A stretch of DNA of 64,000 nt. It comes from Mesorhizobium sp. LSJC280B00. GTDB lineage: Bacteria > Pseudomonadota > Alphaproteobacteria > Rhizobiales > Rhizobiaceae. Within the stretch, counting starts at the first letter, position 1. Each line of letters starts with the position of its first letter. This document shows positions 1 through 64,000 of the stretch, piece after piece. Under the pieces are notes generated by a model. The model made no database searches. It had not been told where the DNA came from and worked only from the letters and a program-made list of their open reading frames with translations. Position numbers and translations under genes: made by a program. The stretch lies in NCBI RefSeq assembly GCF_000502835.1, contig NZ_AYVL01000005.1:235955-299954 (forward strand), written 5' to 3'.

Positions 1-120
1 ACAGCACACGCCGGCGGAATCCGACACGTCACAACCGAGTCAATCCGTCGCAGCAAGATGTGTATACGCCCTAGCCCTTTGTGGGGGAGAGTGGGCGGGA
101 ACTCGGCGCAGTTAAAACAC

Positions 121-1098
121 CTAAGACCGCCGCATCACCTTCGGCGCATGGCCATGCTCCTCCCGAAACGCCCGCGCAAAGCTCGACATCGAGGCAAAGC
201 CGCAGGCCAGCGCGACGTCGCGCACCATCAGCGTCGAATGCGCCAAGAGGTCGGCGGCACGCTTCAGCCGCAGGCGGCGGTAATAGCTGTTGGGCGAGAT
301 ACTGAGTTCGGAGCGGAAATTGCGTTCGAGCTTATCGGAGGAGACACCAAGTCGCCCCGCCAGTTCCGCCATGCCGAGCCGCTCCTCCACCGCATCCTCC
401 ATGATGGCGATGGCCGACAGCACCAGTTCGTTCTGCACGCCGGTCCGCAGCCTGAGCGGCATCAGCTTGCGGTCGACGCTGGAGCGTAGCGGGCTGTGCA
501 CAAACCATTCGGCGACGCCGGCGGCCAGTTCGGCGCCATAATCGCTGGTGATGATCTCCAGCATCATGTCGAGGCTGCCGACGCCACCGGCCGAAGTGAA
601 GAGCTTGCGGTCGATGACATAGAGATCGCGCCTCAGCTCGATATCCGGAAACGCTTCGGTGAAGGCAGCCTGGCTGGTCCAGTGCAAGGTGCAGGCATGA
701 CCGTCGAGCAGGCCGGCCCGAGCCAGGAAGAAGGCGGCATCCGCCACCGCACCGATATGGGCGCCGTCGCGCAGGCTCCTGCGGATCCAGCTCACCGCAT
801 CGTGCGCGACGAGATGATCGGCATCGCCGCCCGAGCAGACGACGACGCGATCGACCTTCGGCGCGTCATGGGCGGCAAAGCCGGGCTGGATGACGACGCC
901 GTTCGAGGCCTCCACCGGGCCTTCGGCGGCGCCGACGATGATCCAGCGATAGCAGTCCCGCTTGGCCAGCACGTTGGCGGCGCGGAGCGGCTCGATCACC
1001 GAGCTGAACGCCATCATCGGAAAGCCTGGGAAGACCAGGATGGCAAAGGTTAGGGGGGTGTCGCTTGCCGTCGGTTGGTTGCGTTGTCGGTTGTTCAT
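121..1098 (-). CDS. GlxA-family transcriptional regulator (DJ-1/PfpI domain plus AraC HTH)
   Basis: A 325-residue protein with two parts. Residues about 17-190 form a DJ-1/PfpI (class I glutamine amidotransferase-like) fold, beginning FAILVFPGFPMMAFSS. Residues about 230-322 form an AraC-type double helix-turn-helix (LAGRLGVSSDKLERNFR, then DVALACGFASMSSFARAFRE). This is the GlxA/FtrA architecture, whose members activate catabolic genes in response to amino-acid or quaternary-amine ligands. At the position where enzymatic relatives carry the nucleophilic Cys, the sequence reads GAVADAAFFLA, so the N-terminal domain is probably a sensor and not an enzyme. The target genes are not evident from the neighbours. 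Confidence 0.88.
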   Translation of the reverse strand: MNNRQRNQPTASDTPLTFAILVFPGFPMMAFSSVIEPLRAANVLAKRDCYRWIIVGAAEGPVEASNGVVIQPGFAAHDAPKVDRVVVCSGGDADHLVAHDAVSWIRRSLRDGAHIGAVADAAFFLARAGLLDGHACTLHWTSQAAFTEAFPDIELRRDLYVIDRKLFTSAGGVGSLDMMLEIITSDYGAELAAGVAEWFVHSPLRSSVDRKLMPLRLRTGVQNELVLSAIAIMEDAVEERLGMAELAGRLGVSSDKLERNFRSELSISPNSYYRRLRLKRAADLLAHSTLMVRDVALACGFASMSSFARAFREEHGHAPKVMRRS

Positions 1099-1221
1099 AG
1101 CTTATGGAGCCAAAAGGATCGGGACGCTACAATTCAGGCAGATGCGCCCTGGGTCAACGGAATAGCGTGCAAGCTTGGGGGTGCGACGCAGAACAATTGC
1201 CGCTTGTCGGCGATCCCTCAC

Positions 1222-1353
1222 GCCCCCCTCTGTCCTGCCGGACGTCTCCCCTTCGCCGTCCCGTCCGTTTCAGCGTTGGAGATTGGCGAAAGCGCAAGAT
1301 AATGGCCAATCTCCCCCCTCGTGGGGAGATTCCCGGTAGGGCAGAGGGGGCGC
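1222..1353. repeat. Palindromic mosaic repeat, family A, copy 1 (diverged)
   Basis: Two inverted arms of about 30-40 bases flank a spacer. The left arm contains CCCCCCTCTGTCCTGCCGGA and the right arm contains the matching GGTAGGGCAGAGGGGG block. The inner pair CTCCCC/GGGGAG forms hairpins. It is more degraded than the other copies in the window and lies between two leftward genes. Confidence 0.8.
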
Positions 1354-1380
1354 CGTCCCGCCGACGTCTCGCTATCCGGC

Positions 1381-2562
1381 TCAACTGGCCAGCGCCTGAT
1401 CCAGATCCGCGATCAGATCGTCGCCGTCCTCGATCCCGGCCGACAACCGCACCAGCGAATCCGAAATCCCGATCTCGGCGCGTTTTTTCGCCGGGATCGA
1501 GCCGTGCGTCATCAGCGCCGGGTGCTCGATCAGGCTTTCGACGCCGCCGAGGCTTTCGGCCAGCGTGAACAGTTGCGTATGTTCGAGGAAGCGTTTGGTG
1601 CCGGCGAGGTCGCGGTCGAGCTCGACCGTGATCATGCCGCCGAAGGCGTGCATCTGCCGCCTGGCGATGGCGTGCTGCGGGTGGCTGGGCAGGCCGGGAT
1701 AGATGACACGGCGGATGTCGGGACGGCTTTCCAGCCAGTGCGCGATCTTCTGCCCGTTCGACGAATGACGCTCCATCCTCAGCGCCAGCGTCTTCAGTCC
1801 GCGCAGCGCCAGGAAACTGTCGAACGGCCCTGAAATGGCGCCGATGGCGTTCTGCAGGAATTTCAGCCGGTCGGCGAGATCCTTGTTGTCGCCGACCACG
1901 GCGACGCCGCCGACCATGTCGGAATGGCCGTTGAGGTATTTCGTCGTCGAATGGACCACGATGTCGATGCCGAGCTCCAGCGGCCGCTGCAGATAGGGGC
2001 TGCAGAAAGTGTTGTCGGCGACTGAGAGCACGCCTTTGCGCCTGGCAAGTGCCGCGACGCCTTCGAGGTCGACGACACGCAGCAGCGGGTTGGTCGGCGT
2101 CTCGACCCAGAGCAGTTTGGTTTCCGGGCGGATCGCCGCCTCGACCGCGGCAAGGTCGGTGAAGTCGACGAAGTCGACCTGCAAATTGGCCGAGCGCTTG
2201 CGCACCCGTTCCAGCAGCCGGAACGTGCCGCCATAGATGTCGTCGGTGGCGACGATATGCGCGCCTGAATCGAGCAATTCGAAAATGGTTGCGATCGCCG
2301 CCAGCCCCGAAGCGAAGGCGAAGGCGGCTGTGCCGCTTTCGAGGTCGGCCACCGCGCGCTCGAAGGCGAAGCGGGTCGGGTTCTGGCTGCGGGCATATTC
2401 AAAGCCCTTGTGCACGCCCGGGCTCTGCTGACCGTAGGTCGAAGTGGCATAGATCGGTACCATCACCGCGCCCGTCGTCGGGTCGTGGCTCTGGCCGCCA
2501 TGGATGGTGCGCGTCGAAAAGGCGAGGCGGTTTTTGCCCGATACGGTGGCTTTGACGGTCAT
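1381..2562 (-). CDS. Cys/Met-metabolism PLP enzyme, cystathionine gamma-lyase or gamma-synthase type
   Basis: A 393-residue PLP enzyme of the trans-sulfuration family, full length for this family. The PLP-binding lysine is K208 in VVHSTTKYLNGHSD. The substrate and cofactor loops YATSTYGQQSPG, ASGLAAIATIF and WVETPTNPLL are all present. Its start overlaps the stop of the cystathionine beta-synthase gene by four bases (ATGA), so the two are translationally coupled and co-expressed. Together they would run reverse trans-sulfuration, homocysteine to cystathionine to cysteine, which favours a gamma-lyase role. Gamma-lyase and gamma-synthase cannot be separated by motif alone. Confidence 0.9.
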   Translation of the reverse strand: MTVKATVSGKNRLAFSTRTIHGGQSHDPTTGAVMVPIYATSTYGQQSPGVHKGFEYARSQNPTRFAFERAVADLESGTAAFAFASGLAAIATIFELLDSGAHIVATDDIYGGTFRLLERVRKRSANLQVDFVDFTDLAAVEAAIRPETKLLWVETPTNPLLRVVDLEGVAALARRKGVLSVADNTFCSPYLQRPLELGIDIVVHSTTKYLNGHSDMVGGVAVVGDNKDLADRLKFLQNAIGAISGPFDSFLALRGLKTLALRMERHSSNGQKIAHWLESRPDIRRVIYPGLPSHPQHAIARRQMHAFGGMITVELDRDLAGTKRFLEHTQLFTLAESLGGVESLIEHPALMTHGSIPAKKRAEIGISDSLVRLSAGIEDGDDLIADLDQALAS

Positions 2563-3983
2563 CGGGCGCGCCTCAGATGGTTGATCAGGTCGATGCGTGT
2601 TATCAGGCCGATGAATTCGTCGCCATCGAAGACGATGGCGACCTCGTTGCGATCGAAGACCGGCAGCAACGCGTCCAGCGTCTGGCTGGCTTCCAGCGTG
2701 TGCAGGGTAGAGGTCATAGCCGTACTGACCGGGGCCTTGAAGCGGTCCCAGCGGCTGTCATAGGGGCCTTCGACCTTGGCGAGGATATCGCTTTCGTCGA
2801 TGATGCCGACGAGCTTGCCCTCGTCCAGCACCGGCAGCTGCGAGACATCCGATCGGCGCATGCGGCCATAGGCGTTGAGCAGGCTTTCGTCCGGGCCGAC
2901 GGACACGACATCGCCGGTGCGGAGCGTGCGCATGACCAGGTCCCGCAGATCGCCATGCTGCTCCTGCTCGGCCAGGCCCTGCTCGACCAGCCAGAAATCG
3001 TCGAAGACTTTCGACAGGTACTTGTTGCCGCTGTCGCAGACGAAGGTACCGACGCGCTTCGGCACGGTCTGCTCGCGGCAATAGCGAAGCGCTGCCGAAA
3101 GCAGCGTACCGGACGACGAGCCGGCGAGAATGCCTTCCTTCGAAAGCAGGTCGCGCACCGCAAGCATGCTCTGCTTGTCGGGGATGGAATAGGCCTTCCT
3201 GACCAGCGACAGATCGGCATTGGGCGGCACGAAATCCTCGCCGATGCCTTCGACGGTCCAGCTTCCGGCCTCTACCATCTTGCCGGTCTTGATCAACGGT
3301 GCCAGCACCGAGCCGACCGGATCGGCCAAAATCATCTCGGTCTTCGGCGAGACTTTCGCAAAATAGCGGCCAAGCCCGGTCAGCGTGCCGCCGGAGCCGA
3401 CGCCGACGACCACCGCATCGACATCGCCTCCGAGCTGTTGAAAGATTTCCGGCCCGGTCGTGGTTTCGTGGGCCAGCGGATTGGCCGGGTTGGCAAACTG
3501 GTTGGCGTAGAAGGCGCCGGGCAACTCGGCGGCGATCTTTTCGGCCATGTCCTGATAATATTCGGCATGGCCCTTGCCGACATCGGAACGCGTCATGCGC
3601 ACTTCCGCGCCGAGCGCCCTCAGATGCTGGATTTTTTCGCGCGACATCTTGTCGGGCACGACGAGGATGATGCGGTAGCCCTTGGGGATGCCGACCTGGG
3701 CGAGACCAAGACCGGTATTGCCGGCGGTCGCCTCCACGATCGTCCCGCCGCGTTTCAGTTTGCCCTGTTTTTCGGCGGCGGCAATCATCGACAGCGCGAT
3801 GCGGTCCTTGATCGAGCCACCGGGATTCTGGCTTTCGAGCTTGATGAACAGCCGGCACTTGCCGATGTCGAATTTGGTCAGCTCGACGACCGGTGTCTGC
3901 CCGATCAGGTCGAGAACCGAGGCATAGGGCGGGCGCAGGCGGGACGATGCATCGTCTGGTGCCACGATCTTGTGCTTGCTCAT
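2559..3983 (-). CDS. Cystathionine beta-synthase with C-terminal CBS-domain pair
   Basis: A 474-residue protein. Residues about 20-330 form a fold-type II PLP domain with the PLP lysine K59 in [13 protein letters not shown], the asparagine loop [13 protein letters not shown] and the phosphate-binding [10 protein letters not shown]. Two CBS motifs follow (about 350-474), the usual AdoMet- or adenosyl-sensing regulatory module. I chose the ATG preceded by GGAG nine bases upstream; an in-frame ATG 16 codons earlier has no such site. The enzyme condenses serine (or O-acetylserine) with homocysteine (or sulfide). It is the first gene of a two-gene leftward operon with the gamma-type enzyme. Confidence 0.9.
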
Positions 3984-4168
3984 GTCAGATGCTCCGTTGC
4001 CAGAATGAGCAACCGCCCTGGAAGACGGCAACCTACCGTCTTTTCCAGCCGTTTGCAGTTGGAAAGAAGATAGATCGTGCCAATCCGGCCGCCAGCAGGG
4101 GAATGGAATTTCGCGAAAGCTTCGCCGGCCTGCAGGCAGGCAAAAGATTTGCAGAACCCGCTTAGGGT

Positions 4169-4660
4169 TCAGGCGATCGCCGCCTGGGCTTCGGTCTCGA
4201 TCAGAAAATCCGGATTACCGAGGCCGGCGACGCGCAGCACCTTGATGATCGGCGGCGCGCCACGGTTTGCCCAGAAGGCCATCCAGGCGCCGAAGGCCGG
4301 CCCTATGTCCAGGTCGCCGGCGATATAGACCGAGAGGCTGACGAGGTCTTCAGGCTCTGCCCCACCGGCTTCGAGCACCTTTGCCAGGTTGGAAAGCGCC
4401 TGAGCGGCCTGTGCAGGGAGATCGTCCCTGGCGACGATCCGGCCTTGCGCGTCGACGCCATTCTGGCCGCCGACCAGCACGATGCGCGCGGATGCCGGCA
4501 GCGACACGCCTTGCGAATAGGCCGGATTGCTGTGCATGCCCTCGGGGTTCAGCCTTTCGATGTCACCGCGCTTTTCCTCCTCAGCGAAAATTATCCCGCG
4601 GCCGCCCGGCCGCCCATAGGGATCGCGCGGCACAGAACGGCAATCGTGCGGCCGTTTCAA
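4169..4660 (-). CDS. RidA/YjgF-family protein, start uncertain
   Basis: The core from IERLNPEGMHSNPAYSQG through YIAGDLD to the C-terminal RVAGLGNPDFLIETEAQAA is a RidA-family reactive-imine/enamine deaminase fold. The normal family N-terminus begins at about the IERLNPEG residues. The first in-frame ATG is roughly 38 codons upstream and would add an unusual Arg/Pro-rich leader. The best ribosome-binding site (GAGGAGG) sits just upstream of a GTG that is out of frame with the gene. The true start is therefore an unusual codon near ATC, or there is an indel. A small inverted repeat (GAACCC/GGGTTC) overlaps the stop. Confidence 0.78.
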   Translation of the reverse strand: MKRPHDCRSVPRDPYGRPGGRGIIFAEEEKRGDIERLNPEGMHSNPAYSQGVSLPASARIVLVGGQNGVDAQGRIVARDDLPAQAAQALSNLAKVLEAGGAEPEDLVSLSVYIAGDLDIGPAFGAWMAFWANRGAPPIIKVLRVAGLGNPDFLIETEAQAAIA

Positions 4661-4739
4661 CGCACCATCTCGTTCGTTGCGGCTGCCGATTCCGCCATGC
4701 TACCCGGCGCTGGGCGAACAGCAATGCAAGGAACGGCCG

Positions 4740-5069
4740 ATGAAGATTCTTGCCTATGACAATTTCAGGCCCGGCGTCACGCTCGACGATTTGCGGCCTT
4801 ATCTGCGCGACGAAGTGTCGAATGTCTGGCGGCTCTGGAAGGCGGGGATCGTGCGCGAGAACTATGCGCGCGGCGATATTGGCGGCGTCATCATCGTCTT
4901 CGAGCTCGACAGCGTCGCGGAAGCGAGGCGATACACCGAGGACTTCCCGCTGTCCAAGGCCGGGCTGCTGGAATGGCACTTCATCGCCTTCGACGCGCCA
5001 TTGCCGCTGGAATTCCTGTTCGATCCGACGGTCGATATCGCCAAGCCATGGGACCGGACTGCGGCATGA
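4740..5069 (+). CDS. Small hypothetical protein, possibly a dimeric alpha/beta-barrel
   Basis: A 109-residue soluble protein. It begins MKILAYDNFRPGVT, has a central GDIGGVIIVFELDSVAEA strand-helix pattern, and ends PTVDIAKPWDRTAA. The size and the strand-helix alternation resemble the ferredoxin-like dimeric barrels of the muconolactone-isomerase/YciI type, but I do not recognise a specific function. The start follows an AAGGAA site. Its stop overlaps the start of the next gene (ATGA), so it is translationally coupled to the isochorismatase-like gene and probably acts in the same pathway. Confidence 0.75.
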   Translation: MKILAYDNFRPGVTLDDLRPYLRDEVSNVWRLWKAGIVRENYARGDIGGVIIVFELDSVAEARRYTEDFPLSKAGLLEWHFIAFDAPLPLEFLFDPTVDIAKPWDRTAA

Positions 5070-5713
5070 TCCGGGCGAGCGACGGGATCGAAATCCCGGC
5101 CAGCCTGGCTGAGTGGTGCGATCCGCGCCGCACGGCGCTGGTGGTCTACGACATGCAGGTCGGCATCTGCCGGCAGGTGGCCGGCGCCGCCACCATCGTC
5201 GAGCGCACCGGCACGGTGCTGGAAGCGGCGCGCATGGCCGGAATGCGGGTGGCGTTCACGCGCCATCTGTCGCTGCCGCGCAAATGGATGGGCGCGACGC
5301 AGCTGCGCACCGCCATGAACTGGCAGCGGCGCGACAGCCCCGACACGGTTGAGCCGTGGTTCCCGCGCGACGCCGAAGCGACGCGGATCGTGCCCGAGCT
5401 GGAACCCCGCGATGACGAGGCGGTGTTCGACAAGCTCACGATGTCGGCCTTCGATTCCACCGCGCTCGGCTTTGCCTTGCGCGATTGCGGCGTGCGCACG
5501 ATAGCGCTCGCTGGCATCGCCATGGAGATCGGCATCGAGCCGACCGTTCGCCAGGCGACCGACAATGGCTTTGTCGCCGTGGTAATCGACGACGCCTGTG
5601 GCTTCGGCAACCGCGAAGCGCGCGACCGCTCGATGGCGACGCTACGCTTCCTCGGCGAAGCCGTCGTCACCGACGTCGCAAGCTTCTGCAGCGCGCTTGC
5701 CGGCGCGGGTTGA
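5066..5713 (+). CDS. Isochorismatase-like cysteine-hydrolase family protein lacking the usual catalytic Cys
   Basis: A 215-residue protein of the isochorismatase-like hydrolase fold, with strands and loops in the family order: LVVYDMQVGIC (Asp29), VFDKLTMSAF (Lys123), then LAGIAMEIGIEPTVRQA. Typical members use an Asp-Lys-Cys triad. Here the position of the nucleophilic Cys, in the segment that normally reads CVE-T, is Gly156. Either the enzyme uses a different mechanism, as true isochorismatases do without Cys, or activity is lost. It is coupled to the upstream small protein by a four-base overlap. Confidence 0.85.
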   Translation: MIRASDGIEIPASLAEWCDPRRTALVVYDMQVGICRQVAGAATIVERTGTVLEAARMAGMRVAFTRHLSLPRKWMGATQLRTAMNWQRRDSPDTVEPWFPRDAEATRIVPELEPRDDEAVFDKLTMSAFDSTALGFALRDCGVRTIALAGIAMEIGIEPTVRQATDNGFVAVVIDDACGFGNREARDRSMATLRFLGEAVVTDVASFCSALAGAG

Positions 5714-5739
5714 GGGCAATCGGCTTGCCGCGCGACCCA

Positions 5740-5828
5740 CCGTTTCACGGCAACGCCGAACCGCTCCATCGCTTTGTCTTCACGCAATTGCGGACGGAAA
5801 ACCGCTCCGCGCTTTTCCCGGAATTGAT
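5740..5828. repeat. Dispersed repeat family D, copy 1
   Basis: The stretch with CGTTTCAC, GAACCGCTC, CGCAATTGCGGACGGAAAA and CTCCGCGCTTTTCC matches the long intergenic repeat at 61865-62062. It fills the gap between two convergent genes and ends at the HxlR stop codon. Confidence 0.65.
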
Positions 5829-6182
5829 CTAGGTGGTGGCTGCGCTGTCGGTGCGAAAACGCACGCCCTCGGCGCGGCCGTGCACGCTGCCCCAGTCGTA
5901 GAGCGCCTGGAGCGCGGCGGCGAGATCTTCACCGCGCCCGGTCAAGGCATAGCGCCCCTTGCCGTCGGGCGACGTCTCGAGCGTGACGAAGCCGATCTCG
6001 ACAAGCTCGGCCAGGCGCTGCGTCAGCATCTTGTCCGAGAGTGAGGGGATCAGCCGGCGCAGGTCGGAATAGCGCATCGGCTGTTCCTTGATCCGCGCCA
6101 GGATCACCGTCTTCCATTTGCCGCCGAGCGCGTCGAGCGCGAACTCGACCGGACAGCCGTACAGTCTTCCGCGTTGGGTCAT
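5829..6182 (-). CDS. HxlR-family winged-helix regulator
   Basis: A 117-residue protein with the HxlR signature: GCPVEFALDALGGKWKTVIL, then YSDLRRLIPSLSDKMLTQRL (recognition helix region) and VELVEIGFVTLE-type wing residues. Cys10 sits in the N-terminal position used as a redox switch in HypR/YodB-like members, so electrophile or oxidant sensing is plausible but inferred. It is transcribed away from a decayed DJ-1/PfpI gene; such a hydrolase is a common regulatory target of a divergent HxlR protein. Confidence 0.88.
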   Translation of the reverse strand: MTQRGRLYGCPVEFALDALGGKWKTVILARIKEQPMRYSDLRRLIPSLSDKMLTQRLAELVEIGFVTLETSPDGKGRYALTGRGEDLAAALQALYDWGSVHGRAEGVRFRTDSAATT

Positions 6183-6279
6183 GCGCCAATGCTAGGCAAG
6201 GCACGGTGACAACGGAAGCAGAATTTGCCCGGTCATCTGGCCAGGGTCGCGGCTCACGGCCTGGCCGGCTACAAAATCC

Positions 6280-6495
6280 ATGGAGGAGAACGAAGATGAG
6301 CGCCCGCGACACCAATCCGGTCAATGCGAGACGGCCGAAACGTGTGGCGTCATCGCCAACCCGGCTGTCTCGACCACCACGGGCTGGCCGGTCGGCTTCT
6401 GGTGGAGCGAGCTCCCGCACCCTTGGTTCGCCTTCACCGAACGCGGCTATGTGGCCGAGATCTTTTCACCCGGCGGCAGGTGTCCTGCGTCCGGA
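6280..6495 (+). pseudogene. Remnant of a DJ-1/PfpI (type 1 glutamine amidotransferase-like) gene
   Basis: One frame encodes VIANPAVSTTTGWPVGFWWS followed by ELPHPWFAFTERGYVAEIFSPGG, which is the conserved N-terminal third of PfpI-like hydrolases. The plausible start (ATG after GGAGGAGAACGA) lies in a different frame, so there is a frameshift early in the gene. Similarity stops after about 60 codons, and the next intact gene ends almost immediately downstream on the other strand. The glutamine-amidotransferase elbow and the rest of the fold are missing. It is probably the former partner of the divergent HxlR regulator. Confidence 0.7.
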
Positions 6496-6516
6496 ATTGC
6501 GTCAAGACAAAGGGCC

Positions 6517-7869
6517 TCATCCGAGTAAGCGCTTGCTTAGCCGCGCACACTGCACGCGAATATCGGGAATGGCGTCGATTTCGAAGAAGGTGCCGCGCGT
6601 CAGTGGCCCGACGGCGAGGATCTTGGCGGATACCGTGCCGTCGCCGGCGATGACCTCGCAGTTCGCGGTCACGTCGAGGCCGAGGCGCAGCGGATCCGGC
6701 CGTGCCAGCCCACGCTCGACCAGCGACCGCACCACGCTGTTCGAGGTGGTCGAGATGTCCCTGGCGATGCCTGTGCAATCATAGATGCGGGTGACGTCGA
6801 AGCTTTCGAGCTGCTGCGTGTGGCGCGACTGGACCTGTACGCTGAAGCCGTCGCCGGCGGCGATCTCGACGACGCGCCCGGCGACAAGGCGGATGCGGCC
6901 CGCTTGCACCGCCTCGGCAACGCGGGCGTAGACTTCAGGCGCCATGCGGTGGCGGTGGATGTCCCACCAGGCTTTGGTGTGCTCGACGAAGCGGCGCTTG
7001 GCCGAGGACGGCCAGTTCTGCCAGATCTTCTGGTTGAAGGGTCTCAGACCGTCGACGACGTCGCGCCAGTCGATGCCGGCCTTCTGGTTTTCCCGGATCA
7101 GGTCGCGGAACCAGCCGACGAAATAGGAAAGCTGGGTGCCGAGCGGAATGTCGGCAACGTCGAGCTTGATCGGATTGCCCTTGCGATGCGGCGAAGGCAG
7201 CAGGCCGCGCCGAGACACCGCGACGATCGCGCCGCGGTGGCCGCGCTGCTCGAGCGACAGGAAGGCATCGACCATGCTCAAGCCCGTGCCCAGCACCAGG
7301 ACTCGGGCTTCGGGGTCGAGCGCAGTGTCCGCCTCGGATCCCATCCTGATCGCATGCCCCTGCCCCGCCCCCGGCTCTTCGTCATGCCCGGTGGCGAGCA
7401 CGGCAAGATGCGCGACCACGCTGGTGCCATTGGCCAGCGCCACTTCGACGCCTGACGCGGTCGGCGAGATCGACAGGCTCTCCTCGCGGATCAGGCGCAG
7501 CCGGCCCGTCTGCTGCTCACGCGCCTCGAGCTCGTCGAGCAGCTCCTTGAGATAGCGGGCGTAGACGCTGCGCGGCGCATAGACCGGCGCCTGTTCCGGC
7601 GTTGCCAGGCCGCGTTCAAGCAGCCAGCGCGAGAAATTGCCGGGATCGTCGGCATAGGCGCTCATGCCCGACGCGCTGACATTCAGCACATGTGCCGACA
7701 GCAGCGTTGAATAGGCCATGCCTTGCCCAAAATGAGGGCGTTTTTCGATCAAGCTGACACGTAGATCGGGATTGGGCGACTTCAGCAGATGCGCGGCAAG
7801 CACGACGCCGCTGGCGCCGCCACCGACAATGATGATCGAACTTGGCGTAGCGCGCACGGTCATGCGCAC
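6517..7869 (-). CDS. FAD/NAD(P)-binding oxidoreductase (COG4529-like)
   Basis: A 450-residue protein with an N-terminal dinucleotide-binding motif (IIIVGGGASGVVLAAHLL, glycines at 16-21) and a second one near residue 190 (VLVLGTGLSMVDAFLSL). These are spaced as in flavoprotein monooxygenase-like proteins of the HpaC/COG4529 type. The C-terminus carries YDCTGIARD and GPLTRGTFFEIDAIPDIR. Substrate is unknown. It lies 43 bases downstream of the Rrf2 gene on the same strand, and the divergent transcript is a taurine/sulfonate importer, so a role in organosulfur oxidation is a reasonable inference. Two in-frame starts six bases apart are possible. Confidence 0.82.
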   Translation of the reverse strand: MRMTVRATPSSIIIVGGGASGVVLAAHLLKSPNPDLRVSLIEKRPHFGQGMAYSTLLSAHVLNVSASGMSAYADDPGNFSRWLLERGLATPEQAPVYAPRSVYARYLKELLDELEAREQQTGRLRLIREESLSISPTASGVEVALANGTSVVAHLAVLATGHDEEPGAGQGHAIRMGSEADTALDPEARVLVLGTGLSMVDAFLSLEQRGHRGAIVAVSRRGLLPSPHRKGNPIKLDVADIPLGTQLSYFVGWFRDLIRENQKAGIDWRDVVDGLRPFNQKIWQNWPSSAKRRFVEHTKAWWDIHRHRMAPEVYARVAEAVQAGRIRLVAGRVVEIAAGDGFSVQVQSRHTQQLESFDVTRIYDCTGIARDISTTSNSVVRSLVERGLARPDPLRLGLDVTANCEVIAGDGTVSAKILAVGPLTRGTFFEIDAIPDIRVQCARLSKRLLG

Positions 7870-7912
7870 ACCAGCTGTCCTGGCGATCGTCGCCGGCTCA
7901 GGAGAGATTGGT

Positions 7913-8365
7913 TCAGGCTTGGATTTTCAACGCCGCCGAAAAATCCTCGTCGCCGGCGATGTCGCGCATTTCGGCGAGGCTGCGCTGGTCCAGCACCTCG
8001 GCGATGGCCTGCCGGACCTCCAGCATCAGGTGTCGGACTTGGCATGTCGCCTCGTTGCAGTCTTCGCAGCGCTGATACTGGGTGCGGCTGGCGCAAGGAA
8101 TGGGGGCAAGCGGTCCGTCGAGCACGCGCACGACGTGGCCGACCTTGATCTCGTCCGCCGGGCGTGCCAGCCGGTAGCCGCCCTCCTTGCCCTTGCGGCT
8201 CTGAACGAAACCGGCATTGCGCAATTCGCCAAGGATGGCATCGAGGAACTTCTTCGGAATATTGTTTCCTGTGGCGATGTCGTTGACGAAGGCGAGCTGT
8301 CCAACCGGCAGGCGCGCCAGATGGACGAGCGCCTTGAGGCCGTATTTACCTTTTTTCGTGAGCAT
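7913..8365 (-). CDS. Rrf2-family regulator with four conserved-type cysteines
   Basis: A 150-residue Rrf2 protein with an N-terminal winged helix (MLTKKGKYGLKALVHLARLP, then IPKKFLDAILGELRNAGFV and the wing RKGKEGGYRLARP). A Cys cluster follows at 91, 100, 103 and 108 (PCASRTQYQRCEDCNEATC). The related regulators IscR, NsrR and RirA bind Fe-S clusters through three such Cys, so this is probably an Fe-S or redox-sensing repressor. It is divergent from tauABC and co-directional with the FAD protein. Inverted repeats upstream are candidate operators, including for autoregulation. Confidence 0.88.
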   Translation of the reverse strand: MLTKKGKYGLKALVHLARLPVGQLAFVNDIATGNNIPKKFLDAILGELRNAGFVQSRKGKEGGYRLARPADEIKVGHVVRVLDGPLAPIPCASRTQYQRCEDCNEATCQVRHLMLEVRQAIAEVLDQRSLAEMRDIAGDEDFSAALKIQA

Positions 8366-8447
8366 AACCCGAACGTTTCTCTGTCATGCGATGGCGCAAG
8401 GCCACCGGTTGCGAAACGCCTGGCGTGCCTCCCCGCCGCGTCCAAGC

Positions 8448-8474
8448 TGTCACTACAGATAAATTCTAGTGACA
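8448..8474. promoter_or_regulatory. Candidate operator upstream of the Rrf2 gene
   Basis: A perfect 8-base inverted repeat, TGTCACTA ... TAGTGACA, with an 11-base AT-rich spacer. It lies about 80 bases upstream of the Rrf2 start. The size (27 bases) and position fit a dimeric Rrf2 operator, possibly autoregulatory. Confidence 0.55.
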
Positions 8475-8512
8475 TGATATACAAGCCGAGAAACGTTGAT
8501 TTTGCTTCGTTT

Positions 8513-8704
8513 TCACGCCGCAATGGCCATTTTGGCCGGGGCTTGTGCTCTTGGAAGCACAGAAGCCGCCGCCAATGGCGCACCGCCAAACTGGCCGGCG
8601 GCAGGAATGTCCCCATTGGCGAGAATACCGACAGCAGCTTCTGCCCCTGAATTTGAAGGCCAAAGCATGCCGCGCGCGGCAACAAGGAGGGTGGCGTCGC
8701 TCAT
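8513..8704 (-). CDS. Possible small protein upstream of the Rrf2 gene
   Basis: A 63-codon frame beginning MSDATLLVAARGMLW and ending APAKMAIAA, Ala/Gly/Pro-rich. It is preceded by a strong ribosome-binding site (GGAGAGG, 4 bases before the ATG). That site is the main reason to list it; I recognise no family. It would be read before the Rrf2 gene on the same strand and could be a leader peptide, or it may be non-coding. Confidence 0.3.
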   Translation of the reverse strand: MSDATLLVAARGMLWPSNSGAEAAVGILANGDIPAAGQFGGAPLAAASVLPRAQAPAKMAIAA

Positions 8705-8968
8705 CGTCCTCTCCAATCCTTCAATGTCGATAAGGATACTAGACTTAACCGCGAACACAGGGAACTTGTTTCCAATTTCTTGGCTATTCACAGCACGGGT
8801 TTGCCGATGCAGGGGCGAAAACGGGAAATCCTTGTTGCGCGCATGGACGACGTGGAAGCGGTTCCCGGGCAAGGATGATGGTTCTCACCCGGGCCGTCAC
8901 CCAGAAGCGCGCGAACTGCCATAGCCAGATGACTTTTTCTAACAAGACCGAACCGATTGGAAGGATTT

Positions 8969-8991
8969 AACTCTACAAGGACGATAGAGTT
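8969..8991. promoter_or_regulatory. Candidate operator upstream of tauA
   Basis: A perfect 7-base inverted repeat AACTCTA ... TAGAGTT with a 9-base spacer (CAAGGACGA), ending about 52 bases before the tauA start. It shares the CTA ... TAG core with the repeat near the Rrf2 gene, so it may be the Rrf2 binding site controlling the transporter. Confidence 0.5.
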
Positions 8992-9043
8992 AGGTGACTA
9001 TGAAACGCAATCCGGGTTTTTCTCGTTTTTCAAGGAGCCTTTC

Positions 9044-10057
9044 ATGTCCACCATTTCGCGACGTATCGTTCTCTTGTCCTCGGCGGCCTTGGCTGGTGCG
9101 GCCTTTCTCGGCCCAGCCGATGCGCAGGACCTCAAGATCACTATCGGCTACCAGACGGTCGTCGAACCCTCGAAGGTGCCGCAGGCCGACGGCGCCTATG
9201 AGAGCGCGACCAAGGCGACAATCGACTGGCGGAAATTCGATTCCGGCGCCGACGTGATCGCGGCGATCGCTTCCGGTTCGGTCGACATCGGTTATGTCGG
9301 CTCGAGCCCGCTGGCGGCGGCGGCGAGCCACGAGCTTCCCATCCAGACAATCTTCATTGTCGGGCTGATCGGCGAATCCGAAGCCCTTGTCGCCCGCAAC
9401 GGCGCCGGCATCGAGAAGGCCGCCGACCTTGCCGGCAAGAAGGTGGCGGTGCCCTTCGTTTCGACGACGCATTACAGCCTGCTTGCCGCGCTGAAGCATG
9501 AGGGTGTCGACCCGAAGTCGGTCGATATTCTCAATCTGCGGCCGCCGGAGATCGCGGCGGCATGGGCGCGCGGCGACATCGACGCCGCCTATGTCTGGGA
9601 TCCGGCACTCGGCCAGATCAAGACTTCGGGCAAGGTCGTGCTGGATTCCTCGCAGGTCGCCGCCTGGGGCGCGCCGACCTTCGACGCCTGGATCGTGCGC
9701 ACCGACTTCGCCGAAAGGAACCCGGAAGCGGTGCGCGACTTCGTCAAAGTGACGGGCGCGGCCTATGCCGAGTTCCTGGCCAAGCCGGACGTCTGGTCGG
9801 TGACGTCGCCGCAAGCGGCGAAGATCGCCACGATCACCGGGGCCAAGCTGGAGGACGTGCCGCAACTATTGAGGGGCTATGTCTTCCCGACGCTCGAGGA
9901 GCAAGCCTCGGACAAGTTCCTCGGTGGCGGCACGGTCAAGGCGGTCGAGGCGACATCGGCCTTCCTCAAGGAGCAGGGCAAGATTGACGCCGTGCTGCCG
10001 GATTATTCGAAATACGTGTCGTCGAAATATGTCAGCGAAGCGCTTGCCTCGAACTGA
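9044..10057 (+). CDS. tauA: Taurine/sulfonate ABC transporter substrate-binding protein
   Basis: A 337-residue periplasmic binding protein. The start follows AAGGAGCC. The N-terminus MSTISRRIVLLSSAALAGAA is a signal peptide, with a paired Arg that could make it Tat-like, and probable cleavage near ADA-QD. The mature part reads KITIGYQTVVEPSKVPQADG, DIGYVGSSPLAAAASHELP and AAYVWDPALGQIKTSGKV, as in TauA proteins. It would capture taurine or other sulfonates in the periplasm. A strong hairpin follows the gene, before tauB, and may favour higher levels of the binding protein. Confidence 0.9.
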   Translation: MSTISRRIVLLSSAALAGAAFLGPADAQDLKITIGYQTVVEPSKVPQADGAYESATKATIDWRKFDSGADVIAAIASGSVDIGYVGSSPLAAAASHELPIQTIFIVGLIGESEALVARNGAGIEKAADLAGKKVAVPFVSTTHYSLLAALKHEGVDPKSVDILNLRPPEIAAAWARGDIDAAYVWDPALGQIKTSGKVVLDSSQVAAWGAPTFDAWIVRTDFAERNPEAVRDFVKVTGAAYAEFLAKPDVWSVTSPQAAKIATITGAKLEDVPQLLRGYVFPTLEEQASDKFLGGGTVKAVEATSAFLKEQGKIDAVLPDYSKYVSSKYVSEALASN

Positions 10058-10100
10058 CGCCAACGCGCGCGGTTCTCCTTCCCTGACGCCGCGTGCTCCC

Positions 10101-10136
10101 TGCCCCGAACCGCTTGCGAGGAGCGGCTTCGGGGCA
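10101..10136 (+). promoter_or_regulatory. Intercistronic stem-loop between tauA and tauB
   Basis: TGCCCCGAACCGCT pairs with AGCGGCTTCGGGGCA across a 7-base loop, giving a 14-bp stem with one bulged G. There is no U-run, so it is more likely an mRNA-stabilising or attenuating element than a full terminator. Confidence 0.6.
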
Positions 10137-10165
10137 GACAGATTCGGAATATCGGCGAGGTTCCC

Positions 10166-10939
10166 ATGACGCATCTCGTGCTCGACAAGGTCTCGGTCCA
10201 CTATGACGGTCAGCCGGCGCCGGCGGTCGAAAATGTGTCGATTGAGATCGCCAAGGATGACTTCGTTGTCCTGGTCGGCCGCTCAGGCTGCGGCAAGACC
10301 TCGTTGCTCAACGTCGCTGCGGGCCTGGTCGAGCCTGTGCGCGGACGCGCCACGATTGGCGGCAGGCCGATCACGGCGCCAGGTTCTGACCGCGCCGTCG
10401 TGTTCCAGAACGACGCGCTGTTTCCGTGGCTGACCGCGCGGGAAAATGTCGCCTTTGCGCTCAGGCTGCGCGGTGTCAGGGCCGCCGAACGGGCGCGGAC
10501 TGCCGACGACCTTCTGGCGCTGGTGAAACTCGACGGCGCCGGCGACAAGCGCATCTGGGAGCTTTCCGGCGGCATGCGCCAGCGCGTCGGCCTGGCCCGG
10601 GCGCTGGCGGCCGAACCGCAATTCCTGCTGCTCGACGAGCCGCTGGGCGCACTCGATGCGCTGACCCGGGAACGCATGCAGACGATGCTGCTCGATCTGT
10701 GGACGGCAAGCCAGGTCGGCGTGCTGATGGTCACGCACGGCATCGACGAAGCGCTGGTTCTTGCCACCCGTATCATTGTGCTCGCTCCCGGCCCTGGCCG
10801 GGTGGTGTGGAGCTTCGAGACCGGCTTCAGCCGGCGCTATGCAGCCGGCGAGGCCATTCGCAGCATCAAGGCCGATCCCGCGTTTGTGGCGGCGCGCAGC
10901 GAACTGACCGACGCGATCTTCGAAGGAGAGGCGGCGTGA
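10166..10939 (+). CDS. tauB: Taurine/sulfonate ABC transporter ATP-binding protein
   Basis: A 257-residue ABC ATPase with Walker A VGRSGCGKTSLLNVAAG, Q-loop region VVFQNDALFPWLT, signature LSGGMRQRVGLARAL and Walker B FLLLDEPLGALDALTRE. The Q-loop sequence is that of the nitrate/sulfonate/taurine (SsuB/TauB) subfamily. It energises import at the cytoplasmic face. Its stop overlaps the GTG start of the permease gene. Confidence 0.9.
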   Translation: MTHLVLDKVSVHYDGQPAPAVENVSIEIAKDDFVVLVGRSGCGKTSLLNVAAGLVEPVRGRATIGGRPITAPGSDRAVVFQNDALFPWLTARENVAFALRLRGVRAAERARTADDLLALVKLDGAGDKRIWELSGGMRQRVGLARALAAEPQFLLLDEPLGALDALTRERMQTMLLDLWTASQVGVLMVTHGIDEALVLATRIIVLAPGPGRVVWSFETGFSRRYAAGEAIRSIKADPAFVAARSELTDAIFEGEAA

Positions 10940-11802
10940 CCATTTCCTCCTACACCGAGCGGCCGCAGCGCTCCAATATCGACGACGGAGCCGACGCACT
11001 GTCGGTGCCATGGTCGCGGCCGCCGCCGAGACGCAGCCGCGTTTCGGCCCGCATGGTCAGCGCAATCACCATTCTGGTGGTGCTGGCGGCGTGGACGGTA
11101 TCGGCCCGCCTGCAATTGGTGTCGCCGGTTTTCCTGCCGTCGCCCGTGGCAGTCTGGAACAAATTTGTCGTCGTCGCCCGTGACGGCTTTGTCGACGCGA
11201 CGCTCGCCCAGCATATTGCCGCCAGCCTGTGGCGGGTGTTTGCAGCGCTGATCGCGGCCGTTTTCGTCGGCGTTCCCATCGGGCTGGCGATCGGCGTCAG
11301 CACGATCGGGCGCGGCATCTTCGATCCGCTGCTCGAATTCCTGCGGCCGATCCCGCCGCTCGCCTATCTGCCGCTGATCATTATCTGGTTCGGCATTGGC
11401 GAGCCGTCCAAGATCCTGGTGATTGCCATTGCCATGCTGGCGCCAGTTGCGCTGTCGACGGCATCGGGTGTTCGCGGCGTATCGAAGGACCGCATCAATG
11501 CAGCGCGCTCACTTGGCGCCACGCGGCGCCAAGTGATCAGGCAGGTGATCCTACCCAGCGCGCTGCCCTCGATCCTGACCGGTCTGCGCATCGCGCTTGG
11601 CGCCGGCTGGTCGACGCTTGTCGCCGCCGAGCTGGTGGCCGCGACGCGTGGGCTTGGCTTCATGATCCAGTCCGCTGCCCAGTTCCTCGTCACCGACGTG
11701 GCGGTGATGGGCATCCTGGTGATCGCGGCCATTGCCTTCGTGCTCGAATTCATCATCCGCAGGATCGAGCGGGTGCTCGTCCCGTGGGCGGGGCGGGAGT
11801 AA
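10936..11802 (+). CDS. tauC: Taurine/sulfonate ABC transporter permease
   Basis: A 288-residue inner-membrane permease starting at a GTG that overlaps the tauB stop (GTGA) and is preceded by GGAGAGG. A charged N-terminal tail of about 45 residues leads into about six membrane helices. The ABC-coupling EAA loop is visible as INAARSLGATRRQVIRQVIL. The segment LRPIPPLAYLPLIIIWFGIG is characteristic of the SsuC/TauC/NrtB group. It forms the transmembrane channel with TauB. Confidence 0.9.
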   Translation: MTISSYTERPQRSNIDDGADALSVPWSRPPPRRSRVSARMVSAITILVVLAAWTVSARLQLVSPVFLPSPVAVWNKFVVVARDGFVDATLAQHIAASLWRVFAALIAAVFVGVPIGLAIGVSTIGRGIFDPLLEFLRPIPPLAYLPLIIIWFGIGEPSKILVIAIAMLAPVALSTASGVRGVSKDRINAARSLGATRRQVIRQVILPSALPSILTGLRIALGAGWSTLVAAELVAATRGLGFMIQSAAQFLVTDVAVMGILVIAAIAFVLEFIIRRIERVLVPWAGRE

Positions 11803-11821
11803 CCGGACCGGAGACGTGACG

Positions 11822-12010
11822 ATGCCCCATTCCACCGCTGTACTGTTTGCGCATTTCGGCCATTGGCTCCGCCTGATCAAGGCCGGAGACAAACAGCCGC
11901 CTGACGGCGAACGCAAAACGCCGACGCCGGTGCATCTGGACGCGGAGCGCAACCGCCTGCCACCGCGCGACGAAAGTTTCTACTGGGGCTGGCAATACTG
12001 GTCGCGGTGA
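11822..12010 (+). CDS. Small hypothetical protein at the end of the tau operon
   Basis: A 62-residue protein beginning MPHSTAVLFAHFGHWLRLIK and ending DESFYWGWQYWSR, with a good ribosome-binding site (CGGAG) and only 19 bases after tauC. It is soluble, rich in aromatic residues at the C-terminus, and has no signal peptide. I do not recognise the family. Its position suggests co-transcription with the transporter. Confidence 0.6.
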   Translation: MPHSTAVLFAHFGHWLRLIKAGDKQPPDGERKTPTPVHLDAERNRLPPRDESFYWGWQYWSR

Positions 12011-12069
12011 GCGGCCGCCACGGGTCCGCTGTGTGCTGCTCCGGCGAATGCCTGAGGATCGACCCCTGC

Positions 12070-12255
12070 TCAAACGCGCGAGCGGTTCGCCCAGGCCAGC
12101 CCCGCCAAGCCAACCAGCGCGGTGACGATGCCGGCATACAGCCATTGCGACTGGCCGGTCATGAAGCTGCCCTGGACCCAACCGATGCCTTGCAATGACC
12201 ACAGCACGCCGATGGCGAGCACAATCAAGGCCAGCAGATTTTTGATCAATCTCAT
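12070..12255 (-). CDS. Small two-helix membrane protein
   Basis: A 61-residue protein, MRLIKNLLALIVLAIGVLWS followed by a short polar loop and WLYAGIVTALVGLAGLAWA, predicted to form two transmembrane helices with a basic tail. A clear AAAGGAG site lies 10 bases upstream of the ATG. It resembles the many small uncharacterised inner-membrane proteins of rhizobia. No function is proposed. Confidence 0.7.
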   Translation of the reverse strand: MRLIKNLLALIVLAIGVLWSLQGIGWVQGSFMTGQSQWLYAGIVTALVGLAGLAWANRSRV

Positions 12256-12562
12256 CGTTGCAAACTCCTTTTCAAAGTCGATCGCCAGCCGTGCCCTCGT
12301 ACCGGTGGAAGAGCGAAAAGAAGCGGTTCGGTCACGCCAACTTCTACTTAGATGCTAACCTCTGATCCTGCGCAAGACATGCGGAGATCGGTGCAAAGAT
12401 CATCAAGGAAGCTGTGCCGCTCTGCGGCAAATCTCTGACAAATTGTTTCGCGCCGACTCCAAACGTGTAACATTGCCATGGAACCGACAGATCATTGCCG
12501 CATTTGCTGCCTCATTCGCCCCTAACCGCCGCGGGTCTGTCAACGGAGCCAGTCCCCAACAC
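12256..12562. other. Divergent intergenic region
   Basis: About 300 bases between a leftward small membrane protein and the rightward RlpA-like gene. Apart from a short hairpin (GCCGC/GCGGC near 12416-12428) I see no gene, repeat or strong operator; it presumably holds the two promoters. Confidence 0.5.
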
Positions 12563-12922
12563 ATGAACAAAAGCAACCGGACCGCGCTCGTCGCGGCCAT
12601 GATCGCGGCTGGCCTGATGGTCGGCGCATCCACTGCCAGCGCCGCCGCGCAGTGCGGCCGTGCCTCCTGGTACTCACTGCATTCCAGAACCGCTTCCGGT
12701 GAACGCATGAACCCGTCGGCGCTGACCGCAGCGCATCGCAGCCTGCCGTTCGGCACCAAGCTGAAGGTGACCAACCGCAACAATGGCCGCAGCGTCGTCG
12801 TGCGTATCAACGACCGCGGCCCGTTTATCAGGGGCCGGATGCTCGATCTGTCGAAGGGCGCCGCCAGCCAGCTTGGCTTCATCAGCTCGGGCCACACCGC
12901 TGTCTGCATGGCACGGGTCTAA
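12563..12922 (+). CDS. RlpA-like double-psi beta-barrel protein
   Basis: A 119-residue exported protein. Signal peptide [20 protein letters not shown] ends near ASA-AAQ. The mature part is a minimal double-psi beta-barrel of the RlpA type: [31 protein letters not shown] and [17 protein letters not shown]. RlpA proteins are periplasmic or outer-membrane factors acting on denuded septal peptidoglycan. There is no lipobox and no SPOR domain, so this is the short form. The start at MNKSN was chosen because it immediately precedes the signal peptide. Confidence 0.85.
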
Positions 12923-13177
12923 CGGCCGCCACGGCCGGACACCGCCTCCGACGCTCGTCCCCAATAGCCGTGCTGCTTGCCAGGCCTTCGCAGGTGCACA
13001 TTGAGCCGGCTGTTGCCGTTCCAGGCGGATTCTCAACGCCTTGGACGAAAGAACGAGGATAAATCACGCAAGTTGACGTATTGCATCGCAGCAGATTGTT
13101 GCTAACTTCCCCGCAAGGCATTCAAGGCTCGGCGCTGCTCGTCGGCCCTTCGATCGCAGTCGGCAGCGGGGTTCTCG

Positions 13178-14455
13178 ATGTTCTACCAGCTCTACGAACT
13201 GAACCACGCCGCCTTGCAGCCGGCGCGCCTCTATGCCGATGCGGTGCGCCTGTTCTACTCCAATCCGCTCAATCCGGTCTCACACACGTCCTGGGGCCGC
13301 TCGGTTGCGGCAACGGCCGAACTGTTCGAGCGCACGACGCGCCGCTACGGCAAGCCGCAATTCGGCCTGACCAAAACCGTGGTCGACTGGAAAACCGTCG
13401 AGGTCAGCGAACGCACCGTCTGGTCGCGGCCGTTCTGCAACCTGGTCCGTTTCGAGCGCGCGGTTCCGGCTGGGCGCCGGCCGGATCCGAAGCTGTTGAT
13501 CGTCGCGCCGATGTCGGGCCACTACGCGACGCTGCTGCGCGGCACGGTGGAGGCGATGCTGCCCTATGCCGACGTGCATATCACCGACTGGGTCGACGCC
13601 CGCATGGTGCCGCTGGCCGACGGCAGCTTCGATCTTGACGACTATATCGACTACATCGTCGACATGCTGCATGCGCTGGGCCCCGACACCCATGTGATGG
13701 CGGTGTGCCAGCCTTCGGTGCCGGTGCTGGCGGCGGCGGCACTGATGGAAGCCAAGGGCGATCCGTTCGTGCCCTCGACGATGACGCTGATGGGCGGGCC
13801 GATCGACACGCGCCGCAATCCGACGGCGGTCAATCTGCTGGCGCAGGAAAAGGGCATCGACTGGTTCCGCGACAACGTCATTATGCGCGCGCCCTGGCCG
13901 GTGCCGGGCTTCGGCCGCGAGGTCTATCCTGGCTTCCTGCAGCTTTCGGGGTTCATGAGCATGAACCTCGACCGCCACATCATCGCCCACAAGGACTTCT
14001 TCATGCATCTGGTGAAGCATGACGGCGACAATGCCGAGAAGCACCGCGAGTTCTACGACGAATATCTGGCGGTGATGGATCTGACGGCGGAATTCTACCT
14101 GCAGACCGTCGACACCGTGTTTGTCCGCCAGGCCTTGCCCAAGGGCAAAATGACGCATCGCGGCGTGGCGGTCGACCCTTCGGCGATCCGCAATGTCGCC
14201 CTGTTCACGGTCGAGGGCGAGAACGACGACATCTCCGGACTCGGCCAGACCAAGGCGGCGCACGACCTGTGCATCAACATCCCGGCCGACAGGCACGCCC
14301 ATTACATGCAGCCGGCGGTCGGCCATTATGGTGTGTTCAACGGCTCGCGCTTCCGCTCCGAAATCGTGCCGCGCATCGTTGATTTCATTACCAGCTATGG
14401 CCGTCAGAACCGCGTTGCGGTGAAGCCGAAACTGGTCCGGACCGGCAAGAAATAG
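13178..14455 (+). CDS. phaZ: Intracellular polyhydroxyalkanoate depolymerase
   Basis: A 425-residue protein matching the intracellular PhaZ family: N-terminal MFYQLYELNHAALQPARLYA, the nucleophile region THVMAVCQPSVPVLAAAALM, the central TLMGGPIDTRRNPTAVNLLA, and the C-terminal HYGVFNGSRFRSEIVPRI with the probable catalytic His. The nucleophile is a Cys (C177) in place of Ser, as known for Ralstonia-type PhaZ. It mobilises stored poly-3-hydroxybutyrate in the cytoplasm. It appears to be a single-gene transcript. Confidence 0.92.
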   Translation: MFYQLYELNHAALQPARLYADAVRLFYSNPLNPVSHTSWGRSVAATAELFERTTRRYGKPQFGLTKTVVDWKTVEVSERTVWSRPFCNLVRFERAVPAGRRPDPKLLIVAPMSGHYATLLRGTVEAMLPYADVHITDWVDARMVPLADGSFDLDDYIDYIVDMLHALGPDTHVMAVCQPSVPVLAAAALMEAKGDPFVPSTMTLMGGPIDTRRNPTAVNLLAQEKGIDWFRDNVIMRAPWPVPGFGREVYPGFLQLSGFMSMNLDRHIIAHKDFFMHLVKHDGDNAEKHREFYDEYLAVMDLTAEFYLQTVDTVFVRQALPKGKMTHRGVAVDPSAIRNVALFTVEGENDDISGLGQTKAAHDLCINIPADRHAHYMQPAVGHYGVFNGSRFRSEIVPRIVDFITSYGRQNRVAVKPKLVRTGKK

Positions 14456-14610
14456 GCGACCAGCGATGATGCCGCGCCCGCGACCTCGCATCAGGTCGGC
14501 CAACGCTAAAATTACCGGTTGGAACCGGTGTAGTCCATCCGAGCTGTTGCACAATAGTCGCGTTGGCGCCACGCGGGTAACCATGCCGCAAAATCAATCC
14601 ATCCTCATAA

Positions 14611-14648
14611 TTGACACGGACTGTAAATACCCCTTAACGTTTCGTTAA
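14611..14648 (+). promoter_or_regulatory. Candidate promoter with an overlapping CtrA-type box
   Basis: A TTGACA hexamer at 14611-14616 is followed, near the expected -10 position, by TTAACGTTTCGTTAA (14634-14648). This is an exact match to TTAA-N7-TTAA, the alphaproteobacterial CtrA recognition pattern. It lies 22 bases upstream of the transglutaminase-like gene. Confidence 0.5.
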
Positions 14649-14670
14649 TAACAAGGGACAAGCGGGGACA

Positions 14671-15288
14671 ATGATTTCCTCACCAATGGCGAGAACGCTG
14701 CGCCTGTGCGCGCTGGCCGGACTTACTGTGGCGGCAGGTTGGGCCGGTTCGGCCTCGGCAGCCAGCCCGATGATAACAGGTGGCCCGACCTCGCAGCCGA
14801 TCGGCCATTATGATTTCTGCAAGAGCTACGCGTCCGAATGCACGATCCGCCCGAAGGATCTGTCGCCCGCCAGCCTGACCGGCTCGCTGTGGCGCAAGCT
14901 GCTCAGCGTCACGGCAAGGGTTAACGCCGCCGTCAAGCCGGAGAGCGACTTCGACATCTACGGCAAGGACGAGGTCTGGGCCTATCCCGACAAGGGCGTC
15001 GGCGATTGCGAGGACTATGTCCTGGAAAAGCGCCGTGAGCTGAACCGGCTGGGCGTCTCGTTTTCCGATCTGCTTATGACCGTCGTGCGCAAGCCGGATG
15101 GCGAAGGCCACGCCGTGCTGACGGTGCGCACCGACAAGGGCGACTACATCCTTGACAATCTGACCGACCAGGTCCGTTCCTGGGACCAGACCGGCTATCG
15201 TTTCCTCAAGCGGCAGGCGATTGACAATACCGGCCGCTGGGTCTCGATCCGCGGCGGCCAGCAGGTTCTGGTCGGCTCGGTCCAGTAA
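14671..15288 (+). CDS. Transglutaminase-like cysteine peptidase (BTLCP family)
   Basis: A 205-residue exported protein with an N-terminal signal sequence (MARTLRLCALAGLTVAAGWA, cleavage near ASA-ASP). The Cys-His-Asp triad of bacterial transglutaminase-like cysteine peptidases is visible: C113 in KGVGDCEDYVLEKRR, H147 in GEGHAVLTVRT and D162 in YILDNLTDQ. These proteins are periplasmic; LapG, a relative, cleaves adhesins, but no LapD-like partner is present here. A CtrA-type box upstream suggests cell-cycle control. It is convergent with the XRE gene, nine bases apart. Confidence 0.88.
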   Translation: MISSPMARTLRLCALAGLTVAAGWAGSASAASPMITGGPTSQPIGHYDFCKSYASECTIRPKDLSPASLTGSLWRKLLSVTARVNAAVKPESDFDIYGKDEVWAYPDKGVGDCEDYVLEKRRELNRLGVSFSDLLMTVVRKPDGEGHAVLTVRTDKGDYILDNLTDQVRSWDQTGYRFLKRQAIDNTGRWVSIRGGQQVLVGSVQ

Positions 15289-15297
15289 CAAGGCAGC

Positions 15298-15666
15298 TCA
15301 TTTCGGCCGTGCCAGCGCGGCGCGGATCGACGCAATGATGCGGCGAAGCTCGGCTTCGTCGAGCTTTTCAATGTTGTCGGCCAGGAGATTGGCAAGCTCG
15401 GTCGCCGCCGGGCTAAGGCCCGACGTGTCGAGCTTGACGCGCGGATGCGAGGTTTCGGCCAGCCGCGCCAGTTCCTCGGCGTCATCCCAAATGATGTTGA
15501 AATAGCCGATGATCTTCTGGATCAGCGTCCAGCTCGGCGCACCGCGGCGGCCGTGTTCCAGCGCCGAGAGATAGGCTGCGCTGACGCCGATCGCCTTGGC
15601 CATGTCCTTCTGGCTGACGCCGCGCTCGTTTCGCAGCACGCGAAGCTTTTCGCCGAACGGGGTCAC
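15298..15666 (-). CDS. XRE-family helix-turn-helix regulator
   Basis: A 122-residue DNA-binding protein. Residues 1-60 form a Cro/C1-type HTH (FGEKLRVLRNERGVSQKDMA, then IGVSAAYLSALEHGRRGAPS); the C-terminal half is helical and acidic. The start is a GTG preceded by AAGG inside the last unit of a tandem repeat. It is the last gene of the leftward cluster Tim44-like, mltA, Smr, XRE. The target is unknown. Confidence 0.88.
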   Translation of the reverse strand: MTPFGEKLRVLRNERGVSQKDMAKAIGVSAAYLSALEHGRRGAPSWTLIQKIIGYFNIIWDDAEELARLAETSHPRVKLDTSGLSPAATELANLLADNIEKLDEAELRRIIASIRAALARPK

Positions 15667-15723
15667 AAGCGCACCTTCATGGGTGCATCCTCATAGGTGC
15701 GTCCCTCATGGGCGTGTCCTCAT
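15667..15723 (-). repeat. Short tandem repeat between the Smr and XRE genes
   Basis: Read on the minus strand, four consecutive 14-15-base units each begin ATGAGG or ATGAAG and contain a GC-C core: ATGAGGACACGCCC, ATGAGGGACGCACCT, ATGAGGATGCACCC, ATGAAGGTGCGCTT. The first ATG overlaps the Smr stop codon, and the last unit supplies the ribosome-binding site of the XRE gene. Confidence 0.75.
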
Positions 15724-16256
15724 GAGCGCGCCCGCCGCAAGCGGATATAGAGCGCACCCGAGCCGCCATGTTTGCGGGCGGCATGGTCGTGGCTGGAGAC
15801 GAGGGGCCGGAAGGCGGGTGTCGACAGCCATGACGGTACGGCGCGCCGCAAGACGCCATCACCGCCCGACGAGGAACCCTTGCCGGTGATCACAAGGACG
15901 TAGCGGATGCCGCCGGCATGCGCCCGGCACAGGAAGGAAAACAGCAGCGAATAGGCTTCGTCCTGGGTCAGGCCATGCAGGTCGACGCGGCCCTCGATCG
16001 GCAGCCGGCCCTTCGACAGCTTGTCCAGCGTCGGTTCGTCGAGTGCGTGGGAGACATGCTGCGCCTTCGGCTTTGCGGCCGTGGCAGCATTGCCCGCGAC
16101 CTGTGCCGGCGGCGGCGCCTGCCTGGTCTCGTCGATCTCCGGCCCGACGTCTGGAATTTCGACGGCGGTTTTGCCCTTCAGCGGCTTTGCCGTGCGCGCC
16201 ACCAGGTTCCACAGCACCCGGTCGTCCTCGCTCAGCCTGTCGATGCGCCGGGTCAT
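15720..16256 (-). CDS. Smr-domain protein
   Basis: A 178-residue protein. A polar N-terminal half leads into a C-terminal Smr domain: RVDLHGLTQDEAYSLLFSFL, YVLVITGKGSSSGGDGVLRR and VSSHDHAARKHGGSGALYIR. Smr domains are RNA or DNA endonucleases using the DLHG and GKG motifs, and stand-alone forms act in mRNA or ribosome rescue. The start overlaps the mltA stop (ATGA), so the two are coupled. Placement directly after mltA is common in alphaproteobacteria. Confidence 0.88.
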   Translation of the reverse strand: MTRRIDRLSEDDRVLWNLVARTAKPLKGKTAVEIPDVGPEIDETRQAPPPAQVAGNAATAAKPKAQHVSHALDEPTLDKLSKGRLPIEGRVDLHGLTQDEAYSLLFSFLCRAHAGGIRYVLVITGKGSSSGGDGVLRRAVPSWLSTPAFRPLVSSHDHAARKHGGSGALYIRLRRARS

Positions 16257-17359
16257 CGGCCTGCTCCTGAAACCAGCGCCCGGGGGATCAGCGCATAAAA
16301 ATCGGCGGCGTTGCGGATAACGCCGGCGATCTCGCCGGCCGCATCGCCCGACCCGGCAAACAGATCGCCGCGGGCCGGCCCGGTGATCGCCGAGCCGGTG
16401 TCCTGCGCGATCATCAGCCGCCGGAACGGTTTTCCGTCGAAAGCGGTCAGCGACGGCGCATCGATATGGAAGGGCGTGCCGAACGTGTGCAGCAGCCGGT
16501 CGACGGCGATCGAGCGGCCGGGTGTCAGCGCCACCTTGGCGGCAGCGATCGGGCCGAGCTCTGGGTCGTCGACGCCCATCTCGCGGAAGAAGATGTAGGA
16601 GCGGTTGCGCCAAAGGATCTCGTCGACGCGTTCCGGATGCGCCTTGAACCAGGCACGGATCGACTGCATCGTCACTTTCTCCAGCGGGATCTCGCCTTCC
16701 TCGCTCAGGATCTGGCCCGGTCCGGTAAAGCGCTGGCCGGATTTGGCGGCATAGGTGATGCGGCGAAGCCTGCCGTCGGTCATCTTGAGCCGCGCCGCGC
16801 CCTGCACGTGAATGAAGAAGGCGTCGACCTTGTCGGCGAGCCAGGCAATTTCCAGCCTTTTTCCGGCAAGCACGCCGCACTCGATCTCGCCGCGGTCGAA
16901 ATATTCGACCGGGCCGTTCGGCGTCGCACGAGCAAAGGCGAGATAAGGATCCAAGCCTGAAGGACGATTGCCGTCGTCGACGTCGACAAGATCGGCCGGG
17001 CGCGACAGCAACGGCACCGAAAACCGTTGCGTGCGTACCGGCGAGGCTTCGACCTCCGGCTCATAAAAGCCGGTGACCAGGCCGGGAGCACCATCTTCGG
17101 CATCGATACGGGCCGGCACGAAATGGCGCTCGAAAAAGCTTCGGGCCTGCAACCGATTCGCCGGCGAAACGGTGCGCGCTTCGGCATAGGCATCGGCAAA
17201 GCCATTGTAATCGACGCCGAGCGCGCCGGAGCGGTAGGGTTTGGTCAGGACATGAAAGGCCGAGCGGCGAAAGGCCTCAAAGGCAGGGAGATGGTCGTCC
17301 TCGCCCCAGCCCGGCAATTCGCCAAAGGATTTTTCGCTGAAGGCTCGAGAAAGCGACAC
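16253..17359 (-). CDS. mltA: Membrane-bound lytic murein transglycosylase A
   Basis: A 368-residue protein with the MltA and 3D domains: FSELPGW-like start (SFGELPGWGEDDH), GLVTGFYEPEVEAS, FIHVQGAARL, NRSYIFFREM and a C-terminal LMIAQDTGSAITGPARGDLF, which contains the catalytic Asp region. The family cleaves peptidoglycan to 1,6-anhydromuropeptides. I see no signal peptide or lipobox from the available GTG start, unlike enterobacterial MltA lipoproteins, so export or annotation of the N-terminus is uncertain. Confidence 0.88.
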   Translation of the reverse strand: MSLSRAFSEKSFGELPGWGEDDHLPAFEAFRRSAFHVLTKPYRSGALGVDYNGFADAYAEARTVSPANRLQARSFFERHFVPARIDAEDGAPGLVTGFYEPEVEASPVRTQRFSVPLLSRPADLVDVDDGNRPSGLDPYLAFARATPNGPVEYFDRGEIECGVLAGKRLEIAWLADKVDAFFIHVQGAARLKMTDGRLRRITYAAKSGQRFTGPGQILSEEGEIPLEKVTMQSIRAWFKAHPERVDEILWRNRSYIFFREMGVDDPELGPIAAAKVALTPGRSIAVDRLLHTFGTPFHIDAPSLTAFDGKPFRRLMIAQDTGSAITGPARGDLFAGSGDAAGEIAGVIRNAADFYALIPRALVSGAGR

Positions 17360-17382
17360 GACAGCCTCCGCCGCCGTCCAGT

Positions 17383-18090
17383 TCAGTCTTCTTCTTCGGT
17401 GGCGACGAGCTTCCAGTTCGGATCGCGCGAGCGCGCGTCACGAGCGAAGGTCCAGACATCCTTGACCTCGGCGACGGTTTCGGGATCGCCGTCGATGACG
17501 GCGCCGGCCTTGTCGCGGGTCGCCGAAATCAGTTCGCTGACGATGCGCAGCGTGATGTGCGCCTCGCTGCCCTTCATCTCGGCCGAAACGATGTCGGCCT
17601 TGTCGATGCCGACGAAGGAGGACTGGATCTTTTCGGCTTTCGCCTCACGGTCGCCGATGGCCGCGACGAAGCCGTCATAGACCTCGCGCGACAAAAGGTT
17701 CTTCAGCGTTTTACGGTCGCCATCGGCGTAGGCCATGACGATCATCTCGTAGGCCATCTTGGCGCCGTCGACGAAGGTCTTCGGGTCGAAGGTCGGATCA
17801 TTGTCCTTGATCGCCCGCAGGCCCCGGTTGAGATCGGTGTCGGGCTTGGCAAAGGCGTCGATCGCCGCATAGGTGTCGGCCGCCGGCTCTCCCGCCAGCC
17901 GCTTGCGCGGCAGCGAAACCACGTTCTCGGGTTTCTGGGCGGCATCCTTGTCGTTTTTGCGCGCTGCCGTATATGGATCGAAGGGTGGGCGCTCGTTGCC
18001 CGTGCGTCGGCCAAGCACGTTGCGCAGCTGGAAGAAGATCACCACCGCCGCAATCAGAAAGAAAATCGTGCCGAAGTCGAAGAAGCCCAT
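17383..18090 (-). CDS. Tim44/TimA-like membrane-anchored protein
   Basis: A 235-residue protein with one N-terminal membrane segment (FFDFGTIFFLIAAVVIFFQL), a basic/polar linker and a C-terminal Tim44-like domain (about 90-235: FDPKTFVDGAKMAYEMIVMA, TLKNLLSREVYDGFVAAI, VWTFARDARSRDPNWKLVAT). It is related to the mitochondrial import motor tether Tim44; the bacterial proteins are inner-membrane anchored and associated with membrane biogenesis. It heads a leftward cluster with mltA, Smr and XRE. Confidence 0.88.
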   Translation of the reverse strand: MGFFDFGTIFFLIAAVVIFFQLRNVLGRRTGNERPPFDPYTAARKNDKDAAQKPENVVSLPRKRLAGEPAADTYAAIDAFAKPDTDLNRGLRAIKDNDPTFDPKTFVDGAKMAYEMIVMAYADGDRKTLKNLLSREVYDGFVAAIGDREAKAEKIQSSFVGIDKADIVSAEMKGSEAHITLRIVSELISATRDKAGAVIDGDPETVAEVKDVWTFARDARSRDPNWKLVATEEED

Positions 18091-18289
18091 ATCTTGCGCC
18101 GATCAATCCCTGCTTTGGCCGGACCAGCGGCCAAGCAAGGGCCGCGATCACATAGCGTTCAGTATCCAAAGCATATAGAACGCATGGCGCAATCATTCAA
18201 ATCAAAGGCAGCCATACCTATCTAACAGCTCTGGTGCCAGCGGCGATTGCTCGCCGGCCGGCAAAACATCGAAAACGATCGGTCAAGAT

Positions 18290-18781
18290 TTGCGTATCTC
18301 GCTGCTTCCCCTGTTCATTCTGGCGCTTCCGCTGCTGGAGATAGCCGGTTTCGTTATTGTCGGCCGCCAGGTCGGCGCGCTGGCGACAGTCGGCTTGGTG
18401 CTGGCCTCGAGTGTCGCCGGCGCCTTGCTCCTTCGACACCAGGGTTTTGGCGTCATGGCCAGGGTCCGTGCCGAAATGGATGCCGGGCGTGATCCGAGCG
18501 GCCAGCTTGCGCATGGCGCCATGATCGTGCTGGCAGCGATCCTTTTGATCATCCCCGGCTTCATCTCGGATATTTTCGGCCTTCTGCTGTTCCTGCCGCC
18601 GGTGCGCGATCTTGCCTGGCGGATGCTGAAAGGCCGCATCGTGCTGGCAACCGATTTCAGCAGTGGTTTGCGGGCAAGGCAACGCGGCAAGACCATCGAT
18701 CTCGACGACGGCGACTATTCGCGGGCCGACGACCATACGCGCGGACCGGGTTCTCCCTGGCGCCGCCTCAAGGACGAGTAG
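18290..18781 (+). CDS. FxsA-family membrane protein
   Basis: A 163-residue protein matching the FxsA family: [40 protein letters not shown] and [20 protein letters not shown], giving about three or four membrane helices, and a cytoplasmic tail rich in Arg and Asp. FxsA was described in E. coli as relieving F-plasmid exclusion of phage T7; its normal role is unclear. The only sensible start is a TTG and the ribosome-binding site is weak. Confidence 0.85.
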
Positions 18782-18894
18782 CTGCAAGGCAACCGGCGTC
18801 TTTTGCAAACTTGTCTTGTCGGGCCGGCCATGATAGCGAACGCCCGAATTTCAATCCGGTCAGCAACGCTGCCCAGGCAAAAGGACCACAGCTT

Positions 18895-19395
18895 ATGGCC
18901 AGCAACGACGACGCGCCGACCGGCGCAGCCAACGGTAATGGAAATGCGGCGCAGCCTTCGCTCAACGTGCTTGCGCAATATGTGAAGGACCTGTCCTTCG
19001 AAAGCCCGGGCGCACCGAACTCGCTGCGCGGCCGCGACAAGGCTCCGGGCATCGCCATCAATGTCAACGTCAACGCCAATCCGCTTTCCGACAAGCAGTT
19101 CGACGTCAATTTGACGCTGAACGCCAAAGCGTCGTTCGACCAGGAAGTGCTGTTCAATGTCGAACTGGTCTATGGCGGCGTCTTCTCCATCAGCGGCTTC
19201 CCGCAGGAGCACATGCTGCCGATCCTGTTCATCGAATGCCCGCGGCTGCTGTTCCCGTTCGCCCGGCAGATCATCGCCGAGGCAACACGCAATGGCGGCT
19301 TCCCGCCGCTGATGCTAGACCCGATCGATTTCGCGCAGATGTTCCAGCAGAAGTTGGCCGAGGACCAGGCTGCCGCCAAGGTCAAGGTGAGCTAA
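18895..19395 (+). CDS. secB: Protein-export chaperone SecB
   Basis: A 166-residue SecB. After a polar Asn/Ala-rich N-terminus the core reads [40 protein letters not shown], and the signature [20 protein letters not shown] followed by [19 protein letters not shown]. It binds unfolded precursors and hands them to SecA. The start at MASNDD has AGGA 11 bases upstream. A canonical terminator follows. Confidence 0.95.
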
Positions 19396-19419
19396 AGCGG
19401 TTGTCTCGCTTGAGTGTGG

Positions 19420-19449
19420 AAAACCCGGCCTTGCGCCGGGTTTTTTGTT
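19420..19449 (+). terminator. Rho-independent terminator of secB
   Basis: AAAACCCGGC pairs with GCCGGGTTTT around a five-base loop (CTTGC), and the stem runs directly into a T-run. It begins 25 bases after the secB stop. Confidence 0.92.
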
Positions 19450-19471
19450 TGAGACGCCGGCGGGACAAGTA

Positions 19472-19627
19472 CCCCCCTCTGGCCTGCCGGCCATCTCCCC
19501 CTCAAGTGGGGAGATCGGACTTCACGTCAGCCTTCGCCAATCCTTCATCGCCGCAGGAATGAGCGAGGCGCTGGGTCTGCCAATCTCCCCCCTTGAGGGG
19601 GAGATGTCCGGCAGGACAGAGGGGGGC
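19472..19627. repeat. Palindromic mosaic repeat, family A, copy 2
   Basis: Left arm CCCCCCTCTGGCCTGCCGGCC then ATCTCCCCCTCAAGTGGGGAGAT; right arm AATCTCCCCCCTTGAGGGGG then GTCCGGCAGGAC and AGAGGGGGG. The arms are inverted copies, each with its own internal hairpin. It sits between the convergent secB and dnaQ genes. Confidence 0.9.
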
Positions 19628-19653
19628 GCGAAGGATCACTCCGGTCAAAATCA

Positions 19654-20373
19654 CTATGCCGCGGAACTCGCTTCCGGGACGACCCGCAGCCACAGCGCCT
19701 TTTCGCCCAATGTGCCAACCATGCCTGCGTGTGCTGTGCGCTCGGCGTCGGTCAGGCGCGCGGGCAAGGCGATCGGCCGCACGCCGATCGAAATATCGAT
19801 GTCGTCGACATTCTGCCTGCCGCCCGCCGGAGTCAGGATGCTGTCGAGGATGAGGCTTGCCTGCTTGCCGCCGATGAGCTCGATATAGACCTCGGCCAGC
19901 AATTCCGAATCGAGCAGCGCGCCGTGCTTGGTGCGGCGGCCGTTGTCGATGCCGTAGCGGCGGCAGAGCGCGTCGAGCGAATTGGGGCCCATCGGATGCT
20001 TGCGGCGCGCCAGCGCCAGCGTGTCGACGATCCGTCCCGGATCGATGGCCGGATGACCAAGCCGGCCGAATTCGAGATTGAGGAAGCCGATGTCGAAGCC
20101 GGCATTGTGCGCGACCAGCTTGGCGCCGTCGATGAAGGCCAGAAACTCCTCGGCGATCTCCATGAAAGTCGGCTTGCCCTGAAGATCGGCGGCGCTGATG
20201 CCGTGCACGGCCTGCGCCTCGTGATGGATCTGGCGGCCTTGCGGGTTGATATATTTGTGGAAGGTTCGGCCGGTCGGGAAGCGGTTGACCAACTCGACGC
20301 CGCCAAGCTCGATGACGCGGTCCTCGCGCGCGTCGAGGCCGGTGGTTTCCGTATCGAAGATGATCTCACGCAT
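19654..20373 (-). CDS. dnaQ: DNA polymerase III epsilon subunit (3'-5' proofreading exonuclease)
   Basis: A 239-residue DnaQ with the DEDDh exonuclease motifs: D7 and E9 in REIIFDTETTGLDAREDRVI, Exo II HNAGFDIGFLNLEFGRLGHP, and Exo III KHGALLDSELLAEVYIELIG. It proofreads for the alpha subunit in the replisome. It is directly downstream of coaE, matching the usual alphaproteobacterial order near the origin. Confidence 0.95.
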   Translation of the reverse strand: MREIIFDTETTGLDAREDRVIELGGVELVNRFPTGRTFHKYINPQGRQIHHEAQAVHGISAADLQGKPTFMEIAEEFLAFIDGAKLVAHNAGFDIGFLNLEFGRLGHPAIDPGRIVDTLALARRKHPMGPNSLDALCRRYGIDNGRRTKHGALLDSELLAEVYIELIGGKQASLILDSILTPAGGRQNVDDIDISIGVRPIALPARLTDAERTAHAGMVGTLGEKALWLRVVPEASSAA

Positions 20374-20459
20374 CGAATCAGTCCACTGGTTCCGGCATCA
20401 TTCTAGCCGAATCACACCAGGAACAAAATGGCAACAAGTAATGTGAGTCTGCAAGCCTC

Positions 20460-21062
20460 TTAACCAGGCCTGGCTGCCTTATCCACGACTAGTTCGGCGA
20501 TGATGGCCTTGACGGCCGCGCGAGCGGCGTCAAAACCCTGACCGGTGTCGATGACGAAGTCGGCGCGCCGGCGCTTTTCGGCGTCGGGAACCTGCCTGGC
20601 CAGGATCGACGCCAGTTTCTCCTCATTCATGCCCGGCCGCGCCAGCACGCGGGCGCGCTGGACTTCAGGCGGCGCGGTGACGACCACGACCTTGTCGACG
20701 CGATCGCGGCCGCCGGTCTCGAACAGCAGCGGTATATCGAGCACGGCAAGCGGCGCGCCGGCGGCACGATGTTCAGCCAGGAACGCATCGGCATCGGCAC
20801 GGACCAGCGGGTGGATGATCGCTTCCAGCCGTTTCAGCGCGGGGGCGTCGCCGAGCACCCGCTCCGCCAGTGCCGCGCGGTCGACCGCACCGGATCTGGT
20901 GGTGCCGGGAAAGGCCGCCTCGACCAAGGGCGCGGCCTTGCCGGCATAAAGGCGATGCACAGCCTCGTCGGAATCATGGACCGGCACGCCGGCTTCGGCA
21001 AACATCTTGGCCGTGGTCGATTTGCCCATGCCGATCGATCCGGTGAGGCCGAGCACGATCAT
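20460..21062 (-). CDS. coaE: Dephospho-CoA kinase
   Basis: A 200-residue P-loop kinase. The Walker [21 protein letters not shown] is at the N-terminus, followed by [37 protein letters not shown] and the lid region [20 protein letters not shown]. It performs the last step of CoA synthesis. The start overlaps the aroE stop (ATGA), coupling it to aroE. Confidence 0.95.
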
Positions 21063-21901
21063 TTTATCGCGCCGATATCGGCGATGATCATTTGCCGCAG
21101 TTCGGCGGTGACTTCTGGCCTGATGCCGAACCAGCGCTCGAAGCCGGGCACCGCCTGGTGCAGCAGCATGCCGAGCCCATCGACGGTTCTCAGGCCGCGC
21201 GCTTTGGCCGCGGCAAGCAGCGGCGTCTCCAGCGGCACGTAGACGATGTCGGTGACGATGGCGCCGTCCGGCAGTCTGCGGGGATCGGCGGACAGGCCTT
21301 CATTGCCATGCATGCCGAGCGCTGACGTGTTGACCAGCAGGCCGGCATCTTCGAGCAATTCGCCGGTCGCCGCCATGCCATGGGCGGAGACGCCGGCACC
21401 GAAGCGGTCGCGCAGCTCCTGCGCCCTCGCAAGCGTCCGATTGACGATGCGGATGTCGCTGATGCCGCGCTGCTTCAGCGCATGAATAACCGCGCGAGCG
21501 GCGCCACCGGCGCCGAGCACCACGGCGCGGCCGTTGGCCGCCCAGCCCGGTGCATATTCGTCCAGATTGGCGGCAAAGCCATGGGCGTCGGTGTTGCCGC
21601 CGCACAATTCGCCATCCTCGAACCACAGCGTGTTGACCGCACCGATCTGTTCGGCGTCGGCGTCACGCCGCTTGGCCAAAGCGAAGGCGGCTTCCTTGTG
21701 CGGGATGGTGACGTTGCCGCCGCGATAGCCTTGTGCCTGCAGCGTCTGCAGGAATTCGGCAAACGCCTCTGGTGCAACGTCGATGGCCTCGTAGACGCCG
21801 CCGATGCCGTATTTCGCCAGCCAGTAGCCGTGGATCTTCGGAGACCTGGAATGCGCGATCGGGTGGCCCGTGACAAACGCCTTTTTCGTGGCCTCAGCCA
21901 T
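21059..21901 (-). CDS. aroE: Shikimate dehydrogenase (NADP+)
   Basis: A 280-residue AroE: N-terminal [20 protein letters not shown] (shikimate-binding Ser pair), [14 protein letters not shown] with the catalytic Lys, NADP-binding [18 protein letters not shown] and the NRT phosphate clamp, then [20 protein letters not shown] and [17 protein letters not shown]. It reduces 3-dehydroshikimate in aromatic amino-acid synthesis. The start at MAEATKK lies inside the end of maf (8-base overlap). Confidence 0.95.
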
Positions 21902-22493
21902 CGATCGCCCCGAACTCACGCAGCTTGGCCAGCACCGGCAAAAGTGGCAGGCCGACAATAGTAAAATAGTCGCCTTCGATTTTTTCGAACAGCTGGATGC
22001 CTTCGCCTTCGATCTGGTAAGCGCCGACGCTGGACAACGCCTTGGCGCCGACGCGCGCAAGATGGCGGCCGATGAAGGCCGGATCGAGCTTGCGCATGGT
22101 CAGGCTGGCGATGCCGACATGCCGCCACAGAACCTGGCCGTCACGGCCGAGCACGACGGCGCTGTTGAGATGATGCGTCTTGTCCGACAGCGCCAGCAGA
22201 TGACGGCGCGCTCCTTCCATGTCGGCCGGCTTATGGAACAGCTCGTCGCCGAGCGACAGCGTCTGGTCGCAGCCGAGCACTAGGGCGCCGGGCTTGCGCT
22301 CGCTGACGTCGGTGGCCTTGGCTTCGGCGAGCACCAGGGCGACGTCCTCCGGCGACACGCCACTATTCTGCAGCGGCGCCTCGAGCGCGCGCTCATCGAC
22401 AGAAGCCGGAACCGCTTCGACAGTGACGCCGGCATTGACGAGCAGCGCCTTGCGGAACGGGCTGCCCGAGGCAAGGATGATTTTTTCAGCCAT
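21894..22493 (-). CDS. maf: Maf-like nucleotide pyrophosphatase
   Basis: A 199-residue Maf/YhdE-family protein: [51 protein letters not shown] and [20 protein letters not shown]. The family hydrolyses non-canonical or particular nucleoside triphosphates (dTTP/UTP or modified m5UTP/pseudo-UTP) and is linked to division arrest. The start is an ATG within a run of A after AGGCG. Family B repeat copy 1 lies between it and ppsR. Confidence 0.93.
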
Positions 22494-22510
22494 TTTTTTC
22501 GCCTGATCTT

Positions 22511-22660
22511 TCCTTCTCCCCTTGTGGGAGAAGGTGGATTGGCGCGCAGCGCCAAGATGGTTGAGGGGTGCTGGACGGAGTGCAGGTGATGCCAAGCTGG
22601 AACACCCCTCATCCGACCAAGCTTCGCTCGGCCACCTTCTCCCACAAGGGGAGAAGGTAA
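22511..22660. repeat. Palindromic repeat, family B, copy 1
   Basis: CCTTCTCCCCTTGTGGGAGA at the left and CCACCTTCTCCCACAAGGGG at the right are inverted copies enclosing a conserved core (GGCGCGCAGCGCCAAG, GGTTGAGGGGTG, CCAAGCTGGAACACCCCTCA). Near-identical copies occur at 26932-27081, 36313-36470 and 52823-52965. Confidence 0.92.
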
Positions 22661-22689
22661 GGACCACCCACAGCACAAGCGCCCAAACC

Positions 22690-23517
22690 CTAGCGCGTCT
22701 TGCCGCGCAGGGCAACGATGGCCGCCGCCGTCTCCTCGATCGAACGGCGGCTGACGTCGATCATCGGCCAGCCGTGCCGCGTGCATATCTGGCGGGCATA
22801 GGTGAGCTCTTCGGCGATCGCGGCACGGTCGACATAGTCGGTCGGCTCATAGGCGCTGGTGCCGAGAATGCGGTTCTGCCGGACTTGCGATATGCGTTCG
22901 GCGGTGGCGACCAGGCCGACGATCAGCGGCCTCCTGGCATTGACCAGGATTTCGGGCACCGGCACGCCGAGCACGATCGGGATGTTGGCGGTCTTGATGC
23001 CGCGATTGGCGAGATAGATGCTGGTCGGCGTCTTCGAGGTGCGGGAGATGCCGACGAGCACGATGTCGGCATCGTCCATATTGGCCGGCAGCTGACCATC
23101 GTCATGCTCCATGGTGAAGTTGAGCGCGTCGATGCGGCGGAAATATTCGGCGTTCAGCACATGCTGGGCGCCGACGCGTCGGCCGGCAGGCGTGCCGAGA
23201 TAGGACTGGAACACCGTCAGCACCGGCTCCAGCACCGAGACGCAAGGCAGGCCCATGGCCGCACAGCGTTCGTCGATGCCGCGGGCAAGCTTCTGGTCGA
23301 CCACCGTGTAGAGGATGATGCCCGGCTCCTCCTCGATGTCCTCGAACACCTTCGTCACCTGCTTTTCGGTGCGGATGAGCGGGTAGATATGTTCGATGGC
23401 GCGCGCATCCTTGTATTGCGCGGAAGCCGCGCGGCCGGCGGCCAGCAGCGTTTCGCCGGTGGCGTCGGAAATCAGGTGAAGATGAAAGAAGCTCTGCGGT
23501 TTGTTCACAGGATACAT
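22690..23517 (-). CDS. ppsR: PpsR-type bifunctional kinase/pyrophosphorylase (DUF299)
   Basis: A 275-residue protein of the DUF299 family: [20 protein letters not shown] at the start, the P-loop-like [20 protein letters not shown], and the C-terminal [20 protein letters not shown]. Family members reversibly phosphorylate phosphoenolpyruvate synthase or pyruvate phosphate dikinase. ATG and a GTG three codons later are both usable starts. The gene begins at the edge of the origin-like region and a DnaA-box-like 9-mer lies in its first codons. Confidence 0.9.
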
Positions 23518-23534
23518 TCCAGGCTGTGGGCCGA

Positions 23535-23909
23535 TGTGGATAAGCCGGGCGGAAAACTCGGCCACCGCAAAGCGACTGTATCAGATGCCGGTTTGTCCAC
23601 AATTCGATGTGCTGTCGGCTTCTCCGGGCGGTTGGGGACAAGTCCGGGGACGGAGCTTTTTGCCTTCGCTTCATCCACAGGGGCAATTTCCCTGGCCTGG
23701 CGGCAACGCATTGACTTCAGTCGTAAATTCGCGGTTTTCCACAAAGTCCTGCAATCCCGTTGGAGAAGCGCGCGACAATATGCTGGCTGGTCTTTTCGAG
23801 GGCAAAGCGGGACAGGAGACAACCACCACAACCAACAGACTCTTAGAATCATAAGATTCCTAAAAATAGAATATTTAATTATAGGGAAGCCTGGAAAGGC
23901 GAGCGCTCA
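23535..23909. other. Candidate chromosomal replication origin (oriC)
   Basis: A 375-base gene-free stretch between ppsR (leftward) and hemE (rightward). It contains a perfect DnaA box on the minus strand (TGTGGATAA, 23535-23543) and near-consensus boxes TTGTCCACA (23593-23601), TCATCCACA (23671-23679) and TTTTCCACA (23735-23743). A markedly AT-rich tract at about 23841-23883 beside hemE could serve as the unwinding element. In Caulobacter and Sinorhizobium the chromosomal origin lies next to hemE. Gene polarity also flips here. Confidence 0.75.
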
Positions 23910-24938
23910 ATGCCTCAAGACCGGATCGTGCTGGACGTGTTGAGAGGCAAAGCGGCGTTTCCGCCGCCGCTCTGGATGATGCGCCAGGCCGGCCGCTATC
24001 TGCCGGAATACCGGGAGACGAGGAGACGGGCCGGATCCTTCCTCGATCTTTGCTACGACCCGGATCTCGCCGTCGAAGTGACGCTGCAGCCGATCGAACG
24101 CTTCGGCTTCGATGCATCGATCCTGTTTTCCGATATTCTTGTCGTGCCGCATGCGCTTGGCCGCGACGTGCGCTTCGAGGAAGGACGCGGCCCGCTGCTG
24201 ACGCCGATCACGGCTGCGGAAATTGCGGCTCTCGACGGCGAAACGTTTCACGTGAATCTCGAGCCGGTCTACGAGACGGTGCGGCGGTTGCGCGCCAGAC
24301 TGCCTGATGAAACGACGCTGATCGGCTTCTGCGGTGCGCCCTGGACGGTGGCGACCTACATGATTGCCGGCCACGGTACGCCCGACCAGGCGCCGGCCAG
24401 GCTGTTCGCCTATCGCGAGCCGGCGGCCTTTCTTAGGCTGCTGAAGGTGCTCGCCGATCATTCGGCTGCCTATCTGATCCGCCAGATCGAGGCCGGCGCC
24501 GACGTGGTGCAGATCTTCGATTCGTGGTCAGGCGTACTCGACGAAGCGTCTTTCGAGTTGTTCTGCGTCGAGCCGGTGGCCTCGATCGTCCGGCAAGTGA
24601 AGGCTGCCCATCCCAATGTTCCGATCATCGGCTTTCCCAAGGGCGCGGGAGATCACTATCGAAGCTATCGCCAGAAGACCGGCGTGACCGGGCTGGGCCT
24701 CGACTGGACCGTGCCATTGTCGACGGCGAAGGAATTGCAGCGTGACGGCGCCGTGCAGGGCAATCTCGATCCGCTGAGGCTTGTAGCCGGCGGCAAGGCG
24801 CTTGACGACGGCGTGGGGGCGATCCTGAAGGCGCTGGGCGACGGGCCGCTGATCTTCAATCTCGGCCATGGCATCACGCCGGAGACGCCGCTCGCTCATG
24901 TCGAGCGGATGGTCAAGCTGGTGCGGAGCGCATCGTGA
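23910..24938 (+). CDS. hemE: Uroporphyrinogen decarboxylase
   Basis: A 342-residue HemE with both family signatures: [20 protein letters not shown] at the N-terminus and [20 protein letters not shown] in the middle, plus [20 protein letters not shown] and the C-terminal [20 protein letters not shown]. It decarboxylates uroporphyrinogen III to coproporphyrinogen III. It is the first gene right of the origin candidate and contains a parS-like sequence. Its stop overlaps the hemJ start. Confidence 0.96.
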
Positions 24939-25486
24939 CGATGATGGGCGCGGACAATGCGAACGGCACCAACACCGGTAAGGGCGCGATGCGCCGCGCG
25001 GCAATCGCGATCGCCATTTTCCTGGTGCTGGCCGGCCTGCTGTTGCTGTTCGGGCCCGATGATTTCTATCCCTGGGCAAAGGCGATCCATGTGATTGCCG
25101 TCATCTCCTGGATGGCTGGCATGCTCTATTTGCCGCGCTTGCTGGTCTATCATGCCGATGCCGAAAAAGGCTCCGTCCAGTCGGAGACTTTCAAGGTGAT
25201 GGAGCGCCGCCTGCTGCGCGGCATCATCAATCCGGCAATGGTGATCACCTGGGCATTCGGCCTGTGGCTTGCCTGGAAAGGCTTTGGTTTTCAAGGCGGC
25301 TGGCTGCATGCCAAGATCGCCGCGGTGGTTGGCCTGTCGGCCGTGCATGGCTATCTCGCCGGCGCCGTCCGGAAATTTGCCGAAGACCGCAATGAAAAAT
25401 CGGCAAGGCACTGGCGGATCGTCAATGAGATCCCTACATTGCTGATGATCGTCATCGTCGTCCTGGTTATCGTGAAACCGTTCTGA
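24935..25486 (+). CDS. hemJ: Protoporphyrinogen oxidase HemJ
   Basis: A 183-residue membrane protein with about four or five helices. The HemJ-type motif [20 protein letters not shown] holds the conserved His, followed by [32 protein letters not shown] and [20 protein letters not shown]. HemJ oxidises protoporphyrinogen IX in bacteria that lack HemG and HemY. The start is a GTG overlapping the hemE stop (GTGA); an ATG two codons later is also possible. Coupling to hemE supports the haem role. Confidence 0.9.
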
Positions 25487-25541
25487 CGTCTTCGGTTGCC
25501 CGCAAAAGGCGGCTTGCTCTTTCAACCGACCGACGATAAAA

Positions 25542-25561
25542 GACGGGTCTTCCTTCCCGTC
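25542..25561 (+). promoter_or_regulatory. Short hairpin in the rho leader
   Basis: GACGGG pairs with CCCGTC over an 8-base loop within the 163-base hemJ-rho gap. There is no T-run. Leader-based autoregulation of rho is known in other bacteria, but nothing here proves it. Confidence 0.3.
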
Positions 25562-25649
25562 ATGCGCCGCCCATTTATCGCTTCGGCCGCGCCCGGCATT
25601 TGTCGCATCCCGCCGATATTTTTCCCAAAGCTTACTCAGAGTCCGTCTA

Positions 25650-26918
<1,269 letters not shown>

Positions 26919-26931
26919 GGGTTGCGGGCCT

Positions 26932-27081
26932 TCCCTTCTCCCTTGTGGGAGAAGGTGGATTGGCGCGCAGCGCCAAGCCGGTTGAGGGGTGCCGGACGGA
27001 ACTCCGTCGGCGCCAAGCTGGAACACCCCTCATCCGACCGAGCTTCGCTCGGCCACCTTCTCCCACAAGGGGAGAAGGTGG
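26932..27081. repeat. Palindromic repeat, family B, copy 2
   Basis: Same arrangement as copy 1, with GGATTGGCGCGCAGCGCCAA and AACACCCCTCATCCGACCGA in the core. It separates the convergent rho and thioredoxin-domain genes and ends 14 bases from the latter's stop codon. Confidence 0.92.
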
Positions 27082-27094
27082 AGCCGCGTTGGAC

Positions 27095-29140
27095 TCATTG
27101 CCGGTGCAACAGCCGCTCAAGCTCCTCGGCACTAGTCACCACCGGCAGGCAGACCTGCCCCGTGCAGAGCCAGGCGCCGGGCTCGGCCGTTGGCGGCATG
27201 ACGCCGCCTGGCAAGGCCGGCAGATTTGTCGCCGAGCCAACAGGCACGACGATGTCCACCCGGCGCGGGTCTGGATTTCGATTCGCAACCGGAACAAGCC
27301 TTGGATTCTCCGGTCTATCCACGATCACCAGCTTCAGCGGTTCAAGCGACAAGGCACAGGCATTGACTATACCCGCCTGGCCATAGCCCTGGTGCTCCGC
27401 CCGCCCGCCCGCGTGCTCTGCGACTGTCCAGGCTTTTTCCCAGAGATCGAGATCGCCCGAAAGCGACGACAATCGGACCAGGGCTTCGATGATCTGGCCG
27501 GTAGCGGAAGGAATGGCTTCGTCGACATCGCCGCGGATGCGGATCGGCACATCCGCGCTGTCGGACGCGGTCAGATAGTAGCCGGTCTTGTCGCTGTCCC
27601 AGTGCCAAAGATCGAGTTGCTCAATGAAGTTCCCGGCGCGATCGATATAGTCGGGATTGCCGGTCGCCTCGAACAGTGAGATGGCGGCGTTGGCCATGGC
27701 GGCATAGTCGCTCGACAGAGCCGGAAACAGCTTCTTTGCGCCGAGCATCGAATGCGGCAGGCGGCCGTCACGTCCGGCAGCCGCAATTGCGGCAAAGGCC
27801 GCTGCCGCCGCTTCGATCCAGTCGGATCGGCCAAGCGACCGTCCGGCCTCGGCAAGGGCTGCGATCATAAAGCCGTTCCAGTCGGTCAGGGCCTTGCCGT
27901 CACGCCCGGGCCGCACGCGCTGTTCCCTCGCTGCCAGCAGCCTTTGCCTGAGCGGAACGAGAAGGTCACGATCGACGACGCTCTGCGCCTGTTGAGCATC
28001 AGTCTGGCAAATGATCGGCTTGCCTTCCCAACCATGCGTACCGGCAAGCGTGAAGTATTTGAAAAACAATGCTGAATCGTCGCCAAGGGCTGCTTCGAGC
28101 TCATCCCTGCTCCAGGTGTAGAACAACCCCTCCTCGCCCTCGCTATCGGCATCAAGGCTGGCGGCAAAGGCATCGCCCTCGACTCGCATTTCGCGCAACA
28201 GCCAGGCAATCGTCTCTTCGATTCGCAGCCGGAACAATTCCTTGCCGGTTGACGCACAGGCCCAATTGCACAAGCGGATGAGCTGGGCATTGTCGTAGAG
28301 CATTTTTTCGAAATGCGGGACCAGCCATTCGGCGTCGGTCGAGTAGCGGCTGAGTCCGCCGCCAATATGGTCATAGATGCCGCCGGCCACCATCTTTTCG
28401 AGGCTTAGGAGAACAGTGTCGCGGTGGGATGCGGTGCCGTCGCGCAGCCAGGACAGCCAGAGGCTCTGCATGAACGGCGCGTTGGGGAATTTCGGCGCGC
28501 CGCGCAGACCGCCCAAATCGCGGTCGATCATGCCGTCAATGCCATTGGCGAGGTTCGCCAGCATGCCGCGGTCGAGCACGGCCTTGCCATGGCTGCCCGC
28601 CAGCCGCGTCTCGACATGCGTGGTCAGGCCGTCGGCACTCTGGTTGAGGCTTTCTTTCTTCTCCCGCCAAGCCTTGTCAACCGCCTCCAGCACCTGGACG
28701 AAGCCCGGCCGGCCGTAGCGGGCTTCGCGCGGAAAGTAAGTGCCGCCCCAGAACGGCTTGCCGTCCGGGGTCAGGAACATGGTCAGCGGCCAGCCGCCTT
28801 GCTCGCCCATCGACGACAGCGCCGCCATGTATATCTGGTCGATGTCGGGGCGCTCCTCGCGGTCGACCTTGATATTGACGAAGAGACGGTTCATGACGGC
28901 GGCGACGTCGTCGTTCTCGAAGCTCTCATGCGCCATGACGTGGCACCAATGGCACGCGGCGTAGCCGACAGAGAGCAGGATCGGACGCTGCAGCACCTTT
29001 GCTTCGGCCAGAGCGGCGCGCGACCATGGCCGCCAGTGCACTGGATTGCCGCTGTGCTGCTGCAGATAGGGGCTGGCCTCTTCGGCAAGCAGGTTTTGTG
29101 CAGGCAATGTCACGGCGCTACTCGATGGCGGATTGAACAA
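27095..29140 (-). CDS. Thioredoxin-domain / N-acylglucosamine-epimerase-like protein (YyaL/DUF255)
   Basis: A 681-residue protein. Residues about 15-175 form a thioredoxin-like domain beginning NLLAEEASPYLQQHSGNPVH, with a CxxC motif at C63-C66 (VGYAACHWCHVMAHESFEN). The remainder is an (alpha/alpha)6-barrel like those of glycosidases and epimerases, with GGIYDHIGGGLSRYSTDAEW and LSLDADSEGEEGLFYTWSRD-type repeats. This is the conserved YyaL/spermatogenesis-associated protein 20 family, whose biochemical role is not established. Confidence 0.9.
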   Translation of the reverse strand: MFNPPSSSAVTLPAQNLLAEEASPYLQQHSGNPVHWRPWSRAALAEAKVLQRPILLSVGYAACHWCHVMAHESFENDDVAAVMNRLFVNIKVDREERPDIDQIYMAALSSMGEQGGWPLTMFLTPDGKPFWGGTYFPREARYGRPGFVQVLEAVDKAWREKKESLNQSADGLTTHVETRLAGSHGKAVLDRGMLANLANGIDGMIDRDLGGLRGAPKFPNAPFMQSLWLSWLRDGTASHRDTVLLSLEKMVAGGIYDHIGGGLSRYSTDAEWLVPHFEKMLYDNAQLIRLCNWACASTGKELFRLRIEETIAWLLREMRVEGDAFAASLDADSEGEEGLFYTWSRDELEAALGDDSALFFKYFTLAGTHGWEGKPIICQTDAQQAQSVVDRDLLVPLRQRLLAAREQRVRPGRDGKALTDWNGFMIAALAEAGRSLGRSDWIEAAAAAFAAIAAAGRDGRLPHSMLGAKKLFPALSSDYAAMANAAISLFEATGNPDYIDRAGNFIEQLDLWHWDSDKTGYYLTASDSADVPIRIRGDVDEAIPSATGQIIEALVRLSSLSGDLDLWEKAWTVAEHAGGRAEHQGYGQAGIVNACALSLEPLKLVIVDRPENPRLVPVANRNPDPRRVDIVVPVGSATNLPALPGGVMPPTAEPGAWLCTGQVCLPVVTSAEELERLLHRQ

Positions 29141-29172
29141 GCATAGCTAGGGCGCTTCGGCAGAGCGGGCAA

Positions 29173-30501
29173 ATGATTTCAAAAGACTCCATCGTGGCGC
29201 TGTCGAGCGGGCGCCTGCCGGCCGGCATGGCAGTGATCCGGATTTCGGGGCCGCAGAGTCGATTTGCTGTCGAAACGACTGCGGGATCGAAGGTGCCAAA
29301 CCGCGTTGCCACCTATCGCAAGTTCCGGGCGCCCGACGGATCGGTGCTGGACAGCGGCCTGGTCGTCTTCTTTGCCGGCCCCGACAGTTTTACCGGCGAG
29401 GACGTTGCAGAGTTCCATGTGCATGGCGGGCGCGCCGTTGTGGCGAGGATGCTGGAAACGATCACCTCCTTCGACGGCGTCAGGCATGCCGAGGCTGGCG
29501 AATTCACCCGCCGCGCCTTTCTCAACGGCAAGCTCGATCTGGTCGAAACCGAGGCGCTGGCCGATCTCATCAACGCCGAAACCGAGGCGCAGCGGCGCTT
29601 TGCCGTTCACAACGCCCAAGGCGTGCAGAGCGAACTCTATCTGGGCTGGCGCCGACGGCTGATCCACGCCCGCGCGATGATCGAGGCCGAGATCGACTTT
29701 GCCGACGAGGATGACGTGCCGGGCTCGGTCGCCGATACAGTCTGGTCCGATGTCCGGGCGATGATCGGGGAAATAGAGCGCCACGTCGCCGGCTTCCGAG
29801 CTGCCGAAATCATTCGCGATGGGTTCGAAGTGGTAATCCTCGGCGCGCCGAATGCCGGCAAGTCCAGCCTGTTCAACGCCTTGGCGCAGCGCGAAGCGGC
29901 CATCGTCACCGACGAGCCGGGCACGACCCGCGACCTGCTCGAGGTGGTACTGGACCTTGAGGGGATGCGGGTAAGGGTAACCGACACCGCCGGCCTGCGC
30001 GAGGCGCCTGGCATGATCGAGGCGATCGGCATCGAGAAAGCCAGGACCAAGGCGCACAGCGCTGATCTGCTGTTGCTGCTGGAGGATCTGGCAGACCCAA
30101 TCGCGATCGGTGTGCTGACGAGCGACATTCAGGCGCTGAGGGTCGGAACAAAAATTGACCTGTTGGGGGGCAAATCGCCCTCGCCCGCGGCGCACTATGA
30201 TTTCGCTATCTCGACGCGGGACGGCACGGGTCTGACCGAACTGCTGGACGAGATCGGGCGTCGTGCCGCAGTCCAGATCGGCAAGGCCGGCGATATCCTG
30301 CCGTCGCGGCTGCGGCATGTCGAGCTGCTCAACGAGACGAAACGCTTCCTGCTCGCAGCAGTGGCCAGTTGTGATCGCGGCCAGGAACTGCAGGCCGAGG
30401 AGCTGCGCCTGGCGGCGGATCGGCTCGGACGAATCGTTGGGTCGGTCGATGTAGAGGATATGCTCGACGTTATCTTTTCGCAGTTCTGTATCGGCAAATG
30501 A
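29173..30501 (+). CDS. mnmE: tRNA uridine-5-carboxymethylaminomethyl synthesis GTPase MnmE
   Basis: A 442-residue MnmE (TrmE). The N-terminal folate-binding part begins ISKDSIVALSSGRLPAGMAV; the inserted G domain has G1 LGAPNAGKSSLFNAL, G2 DEPGTTRDLLEV and G3 VTDTAGLREAPG; the C-terminus ends in FCIGK, the conserved catalytic Cys box. With MnmG it installs (c)mnm5 at the wobble uridine of some tRNAs. It is followed by three parS-like sites and mnmG. Confidence 0.96.
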   Translation: MISKDSIVALSSGRLPAGMAVIRISGPQSRFAVETTAGSKVPNRVATYRKFRAPDGSVLDSGLVVFFAGPDSFTGEDVAEFHVHGGRAVVARMLETITSFDGVRHAEAGEFTRRAFLNGKLDLVETEALADLINAETEAQRRFAVHNAQGVQSELYLGWRRRLIHARAMIEAEIDFADEDDVPGSVADTVWSDVRAMIGEIERHVAGFRAAEIIRDGFEVVILGAPNAGKSSLFNALAQREAAIVTDEPGTTRDLLEVVLDLEGMRVRVTDTAGLREAPGMIEAIGIEKARTKAHSADLLLLLEDLADPIAIGVLTSDIQALRVGTKIDLLGGKSPSPAAHYDFAISTRDGTGLTELLDEIGRRAAVQIGKAGDILPSRLRHVELLNETKRFLLAAVASCDRGQELQAEELRLAADRLGRIVGSVDVEDMLDVIFSQFCIGK

Positions 30502-30513
30502 CTCACGTGAAAC
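30500..30513. promoter_or_regulatory. parS-like site 1 (two mismatches)
   Basis: GACTCACGTGAAAC matches the 14-base core GTTTCACGTGAAAC at 12 positions, with the right half intact. It overlaps the mnmE stop codon. Confidence 0.55.
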
Positions 30514-30578
30514 ATTGCCAAGTGCCGAGATGCGGGCGTGTCGCTAGCGTGCTCGCATAGTGGCGGGAAGCCGGTGAT

Positions 30579-30592
30579 GATTCACGTGAAAC
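30579..30592. promoter_or_regulatory. parS site 2 (one mismatch)
   Basis: GATTCACGTGAAAC, 13 of 14 matches to the parS core. The flanking bases (T and A) extend it to 15 of 16 against TGTTTCACGTGAAACA. Confidence 0.8.
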
Positions 30593-30618
30593 ACGTAGCG
30601 ATGAACGCAGACGGAATT

Positions 30619-30632
30619 GTTTCACGTGAAAC
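30619..30632. promoter_or_regulatory. parS site 3 (exact)
   Basis: GTTTCACGTGAAAC is an exact match to the palindromic parS core. It lies 72 bases upstream of the mnmG start and 40 bases centre-to-centre from site 2. Confidence 0.92.
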
Positions 30633-30703
30633 GACTAGTTGGTGTCCTTGACAGTGCAGGCTCACGGGCACATGTGTCGGCAGATTTGAATCGGAATATA
30701 CAA

Positions 30704-32593
30704 ATGACCAATCACTATGATGTGGTTGTGGTGGGTGGCGGTCATGCTGGTTGCGAGGCAGCCAGTGCCGCTGCGCGGGCTGGCGCCAGGACGGCGCTGG
30801 TGACGCTGCGCTTCGACACGATCGGCGTGATGTCCTGCAATCCGGCGATCGGCGGCCTCGGCAAGGGCCATCTGGTTCGCGAGATCGACGCCATGGACGG
30901 GCTGATGGGGCGCGTCGCCGATGCCGCCGGCATCCAGTTCCGCCTGCTCAACCGCCGCAAGGGGCCAGCGGTGCGTGGTCCGCGAACGCAGGCCGACCGA
31001 AAACTCTATCGCCTCGCCATGCAGGCGGCAATCCGCCAGCAGGCTGGCCTCGATGTCATCGAAGGCGAGGTGCTGGATTTCGAAATCAACAACGGGGAAA
31101 TCGACGACGGACGCATCGCGGCGGTGCTATTGGCGGATGGAAGCCGGCTCGCCTGCGGCGCCGTGGTGCTGACGACCGGCACTTTTCTGCGCGGGCTGAT
31201 CCATATCGGCGAGAAGAAGATCGTCGCCGGCCGCATGAACGAGCAGGCGAGCGTCGGCCTGTCGGCGACGATGAGCCGCGCCGGCTTCAGGCTCGGGCGG
31301 CTGAAGACCGGCACGCCGCCGCGGCTGGACGGCAGGACGATCGATTGGGCGTCACTGGAGAGCCAGGCGGCGGACGAGGACCCCGTGCCGTTCTCGCTGC
31401 TGACCGATCGCATCGAAAATCCGCAGATCCATTGCGGCATCGCCCGAACGACCAATGCGACGCACGAGCTGATTCGCACCAATCTCGGCCGCTCGGCCAT
31501 GTATTCGGGGTCGATCGAAGGCGTCGGGCCGCGTTATTGCCCGTCGATCGAAGACAAGATCGTCAAGTTCGGTGACCGCGAAGGCCACCAGATCTTTCTG
31601 GAGCCGGAAGGGCTGGACGACGACACGGTGTACCCGAACGGCATTTCGACCTCGCTGCCCGAGGACGTGCAACTCGACATCCTGAAGACCATTCCGGGGC
31701 TGGAGCGGGCAACCATGCTGCAGCCGGGCTATGCCATCGAGTATGACCATGTCGATCCACGCGAGCTCAAGCCGACGCTGGAAACCAGGCGGATCGCCGG
31801 CCTTTTCCTCGCCGGCCAGATCAACGGTACCACCGGCTACGAGGAGGCCGGCGCGCAAGGGCTGCTTGCCGGCTTGAATGCAGCGCGCAAGGCGTCGGCG
31901 AGCGAGGAAATCGTGCTGAGCCGCACCGAAGCCTATATCGGCGTGATGGTCGACGATTTGACCAGCCGCGGCATCGCCGAGCCGTACCGCATGTTCACCT
32001 CGCGGGCCGAGTTCCGGCTTTCGCTGCGAGCCGACAACGCCGATGAGCGGCTGACGCCACTGGCGATAAGGCTGGGGATTGCCTCGCCGGAGCGGATGCA
32101 GCGGTTCAACAATGGTATGCAAGACCTTGAGAAGGCGCGACAGCTCGCCCTCGGCACCACCATGACCCCCAATGAGGCAGCGCGCCATGGGCTCGAAATC
32201 AACCGGGACGGCGTCCGTCGCTCGGCCTATGAGTTGCTGGCCTATCCCGGCGTCGACATCGCTTGGCTGGCGCGGGTCGAGCCGGCTTTCGCGGCGATCG
32301 ACAGCAAAACGGCCGAACGTCTTGAAACGGAAGCCAAATATTCTGTCTATCTCGACCGCCAGCAGGCCGATGTTTCGCAGATCAGGCATGAGGAGAGCAG
32401 GCTTATTCCCGAGTCGCTCGACTTTGCTTCTGTTCCCGGCCTGTCGAACGAGTTGAAGCAGAAGATGCTGGCACGCCAGCCGCGCTCGATTGCCGATGCG
32501 CAACGCATGGAAGGCATGACGCCGGCGGCGCTGGCGATTATTGTCGCCCATGTCCGCAATGCCGAGGCGGCCGCGCGAAAGCAGGTCGCGTGA
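30704..32593 (+). CDS. mnmG: tRNA uridine-5-carboxymethylaminomethyl synthesis enzyme MnmG
   Basis: A 629-residue MnmG (GidA). FAD-binding [20 protein letters not shown] opens the protein, followed by the family signatures [20 protein letters not shown] and [20 protein letters not shown], and the Cys-containing [13 protein letters not shown] region; the C-terminal helical domain ends in [15 protein letters not shown]. It partners with MnmE. I start at MTNHYD because an upstream in-frame start would only add translated parS sequence. Its stop overlaps the rsmG GTG start. Confidence 0.96.
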
Positions 32594-33231
32594 GCGCTGC
32601 GTCCTGGGCAAACCTGCAGACGGCAGCGGGCCCGGTTTCACGTGAAACATTCGATCGCCTGGTCGAGTTCGAGGCCGTCTTCCAGAAATGGAACCGCCGG
32701 ATCAATCTGGCCGCGCAATCGACGCAGGACGATGTCTGGCGCCGCCACATCCTCGACAGCGCGCAGCTGGCGCGAATCAAACCAGAGGCGAAGCGCTGGG
32801 TCGATCTCGGCTCCGGCGGTGGGTTTCCGGGCCTTGTGCTGGCCTTTTTGCTTGCCGAGCGGGACGGCGCCGGTATCGACCTGGTTGAAAGCAACCGGAA
32901 AAAAGCATCGTTCCTGCAAGCGGTCATCGGACAGTTCAGCCTGCCCGCCAAGGTTATCGCGCGCCGCATCGACGACAGCTATCCTCTTGTTCCAGCACCG
33001 CAAATCGTCACAGCCAGGGCACTCGCCTCGCTGCCGGCTTTGCTCAACCTGGCGGCACCGTGGCTGACCAAGGGGTCGCGCGGCCTGTTTCACAAAGGCC
33101 GGGATTACCGCGCCGAATTGGCAGAAAGCGCTCAACGATGGTCTTTCGATCTGGTAGAACATGCCAGTGCAACCGACGCGCAGGGCGTCATTCTCGAAGT
33201 ATCCGACTTGCGACAGCACCCTGGCTTGTGA
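32590..33231 (+). CDS. rsmG: 16S rRNA (guanine527-N7)-methyltransferase
   Basis: A 213-residue RsmG (GidB). SAM-binding motif [20 protein letters not shown], followed by [20 protein letters not shown] and the family [19 protein letters not shown]. It methylates G527 of 16S rRNA. The GTG start overlaps the mnmG stop. Residues 16-20 (VSRET) are encoded by an exact parS site, so this site constrains the protein N-terminus. Confidence 0.95.
32635..32648. promoter_or_regulatory. parS site 4 (exact), inside rsmG
   Basis: GTTTCACGTGAAAC, an exact match, read in frame as codons 16-20 of rsmG. A parS at this position in gidB/rsmG is widespread in bacteria. Confidence 0.92.
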
Positions 33232-33243
33232 CCGGCGACCCAA

Positions 33244-34065
<822 letters not shown>

Positions 34066-34110
34066 CAGTAACCAACAAGCGATTCGATACCGAAACGATT
34101 TGGACGGACG

Positions 34111-34992
34111 ATGAACGAAGACCCTTCGAGAAAAAGACTGGGACGGGGACTGGCGGCGCTGATCGGCGAAATCGATCGCCCGGCGGCTCCGGAAAAGCCC
34201 GGGCTGGCGGCCGACGGCAAGGTGCCGATCGAGTTCCTCAGCCCCAACCCGAAGAACCCGCGCCGGCATTTTGGCGACGCCGACCTGACCGACCTCGCCC
34301 AGTCGATCCGCGAACATGGCGTGGTGCAGCCGGTGGTGGCGCGGCCGTCGAAAACCCAAACGGGCCGCTACGAGATCATCGCCGGCGAGCGTCGTTGGCG
34401 CGCGGCGCAACGCGCCGGGCTGACCGAAATCCCGATCATCGTACGTGACGTCAACGATCGCACGGCGCTCGAACTGGCGATCATCGAAAACGTCCAGCGC
34501 ACCGACCTCAACCCGGTCGAGGAGGCGCTGGGCTACCAGCAGCTGATCGACGACCACGGCTATACCCAAGCCGATCTCGGCCAGGTGATCGGCAAGAGCC
34601 GCAGCCATGTCGCCAATACGCTGAGGCTGCTGAAGCTGCCCGACGTCATTCGCGACATGCTGGTCGACGGCGCGCTCTCGGCCGGCCACGCCCGCACCCT
34701 GGTGACGGCCGACGACCCGGCCGGGCTTGCCAAGCGGATCATCGACGAGGGGCTTTCGGTGCGCCAGGCCGAGGCCTTGGCGCAGCTGCCGGTCGGCGCG
34801 CCGGCGGCAAAACGCCAGCCCGCCGCACCGCCGCAAAAGGATGCCGACACGCTGGCGCTGGAGCGGCTGATGACCAGCACGATCGGCATGATCGTCACGA
34901 TCGAGCACAACCAGCGCGGCGGCGTGATCAGCGTCGCCTACCGGACACTGGAGCAGCTCGACGAGCTTTGCCGAAGGCTGAAGCGGGAGTAG
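34111..34992 (+). CDS. parB: Chromosome-partitioning protein ParB
   Basis: A 293-residue ParB: N-terminal RKRLGRGLAALIGE (ParA-stimulating peptide), PIEFLSPNPKNPRRHFGDAD, the CTP-binding boxes IIAGERRWRAAQRAGL and IIENVQRTDLNPVEEALGYQ, and the HTH YTQADLGQVIGKSRSHVANT. The C-terminal dimerisation segment ends LEQLDELCRRLKRE. It loads at parS as a CTP-gated sliding clamp. The cognate parS sites are 1.5-3.6 kb upstream. Confidence 0.96.
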   Translation: MNEDPSRKRLGRGLAALIGEIDRPAAPEKPGLAADGKVPIEFLSPNPKNPRRHFGDADLTDLAQSIREHGVVQPVVARPSKTQTGRYEIIAGERRWRAAQRAGLTEIPIIVRDVNDRTALELAIIENVQRTDLNPVEEALGYQQLIDDHGYTQADLGQVIGKSRSHVANTLRLLKLPDVIRDMLVDGALSAGHARTLVTADDPAGLAKRIIDEGLSVRQAEALAQLPVGAPAAKRQPAAPPQKDADTLALERLMTSTIGMIVTIEHNQRGGVISVAYRTLEQLDELCRRLKRE

Positions 34993-35064
34993 GTAGGTTG
35001 CTAAAATTAGCCGGCAAATAACGTTTTGCTGCCGCGCGGTGATTGGCGAAATCGTCGAAGTAGT

Positions 35065-35223
35065 TAATCTCCCCCCTTGAGGGGGAGATGGCCGGCAGGC
35101 CAGAAGGGGTCGTCAAATTTCAAGCGCCCACGTCCTCTGTCTTCGCGGAAGGGGCTGGTGTTCTACGCGCTGTGACCCCCTCTGTCGCCTTTGGCGACAT
35201 CTCCCCCTCAAGGGGGGAGATTA
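35065..35223. repeat. Palindromic mosaic repeat, family A, copy 3
   Basis: One arm carries the hairpin GGCCGGCAGGCC next to AATCTCCCCCCTTGAGGGGG; the other carries GTCGCCTTTGGCGAC with CTCCCCCTCAAGGGGGGAGA. It fills the convergent parB-holA gap, and its last bases form the holA stop codon. Confidence 0.9.
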
Positions 35224-36267
35224 GGTGCGCTGCGCCAGCCTGGCACTCTCCACGGTAATGCCGAGCAGGGCCTGGCGTGCCAGCGCGACCGACAGATCCG
35301 GCCGCCGGCGTGTCTGCAGGATCGCCGTCTGCAGGCGGTTGAGGGCGCGGCCGAGCGCTTCGCTGCTCCACCGTTCGAGGGCTTTCTCGACCAGCTTGCG
35401 CCGCGAAAAAAAAACCGGCGGGCGCGCCGCGGCTACGACCGAAGCGGCATTGCGGCCGCCGGCGTCCATCTGGCCGCGCATCGCCTGGATCGCCTGCAAC
35501 TGCCGCATCGCCGATGAAAGTACCAGAAAGGGCTGGCCGCCGGACTGGCAATGGCGGGTGAAGGCGGTATCGAAGTCGGCGATCCTGCCTTCGAGCAGGG
35601 CGTCGACCGCCGCATCGAAGGAGAGGCCCGAGACATCGCCAGACGTCGCCTTGACGTCGTCGAGGCCGATTTCGGCCTGGCCATGCGCGTAAAGCACCAG
35701 CTTTTCGATCTCGCCGCGCGAGGCCAGCCGGTCGCCGCCGAGATTGCGGCGCAGCGCCTGCCGCGCCTCCAGTGTCATCGACATGCCGGCCTTGCGCAGT
35801 TCGTCGTCGATGACCGTATCGATATCCCTGGCCTCATCGGCATAGCAAGGCAATGCCATGGCATTGTCCGCCGCCTCCACCACGGCGCGCAGGCCGACAC
35901 CCTTCTTCAAGTCGCCGGCCTCGATGAGAATGATCGCGTCCCGCGCGGGCTCCGACGTCAGCGCCTTGACGTCATCGGCAAGCGCCTTCTGAGCGCCGGC
36001 ATTGCGCACCCATAGCAGGCGCCGCTCCGAAAACATCGGCACGGTGCGGGCCTCGTCGAGCAGGCGGCCCTCGTCGCGATCGACTTCCGATCCGTCCAGC
36101 CTGACGACCGAGAACGGATCGTCAAGCGGCAGGCCGGTCTTGCCGGCAAAGGCCTTTGCCCGCTCGGCAACCAGCCCGCGATCGGGACCGTAAAGCAGCA
36201 CGATCGAGACGCGCGGATCCGGCTTCGCGAGCCATGCATCGACCTCGTATGCTTTCTTTTGTGCCAT
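35221..36267 (-). CDS. holA: DNA polymerase III delta subunit
   Basis: A 348-residue HolA: KKAYEVDAWLAKPDPRVSIV, LLYGPDRGLVAERAKAF in place of a clear P-loop, LLWVRNAGAQKALADDVKAL, and a C-terminal helical region with SSAMRQLQAIQAMRGQMDAG and RRPDLSVALARQALLGI. It opens the sliding clamp within the clamp loader. Its stop codon is supplied by the end of a family A repeat. Confidence 0.93.
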   Translation of the reverse strand: MAQKKAYEVDAWLAKPDPRVSIVLLYGPDRGLVAERAKAFAGKTGLPLDDPFSVVRLDGSEVDRDEGRLLDEARTVPMFSERRLLWVRNAGAQKALADDVKALTSEPARDAIILIEAGDLKKGVGLRAVVEAADNAMALPCYADEARDIDTVIDDELRKAGMSMTLEARQALRRNLGGDRLASRGEIEKLVLYAHGQAEIGLDDVKATSGDVSGLSFDAAVDALLEGRIADFDTAFTRHCQSGGQPFLVLSSAMRQLQAIQAMRGQMDAGGRNAASVVAAARPPVFFSRRKLVEKALERWSSEALGRALNRLQTAILQTRRRPDLSVALARQALLGITVESARLAQRT

Positions 36268-37930
<1,663 letters not shown>

Positions 37931-37932
37931 CC

Positions 37933-38946
37933 ATGCCGCGGCGGACCATGATCGAGGCGATCCGCGACGCCATGGACGTGTCGATGGCGCGCGACGAGCG
38001 CGTCATCGTGTTCGGCGAGGATGTCGGCTTCTTCGGCGGCGTCTTCCGCTGCACCCAGGGCCTGCAGGCGAAATACGGCAAGAGCCGCTGCTTCGATGCG
38101 CCGATCAGCGAATCCGGCATTGTCGGCGCGGCTATCGGCATGGCCGCCTACGGGCTGAAGCCTTGCGTCGAGGTGCAGTTTGCCGACTATGTTTATCCGG
38201 CCTACGATCAGATCGTCTCGGAAGCGGCGCGGCTGCGCTACCGGTCGAACGGTGATTTCACCTGCCCGATCGTGGTCAGGATGCCGACCGGCGGCGGCAT
38301 TTTTGGTGGCCAGACCCACAGCCAGAGCCCGGAGGCGCTGTTCACCCACGTCTCCGGCCTGAAAGTCGTGGTGCCCTCGAACCCGCATGACGCCAAGGGC
38401 CTTTTGATCGCGTCGATAGAGGATCCGGACCCGGTGATCTTCCTGGAACCGAAGCGGCTTTATAATGGCCCTTTCGACGGTCATCACGAGCGGCCGGTAA
38501 CGCCATGGTCGAAACATGAGCTCGGCGAAGTCGCCGACGGCCATTACACGGTGCCGCTCGGCAAGGCGGTGATCCGACGGCCGGGTGCGGCAGTCACCGT
38601 GCTTGCCTATGGCACGATGGTCTATGTCGCCCAGGCGGCAGCCGAGGAGACCGGCATCGATGCCGAGATCATAGATCTGAGGACACTGCTGCCGCTCGAT
38701 CTCGAGACGATCGTCGCCTCGGTCAACAAGACGGGGCGCTGCGTCATCGTGCACGAGGCGACGCTGACATCGGGGTTCGGCGCCGAACTTTCGGCGCTGG
38801 TTCAGGAGAGCTGCTTCTACCATCTGGAAGCGCCGGTGGCGCGGGTCACCGGCTGGGACACGCCCTATCCGCATGCGCAGGAGTGGGACTATTTTCCTGG
38901 TCCTGCCCGGCTAGGCCGCGCGCTCGTCGAAACGGTGGAAGCCTGA
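37933..38946 (+). CDS. bkdA2: Branched-chain 2-oxoacid dehydrogenase E1 beta subunit
   Basis: A 337-residue transketolase-like beta chain: ERVIVFGEDVGFFGGVFRCT, PISESGIVGAAIGMAAYGLK, GGIFGGQTHSQSPEALFTHV and the C-terminal IDLRTLLPLDLETIVASVNK with VTGWDTPYPHAQEWDYFP. It pairs with E1 alpha and carries much of the ThDP site. It is packed tightly between bkdA1 and bkdB. Confidence 0.95.
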   Translation: MPRRTMIEAIRDAMDVSMARDERVIVFGEDVGFFGGVFRCTQGLQAKYGKSRCFDAPISESGIVGAAIGMAAYGLKPCVEVQFADYVYPAYDQIVSEAARLRYRSNGDFTCPIVVRMPTGGGIFGGQTHSQSPEALFTHVSGLKVVVPSNPHDAKGLLIASIEDPDPVIFLEPKRLYNGPFDGHHERPVTPWSKHELGEVADGHYTVPLGKAVIRRPGAAVTVLAYGTMVYVAQAAAEETGIDAEIIDLRTLLPLDLETIVASVNKTGRCVIVHEATLTSGFGAELSALVQESCFYHLEAPVARVTGWDTPYPHAQEWDYFPGPARLGRALVETVEA

Positions 38947-38956
38947 AGGGGGAACG

Positions 38957-40369
38957 ATGGGCGAATATGTCATCAAGCTGCCCGATGTCGGCGAAGGCGT
39001 AGCCGAGGCCGAGCTCGTCGAATGGCAGGTCAAGGTCGGCGATCTCGTGCGCGAGGATGCCGTGCTGGCCGCTGTCATGACCGACAAGGCGACGGTCGAA
39101 ATTCCTTCGCCCGTCGATGGCGAAATCGTCTGGTTGGGCGCCGAGATCGGCGACACGGTGGCGATCGGCTCGCCGATTGTCAGGTTGAAGGTGGCGGGCG
39201 AGGGCAATGTCAGGGATGCTGCGTCGCAGGCCACTGAGGCGGGCGCCAAGAATACCCCCACCGAGCGCAGTACCCCCACCCCTAACCCCTCCCCACAAGG
39301 GGGAGGGGGACGTGCCGCAACCTCCAAGGCCGAACCCGAGACCGCTCCACGATCATCTGAAAAAACACCAACGCATAAGGGACTAAGTGCGGCGGGTGGC
39401 GAATCCCCCTCTCCCTTGTGGGGAGGGGTTAGGGGTGGGGGTACTGCCGCCGGTGGGGGTACTGCGCGGACCTCCGGCGCGCCGCGTCCGGAGGGCGAAA
39501 AGCCACTGGCCTCACCGGCCGTCCGCTTGAGGGCGAAAGAGGCCGGCATCGACCTTCGGCAGGTCCCGGGAACCGGCCCGGCCGGCCGCATCCAGCATGA
39601 GGACATCGAGGCTTTCCTGGCGCGCGGACCTCTGCTCGCCAAGGTTTCCGGCCTTGCCCGCAACGAGGCGGTCGAGGACATCAAGATAGTCGGGCTCAGG
39701 CGAAAGATCGCCGAGAAGATGACGCTGGCCAAGTCGCGCATCCCGCATATCACCTATGTCGAGGAGATCGACGTCACCGCGCTCGAGGATTTGCGCGCCG
39801 CGCTCAACAAGGAGAAGCGGCCGGGCGGGAACAGGCCGAAGCTGACGCTGCTGCCGTTCTTGATGCGGGCGATGGTCAAGGCAATCGCCGACCAGCCCAA
39901 TGTCAACGCACTGTTCGACGACGAAGCCGGCATCGTCCACCAGCATGGCGGCGTCCATATCGGCATCGCCGCGCAGACGGCTTCCGGGCTGATGGTGCCC
40001 GTGGTCAAGCACGCCGAGGCGCGCGACATCTGGGACTGTGCAGCCGAGGTTGTCAGGCTGGCCGAGGCAGCAAAATCCGGCACGGCGACGCGCGACGAAC
40101 TCTCGGGATCGACCATCACCATCACTTCGCTGGGCGCCATGGGCGGCGTGGCGACGACGCCGGTGATCAATCATCCGGAAGTGGCGATCGTCGGCGTCAA
40201 CAAGATGATGGTGCGGCCGGTATGGGACGGTACCCAGTTCATCCCGCGCAAGATGATGAACCTGTCCTCCAGCTTCGACCACCGCGTCATCGACGGCTGG
40301 GACGCGGCGGTGTTCATCCAGCGGATAAAGACGCTGCTGGAAACGCCGGCGCTGATTTTTGTGGATTGA
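38957..40369 (+). CDS. bkdB: Branched-chain 2-oxoacid dehydrogenase E2 (dihydrolipoyl acyltransferase)
   Basis: A 470-residue E2. Lipoyl domain at residues 1-80 with lipoyl-lysine K44 in AVMTDKATVEIPSPVDG; peripheral subunit-binding domain at about 185-220 (SPAVRLRAKEAGIDL ... GPAGRIQHEDIEAFL); catalytic acyltransferase domain from about 240 with the active-site SSFDHRVIDGWDAAVF. The linker between the lipoyl and binding domains (about 81-184) is unusually long and Gly/Pro-rich because residues about 105-163 are encoded by a palindromic repeat. It starts 10 bases after bkdA2. Confidence 0.95.
   Translation: MGEYVIKLPDVGEGVAEAELVEWQVKVGDLVREDAVLAAVMTDKATVEIPSPVDGEIVWLGAEIGDTVAIGSPIVRLKVAGEGNVRDAASQATEAGAKNTPTERSTPTPNPSPQGGGGRAATSKAEPETAPRSSEKTPTHKGLSAAGGESPSPLWGGVRGGGTAAGGGTARTSGAPRPEGEKPLASPAVRLRAKEAGIDLRQVPGTGPAGRIQHEDIEAFLARGPLLAKVSGLARNEAVEDIKIVGLRRKIAEKMTLAKSRIPHITYVEEIDVTALEDLRAALNKEKRPGGNRPKLTLLPFLMRAMVKAIADQPNVNALFDDEAGIVHQHGGVHIGIAAQTASGLMVPVVKHAEARDIWDCAAEVVRLAEAAKSGTATRDELSGSTITITSLGAMGGVATTPVINHPEVAIVGVNKMMVRPVWDGTQFIPRKMMNLSSSFDHRVIDGWDAAVFIQRIKTLLETPALIFVD
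39270..39444. repeat. Family C palindromic repeat inside bkdB
   Basis: A 41-base arm (39270-39310, GTACCCCCACCCCTAACCCC ...) is repeated inverted at 39404-39444 with one mismatch, around a 93-base spacer. Each arm contains its own CCCCTTGTGGGG-like hairpin. The whole element is read in frame, giving TPTPNPSPQGGGG at one end and PSPLWGGVRGGG at the other. Extra TACCCCCA/TGGGGGTA words flank both sides (39253 and about 39452). Confidence 0.95.
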
Positions 40370-40424
40370 TGAGATGAACAGAGGATCGCAGGGGCGCGAG
40401 ATGAGAGCAGTAGCGATCCTTCGC

Positions 40425-40580
40425 GCCCCCCTCTGCCCTACCGGGCATCTCCCCCTCAAGGGGGGAGATCGGCCGTCATCCCGCCTTTCGCCAATCTCCA
40501 GCTTTGCAGGACTAAGCCGAACGCGAAAGCTGCCAATCTCCCCCCTTGAGGGGGAGATGTCCGGCAGGACAGAGGGGGGT
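40425..40580. repeat. Palindromic mosaic repeat, family A, copy 4 (inside the bkd operon)
   Basis: Left arm CCCCCCTCTGCCCTACCGGGC then ATCTCCCCCTCAAGGGGGGA; right arm AATCTCCCCCCTTGAGGGGG then GTCCGGCAGGAC. It lies in the 243-base gap between bkdB and the lipoamide dehydrogenase gene, co-directional genes of one pathway. Confidence 0.9.
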
Positions 40581-40612
40581 GCTGCCCCGCCGGCTCGTCG
40601 AACTAAGGTGCA

Positions 40613-42010
40613 ATGATGAAGGAAATCTCCTGCAAGCTGCTGGTCATCGGCGCCGGTCCGGGCGGCTATGTCTGTGCCATCCGCGCCGGGCAGCTTGGCA
40701 TCGACACAGTGATCGTCGAGGCAGGCAAACCGGGCGGCACTTGCCTCAATGTCGGCTGCATCCCGTCAAAGGCGCTGATCCATGCAGCCGAAGAGTTCGA
40801 AAAGCTCTCGCACATGGCCGGCGGCAAAAGTCCACTCGGCATAACGGTCGCGGCACCGTCGCTTGATCTCGCGGCGACCATTGCCTGGAAAGACGGCATC
40901 GTTAGCCGGCTGAACAACGGCGTCGCCGGCCTGCTGAAGAAAGCTGGCGTGAAGACGGTGCATGGCTGGGCGACATTTCGCGACGGCAAGACCGTTGCCG
41001 TCGAGACCGAGATCGGCATGCAGGTGATCCGAGCCGAAACTGTGGTGATAGCGACCGGCTCGGCGCCGGTAGATCTGCCATCGCTGCCGTTCGGCGGGCC
41101 GGTCATTTCGTCGACCGAGGCGCTGGCGCTGAGCGAAGTTCCGGAGAGGCTGGCGGTGGTCGGCGGCGGCTATATCGGGCTGGAACTCGGCATCGCCTTT
41201 GCCAAGCTGGGCGCCAAGGTGACCGTAGTCGAGGCGTTGCCGCGCGTGCTGGCGCAATATGATGCGGAACTGACCCGGCCGGTGGTGAAGCGGCTGGCCG
41301 AACTCGGCATCGAGGTGCTCGTGAACGCCAAGGCCAAGGGGCTGTCCACTAAGCGCGACGCGCTGCTGGTCGAGACGAATGGCGGCAAGAACGGCAAGAT
41401 TGCCGGCGACATGGTGCTGGTCACGGTCGGTCGCAAGCCGGTGACCGAAGGCTGGGGGTTGGAGCAGATCGACCTCGACATGGCCGGATCCTTCATCCGC
41501 ATCGACGACCAGTGCCGCAGCTCGATGCGTGGTATCTTTGCCATTGGCGACGTCACCGGCGAGCCGATGCTGGCGCACCGGGCCATGGCGCAAGGCGAAA
41601 TGGTCGCCGAGATCGTCGCCGGCCACAAGCGCAGCTGGGACAGACGAGCGATCCCGGCTGTCTGTTTCACCGATCCGGAGCTGGTCACCGCAGGCCTGTC
41701 GCCGGAGGAGGCCAAGACCCGTGGCGAGATCAAGGTCGGACTGTTTCCCTTCATCGCCAATGGCCGGGCGATGACGAAGTTGGGCGAGGACGGATTCGTC
41801 CGGGTAGTGGCGCGGGCGGACAACCATCTGGTGCTTGGCATTCAAGCCGTCGGCCAGGGCGTGTCGGAGCTGTCCACTGCGTTTGGGCTGGCGCTGGAGA
41901 TGGGTGCGACGCTGGAGGATATCGCCGGGACGATCCATGCCCATCCGACACAGGGCGAGGGTTTTCCGGAAGCGGCGCTGAAGGCGCTGGGGCGGGCGGT
42001 GCATGTCTGA
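40613..42010 (+). CDS. lpdV: Dihydrolipoamide dehydrogenase (E3) of the branched-chain complex
   Basis: A 465-residue flavoprotein disulfide reductase. FAD motif [20 protein letters not shown], redox Cys pair C44/C49 in [20 protein letters not shown] motif [20 protein letters not shown], second FAD motif [18 protein letters not shown], and the C-terminal His-Glu pair in [15 protein letters not shown]. It reoxidises the lipoyl groups of E2. Its position makes it the dedicated E3, separated from bkdB by a repeat. Confidence 0.95.
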
Positions 42011-42020
42011 GGGCTCGCGC

Positions 42021-42172
42021 TCTCCCCCCTTGAGGGGGAGATGGCCGGCAGGCCAGAGGGGGTCGGTTCGACTGGATGCGACCTCCCTTGCGACAGATGG
42101 AGGTTGGCGCTCTACGCGAGGCGACCCCCTCTGTCGCCTTCGGCGACATCTCCCCCTCGAGGGGGGAGATTA
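42021..42172. repeat. Palindromic mosaic repeat, family A, copy 5
   Basis: CTCCCCCCTTGAGGGGGAGA followed by GGCCGGCAGGCC on the left; GTCGCCTTCGGCGAC and CTCCCCCTCGAGGGGGGAGA on the right. It fills the gap between two convergent stop codons (10 and 6 bases away). Confidence 0.9.
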
Positions 42173-42178
42173 CGCAGC

Positions 42179-43282
42179 TCACCCTGCAAGCCGGCTAACC
42201 ATTTCGTGCTGCGCATAGGCGCGGCCGAAGCGGTTGGCTAGGAAGGCGTCGAGGGCGATGTCCTCCTGCTTGATGAAGCCCCTGGCCGGCAAGCTGCCGT
42301 CGGCCAGCATGTCGAGCACCGCGCAGATGGCGGAGGCGGTGGTGATCTGGATGGCGCTGCGCACCGTTTCGCCGACGCGCTTGGCGTAGATCTTGTTGGC
42401 GTAGGTCTCTTGCAGCAGGCGGCCGTTCTTGCGGCCGCTGACGGTGACGAAGACGATGACCACGTCCTGCAGCGTCGCCGGCAGGGCGCTTTCGAAAATG
42501 TCCTTCAGCACGTCGCGGCGGTGGCGCAGGCCGAGGTCGTTGAGCAGCGCCTTCATGATCGCGGCATGGCCGGGATAGCGGATGGTGCGGTAGTTCAGCG
42601 TCCGCACTCTGCCTTTCAGCGTTTCGGCCAGCGTGCCCAGCCCGCCCGAGGTGTTGAACGCCTCGTAGGTGACGCCGTCGAGCGAGAATTCTTCACGCTC
42701 CTCCAGCGGCGGCACTTCGACAAGCTCGCCTTCGACGATCGCCTCGCACGGCTCGCAATATTCGTTGATGACGCCGTCGGTGCTCCAGGTCAGATTGTAG
42801 TTCAGCGCATTCGACGGGTATTGCGGCAGCGCGCCGACCCGCATGCGCACGCTTTCCAGCGTGTCGAAGCGGCTGGCGAGATCGTTGGCAACGATCGAGA
42901 TGAAGCCCGGCGCCAGCCCGCATTGCGGAATGAAGGCGCTGTTGCCGGAACGCGCCAGTTCCTTGACGCGCCTGGTGCTGACGACGTCCTCGGTCAGATC
43001 GAGATAATGCACGCCGGCACTGGCCGCCGCCTCGGCGATGCGCGTGGTCAGATGGAAGGGCGCGGCGCTGAGCACCGCGAACTTGCCGGCCAAGGCGGCT
43101 TCGAGCGTGCCGGCGGCTTCGATATCGAGTTCCAGCGTCTCGACCGTTTCAGACAGTTCGGCCGCGCCGAGCTGCGCCGCCGAGCGGTCGATGAGCGTGA
43201 CATGGTAGTCGCCCGTGGAAGCCAGCATCTCGGCAATGGTCGAGCCGATCTTGCCGGCGCCGACGACGATGATTTCCTTCAT
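42179..43282 (-). CDS. Saccharopine dehydrogenase-like oxidoreductase
   Basis: A 367-residue protein of the saccharopine dehydrogenase (Lys9-like) family: Rossmann start KEIIVVGAGKIGSTIAEML, FAVLSAAPFHLTTRIAEAAA, HYLDLTEDV, IPQCGLAPGFISIVANDLAS and the C-terminal SGGLGTLAETLKGRVRTLNY. The family includes saccharopine reductases and dehydrogenases of lysine metabolism and carboxynorspermidine synthases; which applies here is not settled by sequence. A divergent Lrp/AsnC regulator 123 bases away suggests amino-acid-responsive control, consistent with lysine catabolism. Confidence 0.82.
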   Translation of the reverse strand: MKEIIVVGAGKIGSTIAEMLASTGDYHVTLIDRSAAQLGAAELSETVETLELDIEAAGTLEAALAGKFAVLSAAPFHLTTRIAEAAASAGVHYLDLTEDVVSTRRVKELARSGNSAFIPQCGLAPGFISIVANDLASRFDTLESVRMRVGALPQYPSNALNYNLTWSTDGVINEYCEPCEAIVEGELVEVPPLEEREEFSLDGVTYEAFNTSGGLGTLAETLKGRVRTLNYRTIRYPGHAAIMKALLNDLGLRHRRDVLKDIFESALPATLQDVVIVFVTVSGRKNGRLLQETYANKIYAKRVGETVRSAIQITTASAICAVLDMLADGSLPARGFIKQEDIALDAFLANRFGRAYAQHEMVSRLAG

Positions 43283-43405
43283 GACCGGTCCCTCGCACCA
43301 ATGCTAAATTCACGGTTAGAATCGCAGCTTGCCTGTCGAAAGGAAGCGTGAGATTGTACGAAACGCAGCCTCTCTTTGGGCAATGTGCCGGTAAGGTTCG
43401 TCGAA

Positions 43406-43834
43406 ATGCTCAGCGATGCCGACCAGGCTCTGCTTTCCCTGCTGCGCACCAATGCGCGCGCCTCGACCGCCGAACTGGCGCGGCGGCTCGGCGTCTCACG
43501 AACAACGGTGCAAAGCCGGATCGAGCGGCTGGAACAGCGCGGCATCATCGCCGGCTACGGGGTCAGGCTGTTGCCGGATTACGAGCAGGGGCTGGTCAGG
43601 GCGCATGTCCTGCTCACCGTCACCCCCAAGCTTGCCGACAAGGTGGTGCGCAGCCTGCAGGCGCTGGCACCGGTTCGCACGCTGCACTCGGTCAGCGGCA
43701 ATTTCGATATGATCGTCATCGTCGAGGCGCCGTCGATCAGGGATCTCGACACGCTTCTCGACCAGATCGGCGCCATGGACGGAGTCGAGCGCACGTCGTC
43801 GTCGATCATCCTGTCGACGCGGATCGACCGCTGA
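43406..43834 (+). CDS. Lrp/AsnC-family transcriptional regulator
   Basis: A 142-residue protein with an N-terminal winged HTH (DADQALLSLLRTNARASTAE then LARRLGVSRTTVQSRIERLE) and a C-terminal RAM ligand-binding domain (VRAHVLLTVTPKLADKVVR, HSVSGNFDMIVIVEAPS). I chose the ATG with AAGG 10 bases upstream; TTG and GTG codons further upstream are in frame. It is divergent from the saccharopine-dehydrogenase-like gene, its probable target; the bkd operon 1.4 kb away is another possibility. Confidence 0.88.
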   Translation: MLSDADQALLSLLRTNARASTAELARRLGVSRTTVQSRIERLEQRGIIAGYGVRLLPDYEQGLVRAHVLLTVTPKLADKVVRSLQALAPVRTLHSVSGNFDMIVIVEAPSIRDLDTLLDQIGAMDGVERTSSSIILSTRIDR

Positions 43835-44192
43835 GCCGGCTGGTGTCGCGGGTCCAGACGCTGTCGGGACAGCGCCCCCCTCTCTGCCCTGCCGGGCATC
43901 TCCCCCTCCAGGGGGAGATTGGATGTCACCGCGGCTTTCGCCAATCTCCAAGGTGGCTGAATGGATGCTATCGGCGAAGCTGCCGATCTCCCCACTAGAG
44001 GGGGAGATGCCAAGTGATCGCAAAGAGGGCAGGACAGAGGGGGTCGCGAAGGATCACCAAGGGCGGTGATCGTTGTGGCGTTACCGCAGCAAAGCGATAT
44101 AGGCTTTCAAAATGTGGATCGATGGCGTGCAGCCGCCCCCTATCTCTCGCAGCACCGCGCGTTCACCCAAAGAACCTAGACAGGAGGCCTCC
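43835..44192. repeat. Gap with palindromic mosaic repeat, family A, copy 6
   Basis: The 358-base gap between the Lrp gene and RidA. The repeat occupies 43874-44046: left arm GCCCTGCCGGGC with ATCTCCCCCTCCAGGGGGAGA, right arm ATCTCCCCACTAGAGGGGGA. The right arm is interrupted by about 19 extra bases (near 44012-44030) before GGGCAGGACAGAGGGGG. The rest shows no gene; the RidA promoter probably lies there. Confidence 0.85.
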
Positions 44193-44558
44193 TTGCCCAA
44201 GCAGTGTTTTGGAAAATCCCATGTGCCGTTGTCGCCGGCGGTCAGGGCCGGCGATTTCGTCTATGTCTCAGGCCAGGTGCCGGTCGGCACAGACGGGCTG
44301 GTGGTCAAGGGCGGCATCGCCGAACAGACCGAGCAGGTGCTGTCGAACGTCAAGGCGGCACTGGCGCTGGCCGGCTGTACCCTCGACGACGTAGTCAAGA
44401 CGACGGTCTGGCTCGAAGACGCCCGCGATTTCGGCATTTTCAACACCGTCTATGCCAGGCATTTCCCGAAAGACCCGCCGGCGCGCACGACAGTGGAGTC
44501 GCGGCTGATGATCGACATCAAGATCGAGGTCGAGGCCGTTGCCTACAGGCCGGCCTGA
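44193..44558 (+). CDS. RidA/YjgF-family enamine/imine deaminase-like protein
   Basis: A 121-residue RidA-family protein: HVPLSPAVRAGDFVYVSGQV, EQTEQVLSNVKAALALAGC, DVVKTTVWLEDARDFGIFNT and the C-terminal PPARTTVESRLMIDIKIEVE, which includes the conserved Arg that binds carboxylates in active members. I start at a TTG five bases after a strong GGAGG; upstream ATGs in frame lack such a site. It is 22 bases upstream of the amidohydrolase gene and probably forms a two-gene operon for degrading an N-acyl or imino compound. Confidence 0.88.
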   Translation: MPKQCFGKSHVPLSPAVRAGDFVYVSGQVPVGTDGLVVKGGIAEQTEQVLSNVKAALALAGCTLDDVVKTTVWLEDARDFGIFNTVYARHFPKDPPARTTVESRLMIDIKIEVEAVAYRPA

Positions 44559-44580
44559 CGGGAAAGTGGAGACAGGCGCG

Positions 44581-45810
44581 ATGCAATTCGATCTCCTGAT
44601 AAAAGGCGGCCGCCTCATCGATCCGGCGTCCGGCCTCGACGCGCAGAGCGATCTGGCGATTGCCGACGGCCGTATCGCCGCGATCGACACCGAAATCCCC
44701 TTCGAACGTGCCGCCCGCGTCATCGATGCCACGGGCTCCATCGTCGCGCCGGGCCTGATCGACCTGCACAGCCATGTCTATTGGGGCGGCACGTCGCTCG
44801 GCGTCGATGCCGACCGGCTCGCCGCAAAGAGCGGCACCACCACCTTCATCGATGCCGGAAGTGCCGGCGCCGGCAATTTCCTCGGCTTTCGCCGCCACGT
44901 CATCGAGCGCTCGAAAGTCCGCATCCTGGCCTATGTCAACATTTCCTTTGCCGGCATATTCGGCTTCTCGCAGACCGTGGCGGTCGGCGAGTGTAGCGAT
45001 CTCCGGCTCTGCGAACCGCGCGAGACGGTAGCGGCGGCTCGCGAGCACGCGGACGTGGTTGTCGGCGTCAAGGTCCGCTCGGGTCGCCATGCCGGCGGCA
45101 CCAGCGGCATCGCGCCGGTCGATCTCGCGCTCGAAGCCGCCGACAAAGCCGGCCTGCCGCTGATGGCGCACATAGACGAGCCGCCGCCGGGCCGCTCGGA
45201 AGTGCTGCCGCGGCTGCGCAAGGGCGACATCCTCACCCACTGCTTCCGGCCGTTTCCCAACGCGCCGGTCTTCGCCTCGGGGGCGGTGCGGCCAGATATG
45301 CGGCTGGCGCGCGAGCGCGGCGTCATCTTCGACATCGGCCACGGCATGGGCTCGTTCGATTTCGAAGTGGCGAAAGCGATGCTCAGCGAGGGGCTGGCGC
45401 CGGACGTGATCAGCAGCGACGTGCATCTCTACTGCGTCGACGGGCCGGCCTTCGACATCCTGGTCTGCATGTCGAAGCTGCTGGCGCTCGGCATGCCGCT
45501 GGTCGAGGTGCTGCGCGCCGCCACGCAGCGCCCTGCCGAAGCGATCGCCAGGCCCGATCTCGGCAGGCTTGCGGTGGGTGCGGTCGGCGACATCGCGGTG
45601 TTGCGGCTGCGTCCGGGCCGCTTCACCTTTGTCGATTCGGTCGGCGCCTCGCTGGTCGCCGAGCAAAGGCTGGTCTCGGACGGAATCGTGGTCGGCGGCA
45701 GCTGGTGGCCGAACGAGGCGGTGGACGATCTCGGCGAGACCGAACGCTTCGAAGCGCATGCGCACGACACTCATGTCGATGTGGCGAGCCGGCATTTCGG
45801 GCGTGGGTGA
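44581..45810 (+). CDS. Metal-dependent amidohydrolase/deacetylase (COG3964-like)
   Basis: A 409-residue amidohydrolase-superfamily enzyme. N-terminal beta-sandwich FDLLIKGGRLIDPASGLDAQ; the first metal site is IVAPGLIDLHSHVYWGG; KVRSGRHAGGTSG probably holds the bridging Lys; later metal ligands are in PLMAHIDEPPPG, ILTHCFRPFPN and DVISSDVHLYCVDGP. Relatives include dihydroorotase-like and N-acetyl-amino-acid deacetylase enzymes; the substrate here is unknown. Pairing with RidA suggests product imine removal. Its stop codon forms the first bases of a family A repeat. Confidence 0.87.
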   Translation: MQFDLLIKGGRLIDPASGLDAQSDLAIADGRIAAIDTEIPFERAARVIDATGSIVAPGLIDLHSHVYWGGTSLGVDADRLAAKSGTTTFIDAGSAGAGNFLGFRRHVIERSKVRILAYVNISFAGIFGFSQTVAVGECSDLRLCEPRETVAAAREHADVVVGVKVRSGRHAGGTSGIAPVDLALEAADKAGLPLMAHIDEPPPGRSEVLPRLRKGDILTHCFRPFPNAPVFASGAVRPDMRLARERGVIFDIGHGMGSFDFEVAKAMLSEGLAPDVISSDVHLYCVDGPAFDILVCMSKLLALGMPLVEVLRAATQRPAEAIARPDLGRLAVGAVGDIAVLRLRPGRFTFVDSVGASLVAEQRLVSDGIVVGGSWWPNEAVDDLGETERFEAHAHDTHVDVASRHFGRG

Positions 45811-45962
45811 TCTCCCCCCTTGAGGGGGAGATGTCGCCGAAGGCGACAGAGGGGGTCGGTTCGACCGGGCTCGTCTTCCTGCAACGGATGGAGGTTGGCG
45901 CTCGACGCGCGGCGCCCCCCTCTGGCCTGCCGGCCATCTCCCCCTCAAGGGGGGAGATCGGC
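45808..45962. repeat. Palindromic mosaic repeat, family A, copy 7
   Basis: ATCTCCCCCCTTGAGGGGGA with GTCGCCGAAGGCGAC on the left; GGCCTGCCGGCC and CTCCCCCTCAAGGGGGGAGA on the right. It spans the whole convergent gap, from one stop codon to within three bases of the next. Confidence 0.92.
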
Positions 45963-45964
45963 CG

Positions 45965-47746
45965 TCACCGCCCCGGCGCTCCATAGACCGGCGTCGCAAT
46001 GCCTTCCATGCGCGCCTTGATCTGCAGCGCGACGTACTTCGAATAGAAGCGCGACAGCGCCAGATTGCCGCCGTGGAACCACAGCGCTTCCTGTGCCGTC
46101 GGCTTCCACATGTTGCGCAATTCGCCTTGCCACGGACCCGGGTCGCCTTTCACGCCCGAGCCAATCCCCCAGCACGGGCCGACCTTGTCGGCGACTTCGC
46201 GCGAGACGATCGCCGCCACGGTTTCGTTCATCGAGAGATAGCCGGTGCAGGCGATGATTGCGTCGGCCGCCAGTTCGGTGCCGTCGTCGAAGAGGATGCC
46301 TGTCTGCGTCAGCGACTTGATCCCGACGCCACTGCGGATGCCGATCTCGCCGTCGATGATCAGGTCGCAAGCGCCGACATCGATGTAGAAGCCCGAGCCG
46401 GTGCGGTAGGCCTTCATCAGGAGCCCGGTCTCGTCGTCGCCGAAATCGATGGCGAAGCCGGCGCCGCGCAAGCGATCGTAGAAGGCCGCGTCGCGCGCCT
46501 TGATGATGTCGTAAAGCGCCCGCTGGCCTTGCGGCAGCAGCGCGAACGGCGTCGAGGCGACGATCATGTCCGCTTTCTCGGTGGTGATGCCGCGGGCCAG
46601 CGCCTTTTCCGAAAAGATCTCGAAACCGATCTCCATCAGCGTGTCCGACTTGACCACCGTCGTCGGCGAGCGCTGGACCATGGTCACCTCGGCGCCGCTC
46701 TCCCAGAGGTCGACGCTGACGTCATGGCCGGAACTTGCCGCGCCGATGACGGCGACCTTCTTGCCGCGGAATTTTTCGCCGCTGGAATACTGGCTGGAAT
46801 GCAGGATTTCGCCGTCGAAGACCTCGGCGCCCGGCAGGTCGATGCGCCTGGGCGGGCCATAAGCACCGGTTGCAAAGACGATGTGCTTCGGCTTTAGCGT
46901 GATGCGCTCGCCGGCGCGGTCGAGCTCGACCGTCCAGACCTTTTCGGTCTCGTCATAGGACGCGCTGACGCATGTCGTGGAGGTCCAGTAGTTGAGCTCC
47001 ATGACGCGCGTATACATCTCCAGCCAGTCGCCCATCTTGTCCTTGGGCGTGAACACCGGCCAGTTCTCGGGAAACGGGATGTAGGGCAGATGGTCGTACC
47101 AGACCGGGTCGTGCAGCACGAGCGAGCGGTAGCGATTGCGCCAGGAATCGCCGGCCTGGGTGTTCTTCTCGATGACGATGGCCGGCACGCCCAATTGCCT
47201 GAGCCGCGCCCCCAGCATGATGCCGCCCTGGCCGCCGCCGATAACCAGGCAGTAGGGCTGTTGGCTAACGCCGAGGTCACGCGCCTCGCGGCGCCTCGCC
47301 TCCAGCCAGGTTTCGCGTTCCGGGTCTGCCTTGTGGCGGACACCCAGCGGCCGCGCCGGGCCCTTGCGCTCCTCCAACCCCTTGAGATCGCTCATCGCCG
47401 TAAACAGCGTCCGGCATTTGCCGTCCCTGAGGCGCATGACGCCTTGACCCCACGCCGATGACGTCTCGAAGCTGAACCAGGCTTCGATCATGCCCTCGTC
47501 CGAAGTCGCTTCGCCGCTGAGCTGCCATCGGGCAGGCTTTGTCGTTGCCAGCGTCGCCGCCAGCATGTCGCGGATCGCGGCGCGGCCTTCCATCGTCTTG
47601 ATGTTCCAGGTGAAGGTCAAGAGATCGCGCCAGTAGCAGTCCTCGACGAACAGGTTGATTGCGGCCTCGACGTCGCCGGCCTCGAGTGCTCGCGCAAAAG
47701 AACCAAGCCAGGTGGCCGCCTGTTTCGTCGGTGCGATGTCGAGCAT
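45965..47746 (-). CDS. Flavin-containing monooxygenase with N-terminal SnoaL-like domain
   Basis: A 593-residue protein. Residues about 10-125 form a SnoaL/NTF2-like domain (FARALEAGDVEAAINLFVED, WRDLLTFTWNIKTMEGRAA). An FMO domain follows: FAD motif CLVIGGGQGGIMLGARLRQL (about 167-186), the FMO-type HDPVWYDHLPYIPFPENW, and NADPH motif KVAVIGAASSGHDVSVDLW. Such two-domain enzymes hydroxylate small amines, indoles or ketones; substrate not known. Convergent with the amidohydrolase gene across a repeat. Confidence 0.88.
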   Translation of the reverse strand: MLDIAPTKQAATWLGSFARALEAGDVEAAINLFVEDCYWRDLLTFTWNIKTMEGRAAIRDMLAATLATTKPARWQLSGEATSDEGMIEAWFSFETSSAWGQGVMRLRDGKCRTLFTAMSDLKGLEERKGPARPLGVRHKADPERETWLEARRREARDLGVSQQPYCLVIGGGQGGIMLGARLRQLGVPAIVIEKNTQAGDSWRNRYRSLVLHDPVWYDHLPYIPFPENWPVFTPKDKMGDWLEMYTRVMELNYWTSTTCVSASYDETEKVWTVELDRAGERITLKPKHIVFATGAYGPPRRIDLPGAEVFDGEILHSSQYSSGEKFRGKKVAVIGAASSGHDVSVDLWESGAEVTMVQRSPTTVVKSDTLMEIGFEIFSEKALARGITTEKADMIVASTPFALLPQGQRALYDIIKARDAAFYDRLRGAGFAIDFGDDETGLLMKAYRTGSGFYIDVGACDLIIDGEIGIRSGVGIKSLTQTGILFDDGTELAADAIIACTGYLSMNETVAAIVSREVADKVGPCWGIGSGVKGDPGPWQGELRNMWKPTAQEALWFHGGNLALSRFYSKYVALQIKARMEGIATPVYGAPGR

Positions 47747-47770
47747 CTGTCTTCCCTAACTTCCAGTGAC

Positions 47771-47836
47771 GTTTGCGCTGCCCTCATTCTTACCCTTTCC
47801 GGGTTCTTTGCGGGAGAGGGTGAGGGCAGCGCAAAC
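47771..47836. terminator. Long perfect hairpin between two leftward genes
   Basis: GTTTGCGCTGCCCTCA (47771-47786) and TGAGGGCAGCGCAAAC (47821-47836) are exact 16-base inverted repeats. The interior adds ACCCTTTCC versus GGGAGAGGGT, extending the pairing. It lies 50 bases downstream of the Gfo-AKR gene stop on the minus strand, where it could terminate that operon, but there is no long T-run. Confidence 0.6.
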
Positions 47837-47885
47837 AGTCCGGAAGCTAAGGGGCCAACGTAGGCCGAAGCGATCGCCGCTGCCG

Positions 47886-49919
47886 TCAGGCCCGCGCGCG
47901 GGCCTGATCCGAACCGCTATCCAGCCATGCAAGATCGTCCGGCGAAAGTGAAATGTCGAGCGCCTGGAGGCTGTCTTCCAATTCGTCGAGCGTGCGCGGC
48001 CCGATCAGCGGGACGGACGGAAAGGGCTGCGCCAGGACATAGGCGAGCGCGACGTGGATCGGGCTTTTGCCCAGCCGTCTGGCGAGCTCGATGGCGCGGT
48101 CGCGACGGCCGAAATTCCTCTCCGAATACCAGACCCGGACCAGCTCCTCATTGTCGCGCCGGTCGCGGCCGGCGCGGTCGGTGAAGAAGCCGCGGCCTTG
48201 GCTCGACCAGGCGAAATTCGGCATCTGCCGGGCGGCGAGCCAGGCCTTCCATTCGTCGCTGGAGGAGGTGACGCAGCCTGCCCAGATCGGCTCCAGCATT
48301 TCGGCCAGCGAGAAATTGTTGGAAAGCGCACCGGGCTTCTGCTTGCCGGTGCGCTCGGCATAGGCAATCGCCTCATCCATGCGTTCCATCGTCCAGTTCG
48401 AGCCGCCGAACGGACCGCGAATGCGGCCGGCCTTGACCTCGCGGTCCATCGCATCGACGAACTCGTCGACCGGCACATCCGGATTGTCGCGGTGCATGAA
48501 ATAGACGTCGATATGGTCGGTCTGCAGCCGTTCGAGCGACTGGGTAAGCTGTTTGCCGATGACGTCGGGATAGCAGAGCGGCGAGTGCGCGCCCTTGCCG
48601 ATGACCACCGACTGCTCGCGCACGCCGCGGTTCTTCAGCCACTGGCCGAGCAGCGTCTCGGTATAGCCGGAACCGTAGACGAAGGCGGTGTCGAACAGAT
48701 TGCCGCCGGCCTCGAAATAGGCATCGAGCAGGATGGCGCCCGACGAAAAGGTGCGGAAATCCTCGAAGCCGAGCGCCAGGCACGAGGCCGGCCGCGGCAG
48801 GCCCGGAATGCTGCGCTTGGGGATGGCGGTTCCGCCGGAGCGCAGCTTCCGTCCGGAGATCGTGTTGACGCGCTTTGCCGGTTTCTCGATGTCGTATTCG
48901 AGCCCGATTGCGGCCCGCCATTTGTCGAGCACGCGCAGATTGCCGAGACTGTCGGCCCAGCCCATGCCGGGCCAGGCGAACTCCTGCTTTCCGCCGAGAA
49001 TGGCCTCGCCGGCGGCGTCGACCTCAAATGCGTACAGCCAGCCGTCCTCCGTGACCTCGACCACCTCGGTGTCACCCGGACGGATGATGCGGATTTCGCC
49101 GGTGCCGCCTTGCTGGCCGCCGGCATACCAGAAATCCGCCACCTCGATGCGGCCTTTGCTGCCGACAATACGCAAGACATTGTCCTGAGCGAGCGAGATG
49201 CTGCAGGACACTTCCGCGACGATGCCGCCCGGAAAATGCAACAGCGCCGACGCCCATTCGTCGACGCCGGATTGGCCGAGATGCGCAGCGCCGACGACTT
49301 TGTCCGGCTCGGCGAAGGGCTTTCCCGCCGCGGCGCCGGCAATCAGCCGCGCCATCGAGACGGGATAACCGCCGACATCGAGAATGCCGCCGCCGGCGAG
49401 ATCCTTGGCGTAGAGACGGTGCTCCGGCATGAAGCCCGGCATGGCGAAGCCGAAGCTGGATTTGATCATCTTGATGTCGCAGATCGCGCCGGCCCTGATC
49501 AGCTCGACCAACTTGGCCGTCTGCGGATGCAGCCGGTACATGAAGGCTTCGCCGAGAAAGGTGCCGGCCTTGCGCGCGGCATGGATCATGGCGTCGGCTT
49601 CGAATGCGGTCAGGCCAAGCGGCTTTTCGCAAAGCACGTGCTTTCCGGCCTCGGCCGCCTTGATCGCCCATTCGGCATGGCTCGGATGCGGCGTCGAAAT
49701 ATAGATCGCGTCGACATCCGGATCGCCAACCAAAGCCTCGTAGCCGTCCAGGATGCGAGCGCCGGGGAAAGCCTCGGTGAGCCCCGCCTTGCCGGGATTG
49801 CGCGCCCCTAAGGCGACCAATGTGCCGGTGCGCGAATGGGCGACGCCCCCGGCAAAAGCCTTGGCGATGTTGCCGGGCCCGAGAATGCCCCAGCGAACTT
49901 TTTCTGGTTTGGACGTCAT
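47886..49919 (-). CDS. Fused Gfo/Idh/MocA oxidoreductase and aldo/keto reductase
   Basis: A 677-residue two-enzyme fusion. Residues about 1-335 are a Gfo/Idh/MocA dehydrogenase: NAD motif VRWGILGPGNIAKAFAGGVA, catalytic-Lys box KHVLCEKPLGLTAFEA, and HRLYAKDLAGGGILDVGGYP. Residues about 345-670 are an aldo/keto reductase: FDTAFVYGSGYTETLLGQWL (Tyr), VVIGKGAHSP (Lys), IDVYFMHRDNPDVPVDEFVD (His), FGGSNWTMERM. It is the last gene of the sugar ABC operon, so it probably converts the imported sugar or polyol in two redox steps. Confidence 0.88.
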   Translation of the reverse strand: MTSKPEKVRWGILGPGNIAKAFAGGVAHSRTGTLVALGARNPGKAGLTEAFPGARILDGYEALVGDPDVDAIYISTPHPSHAEWAIKAAEAGKHVLCEKPLGLTAFEADAMIHAARKAGTFLGEAFMYRLHPQTAKLVELIRAGAICDIKMIKSSFGFAMPGFMPEHRLYAKDLAGGGILDVGGYPVSMARLIAGAAAGKPFAEPDKVVGAAHLGQSGVDEWASALLHFPGGIVAEVSCSISLAQDNVLRIVGSKGRIEVADFWYAGGQQGGTGEIRIIRPGDTEVVEVTEDGWLYAFEVDAAGEAILGGKQEFAWPGMGWADSLGNLRVLDKWRAAIGLEYDIEKPAKRVNTISGRKLRSGGTAIPKRSIPGLPRPASCLALGFEDFRTFSSGAILLDAYFEAGGNLFDTAFVYGSGYTETLLGQWLKNRGVREQSVVIGKGAHSPLCYPDVIGKQLTQSLERLQTDHIDVYFMHRDNPDVPVDEFVDAMDREVKAGRIRGPFGGSNWTMERMDEAIAYAERTGKQKPGALSNNFSLAEMLEPIWAGCVTSSSDEWKAWLAARQMPNFAWSSQGRGFFTDRAGRDRRDNEELVRVWYSERNFGRRDRAIELARRLGKSPIHVALAYVLAQPFPSVPLIGPRTLDELEDSLQALDISLSPDDLAWLDSGSDQARARA

Positions 49920-49975
49920 GTCAAATCTCCGTGGGGTGGCCGCGAGCAATCGCGATCGGACAAAAGAAAGATGGG

Positions 49976-51073
<1,098 letters not shown>

Positions 51074-51081
51074 GCTGATCC

Positions 51082-51933
51082 TTACTTGATGGCGCCGGCG
51101 GCGATGCCGGCAACGAAATGGCGCTGCAGAAGCACGAACACGACGAGCATTGGCGCCGTCAGCATCACCGCGCCCGCCATGATGCCGCCCCAGGACACCT
51201 TGGTGAGACCGATCAGCGTGCCGAGCGCCACGGGCGCGGTCATTGCGCCCGGCTTGGAATTGATCAGCAGCGGCCAGAGATAGTTGTTCCAGGAGGCAAG
51301 GAAGAGGATGATGGCGAGCGCCGCCAGCATCGGCCGCGCCAGAGGCAGTGCGACGAACAGGAATATCCGCCATTCCTTGACGCCCTCGACCTTGGCGGCG
51401 TCGAACAGCTCGTGCGGCATCATCGAAAAACTCTGCCGCATGAAGAGCACGCCCAGCGAATTGAACAGCGGCGGCACGATCAGCGCTACCCAAGTGTTGG
51501 CGAGCTTGAAGTCGCGCGCCACCATGATGAATTGCGGGATCAGCACGACCGCATAGGGCAGCGTGATGGTGCCGAAGATGATGGCGACGACCATGCCCTT
51601 GCCGAAGAAGTTGTAACGCGCCAGCGCCCAGCCGGCCATCGAGGTCAGCATCACCGACAGGAAGGTATAGGTCACCGCCACCGAGACGGAGATGCCGATG
51701 GCACCGATGAAATTGGTGCCGCGCTGCAGATTGCTGACATTGTCGAGGAAATTGCCATGCGGCAAAAGCTCGATGTCGGGGCTGAAGATGCCGTTGTCGG
51801 GCATCGTCGAAAAAACCACCATCATCCACAGCGGAAACAGCCAGACCAGCGCCAGCGGCGTCAGGAACAGATGCAGCGCGATGCTGCGTCCCAATCTGGC
51901 CTGGGAACGGCTGACTCTTGAGTGCGAGGTCAT
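51082..51933 (-). CDS. Sugar ABC transporter permease, MalG type
   Basis: A 283-residue integral membrane protein with six predicted helices. It opens with LHLFLTPLALVWLFPLWMMV, and the EAA coupling loop is MMPHELFDAAKVEGVKEWRI. The C-terminus ends VFVLLQRHFVAGIAAGAIK, typical of MalG/UgpE permeases. Its start overlaps the stop of the partner permease (ATGA). Confidence 0.92.
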   Translation of the reverse strand: MTSHSRVSRSQARLGRSIALHLFLTPLALVWLFPLWMMVVFSTMPDNGIFSPDIELLPHGNFLDNVSNLQRGTNFIGAIGISVSVAVTYTFLSVMLTSMAGWALARYNFFGKGMVVAIIFGTITLPYAVVLIPQFIMVARDFKLANTWVALIVPPLFNSLGVLFMRQSFSMMPHELFDAAKVEGVKEWRIFLFVALPLARPMLAALAIILFLASWNNYLWPLLINSKPGAMTAPVALGTLIGLTKVSWGGIMAGAVMLTAPMLVVFVLLQRHFVAGIAAGAIK

Positions 51934-52790
51934 TTCGGTTCCCTCGTCAGCCATATCTGCACCAGCGAAATGGCAATCGCCAGCCCGGCCATGGTGTAGG
52001 CGACGGCCGAAGCGTAGCCGAAATTGAGCGACCGGAAGCCCTGGCGGTAAAGCAGCAGCCCGAGCGTTTCGGTGCCGCCGCCCGGCCCGCCGCGCTCGGT
52101 GATCAGGAAGGGCTCGGTGAACAGCTGCATGGTGCCGATGATCGACAGCACGGCGCAGAACACGATGATCGGCTTGAGCAGCGGCAGCGTGATGTAGAAG
52201 AACTGTTTGACCTTGCTGACCCGGTCCAGGGTCGCCGCCTCGTAGACATCCTCGGGAATCGACTGCAGGCCGGCGAGCAGGATGATGGCGTTGTAGCCGG
52301 CCCAGCGCCACGTCACCGCCATCATGATCACCGCCATCGCCGGGGTGACGTTGGTAAACCAGTCGACACTGGGCAGGCCGATGCCGTTCAGCAATTTGTT
52401 GATGATGCCGTAGTCGAGATTGAACATCAGCCGGAAAACCGCCGAATAGGCGACCTCGCCGACCACGACCGGCGCGAAGAAGGCAAAGCGGAACAGGCCA
52501 CGGGCCTTGAGCAGTGGCGAATTCAAAAGCACCGCCATCACAATCGCCAGGGAAATCATCACCGGCACCTGGATGACAAGGATCAGCAATGTGTTCTTCA
52601 AGGCATTGAAGAAGGCCGGATCGCCGATCAACCGGCCCCAGTTGAAGGTCGGCGCGAAGCGCCACGGCACAGTGCGCGTCGCCTGGAACGAGATCAGGAA
52701 GGAATCGATGATCGGCCACAGCCAGAAGATCGAAAAAATCAGCAGATACGGCGCGAGGAAGCGATACGCCGTGGCGTTCTGGTAGCGCAT
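51930..52790 (-). CDS. Sugar ABC transporter permease, MalF type
   Basis: A 286-residue permease with about six helices: AYRFLAPYLLIFSIFWLWPI, the periplasmic-loop region, EAA loop SIPEDVYEAATLDRVSKVKQ and the conserved FLITERGGPGGGTETLGLLL. The ATG start follows AAAGGAGG. It forms a heterodimer with the MalG-type permease. Confidence 0.92.
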   Translation of the reverse strand: MRYQNATAYRFLAPYLLIFSIFWLWPIIDSFLISFQATRTVPWRFAPTFNWGRLIGDPAFFNALKNTLLILVIQVPVMISLAIVMAVLLNSPLLKARGLFRFAFFAPVVVGEVAYSAVFRLMFNLDYGIINKLLNGIGLPSVDWFTNVTPAMAVIMMAVTWRWAGYNAIILLAGLQSIPEDVYEAATLDRVSKVKQFFYITLPLLKPIIVFCAVLSIIGTMQLFTEPFLITERGGPGGGTETLGLLLYRQGFRSLNFGYASAVAYTMAGLAIAISLVQIWLTREPK

Positions 52791-52822
52791 CGTTTTCCTC
52801 CTTTCTGCTTTCAAGTTCTTGC

Positions 52823-52965
52823 CTTCTCCCCTTGTGGGAGAAGGTGGATCGGCGCGTAGCGCCGAGACGGTTGAGGGGTGATGGCCGGAGTGCCGCCGGC
52901 GCCAAGCTGGAGCACCCCTCATCCGTCGCCTTCGGCGATACCTTCTCCAACAAGGGGAGAAGGAG
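52823..52965. repeat. Palindromic repeat, family B, copy 4 (inside an operon)
   Basis: CCTTCTCCCCTTGTGGGAGA at one end and ATACCTTCTCCAACAAGGGG at the other, enclosing GGATCGGCGCGTAGCGCCGA and AGCACCCCTCATCCGTCGCC. It lies between the substrate-binding-protein gene and the first permease gene. The GTCGCCTTCGGCGA module also appears in family A, so modules are shared between families. Confidence 0.9.
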
Positions 52966-52993
52966 CCGCGCGCTCGGAGCCGCCTCGTCTAGA

Positions 52994-54265
52994 TCACGAC
53001 TTGACCGGCAGGCCGGTCGCCGCGGCGATCTGGCTTGCGGCATCGTCGAGAGCTGCCTTGGCGTCGGGATAGCCGCCGGCCAGATATTTGGTCTGCACCG
53101 CGCGGATGATGATTTCGGCGTCGCTCTGGAACGGCGTGCCGCGGCTGGGGACGACCTTGGGCAAGGTGCCGAGGATGTCCTTCCACACGGCCTGGCCACC
53201 CCAATAGGGCAGGCCTTCGGAGACATAAGGGTCGTTGAGCGCCGAGATCAGCGACGGCACCAGGCCGAAGCCTTTCAGCATGGTGATCTGGCCCTCATTC
53301 GTCGCAAGCGTGTATTTCAGATAGGCGTAGGCGGCTTCCTTGTTCTTAGACACCGAGGTGATGGCGAGCGAGGAGCCGCCGAGATTGGCGGCGCGCGGAC
53401 CGTCGGCGGTCAGGCTCGGCATCAGATAGACGCCCCATTTGCCTGCCCCATCGGGCGATTCGGTGCGCACGGTGCCTTCATACCAGCCGCCATACATCTG
53501 CGTGGCGACCTTGCCGGCGGTATTGTTGGTGATCTTGGTGCTCCAGTCGGCAGAGGAAATGATGCCGGCGTCCTTCATCTCCTTGATCTTGGTCATGGCA
53601 TCGACGCATTTGGGCTGGTTGACCGTGATCGATTGCCCGTCGGCGGAGAAGTAGGCGCAACCCTGCTCGTTGGAGATCATGCGGAAGAATTCGGAATCGC
53701 CGTTGAAATCGGCGTTGGTCATCGTGACGCCGGGATTGGCGGCCTGGATTTTCTTGGCGGCGGCGATGAAATCGTCCCAGGTCTTGATCGAGGACGGATC
53801 GACGCCAGCCTTCTCGTAGAAGTCGCGGCGGTAGAACATCGCCACTGGACCGGAATCCCAGGGCATCGCATAGGCCTTGTCGTCAACCTCGAGCTCGGTA
53901 CGCTTGAAGTCGGGGAATTTTGCCTGGTCTTCCGCGGTGTAGCCGAGCGTATGCAGGTCGACGAAGCAATCCGGGAACTGGCTCCAGTAGTTTTCGGCTT
54001 CGCCGTTCTCAATCGTAACGATGTCAGGCAGCCCCTCGCCGCCGGCGGCACAGCCGGCGATCGATTTGTCGTAGGTCGGCTGGTTGCCAAGGTCCTCGAC
54101 CGTCACCTTGATGTCGGGATACTGCTTGTTGAAGCCCGCTATGGTCGCCTTCAGCGACGAAGCGGCGATATTCCAGCTCCAGATCGTGATTTCACCGGAC
54201 TGCGCAAAGGCCGGGCTGGAGCCCAAGGCAAGCGCGAGCGCGGCGCAGGTCAATTTTATGCGCAT
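52994..54265 (-). CDS. Sugar ABC transporter substrate-binding protein
   Basis: A 423-residue extracellular binding protein of the family 1 (maltose-type) group. Signal peptide MRIKLTCAALALALGSSPAF with cleavage near AFA-QSG. Mature motifs EITIWSWNIAASSLKATIAG, GLPDIVTIENGEAENYW, YAMPWDSGPVAMFYRRDFYE and EAAYAYLKYTLATNEGQITM are typical. First gene of the leftward operon SBP, permease, permease, ATPase, dehydrogenase fusion. Confidence 0.93.
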   Translation of the reverse strand: MRIKLTCAALALALGSSPAFAQSGEITIWSWNIAASSLKATIAGFNKQYPDIKVTVEDLGNQPTYDKSIAGCAAGGEGLPDIVTIENGEAENYWSQFPDCFVDLHTLGYTAEDQAKFPDFKRTELEVDDKAYAMPWDSGPVAMFYRRDFYEKAGVDPSSIKTWDDFIAAAKKIQAANPGVTMTNADFNGDSEFFRMISNEQGCAYFSADGQSITVNQPKCVDAMTKIKEMKDAGIISSADWSTKITNNTAGKVATQMYGGWYEGTVRTESPDGAGKWGVYLMPSLTADGPRAANLGGSSLAITSVSKNKEAAYAYLKYTLATNEGQITMLKGFGLVPSLISALNDPYVSEGLPYWGGQAVWKDILGTLPKVVPSRGTPFQSDAEIIIRAVQTKYLAGGYPDAKAALDDAASQIAAATGLPVKS

Positions 54266-54371
54266 TGAAATCCTCCCATTTCAGTTGCTCTCTGTTTGCG
54301 AGCGTGGCTAGACTAGGCCTCGGGAAAGCCTTGTCCGCGACAAAGGGAATAAGAAATGAGCGGAAAGTAAG

Positions 54372-55244
54372 ATGCCGGAAAGGCCGTTTTACCAGCCTGG
54401 CGCCAGCAGCGTGGAGGGCCTGCCGCTGCTGCTGCAGATGTTCCACACCCAGCCCCTGGTGATGCTCAAGCCGCATTGGCACGCCCAGGTCGAGGTGAAT
54501 TTCATCGTGCGTGGCGCCGTGCATTACCGCATGGACGGGCACGGGCTTTCGCTTTCTGCGGGCGACATGTGCCTGTTCTGGGGCGGCCTGCCGCACCAGA
54601 TGGACGAAGCCTCCGACGATGCCATCTATGCCGGCGCGCATTTGCCGCTGGTGCATTTCTTCCGGCTGCATTTGCCCGTCGAGGTCCGCAACAGACTGAT
54701 GACCGGGGCGACGCTGGTGACCGACGCCACCGACCGTTCGGACGACCACAATTTCGAGCGCTGGAACCGCTATGCCCGCTCCGGCGACCCGGTCAAGGCC
54801 GAGCATGCCGTCAACGAGCTGTTGCTGCGGCTGGAGCGGGTGCGCTTCGAGCCTTACCGGCTGGTGCCCGAAACCCCGGTCGAACAGGAGATAGGCAGTC
54901 CCTTCGATCAGCAATCGCTGCGCAATGTCGGGCGCATGTGCGACTTCATCGCCGAGAATTTCCTCTACGAGATCGATTGCGTCGACATCGCCGCGGCGGC
55001 CGATATCCATCCCAAATACGCCATGAGCATCTTCAAGAAATCGACCGGCATGACGCTCAATGAATATGTGAATTTGCTGCGCCTCAGCTACGCGCAGGCG
55101 CTGCTGATGCATCAGGATGCCAATGTGCTGCGCGTCGCCATGGAATCGGGCTTCGGCTCGCTCAGTGCCTTCAACAAGTCGTTCCGCAAGCTTTCCGGCA
55201 TGTCGCCGTCGGATTTCCGCAGGGGCGTGGCCGGCGCCAGATAA
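54372..55244 (+). CDS. AraC-family regulator with N-terminal cupin domain
   Basis: A 290-residue regulator. Residues about 20-150 form a cupin effector-binding domain (PHWHAQVEVNFIVRGAVHYR, LSLSAGDMCLFWGGLPHQMD). Residues about 185-285 form the AraC double HTH (DCVDIAAAADIHPKYAMSIF, LRVAMESGFGSLSAFNKSFR). It is divergent from the sugar transporter operon across a gap of about 105 bases, so it most likely activates that operon in response to the imported sugar. Confidence 0.9.
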   Translation: MPERPFYQPGASSVEGLPLLLQMFHTQPLVMLKPHWHAQVEVNFIVRGAVHYRMDGHGLSLSAGDMCLFWGGLPHQMDEASDDAIYAGAHLPLVHFFRLHLPVEVRNRLMTGATLVTDATDRSDDHNFERWNRYARSGDPVKAEHAVNELLLRLERVRFEPYRLVPETPVEQEIGSPFDQQSLRNVGRMCDFIAENFLYEIDCVDIAAAADIHPKYAMSIFKKSTGMTLNEYVNLLRLSYAQALLMHQDANVLRVAMESGFGSLSAFNKSFRKLSGMSPSDFRRGVAGAR

Positions 55245-55253
55245 CGGCTGGAT

Positions 55254-56492
55254 TCAGCCGATAATATCCAGGCGCCTCGGCAGGCGGTTCATCGGCGACG
55301 GCCCGTTGGCGGTGATCAGGAACTGGTCCTCGAGATTGAAGCTGGCGAGACCGTCGATGTAGAGCGGGATCTCGAATGCCAGCACCATGCCGGCCTCGAT
55401 CACGACATTGCTGTCGGCCGAGATGAACGGCCATTGCTCGGAAAACACGGAATGGCCGACGCCGTGGCCGAAATGGCCGCGGCGATAGGAACGCAGGCCC
55501 TGGCGCGCCAGGCTTTCGCTGGCGGCGCGATGCACGGCGGCTAACGGCTTTCCGGGCATAAGCGCGGCAAGCCCGTCGGCGAAGGCGCGTTCGGCTATCG
55601 CATGCAATTCGGCCTGTTCGGGCGACGGCGGCCCGAAGGTGAAATTCCGCGACATATCCGAGGCATAGCCGTTCACGCTGCACACCATGTCGGCCTTCAG
55701 CGGATCGCCGGCGGCGGCGACGGCGTCGGCGCCTTTCGGGCGAGCGCCCAGCGTGACGTATTCCGCCGTCGAGATTTGCTGCGACGACCCGGCGGCTGCA
55801 TCCGCGACGCCTTGCCGGTAAAGCGCGACCAGCTCAGACTGACGCATGCCGTTTGTCGCATGCTGCTGCAGCCGCGACAGGCCGGCTTCCGACAGGGCGA
55901 TGCCCTGCTGCAGAAGGTCGATCTCGCTCTGCGATTTGATTGCCCGCAGCCTGTCGAGAACCGGTGAGCCGTTGACCAGGGCAGTGCCCGGCAACATCGC
56001 CTGCATCGCGGAAAAATCGCTGGCCGAGACGAAATCCAGCTCGATGCCGAGCGTCGCACGCTCCAGCCCGAATTCTGCGAGGATCGTTTTCAGCTCGCGG
56101 ACGGAGCGGGCAAGCTCAAAGGTCGCCGGACGTGAAAAACCGGGAGCGCGGCCAACCAGGCCGGCCTCGATGCGCTGCGCAACAGGCCGGTCGGCCGTCG
56201 CCGGCTCGAGCGACGCCGATTCGATCCAGATCGCATGCGTGCGCAGCACGGCGCCGGCCATCGCCGCCCGGAGCCGGGCAGCCTGGAAATCCGCCACCAC
56301 GACGCCGATCGGCAGGTCGCCTCGCTTGGGAATAACGACGAAACCGGCGCCGGCCCGCCGGAACAGGCCGGCCGGGCCGATCCAGGCACCGGTGGCATAT
56401 TGGAACGCCTCGGGCTCGCAAAGCACCAGCGCCTCGATGCCGGCGCGCTGCATCAGGTCAGTTGCGCGCTCGCGGTCGACAAAGCCGGTCAT
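55254..56492 (-). CDS. M24-family metallopeptidase (Xaa-Pro aminopeptidase/creatinase-like)
   Basis: A 412-residue pita-bread protein with an N-terminal creatinase-like domain and a C-terminal catalytic domain. Metal ligands are visible: the Asp pair around VCSVNGYASDMSRNFTFGPP, the His in RRGHFGHGVGHSVFSEQWPF, and the two Glu in MVLAFEIPLYIDGLASFNLE. One expected Asp in the first segment appears as Asn/Ser (CSVNGYASD), so one ligand may be altered. It is convergent with the AraC gene, 9 bases apart. Confidence 0.85.
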   Translation of the reverse strand: MTGFVDRERATDLMQRAGIEALVLCEPEAFQYATGAWIGPAGLFRRAGAGFVVIPKRGDLPIGVVVADFQAARLRAAMAGAVLRTHAIWIESASLEPATADRPVAQRIEAGLVGRAPGFSRPATFELARSVRELKTILAEFGLERATLGIELDFVSASDFSAMQAMLPGTALVNGSPVLDRLRAIKSQSEIDLLQQGIALSEAGLSRLQQHATNGMRQSELVALYRQGVADAAAGSSQQISTAEYVTLGARPKGADAVAAAGDPLKADMVCSVNGYASDMSRNFTFGPPSPEQAELHAIAERAFADGLAALMPGKPLAAVHRAASESLARQGLRSYRRGHFGHGVGHSVFSEQWPFISADSNVVIEAGMVLAFEIPLYIDGLASFNLEDQFLITANGPSPMNRLPRRLDIIG

Positions 56493-56624
56493 GGGATCTC
56501 CTCGAATGCACTCGAATCCGACGCCGATGCGGCGGCGTTTGGCCTTAGCGTAGCTTCAGTGCCGCCGTGGAGCAGCTTTTTTCTGGAAGCGCTGTTCACC
56601 TTGAGAGTTCGTCGTCGGGAAACG

Positions 56625-56651
56625 AAAAAAGCCGCGGCGAACCACGGCTTT
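56625..56651 (-). terminator. Rho-independent terminator with UUCG tetraloop
   Basis: On the minus strand AAAGCCGTGG pairs with CCGCGGCTTT (one G-U pair) around a TTCG tetraloop and continues into a T-run. It sits 30 bases after the Gly/Asn-rich gene. Confidence 0.92.
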
Positions 56652-56680
56652 CAACGCGACAAGTGGTCTGTTTCGAATGC

Positions 56681-57019
56681 TTACTCGGTTTCGTCAGAGG
56701 TGTCGTCGGCAGTGTCTGCCGCGTCTTTCGCGGCCTTCCTATCCAGCGCTGCCTGCAAGGCCAGCGTTGCCTGCGGTGAGGCCGGTGTCGTGGCAACGAC
56801 CGCCATTGCATGAGCAACGCCGGTCGTCGACTTGTCCTTGGCCGCGGCGGAAGTGGCGGCTCCGTGTCCCTGCGAGCCGGCCCCGGCCGAGTTTCCGCCG
56901 TTACCGTTGCTGCCGCCATTGCCGTTGCCATTGCCATTGCCGCCGGGAGCAGCGAGTACCGGAGATGCGACAAGGGTGAGAGCGGCTACAGTCGCGAATA
57001 GACAGGTGCGCGTTTTCAT
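56681..57019 (-). CDS. Small exported Gly/Asn-rich low-complexity protein
   Basis: A 112-residue protein with a clear signal peptide (MKTRTCLFATVAALTLVASP, cleavage near VLA-APG). A low-complexity NGNGNGNGGSNGNGGN tract follows, then an Ala-rich helical segment (QATLALQAALDRKAAKDAAD) and an acidic tail. No family recognised. It has its own terminator, and AAGGAGG lies 6 bases before the start, so it is a well-formed monocistronic gene for a periplasmic or secreted product. Confidence 0.75.
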   Translation of the reverse strand: MKTRTCLFATVAALTLVASPVLAAPGGNGNGNGNGGSNGNGGNSAGAGSQGHGAATSAAAKDKSTTGVAHAMAVVATTPASPQATLALQAALDRKAAKDAADTADDTSDETE

Positions 57020-57420
57020 AGTTCCTCCTTCGAGTCGCCCTCCCGCCAGGATGGGTTTCAGATGAAAAACGTCAGGACTTTCGAATCCGAAAGTCGGCTG
57101 TTACCTAGCTTTGTTCAAATACAGTATTCTACAAGACGGACCTTGGTCCGAAATCGATACGCAAAAGTCCTGGATTTTATCGACAGCGTACTTCGGACGA
57201 CCGCAGCGGCGGGATTTTTGCTGCCGGCAGATCCGGCGCCGCTACAGCGCAGTGTGCGTCGGCTGACATCAGGCTAGGGTCGAGGAAACCTAGCTGCTCG
57301 GCCATCGGTGAGATCATTCAAGGCGATTGAGGAACATTCCACATTTCGTGAAGTTGGGAGCGCAGGCGCGCTTTTGAGGTGCCAAAATGTTTGATGCCGG
57401 CGGGCTTTTGGGAGGAAGCC
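57020..57420. other. Gene-poor region
   Basis: About 400 bases with lower GC than the neighbours and no credible gene. It contains a perfect small palindrome CGGACC-TT-GGTCCG (57137-57150) that could be an operator; nothing else stands out. Confidence 0.5.
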
Positions 57421-57745
57421 ATGATCCGCGTCACGCCTGCATTTCGTGTTTCGCGCCGCCGCGCGTTGCAGTTTGGCCTGGGAGCAACGCTCGCTTCGGC
57501 CACCGGCCTTGCCCCGGTTTCCCGGGCCTATGCGCAGGATGAGGTCAAAGACGAAGACATTTTTTCCGGTTCGCCCTCAATCTCGAATATATGGAAGCCG
57601 AATATTACCTGCGCGGCACAACCGGAAAGGGATCGAAGACTCGGATGCCGGTCCGAAGGCCGGCGCTGTCGTTGGCGGCAAACAGGTCAGCTTTGACACG
57701 CCTGCAATCGGCGAGTTCATGCGCCCATGGCGTCCAAAAAGCTAG
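57421..57745 (+). pseudogene. Broken Tat-exported ferritin-like domain protein
   Basis: The intact start encodes a twin-arginine signal (RVSRRRALQFGLGATLASAT, then AQDEVKDEDIF). After a run of T the frame must shift to read RFALNLEYMEAEYYLRGTTG, and a second shift near GGAAAGGGATCG is needed to read SDAGPKAGAVVGGKQVSFDT then PAIGEFM. These pieces in order match the N-terminus of Tat-dependent ferritin-like proteins. After GEFM the reading frame ends and the rest of the four-helix domain is missing. Two frameshifts plus truncation make it non-functional. Confidence 0.78.
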
Positions 57746-57755
57746 TGAGTTCAAT

Positions 57756-57805
57756 TGGCTCGCCCGAAAAGAGTCGAACTCCTGACCCCTAGATTCTGGT
57801 CTGAG
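57756..57805 (-). other. tRNA-like 3' fragment (degenerate, tRNA-Arg-like)
   Basis: On the minus strand the sequence ends GGGCGAGCCA and contains GGAGTTCGACTC, which looks like a T-arm with a T-loop (TTCGACT) plus an acceptor 3' strand and CCA. The region before it resembles an anticodon arm (AGACCAGAATCT). No matching 5' half (acceptor strand or D-arm) follows, so this is a fragment and not a gene. Such fragments are left by integrative elements or by deletions. Confidence 0.45.
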
Positions 57806-58214
57806 AAGTCAAGATCTAGGCGGTTCGAACGTGTCCCCTACTCCGTCAACGCTCCGGCTTCCCACCGCCAAGGCACATCATGGTTTAGGAGCTTGGCTTA
57901 GACGCTCGGAGTGAAGTACCCAGCCCATACCTTATTCCATTCTGGAGTTTCCACGTTTTTCGCAGCGGTCAAGGCCGCCGAGAATCCGAGATGGTCAATA
58001 CCAGTGAAATGATGCAGGTTCTTCTGGACCACGTGGCAAGCAGGCCGCTGAGCAGACGTAGCTTCCTGGTTTCAGCATATGGACCCTCTTTGTAATACGA
58101 ATTGAAAATTGCGCCCTCATGTTTCAGAACAGGTCGGTAGACCCGCGAGGATGGTTTCGAATCCTGCGGGTCGCTCACGGTCCTCAAGGCGAGAATTCTA
58201 AGAGACGTTCAACA
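57806..58214. other. Gene-free leader region of the glycan cluster
   Basis: About 400 bases with no credible gene. At 58140-58172, GACCCGC-G-AGGAT pairs with ATCCT-GCGGGTC around an 8-base loop, a 12-bp stem with one bulge, 42 bases upstream of the first glycosyltransferase start. The promoter of the cluster must lie here, but no clear boxes are visible. Confidence 0.5.
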
Positions 58215-59429
58215 ATGACCCAGCACGCAGAAAACGCTCGAATTCTCATGTACAGCCACGACACGTTCGGGCTCGGCCATTTGCAGCGCTGCCGGACTAT
58301 CGCGCATTCGCTGGTCGAGGATTTCCGCGGACTTCAGGTGCTTATCATTTCGGGTGCGACTATCGCTGGCGCCTTCGACTACCGCGCCCGTGTCGACTTC
58401 GTGAAGATCCCCAGCGTCATCAAGCTGCGCAACGGCGAATACACCTCGCTGGAAAAGGACATCGATCTGCATGAGACGCTAAGGATGCGCCAGTCGATCA
58501 TCCGCCATACAGCTGAGACCTTCCGGCCGGATATCTTCATCGTCGACAAGGAACCGCTCGGCCTGCGCGGTGAGATTGAGGACACGCTGTCCTACCTCAA
58601 GACGCGGGGCACCACGCTGGTGCTTGGCCTGCGCGAGGTGATGGATGCGCCGCATCTGCTCGAAGCAGAGTGGGCACGCAGAGACGTGATGCGCAAGATA
58701 GGCGTCTTCTACGACAAGGTCTGGGCCTATGGTCCGCCGGATTTCTACGATCCGTTGACCGGCTTGGATGTGCCCCCGGCTGTCAGGGCAAAGATGAGGT
58801 TCGTCGGTTTCCTGCAACGGAGCCTGCAGCGGAACGAGTTGCCCGGCCACCGGCCCGAGGGCGACTATATCCTCGTTACTACCGGTGGCGGCGGTGACGG
58901 CGCCGATCTGATCCACGACGTCATCGATGCCTATCAGCAGGATCCGCAATTGCAGCATAGAGCCCTGATCGTGCTTGGGCCTTACATGCCGGCGCGCAAG
59001 CGCAACAAGCTGCTCAAGAAGGGGTCCAAGATCCCCTACATCAAGATCATCGAGTTCGACAACCGCATGGAAGACCTGATTGCCGGCGCCAAGGCGGTAG
59101 TGGCGATGGGCGGCTACAACACCTATTGCGAGATACTGTCTTTCGACAAGCCGGCGCTGATCGTGCCGCGCGTCGAGCCCCGCCAGGAACAACTGATCCG
59201 CGCACGGCGCGCAGCCGAACTCGGCCTCATCGAGATGCTTTTGCCGGAAGAAGCCGAGGATTCCCGGCGGTTTGCTGATGCACTGAAGGTGCTGCCGGAC
59301 CGGCCCCGCCCATCGCAGAGCAATCCGCATCTGACGCTGGAGGGGCTGCCTCATATTTCCGAAATCGTCGCGGAACTGCTCGACCGGCGGGCCGGCCATC
59401 ACCTTTCGGTCATTGAAGGAATGACCTGA
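58215..59429 (+). CDS. Glycosyltransferase, GT-B fold, COG4671-like (first copy)
   Basis: A 404-residue protein with a GT-B (GT28/MurG-like) layout. The N-terminus has RILMYSHDTFGLGHLQRCRT with the GxGH motif. The C-terminal donor-binding half has YILVTTGGGGDGADLIHDVI, FDNRMEDLIAGAKAVVAMGG-YNTYCE and the RVEPRQEQLIRARRAAELGL loop typical of nucleotide-sugar binding. The acceptor is unknown. It starts a three-gene rightward operon; the next gene begins one base after its stop. Confidence 0.83.
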   Translation: MTQHAENARILMYSHDTFGLGHLQRCRTIAHSLVEDFRGLQVLIISGATIAGAFDYRARVDFVKIPSVIKLRNGEYTSLEKDIDLHETLRMRQSIIRHTAETFRPDIFIVDKEPLGLRGEIEDTLSYLKTRGTTLVLGLREVMDAPHLLEAEWARRDVMRKIGVFYDKVWAYGPPDFYDPLTGLDVPPAVRAKMRFVGFLQRSLQRNELPGHRPEGDYILVTTGGGGDGADLIHDVIDAYQQDPQLQHRALIVLGPYMPARKRNKLLKKGSKIPYIKIIEFDNRMEDLIAGAKAVVAMGGYNTYCEILSFDKPALIVPRVEPRQEQLIRARRAAELGLIEMLLPEEAEDSRRFADALKVLPDRPRPSQSNPHLTLEGLPHISEIVAELLDRRAGHHLSVIEGMT

Positions 59430-59430
59430 G

Positions 59431-60675
59431 TTGCAACATCGCAAGATCGTCGTGGTTCTGAAGGGTTACCCGCGGCTGTCCGAAACCTTCATCGCGCAGG
59501 AACTGCTCGGTCTTGAGCGTGCGGGGTTCGACCTGATACTCGTCGCGCTCAGGCGGCCGACCGACGAAAAACGCCACCCCGTGCATGACGAGATCAAAGC
59601 GCCCGTCCATTATCTGCCGGAATATCTGCATGAAGAGCCGCTGCGCGTGCTTCGCTCGCTGTTTGCCTGTCTGCTGCGTCCGGGCTTCTGGCGCGCGCTC
59701 GGATCGCTGGCTGCCGATATGCCCCGCGACTTTACGCGCAATCGCGCGCGCCGCTTCGGGCAAGCGCTCGTGCTGGCGGCCGAATGGCCGGAAAACGCGG
59801 GCTGGCTGCATGCACATTTCGCGCACACGCCTGCATCGGTGACGCGCTATGCCAGCCAGCTTCGTGGCCTGCCCTGGACCTGCTCGGCCCATGCCAAGGA
59901 CATCTGGACTTCGGCGGACTGGGATCTGGCCGGCAAGCTTTCCTCGGCGCGCTGGACGGTCACTTGCACGAAAACCGGCTTCGATCGTCTGAAAAAACTC
60001 GCTAACGGCAACTCGTCTGTGCATCTGAGCTATCATGGGCTCGACCTTGATCGCTTCGGCAGTTTCGGCGAGGCGCGAAAGCAGCATGACGGCTCGGCTC
60101 CGGACGAACCGGTTGTCGTTCTGAGTGTCGGGCGCGCCGTTGAAAAGAAAGGTTACGATACGTTGCTGGAGGCCCTTGCCCTGTTGCCCGGCGATTTGGC
60201 GTGGCGTTTCGAGCATATCGGCGGCGGCGAAGAACTGGAACGGTTCAAGGCGCTGGCGCAAAAGCTCGGCCTGGATGGTCGCGTCTCTTGGAAAGGCGCG
60301 CTTGCGCAGGAGGAGGTGCTTGAGCGCTACCGCCGCGCCGACATCTTCGCCCTGGCCTGCAGGATCACCGCAAATGGCGACCGCGACGGTCTGCCGAACG
60401 TTCTGGTGGAGGCGGCTAGCCAGCGGCTTGCCTGCGTGTCGACCGATATTTCCGGCGTGCCGGAGCTTTTATCGCCGGATGAAACCGGGTTGCTGGTTCC
60501 GACGGAAAACCCGATTGCCCTGGCACAGGCGCTGGAGCGCCTGATCCGTGATCCCGTGCTCCGCGACCGCCTCGGCGACGCCGCAGAGCGGCGCGTGCGC
60601 GGCAATTTCGATCATATGGCAAGCATTGGACAGCTCAAGGAACTGTTCGAGCGGGAGTGGCGGGCCGCCGAATGA
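59431..60675 (+). CDS. Glycosyltransferase family 4-like
   Basis: A 414-residue GT-B glycosyltransferase. N-terminal KIVVVLKGYPRLSETFIAQE, a common start of GT4 enzymes in exopolysaccharide clusters; acceptor-half HAHFAHTPASVTRYASQLRG; C-terminal donor motif VVLSVGRAVEKKGYDTLLEA and the EX7E-like VEAASQRLACVSTDISGVPE. The start is a TTG after GAAGGA inside the previous gene's end. Its stop overlaps the next ATG. Confidence 0.88.
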   Translation: MQHRKIVVVLKGYPRLSETFIAQELLGLERAGFDLILVALRRPTDEKRHPVHDEIKAPVHYLPEYLHEEPLRVLRSLFACLLRPGFWRALGSLAADMPRDFTRNRARRFGQALVLAAEWPENAGWLHAHFAHTPASVTRYASQLRGLPWTCSAHAKDIWTSADWDLAGKLSSARWTVTCTKTGFDRLKKLANGNSSVHLSYHGLDLDRFGSFGEARKQHDGSAPDEPVVVLSVGRAVEKKGYDTLLEALALLPGDLAWRFEHIGGGEELERFKALAQKLGLDGRVSWKGALAQEEVLERYRRADIFALACRITANGDRDGLPNVLVEAASQRLACVSTDISGVPELLSPDETGLLVPTENPIALAQALERLIRDPVLRDRLGDAAERRVRGNFDHMASIGQLKELFEREWRAAE

Positions 60676-61850
60676 AGCGGCTGCGCGCTTTCTTCTATGT
60701 CCAGCACCTGCTCGGCATCGGCCATCTCGCGCGCGCCAGCCGCATTGCGGCGGCTCTGGTCGATGACGGGTTTGACGTTACCGTCGTGACCGGCGGAGCG
60801 CCGATCGCCGGGTTTCCGGGACTGGGTGTACAATCTGTAACCCTGCCACCTGTCACCTCCGGTGATGAAGGATTTTCGGGACTTGTCGACCTGCAAGGCA
60901 ACCCGATCGACGATGATTTCAAGAAATGGCGTTCAGAGATGCTGCTGCAGGCATTCCGGGATTGCAGGCCTGATATCGTCATTGTCGAGGCGTTTCCATT
61001 TGGACGCCGGCAGATGCGTTTCGAACTCTTGCCGCTGATCGAGGCCATCGACGCGACGTCGCCCAGACCGCTGCTGGCGACGTCCGTCCGTGATATCCTC
61101 CAGGAGCGCGTCAAGCTGGGCCGAAACGAGGAAACGGTCGATCTCATCAACAGGCATTTCGATCTTGTTATGGTCCATGGCGATCCGGCTTTCGCAACCA
61201 TCGACAAGACATTTCCACTGGCTGGGGCGATCAGGGCCGAGGTCACCTACACGGGGCTCGTTGCCGCGCCGCCATCGCCCGCGGCCTCCGAGCGCTTCGA
61301 CGTTCTGGTGTCGGTTGGCGGCGGGGCTGCCGGAAAGAGCCTTGTCAGATCCACCATCGCAGCGGCGCGGAATGCCAACAACGCTTGGAAATGGTGTTTG
61401 ATCACCGGCCCAAACCTGCCGAAAGACGAGTTTGACGCGATCGCACGCGATGCCACGCCGGGCCTGTCCATCTTCCGGTTCCGCGAGGATTTCGCCAGCC
61501 TGCTGACCGGCGCCCGCCTGTCAGTCTCGCAGGCGGGTTACAACACGGTCTGCGATGTCCTGCGCGCGGGTTGTCGCTCCCTGCTCGTCCCATTTGCAGC
61601 CGGCGGGGAAACCGAACAGACGGTTCGCGCCCTGATGCTCGAAGAACTCGGTCTTGCAACGGTGCTGATGGAAAAGGATCTGACGCCTGAAGGTTTGGCG
61701 CAAGCGATCGAACAAGCGCTTGTGGAACCGACGCCATCCGCGCATCGTCTCGATCTGGAAGGCGCGCGTCGCTCCGCGCAAATCCTGCGCGAGCGGCATC
61801 GAACATGGTCCCTAAATGTGGGGCCCGGTTTCGGAAAAGTTCATGATTGA
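60672..61850 (+). CDS. Glycosyltransferase, GT-B fold, COG4671-like (second copy)
   Basis: A 392-residue paralogue of the first gene of the cluster: RAFFYVQHLLGIGHLARASR (same GxGH motif), VLVSVGGGAAGKSLVRSTIA, FREDFASLLTGARLSVSQAG-YNTVCD and LLVPFAAGGETEQTVRALML. The start overlaps the preceding stop (ATGA). Two related enzymes flanking a GT4 enzyme imply sequential sugar additions on the same acceptor. Similarity to the first copy is restricted to motifs, so they probably differ in donor or acceptor. Confidence 0.83.
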   Translation: MKRLRAFFYVQHLLGIGHLARASRIAAALVDDGFDVTVVTGGAPIAGFPGLGVQSVTLPPVTSGDEGFSGLVDLQGNPIDDDFKKWRSEMLLQAFRDCRPDIVIVEAFPFGRRQMRFELLPLIEAIDATSPRPLLATSVRDILQERVKLGRNEETVDLINRHFDLVMVHGDPAFATIDKTFPLAGAIRAEVTYTGLVAAPPSPAASERFDVLVSVGGGAAGKSLVRSTIAAARNANNAWKWCLITGPNLPKDEFDAIARDATPGLSIFRFREDFASLLTGARLSVSQAGYNTVCDVLRAGCRSLLVPFAAGGETEQTVRALMLEELGLATVLMEKDLTPEGLAQAIEQALVEPTPSAHRLDLEGARRSAQILRERHRTWSLNVGPGFGKVHD

Positions 61851-61864
61851 ACAGACGATAGATC

Positions 61865-62062
61865 CTAGAGCGGTTCATCGTTTCACGCAGAACCGCTCTG
61901 TCTCTTTGTTTTGACGCAATTCCGGACGGAAAGCCGTTTCCACACTTTCCTGCAAATGCTCTAACGCGCGTCGCGTCTGGTGAGATTCGTGCGACGCGCT
62001 TCAAGTCCTGTTTTATGCGTGTCGTTGTCCCAAAACCGCTACGCGCTTTTGGGCGAAATGCA
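61865..62062. repeat. Dispersed repeat family D, copy 2
   Basis: Three hairpins in series: AGAGCGGTTC/GAACCGCTCT (61867-61899, perfect 10 bp), GCGCGTCGC/GCGACGCGC (61966-61999, 9 bp) and CCCAAAA/TTTTGGG (62029-62053). The segment GACGCAATTCCGGACGGAAA matches family D copy 1. It fills the convergent gap between two genes and may act as a bidirectional terminator. Confidence 0.8.
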
Positions 62063-62734
62063 TTAAACAGTTCCAATCAGCATGAAGCGCGTATAATTTT
62101 TTGTCGGCAGTTCGCCGGAGAACCGCACCTCCCGTAGCGCCGCCATTTCCTCGAAGGCTGCAAGCGAAGCCACGCAGTTGATGTGCGTCGGCTCGCTGAA
62201 ATAATCGTTCGATTGCAGCAGTACATTCGTGCCCGGCGGAAGCAGAGCAAGCCAGGCGCGCAGATCGGCTATGTGTTCGCAGCTCGTATTGACTATCAGA
62301 TCGGGCCGCCCGGCCGCATAGTCGAGTGCGTACATGTCTGCCGTCAGCGCCCGGAACCGGTCGCCGGCTTCCCGGTTGAGGGTCCGGGCGACCGGCGCGA
62401 CTTCGGGGTCGATGTCGATGCTATCGACCGCCGCGATGTCGAAGCGGGCGTCGTTGAAAAGCATTGCCGGCAATACGCCGTACCATCCACCCAGAACCCA
62501 TATGCGCCCGAAGCGGCCGCCGCCGCTTTCGAACAGCCTATCGAGCGCCCACATCTTGCAGGCGACCTGCTTGTGGTTGAAGGCGTTGGCGATATCGGCC
62601 TTCGGATGCTTGGCGACGACGCGCGCCAGCCCTGCCACGAGAGGGCAGTTGACATAAGCAGCAATTCCCCGCGTGAGGTCCAAGGCTTGCTCGTGCCAGT
62701 CCATGGCATTGCGTGGTTGCGTGACATCCATCAT
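62063..62734 (-). CDS. SAM-dependent methyltransferase-like protein
   Basis: A 223-residue protein with a class I methyltransferase core: IWVLGGWYGVLPAMLFNDAR in the SAM-loop position, AVDSIDIDPEVAPVARTLNR for the ribose-binding acidic residue, and LIVNTSCEHIADLRAWLALL for the catalytic strand. The family substrate is not known to me. Two adjacent ATG codons can start it. It lies on the opposite strand to the glycosyltransferases but inside the cluster, so glycan methylation is a guess from context. Confidence 0.7.
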   Translation of the reverse strand: MMDVTQPRNAMDWHEQALDLTRGIAAYVNCPLVAGLARVVAKHPKADIANAFNHKQVACKMWALDRLFESGGGRFGRIWVLGGWYGVLPAMLFNDARFDIAAVDSIDIDPEVAPVARTLNREAGDRFRALTADMYALDYAAGRPDLIVNTSCEHIADLRAWLALLPPGTNVLLQSNDYFSEPTHINCVASLAAFEEMAALREVRFSGELPTKNYTRFMLIGTV

Positions 62735-62816
62735 AATTCGTCTTGTATGTTGGGATTTTGGGCGACACAACGCAATCTTGCCTCCCGCAAGACTGTTTGA
62801 TTCCGCGGACGTGATC

Positions 62817-63182
62817 ATGCTGCAAGCCGCTTGGCTATTGCCCGGTGCCGGAGAGAGCCTGTTGCATCTGTCCGGATCATCGGCGTCCATCCGCCAGCAC
62901 CAGCCGCGCAGCTGCGGCCTCGTGCTGCTCGGCTGTTCGCCAAAGCCCTACGAAAGCCGCGGACCGTTTGGCCAGCTGCTTTCTTCGCCGATCAACAATG
63001 CCCATGTCGTTGCCATCGACCATGCGCCGGAACTGGATCGCGCCGCCTCGCAGATTCCTTGCATCGTTGAGCGCAGGACAATGTCCGTGCACAGCAGCTT
63101 CGAGCTTGTCGTTGGCGATGAAGAAATTGCCGATACGCCATTCGCCAGCAGGTGCTTTTACATCCTGCATCCTTCCAACTGA
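62817..63182 (+). CDS. Hypothetical protein upstream of the ABC exporter
   Basis: A 121-residue frame, MLQAAWLLPGAGESLLHLSG ... CFYILHPSN, with no recognised domain or signal peptide. It is divergent from the methyltransferase and ends 17 bases before the ABC transporter gene, a spacing that suggests co-transcription. The ribosome-binding site is weak and a GTG two codons upstream is also possible, so coding status is moderately supported. Confidence 0.45.
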   Translation: MLQAAWLLPGAGESLLHLSGSSASIRQHQPRSCGLVLLGCSPKPYESRGPFGQLLSSPINNAHVVAIDHAPELDRAASQIPCIVERRTMSVHSSFELVVGDEEIADTPFASRCFYILHPSN

Positions 63183-63199
63183 AGGGTCCACAGCCACAT

Positions 63200-64000
63200 A
63201 TGGAAGCCAGCCTAGCCCGCTATATCTGGACGCACACCAAGAAGCAGCAGCTCTGGATATTGATGATCGTCGTGCTTTCGATGATCCCGTATTTCATGTC
63301 CTTCGACCTGCCGAAGCTGATCGTCAACGGACCGATCCAAGGTCGCGGCTTCGAGCAACCGGGCGCGACCCAGCCATTCATGAGGCTACACTACAACCTG
63401 CCGTTCATTGGAGAGGTCCAGTTCTTCTCCGGTTTTCAGCTCGACCGCGAGGAGACCCTGTTTGCCCTGAGCCTTGTGTTCCTCTTGCTAGTCGTCATCA
63501 ACGGCCTGTTCAAATTCTACATCAACACCTACAAGGGCCGCCTCGGCGAACGCATGCTGCGGCGTATCCGCTTCGATCTGGTCGACCGTGTGCTGCGTTT
63601 TCCGCCAGTTTACTTCAAGCGGGTGAAATCCGCCGAAGTGGCGACCATGGTGAAGGACGAGGTGGAGCCGCTGGGCGGCTTCATCGGCGACGCCTTCCTG
63701 CAGCCGGTACTGCTCGGCGGCCAAGCGCTGACGGCCATGCTGTTCATCATGATCCAGAACGTCTGGCTCGGAATGATAGCGGTCGTGATCGTGGCGATCC
63801 AGATCGTGCTCATCCCGCGAATGCGGCGGCGGCTGATCGTGCTCGGGCGCCAACGGCAGTTGACGGCGCGCGCGCTTTCGGGCCGGGTTGGCGAAATCGT
63901 CGACGGCATCGGCGCGGTTCACGTCCACGATACATCAAACTACGAGCGCGCCGACATAGCTGCCCGGCTCGGGCTCATCTTCAAGATCCGCTTCGATCTT
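63200..64000 (+). CDS. ABC transporter, membrane domain (partial, runs off the right edge)
   Basis: The visible 267 codons encode an ABC exporter-type transmembrane domain. Membrane segments include QQLWILMIVVLSMIPYFMSF, TLFALSLVFLLLVVINGLF and AMLFIMIQNVWLGMIAVVIV. Between them is the exporter-like FYINTYKGRLGERMLRRIRF followed by DLVDRVLRFPPVYFKRVKSA. No stop is reached, so the ATPase domain expected in a half-transporter would lie outside the window. The cluster context suggests export of a glycan or glycolipid. Confidence 0.82.
   Translation, partial: MEASLARYIWTHTKKQQLWILMIVVLSMIPYFMSFDLPKLIVNGPIQGRGFEQPGATQPFMRLHYNLPFIGEVQFFSGFQLDREETLFALSLVFLLLVVINGLFKFYINTYKGRLGERMLRRIRFDLVDRVLRFPPVYFKRVKSAEVATMVKDEVEPLGGFIGDAFLQPVLLGGQALTAMLFIMIQNVWLGMIAVVIVAIQIVLIPRMRRRLIVLGRQRQLTARALSGRVGEIVDGIGAVHVHDTSNYERADIAARLGLIFKIRFDL

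Follow-up and report, generated by a model that had tools for sequence, protein, structure and literature searches.

Short palindromic repeats in frame within E2 linkers and other genes of Mesorhizobium-type genomes

The E2 gene of the window and its palindrome

The window (the whole 64,000-nt stretch of Mesorhizobium sp. LSJC280B00 DNA that was analysed) contains a gene for a dihydrolipoyl acyltransferase (E2), the catalytic domain of which covers residues 238-468 according to Pfam. Neighbouring ORFs read as E1alpha, E1beta and E3, and from the order E1alpha-E1beta-E2-E3 we infer the name bkdB; the E2 itself passed none of the NCBIfam cut-offs. Between the first two domains of the protein lies a dimer of a palindromic repeat that we call R1 (the names R1, R2 and R3 were coined in this analysis). 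The features of the locus are as follows.

38957..40369, + strand: E2 gene, bkdB-like, 470 aa (ORF; Pfam Biotin_lipoyl, E3_binding and 2-oxoacid_dh)
38972..39187, + strand: stretch coding for the lipoyl domain, residues 6-77 (Pfam)
39253..39310, + strand: left arm of the R1 dimer, 58 nt, with a 41-nt core at 39270-39310 (inverted-repeat search; mismatch count)
39265..39280, + strand: left copy of a 16-nt perfect inverted repeat, partner 39452-39467 (inverted-repeat search)
39286..39308, + strand: left hairpin core, a palindrome of the CCCCTCCCC-ACAAG type (core common to intergenic copies)
39311..39403, + strand: inter-arm spacer, coding, divergent between species (comparison of R1 genes)
39404..39461, + strand: right arm of the R1 dimer, with a 41-nt core at 39404-39444 (inverted-repeat search)
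39406..39428, + strand: right hairpin core (inverted-repeat search)
39452..39467, + strand: right copy of the 16-nt perfect inverted repeat, partner 39265-39280 (inverted-repeat search)
39503..39610, + strand: stretch coding for the E3-binding (subunit-binding) domain, residues 183-218 (Pfam)
40447..40558, no strand assigned: R3 palindromes in the intergenic gap from E2 to lpd (motif positions)
1309-1330, 19493-19605, 35067-35221, 40447-40558, 42035-42170, 43898-44008 and 45810-45958: seven clusters of intergenic-looking R3 (ATCTCCCC...GGGGAGAT)

As the preliminary description had claimed, the 41-nt cores of the two arms are inverted copies with one mismatch, stand 93 nt apart and lie in frame within bkdB, where they span codons 105-163, and Pfam places them between the lipoyl and E3-binding domains. 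Taken with 58-nt arms, which match at 93% as an inverted pair, the element measures 209 bp and has terminal inverted repeats; its end reads GTACCCCC. The window holds 102 exact inverted pairs of 14 nt within 200 nt, compared with 1 to 9 in five first-order Markov simulations, indicating that the palindromy is not due to chance. For the RNA of 39240-39475 the folding energy is -164.5 kcal/mol, whereas shuffled sequences give -100.7 ± 4.8 (z = -13.3); none of 200 shuffles folded as well. An Rfam search of 38900-40600 with E values up to 1 returned no intron or bypass family; its five matches, four microRNA families on the palindromes and RT-15 on the lipoyl-domain stretch, all fell below the gathering score and were taken as chance. 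An AlphaFold prediction from a 20-row alignment had a mean pLDDT of 35 and was set aside. Another repeat-like stretch, with the translation LLPLVGEGEL...PSPTRGEGG, occupies 36282-36500, just 5' of the E1alpha gene.

Repeats in E2 linkers and in other genes

The strain's own genome (a 7.03-Mb draft in 120 contigs) holds the intergenic copies that the preliminary description had proposed to look for: a near-identical R1 dimer lies between genes at G000:C14:64391-64534, with GTACCCCC on one side, and the R1 hairpin core recurs elsewhere. Four intergenic R1 dimers measured 92-174 bp with hand-cut ends. The named public relatives of this genome belong for the most part to Mesorhizobium, and Pseudaminobacter and Aliihoeflea are more distant. 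R3 was found at 141 places in this genome at up to 2 mismatches, and it is also present in the gap after the window's lpd gene.

Of the 146 genomes of the genus, 141 yielded an E2 match, and each of these loci was read. R1 linkers are present in 39 of these genes and R2, a palindrome distinct from R1 with CGTC at its start, in 8; the linkers of most species are of an ordinary Ala/Pro/Lys type. Uninterrupted ORFs number 135 (33 with R1, 8 with R2 and 94 with neither), the 33 R1 calls being made by pattern in 31 cases and by eye in L065 and L081, as were the class calls outside pattern matches. The other six R1 genes are interrupted: two are frameshifted inside an arm (G029 and G047), one contains Ns (G143) and three end at a contig edge in the repeat (G079, G097 and G040), which shows that assemblies can break at such palindromes. 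The two frameshifts (L084 in G029, with a ten-G run, and L103 in G047) represent sequencing error, slippage or real loss.

R1 linkers were also found outside the genus set, in Pseudaminobacter arsenicus (L237), Aliihoeflea (L256), M. ephedrae (L258) and two MAGs (L262 and L269), the last in decayed form. Of the palindromic insertion put forward in the preliminary description, the in-frame element thus stands, whereas the one-off event does not: with R1 in 39 of 141 genes and spread across the genus and beyond, a single recent insertion is ruled out. The comparison of relatives otherwise left the description intact, since not all of them carry an R1 linker and intergenic homologues exist. Two further linkers are recorded here as separate observations. 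In Aliihoeflea, R1-like peptides occur both within the linker and immediately upstream of the E2 start, and the E2 linker of Rhizobiales bacterium 65-79 (L264) looks derived from yet another palindrome (SPPSPRRGEEEP...RRPLSPGGE).

With flanking bases trimmed, the R2 dimer measures 102 nt from end to end in both intergenic copies measured and in seven of the eight E2 genes; it is 96 nt in L076. Three of seven E2 R2 spacers tested resemble intergenic ones in reverse orientation, while those of L067, L077, L078 and L079 had no match to the three intergenic copies compared (L076 was left out).

The linker as landing site, proposed for R1, holds and extends further: R2 and R3 are also found in such linkers, and several E2 paralogues are involved. 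For the pyruvate-type E2, the own copy was matched in 58 of 61 sampled genomes, and the 46 full-length genes, all of which were read, comprise 41 with ordinary linkers, 4 with R3 (G054, G086, G040 and G038) and 1 of R1 type (G109). A second paralogue (66-71% identical; loci L331-L340 and L342-L359) has, by eye, an R3-type peptide in 26 of 28 full-length genes, the exceptions being L351 and L357. Some of these 26 linkers have an R1-type right half, and an exact inverted repeat of at least 10 nt is present in 18 of them and in none of the other 8. The more distant L360 and L361 (52-54%) lack the R3-type peptide.

E2 genes are not the only hosts. In a hand-picked sample of the own genome (30 R3 loci and some R1 loci, bkdB included), 32 distinct palindromes were recognized by pattern, of which 17 fall within an ORF that continues for 50 codons or more to either side. 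Seven of the 32 are in frame and flanked by matches to a single family, or to the two domains of a single protein; this fraction gives no genome-wide rate because the sample is not random. They belong to six genes: glyS (first and third element), a molybdopterin reductase, a hydantoinase (hydantoinase B), uvrD/pcrA, an XdhC-like gene and bkdB. Three R3 elements are present in glyS (glycyl-tRNA synthetase beta; L377, G000:C1 at ~109.6 kb), the second beside an assembly N that breaks the frame. The glyS insert falls between residues 289 and 297 of GlyS (7eiv). In uvrD/pcrA (L019:392-3019; G000:C8 at ~343 kb), the in-frame element adds ~64 residues (query 320-383), which fall between chain residues 237 and 241 of Escherichia coli UvrD (3lfu). 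The molybdopterin reductase, hydantoinase and XdhC-like elements are at L013, L018 and L020. For the remaining nine of the 17 in-ORF palindromes, Pfam scans of same-strand ORFs gave no family match spanning the palindrome: the spanning ORFs of L030, L403, L380, L382, L383, L391 (one of two ORFs) and L017 had no Pfam match, and L032 had a PhnJ match only ahead of the palindrome. We consider that such repeats within genes are most likely translated as protein. In such genomes, repeats called extragenic can be coding.

Linker turnover and upkeep of the arms

The history of the linkers was followed on a tree of E2 domains made by a quick method, our main tree result. By parsimony, linker class requires 26 changes on this tree, compared with a mean of 37.3 after shuffling; changes forced by well-supported branches number 10 for R1, 9 for other linkers and 4 for R2. 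Secondary trees of E1beta (77 rows) and lpd (71 rows) require 24 and 22 changes, with 7 of 200 shuffles as low in each, so that linker class is only weakly clustered; the labels used there miscalled L220 as R1 and left L256, L263 and L266 uncounted. None of the aligned pairs showed a sister's ordinary linker cleanly interrupted by the element; sister linkers differ throughout their length, and as a result neither an empty site nor a target-site duplication can be read.

Some spacers match across clades. Against a background identity of 61% for shuffled spacers (95th percentile, 69%), the spacer of L042 is 87% identical to that of L050, from another clade, and 70% identical to that of its sister L038, and the spacer of L043 is 86% identical to that of L060 and 67% to that of L044. 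For 25 of the 31 R1 genes, the most similar spacer belongs to a gene other than the closest R1 relative on the tree, while over all 465 pairs spacer identity falls with tree distance (rho = -0.28). The cross-clade matches, together with best matches that are often not the nearest relative, suggest that linkers have been exchanged between species on top of descent.

The arms behave differently from the spacer between them. Pairwise difference at four-fold sites is 0.116 and 0.135 in the two arms, against 0.53 in the spacer, 0.44 in the E3-binding domain, 0.24 in the catalytic domain and 0.26 in the lipoyl domain; this comparison covers 29 of 33 rows and favours conservation, because L060, L065, L070 and L081, with decayed or lost arms, were excluded. 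Arm integrity tends to follow the number of R1 copies in the genome. Mismatches in the right arm decrease with genomic copy number (Spearman -0.56, p = 0.0007, n = 33), as do those in both arms (rho = -0.38, p = 0.027) and those in both arms without six head variants (rho = -0.55, p = 0.003). Under independent contrasts the link remains, at modest strength, for the right arm (r = -0.46, permutation p = 0.004, rank p = 0.04) and for both arms without head variants (r = -0.52, permutation p = 0.004, rank p = 0.09). With bkdB's own copies subtracted, R1 genomes have a median of 15 copies, compared with 7 in 35 genomes without R1 in bkdB (33 other and 2 R2; p = 0.004).

These data bear on the possibility that selection at the nucleic acid level keeps the palindromes, an mRNA hairpin usefully slowing ribosomes or setting mRNA stability. 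The arms are frozen at synonymous sites and fold strongly as RNA, and the median minimum free energy of the 250 nt ahead of the E3-binding domain is -148.5 in 33 R1 genes and -146.4 in 8 R2 genes, compared with -120.6 in 94 others. Arms with none or one mismatch also persist in genomes with few other copies (3 for L062, 4 for L040 and 7 for L042), from which it follows that conversion is not the sole route. If the protein or the mRNA needed the arms, however, copy number would be irrelevant, and arms decay where genomic copies are few. Moreover, 94 of the 135 uninterrupted E2 genes of the genus do without R1 or R2, linker class turns over on the tree as often as described above, the left head is longer in six genes, and the right arm of L060 is gone. 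We therefore regard this explanation as unlikely.

Less likely still is selection for the repeat-derived peptide, as a Pro/Gly-rich spacer of useful length or stiffness, with nucleotide conservation as a by-product of recent spread. R1, R2 and R3 do all encode Pro/Ser/Gly-rich peptides at the same kind of site, but the peptides of the three families are unlike one another, ordinary Ala/Pro/Lys linkers suffice in most species, and the spacer has diverged while the arms have not. That the segment is absent from the protein, being bypassed, spliced out or an assembly fault, is very improbable: the repeat coincides with a break in three assemblies and with Ns in another, and an arm is frameshifted in two genomes, but 33 of 35 gap-free R1 linkers are open in frame, spacer length (as cut) is a multiple of 3 in 31 of 31 R1 genes measured, and the Rfam search described above offers no intron or bypass family.

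Evidence for exchange with genomic copies from loop bases and head variants is mixed. The near relatives G011 and G120 differ from each other in the loop base of both arms, and each has the base that is in the majority in its respective genome (G in 41 of 69 and T in 56 of 84; hand counts, bkdB copies included), whereas in G000 and G032 the genomic majority is T (6 of 9 and 10 of 16; hand counts) and bkdB has A. The loop bases of the two arms are alike in L068, L069 and L070 and unlike in L042 and L047. The longer left head is illustrated by L053 and L058, the linkers of which are nearly identical apart from a 36-nt head difference. Copies of this head elsewhere than in bkdB were found in 14 of 22 genomes searched, but in only 4 of the 6 whose bkdB has it; the bkdB genes of G032 and G054 have the head in genomes without another copy.

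The explanation that we consider probable is that selfish palindromes are tolerated as coding sequence, in the manner of Rickettsia palindromic elements (RPEs), with E2 linkers as a recurrent harbour and arms that are probably renewed from genomic copies. The bkdB segment would be a dimer of R1, a multi-copy short palindromic repeat of Mesorhizobium-type genomes, translated as the interdomain linker. Repeats would land in genes as well as between them, and frame-keeping insertions at flexible or surface positions would survive. Because E2 linkers tolerate very different sequences, at least three repeat families would have settled in them time and again, and linker cassettes may then pass between species, most likely via recombination in the conserved flanking domains. 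Sequence exchange with other copies, by gene conversion or re-seeding, and not protein need, would keep the arms near the genomic family; where the family is rare in the genome, the arms would decay. A bolder version, which we put forward only tentatively, has the interdomain linkers of 2-oxoacid dehydrogenase E2 proteins of the genus as a standing harbour in which selfish palindromes turn into protein and the in-gene copies evolve in concert with the intergenic family, so that gene conversion from non-coding DNA rewrites part of a central enzyme, which is then swapped as a cassette from species to species.

Rickettsia is obligately intracellular and difficult to manipulate. Rhizobia of the Mesorhizobium type live freely and are amenable to genetics; they offer coding palindromes in several genes and, for one and the same enzyme, sister species that have the element and others that lack it. 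How far the repeats are tolerated and expressed, what they cost and whether gene conversion acts on them can thus be tested directly in these hosts.

Comparison with known repeat families

Intragenic GTAG and CGTC repeats and RPEs are in the literature, so coding palindromes are already a known kind. The titles and abstract starts of the open-access literature searched contained nothing on palindromes in E2 linkers or on coding palindromes in Mesorhizobium, and the repeated use of E2 linkers, in three paralogues and by three families, was not found in the open-access literature searched. The excerpted text on RepRanger (PMC12306157) gives an extragenic location as usual.

Like MITEs, for which in-frame fusion with host ORFs is described as possible in excerpts of a review (PMC10969869), the repeats are short, geneless and have inverted ends, and the bkdB R1 element carries terminal inverted repeats. 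Neither a transposase nor a target duplication was identified, however; sister linkers differ throughout, and the empty site is unreadable. The likeness to GTAG REPs lies in short hairpin repeats, single or in inverted pairs and in many copies, and according to excerpts of Di Nocera 2013 (PMC3733652) UvrD/REP helicase genes are struck by GTAG REPs in other species. By reading, R1 differs in lacking a GTAG end, GTACCCCC standing in its place. Mobilisation of R1 by a RAYT was rejected, since no match to the Y1 transposase family PF01797 was found in the 120 contigs of the own draft genome (5 of 14 controls were positive).

According to the excerpts of PMC3733652, GTAG and CGTC repeats also occur inside genes of many species, repair genes being frequent hosts, and two of the RPE families are assigned to the CGTC class; Mesorhizobium does not occur in the main text of that paper. 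As in the CGTC REPs described there, CGTC stands at the start of R2, the stem begins with AT and the dimers are inverted; one of eight E2 copies (L079) has CGCC at one end. As for the short CCA-like tail of CGTC REPs, the halves of the R2 dimer run on into the variable spacer. R1 and R3 differ from CGTC REPs in lacking the CGTC tag, by reading.

The closest counterparts are the RPEs, the in-frame insertions of which are summarised in the excerpted MITE review (PMC10969869), where Ogata 2000 is cited as first arguing from Rickettsia that selfish palindromes create protein sequence. The resemblance proposed in the preliminary description is borne out, in that the palindromes have both intergenic and intragenic copies and keep the frame in unrelated hosts (bkdB, uvrD/pcrA, glyS, hydantoinase, XdhC and molybdopterin reductase). 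As in the excerpted accounts of RPEs (PMC10969869 and PMC3733652), tens of residues are added and repair genes are among the hosts. In size, too, the bkdB element (209 bp), the intergenic R1 dimers (92-174 bp) and R2 (102 bp) are comparable to RPEs, which measure roughly 100-150 bp. The likeness rests on these features, the common point at the sequence level being the CGTC tag of R2, by reading. What sets the present case apart from RPEs is its setting in free-living rhizobia with large genomes, the repeated striking of E2 linkers by three families and the signs of exchange with genomic copies.
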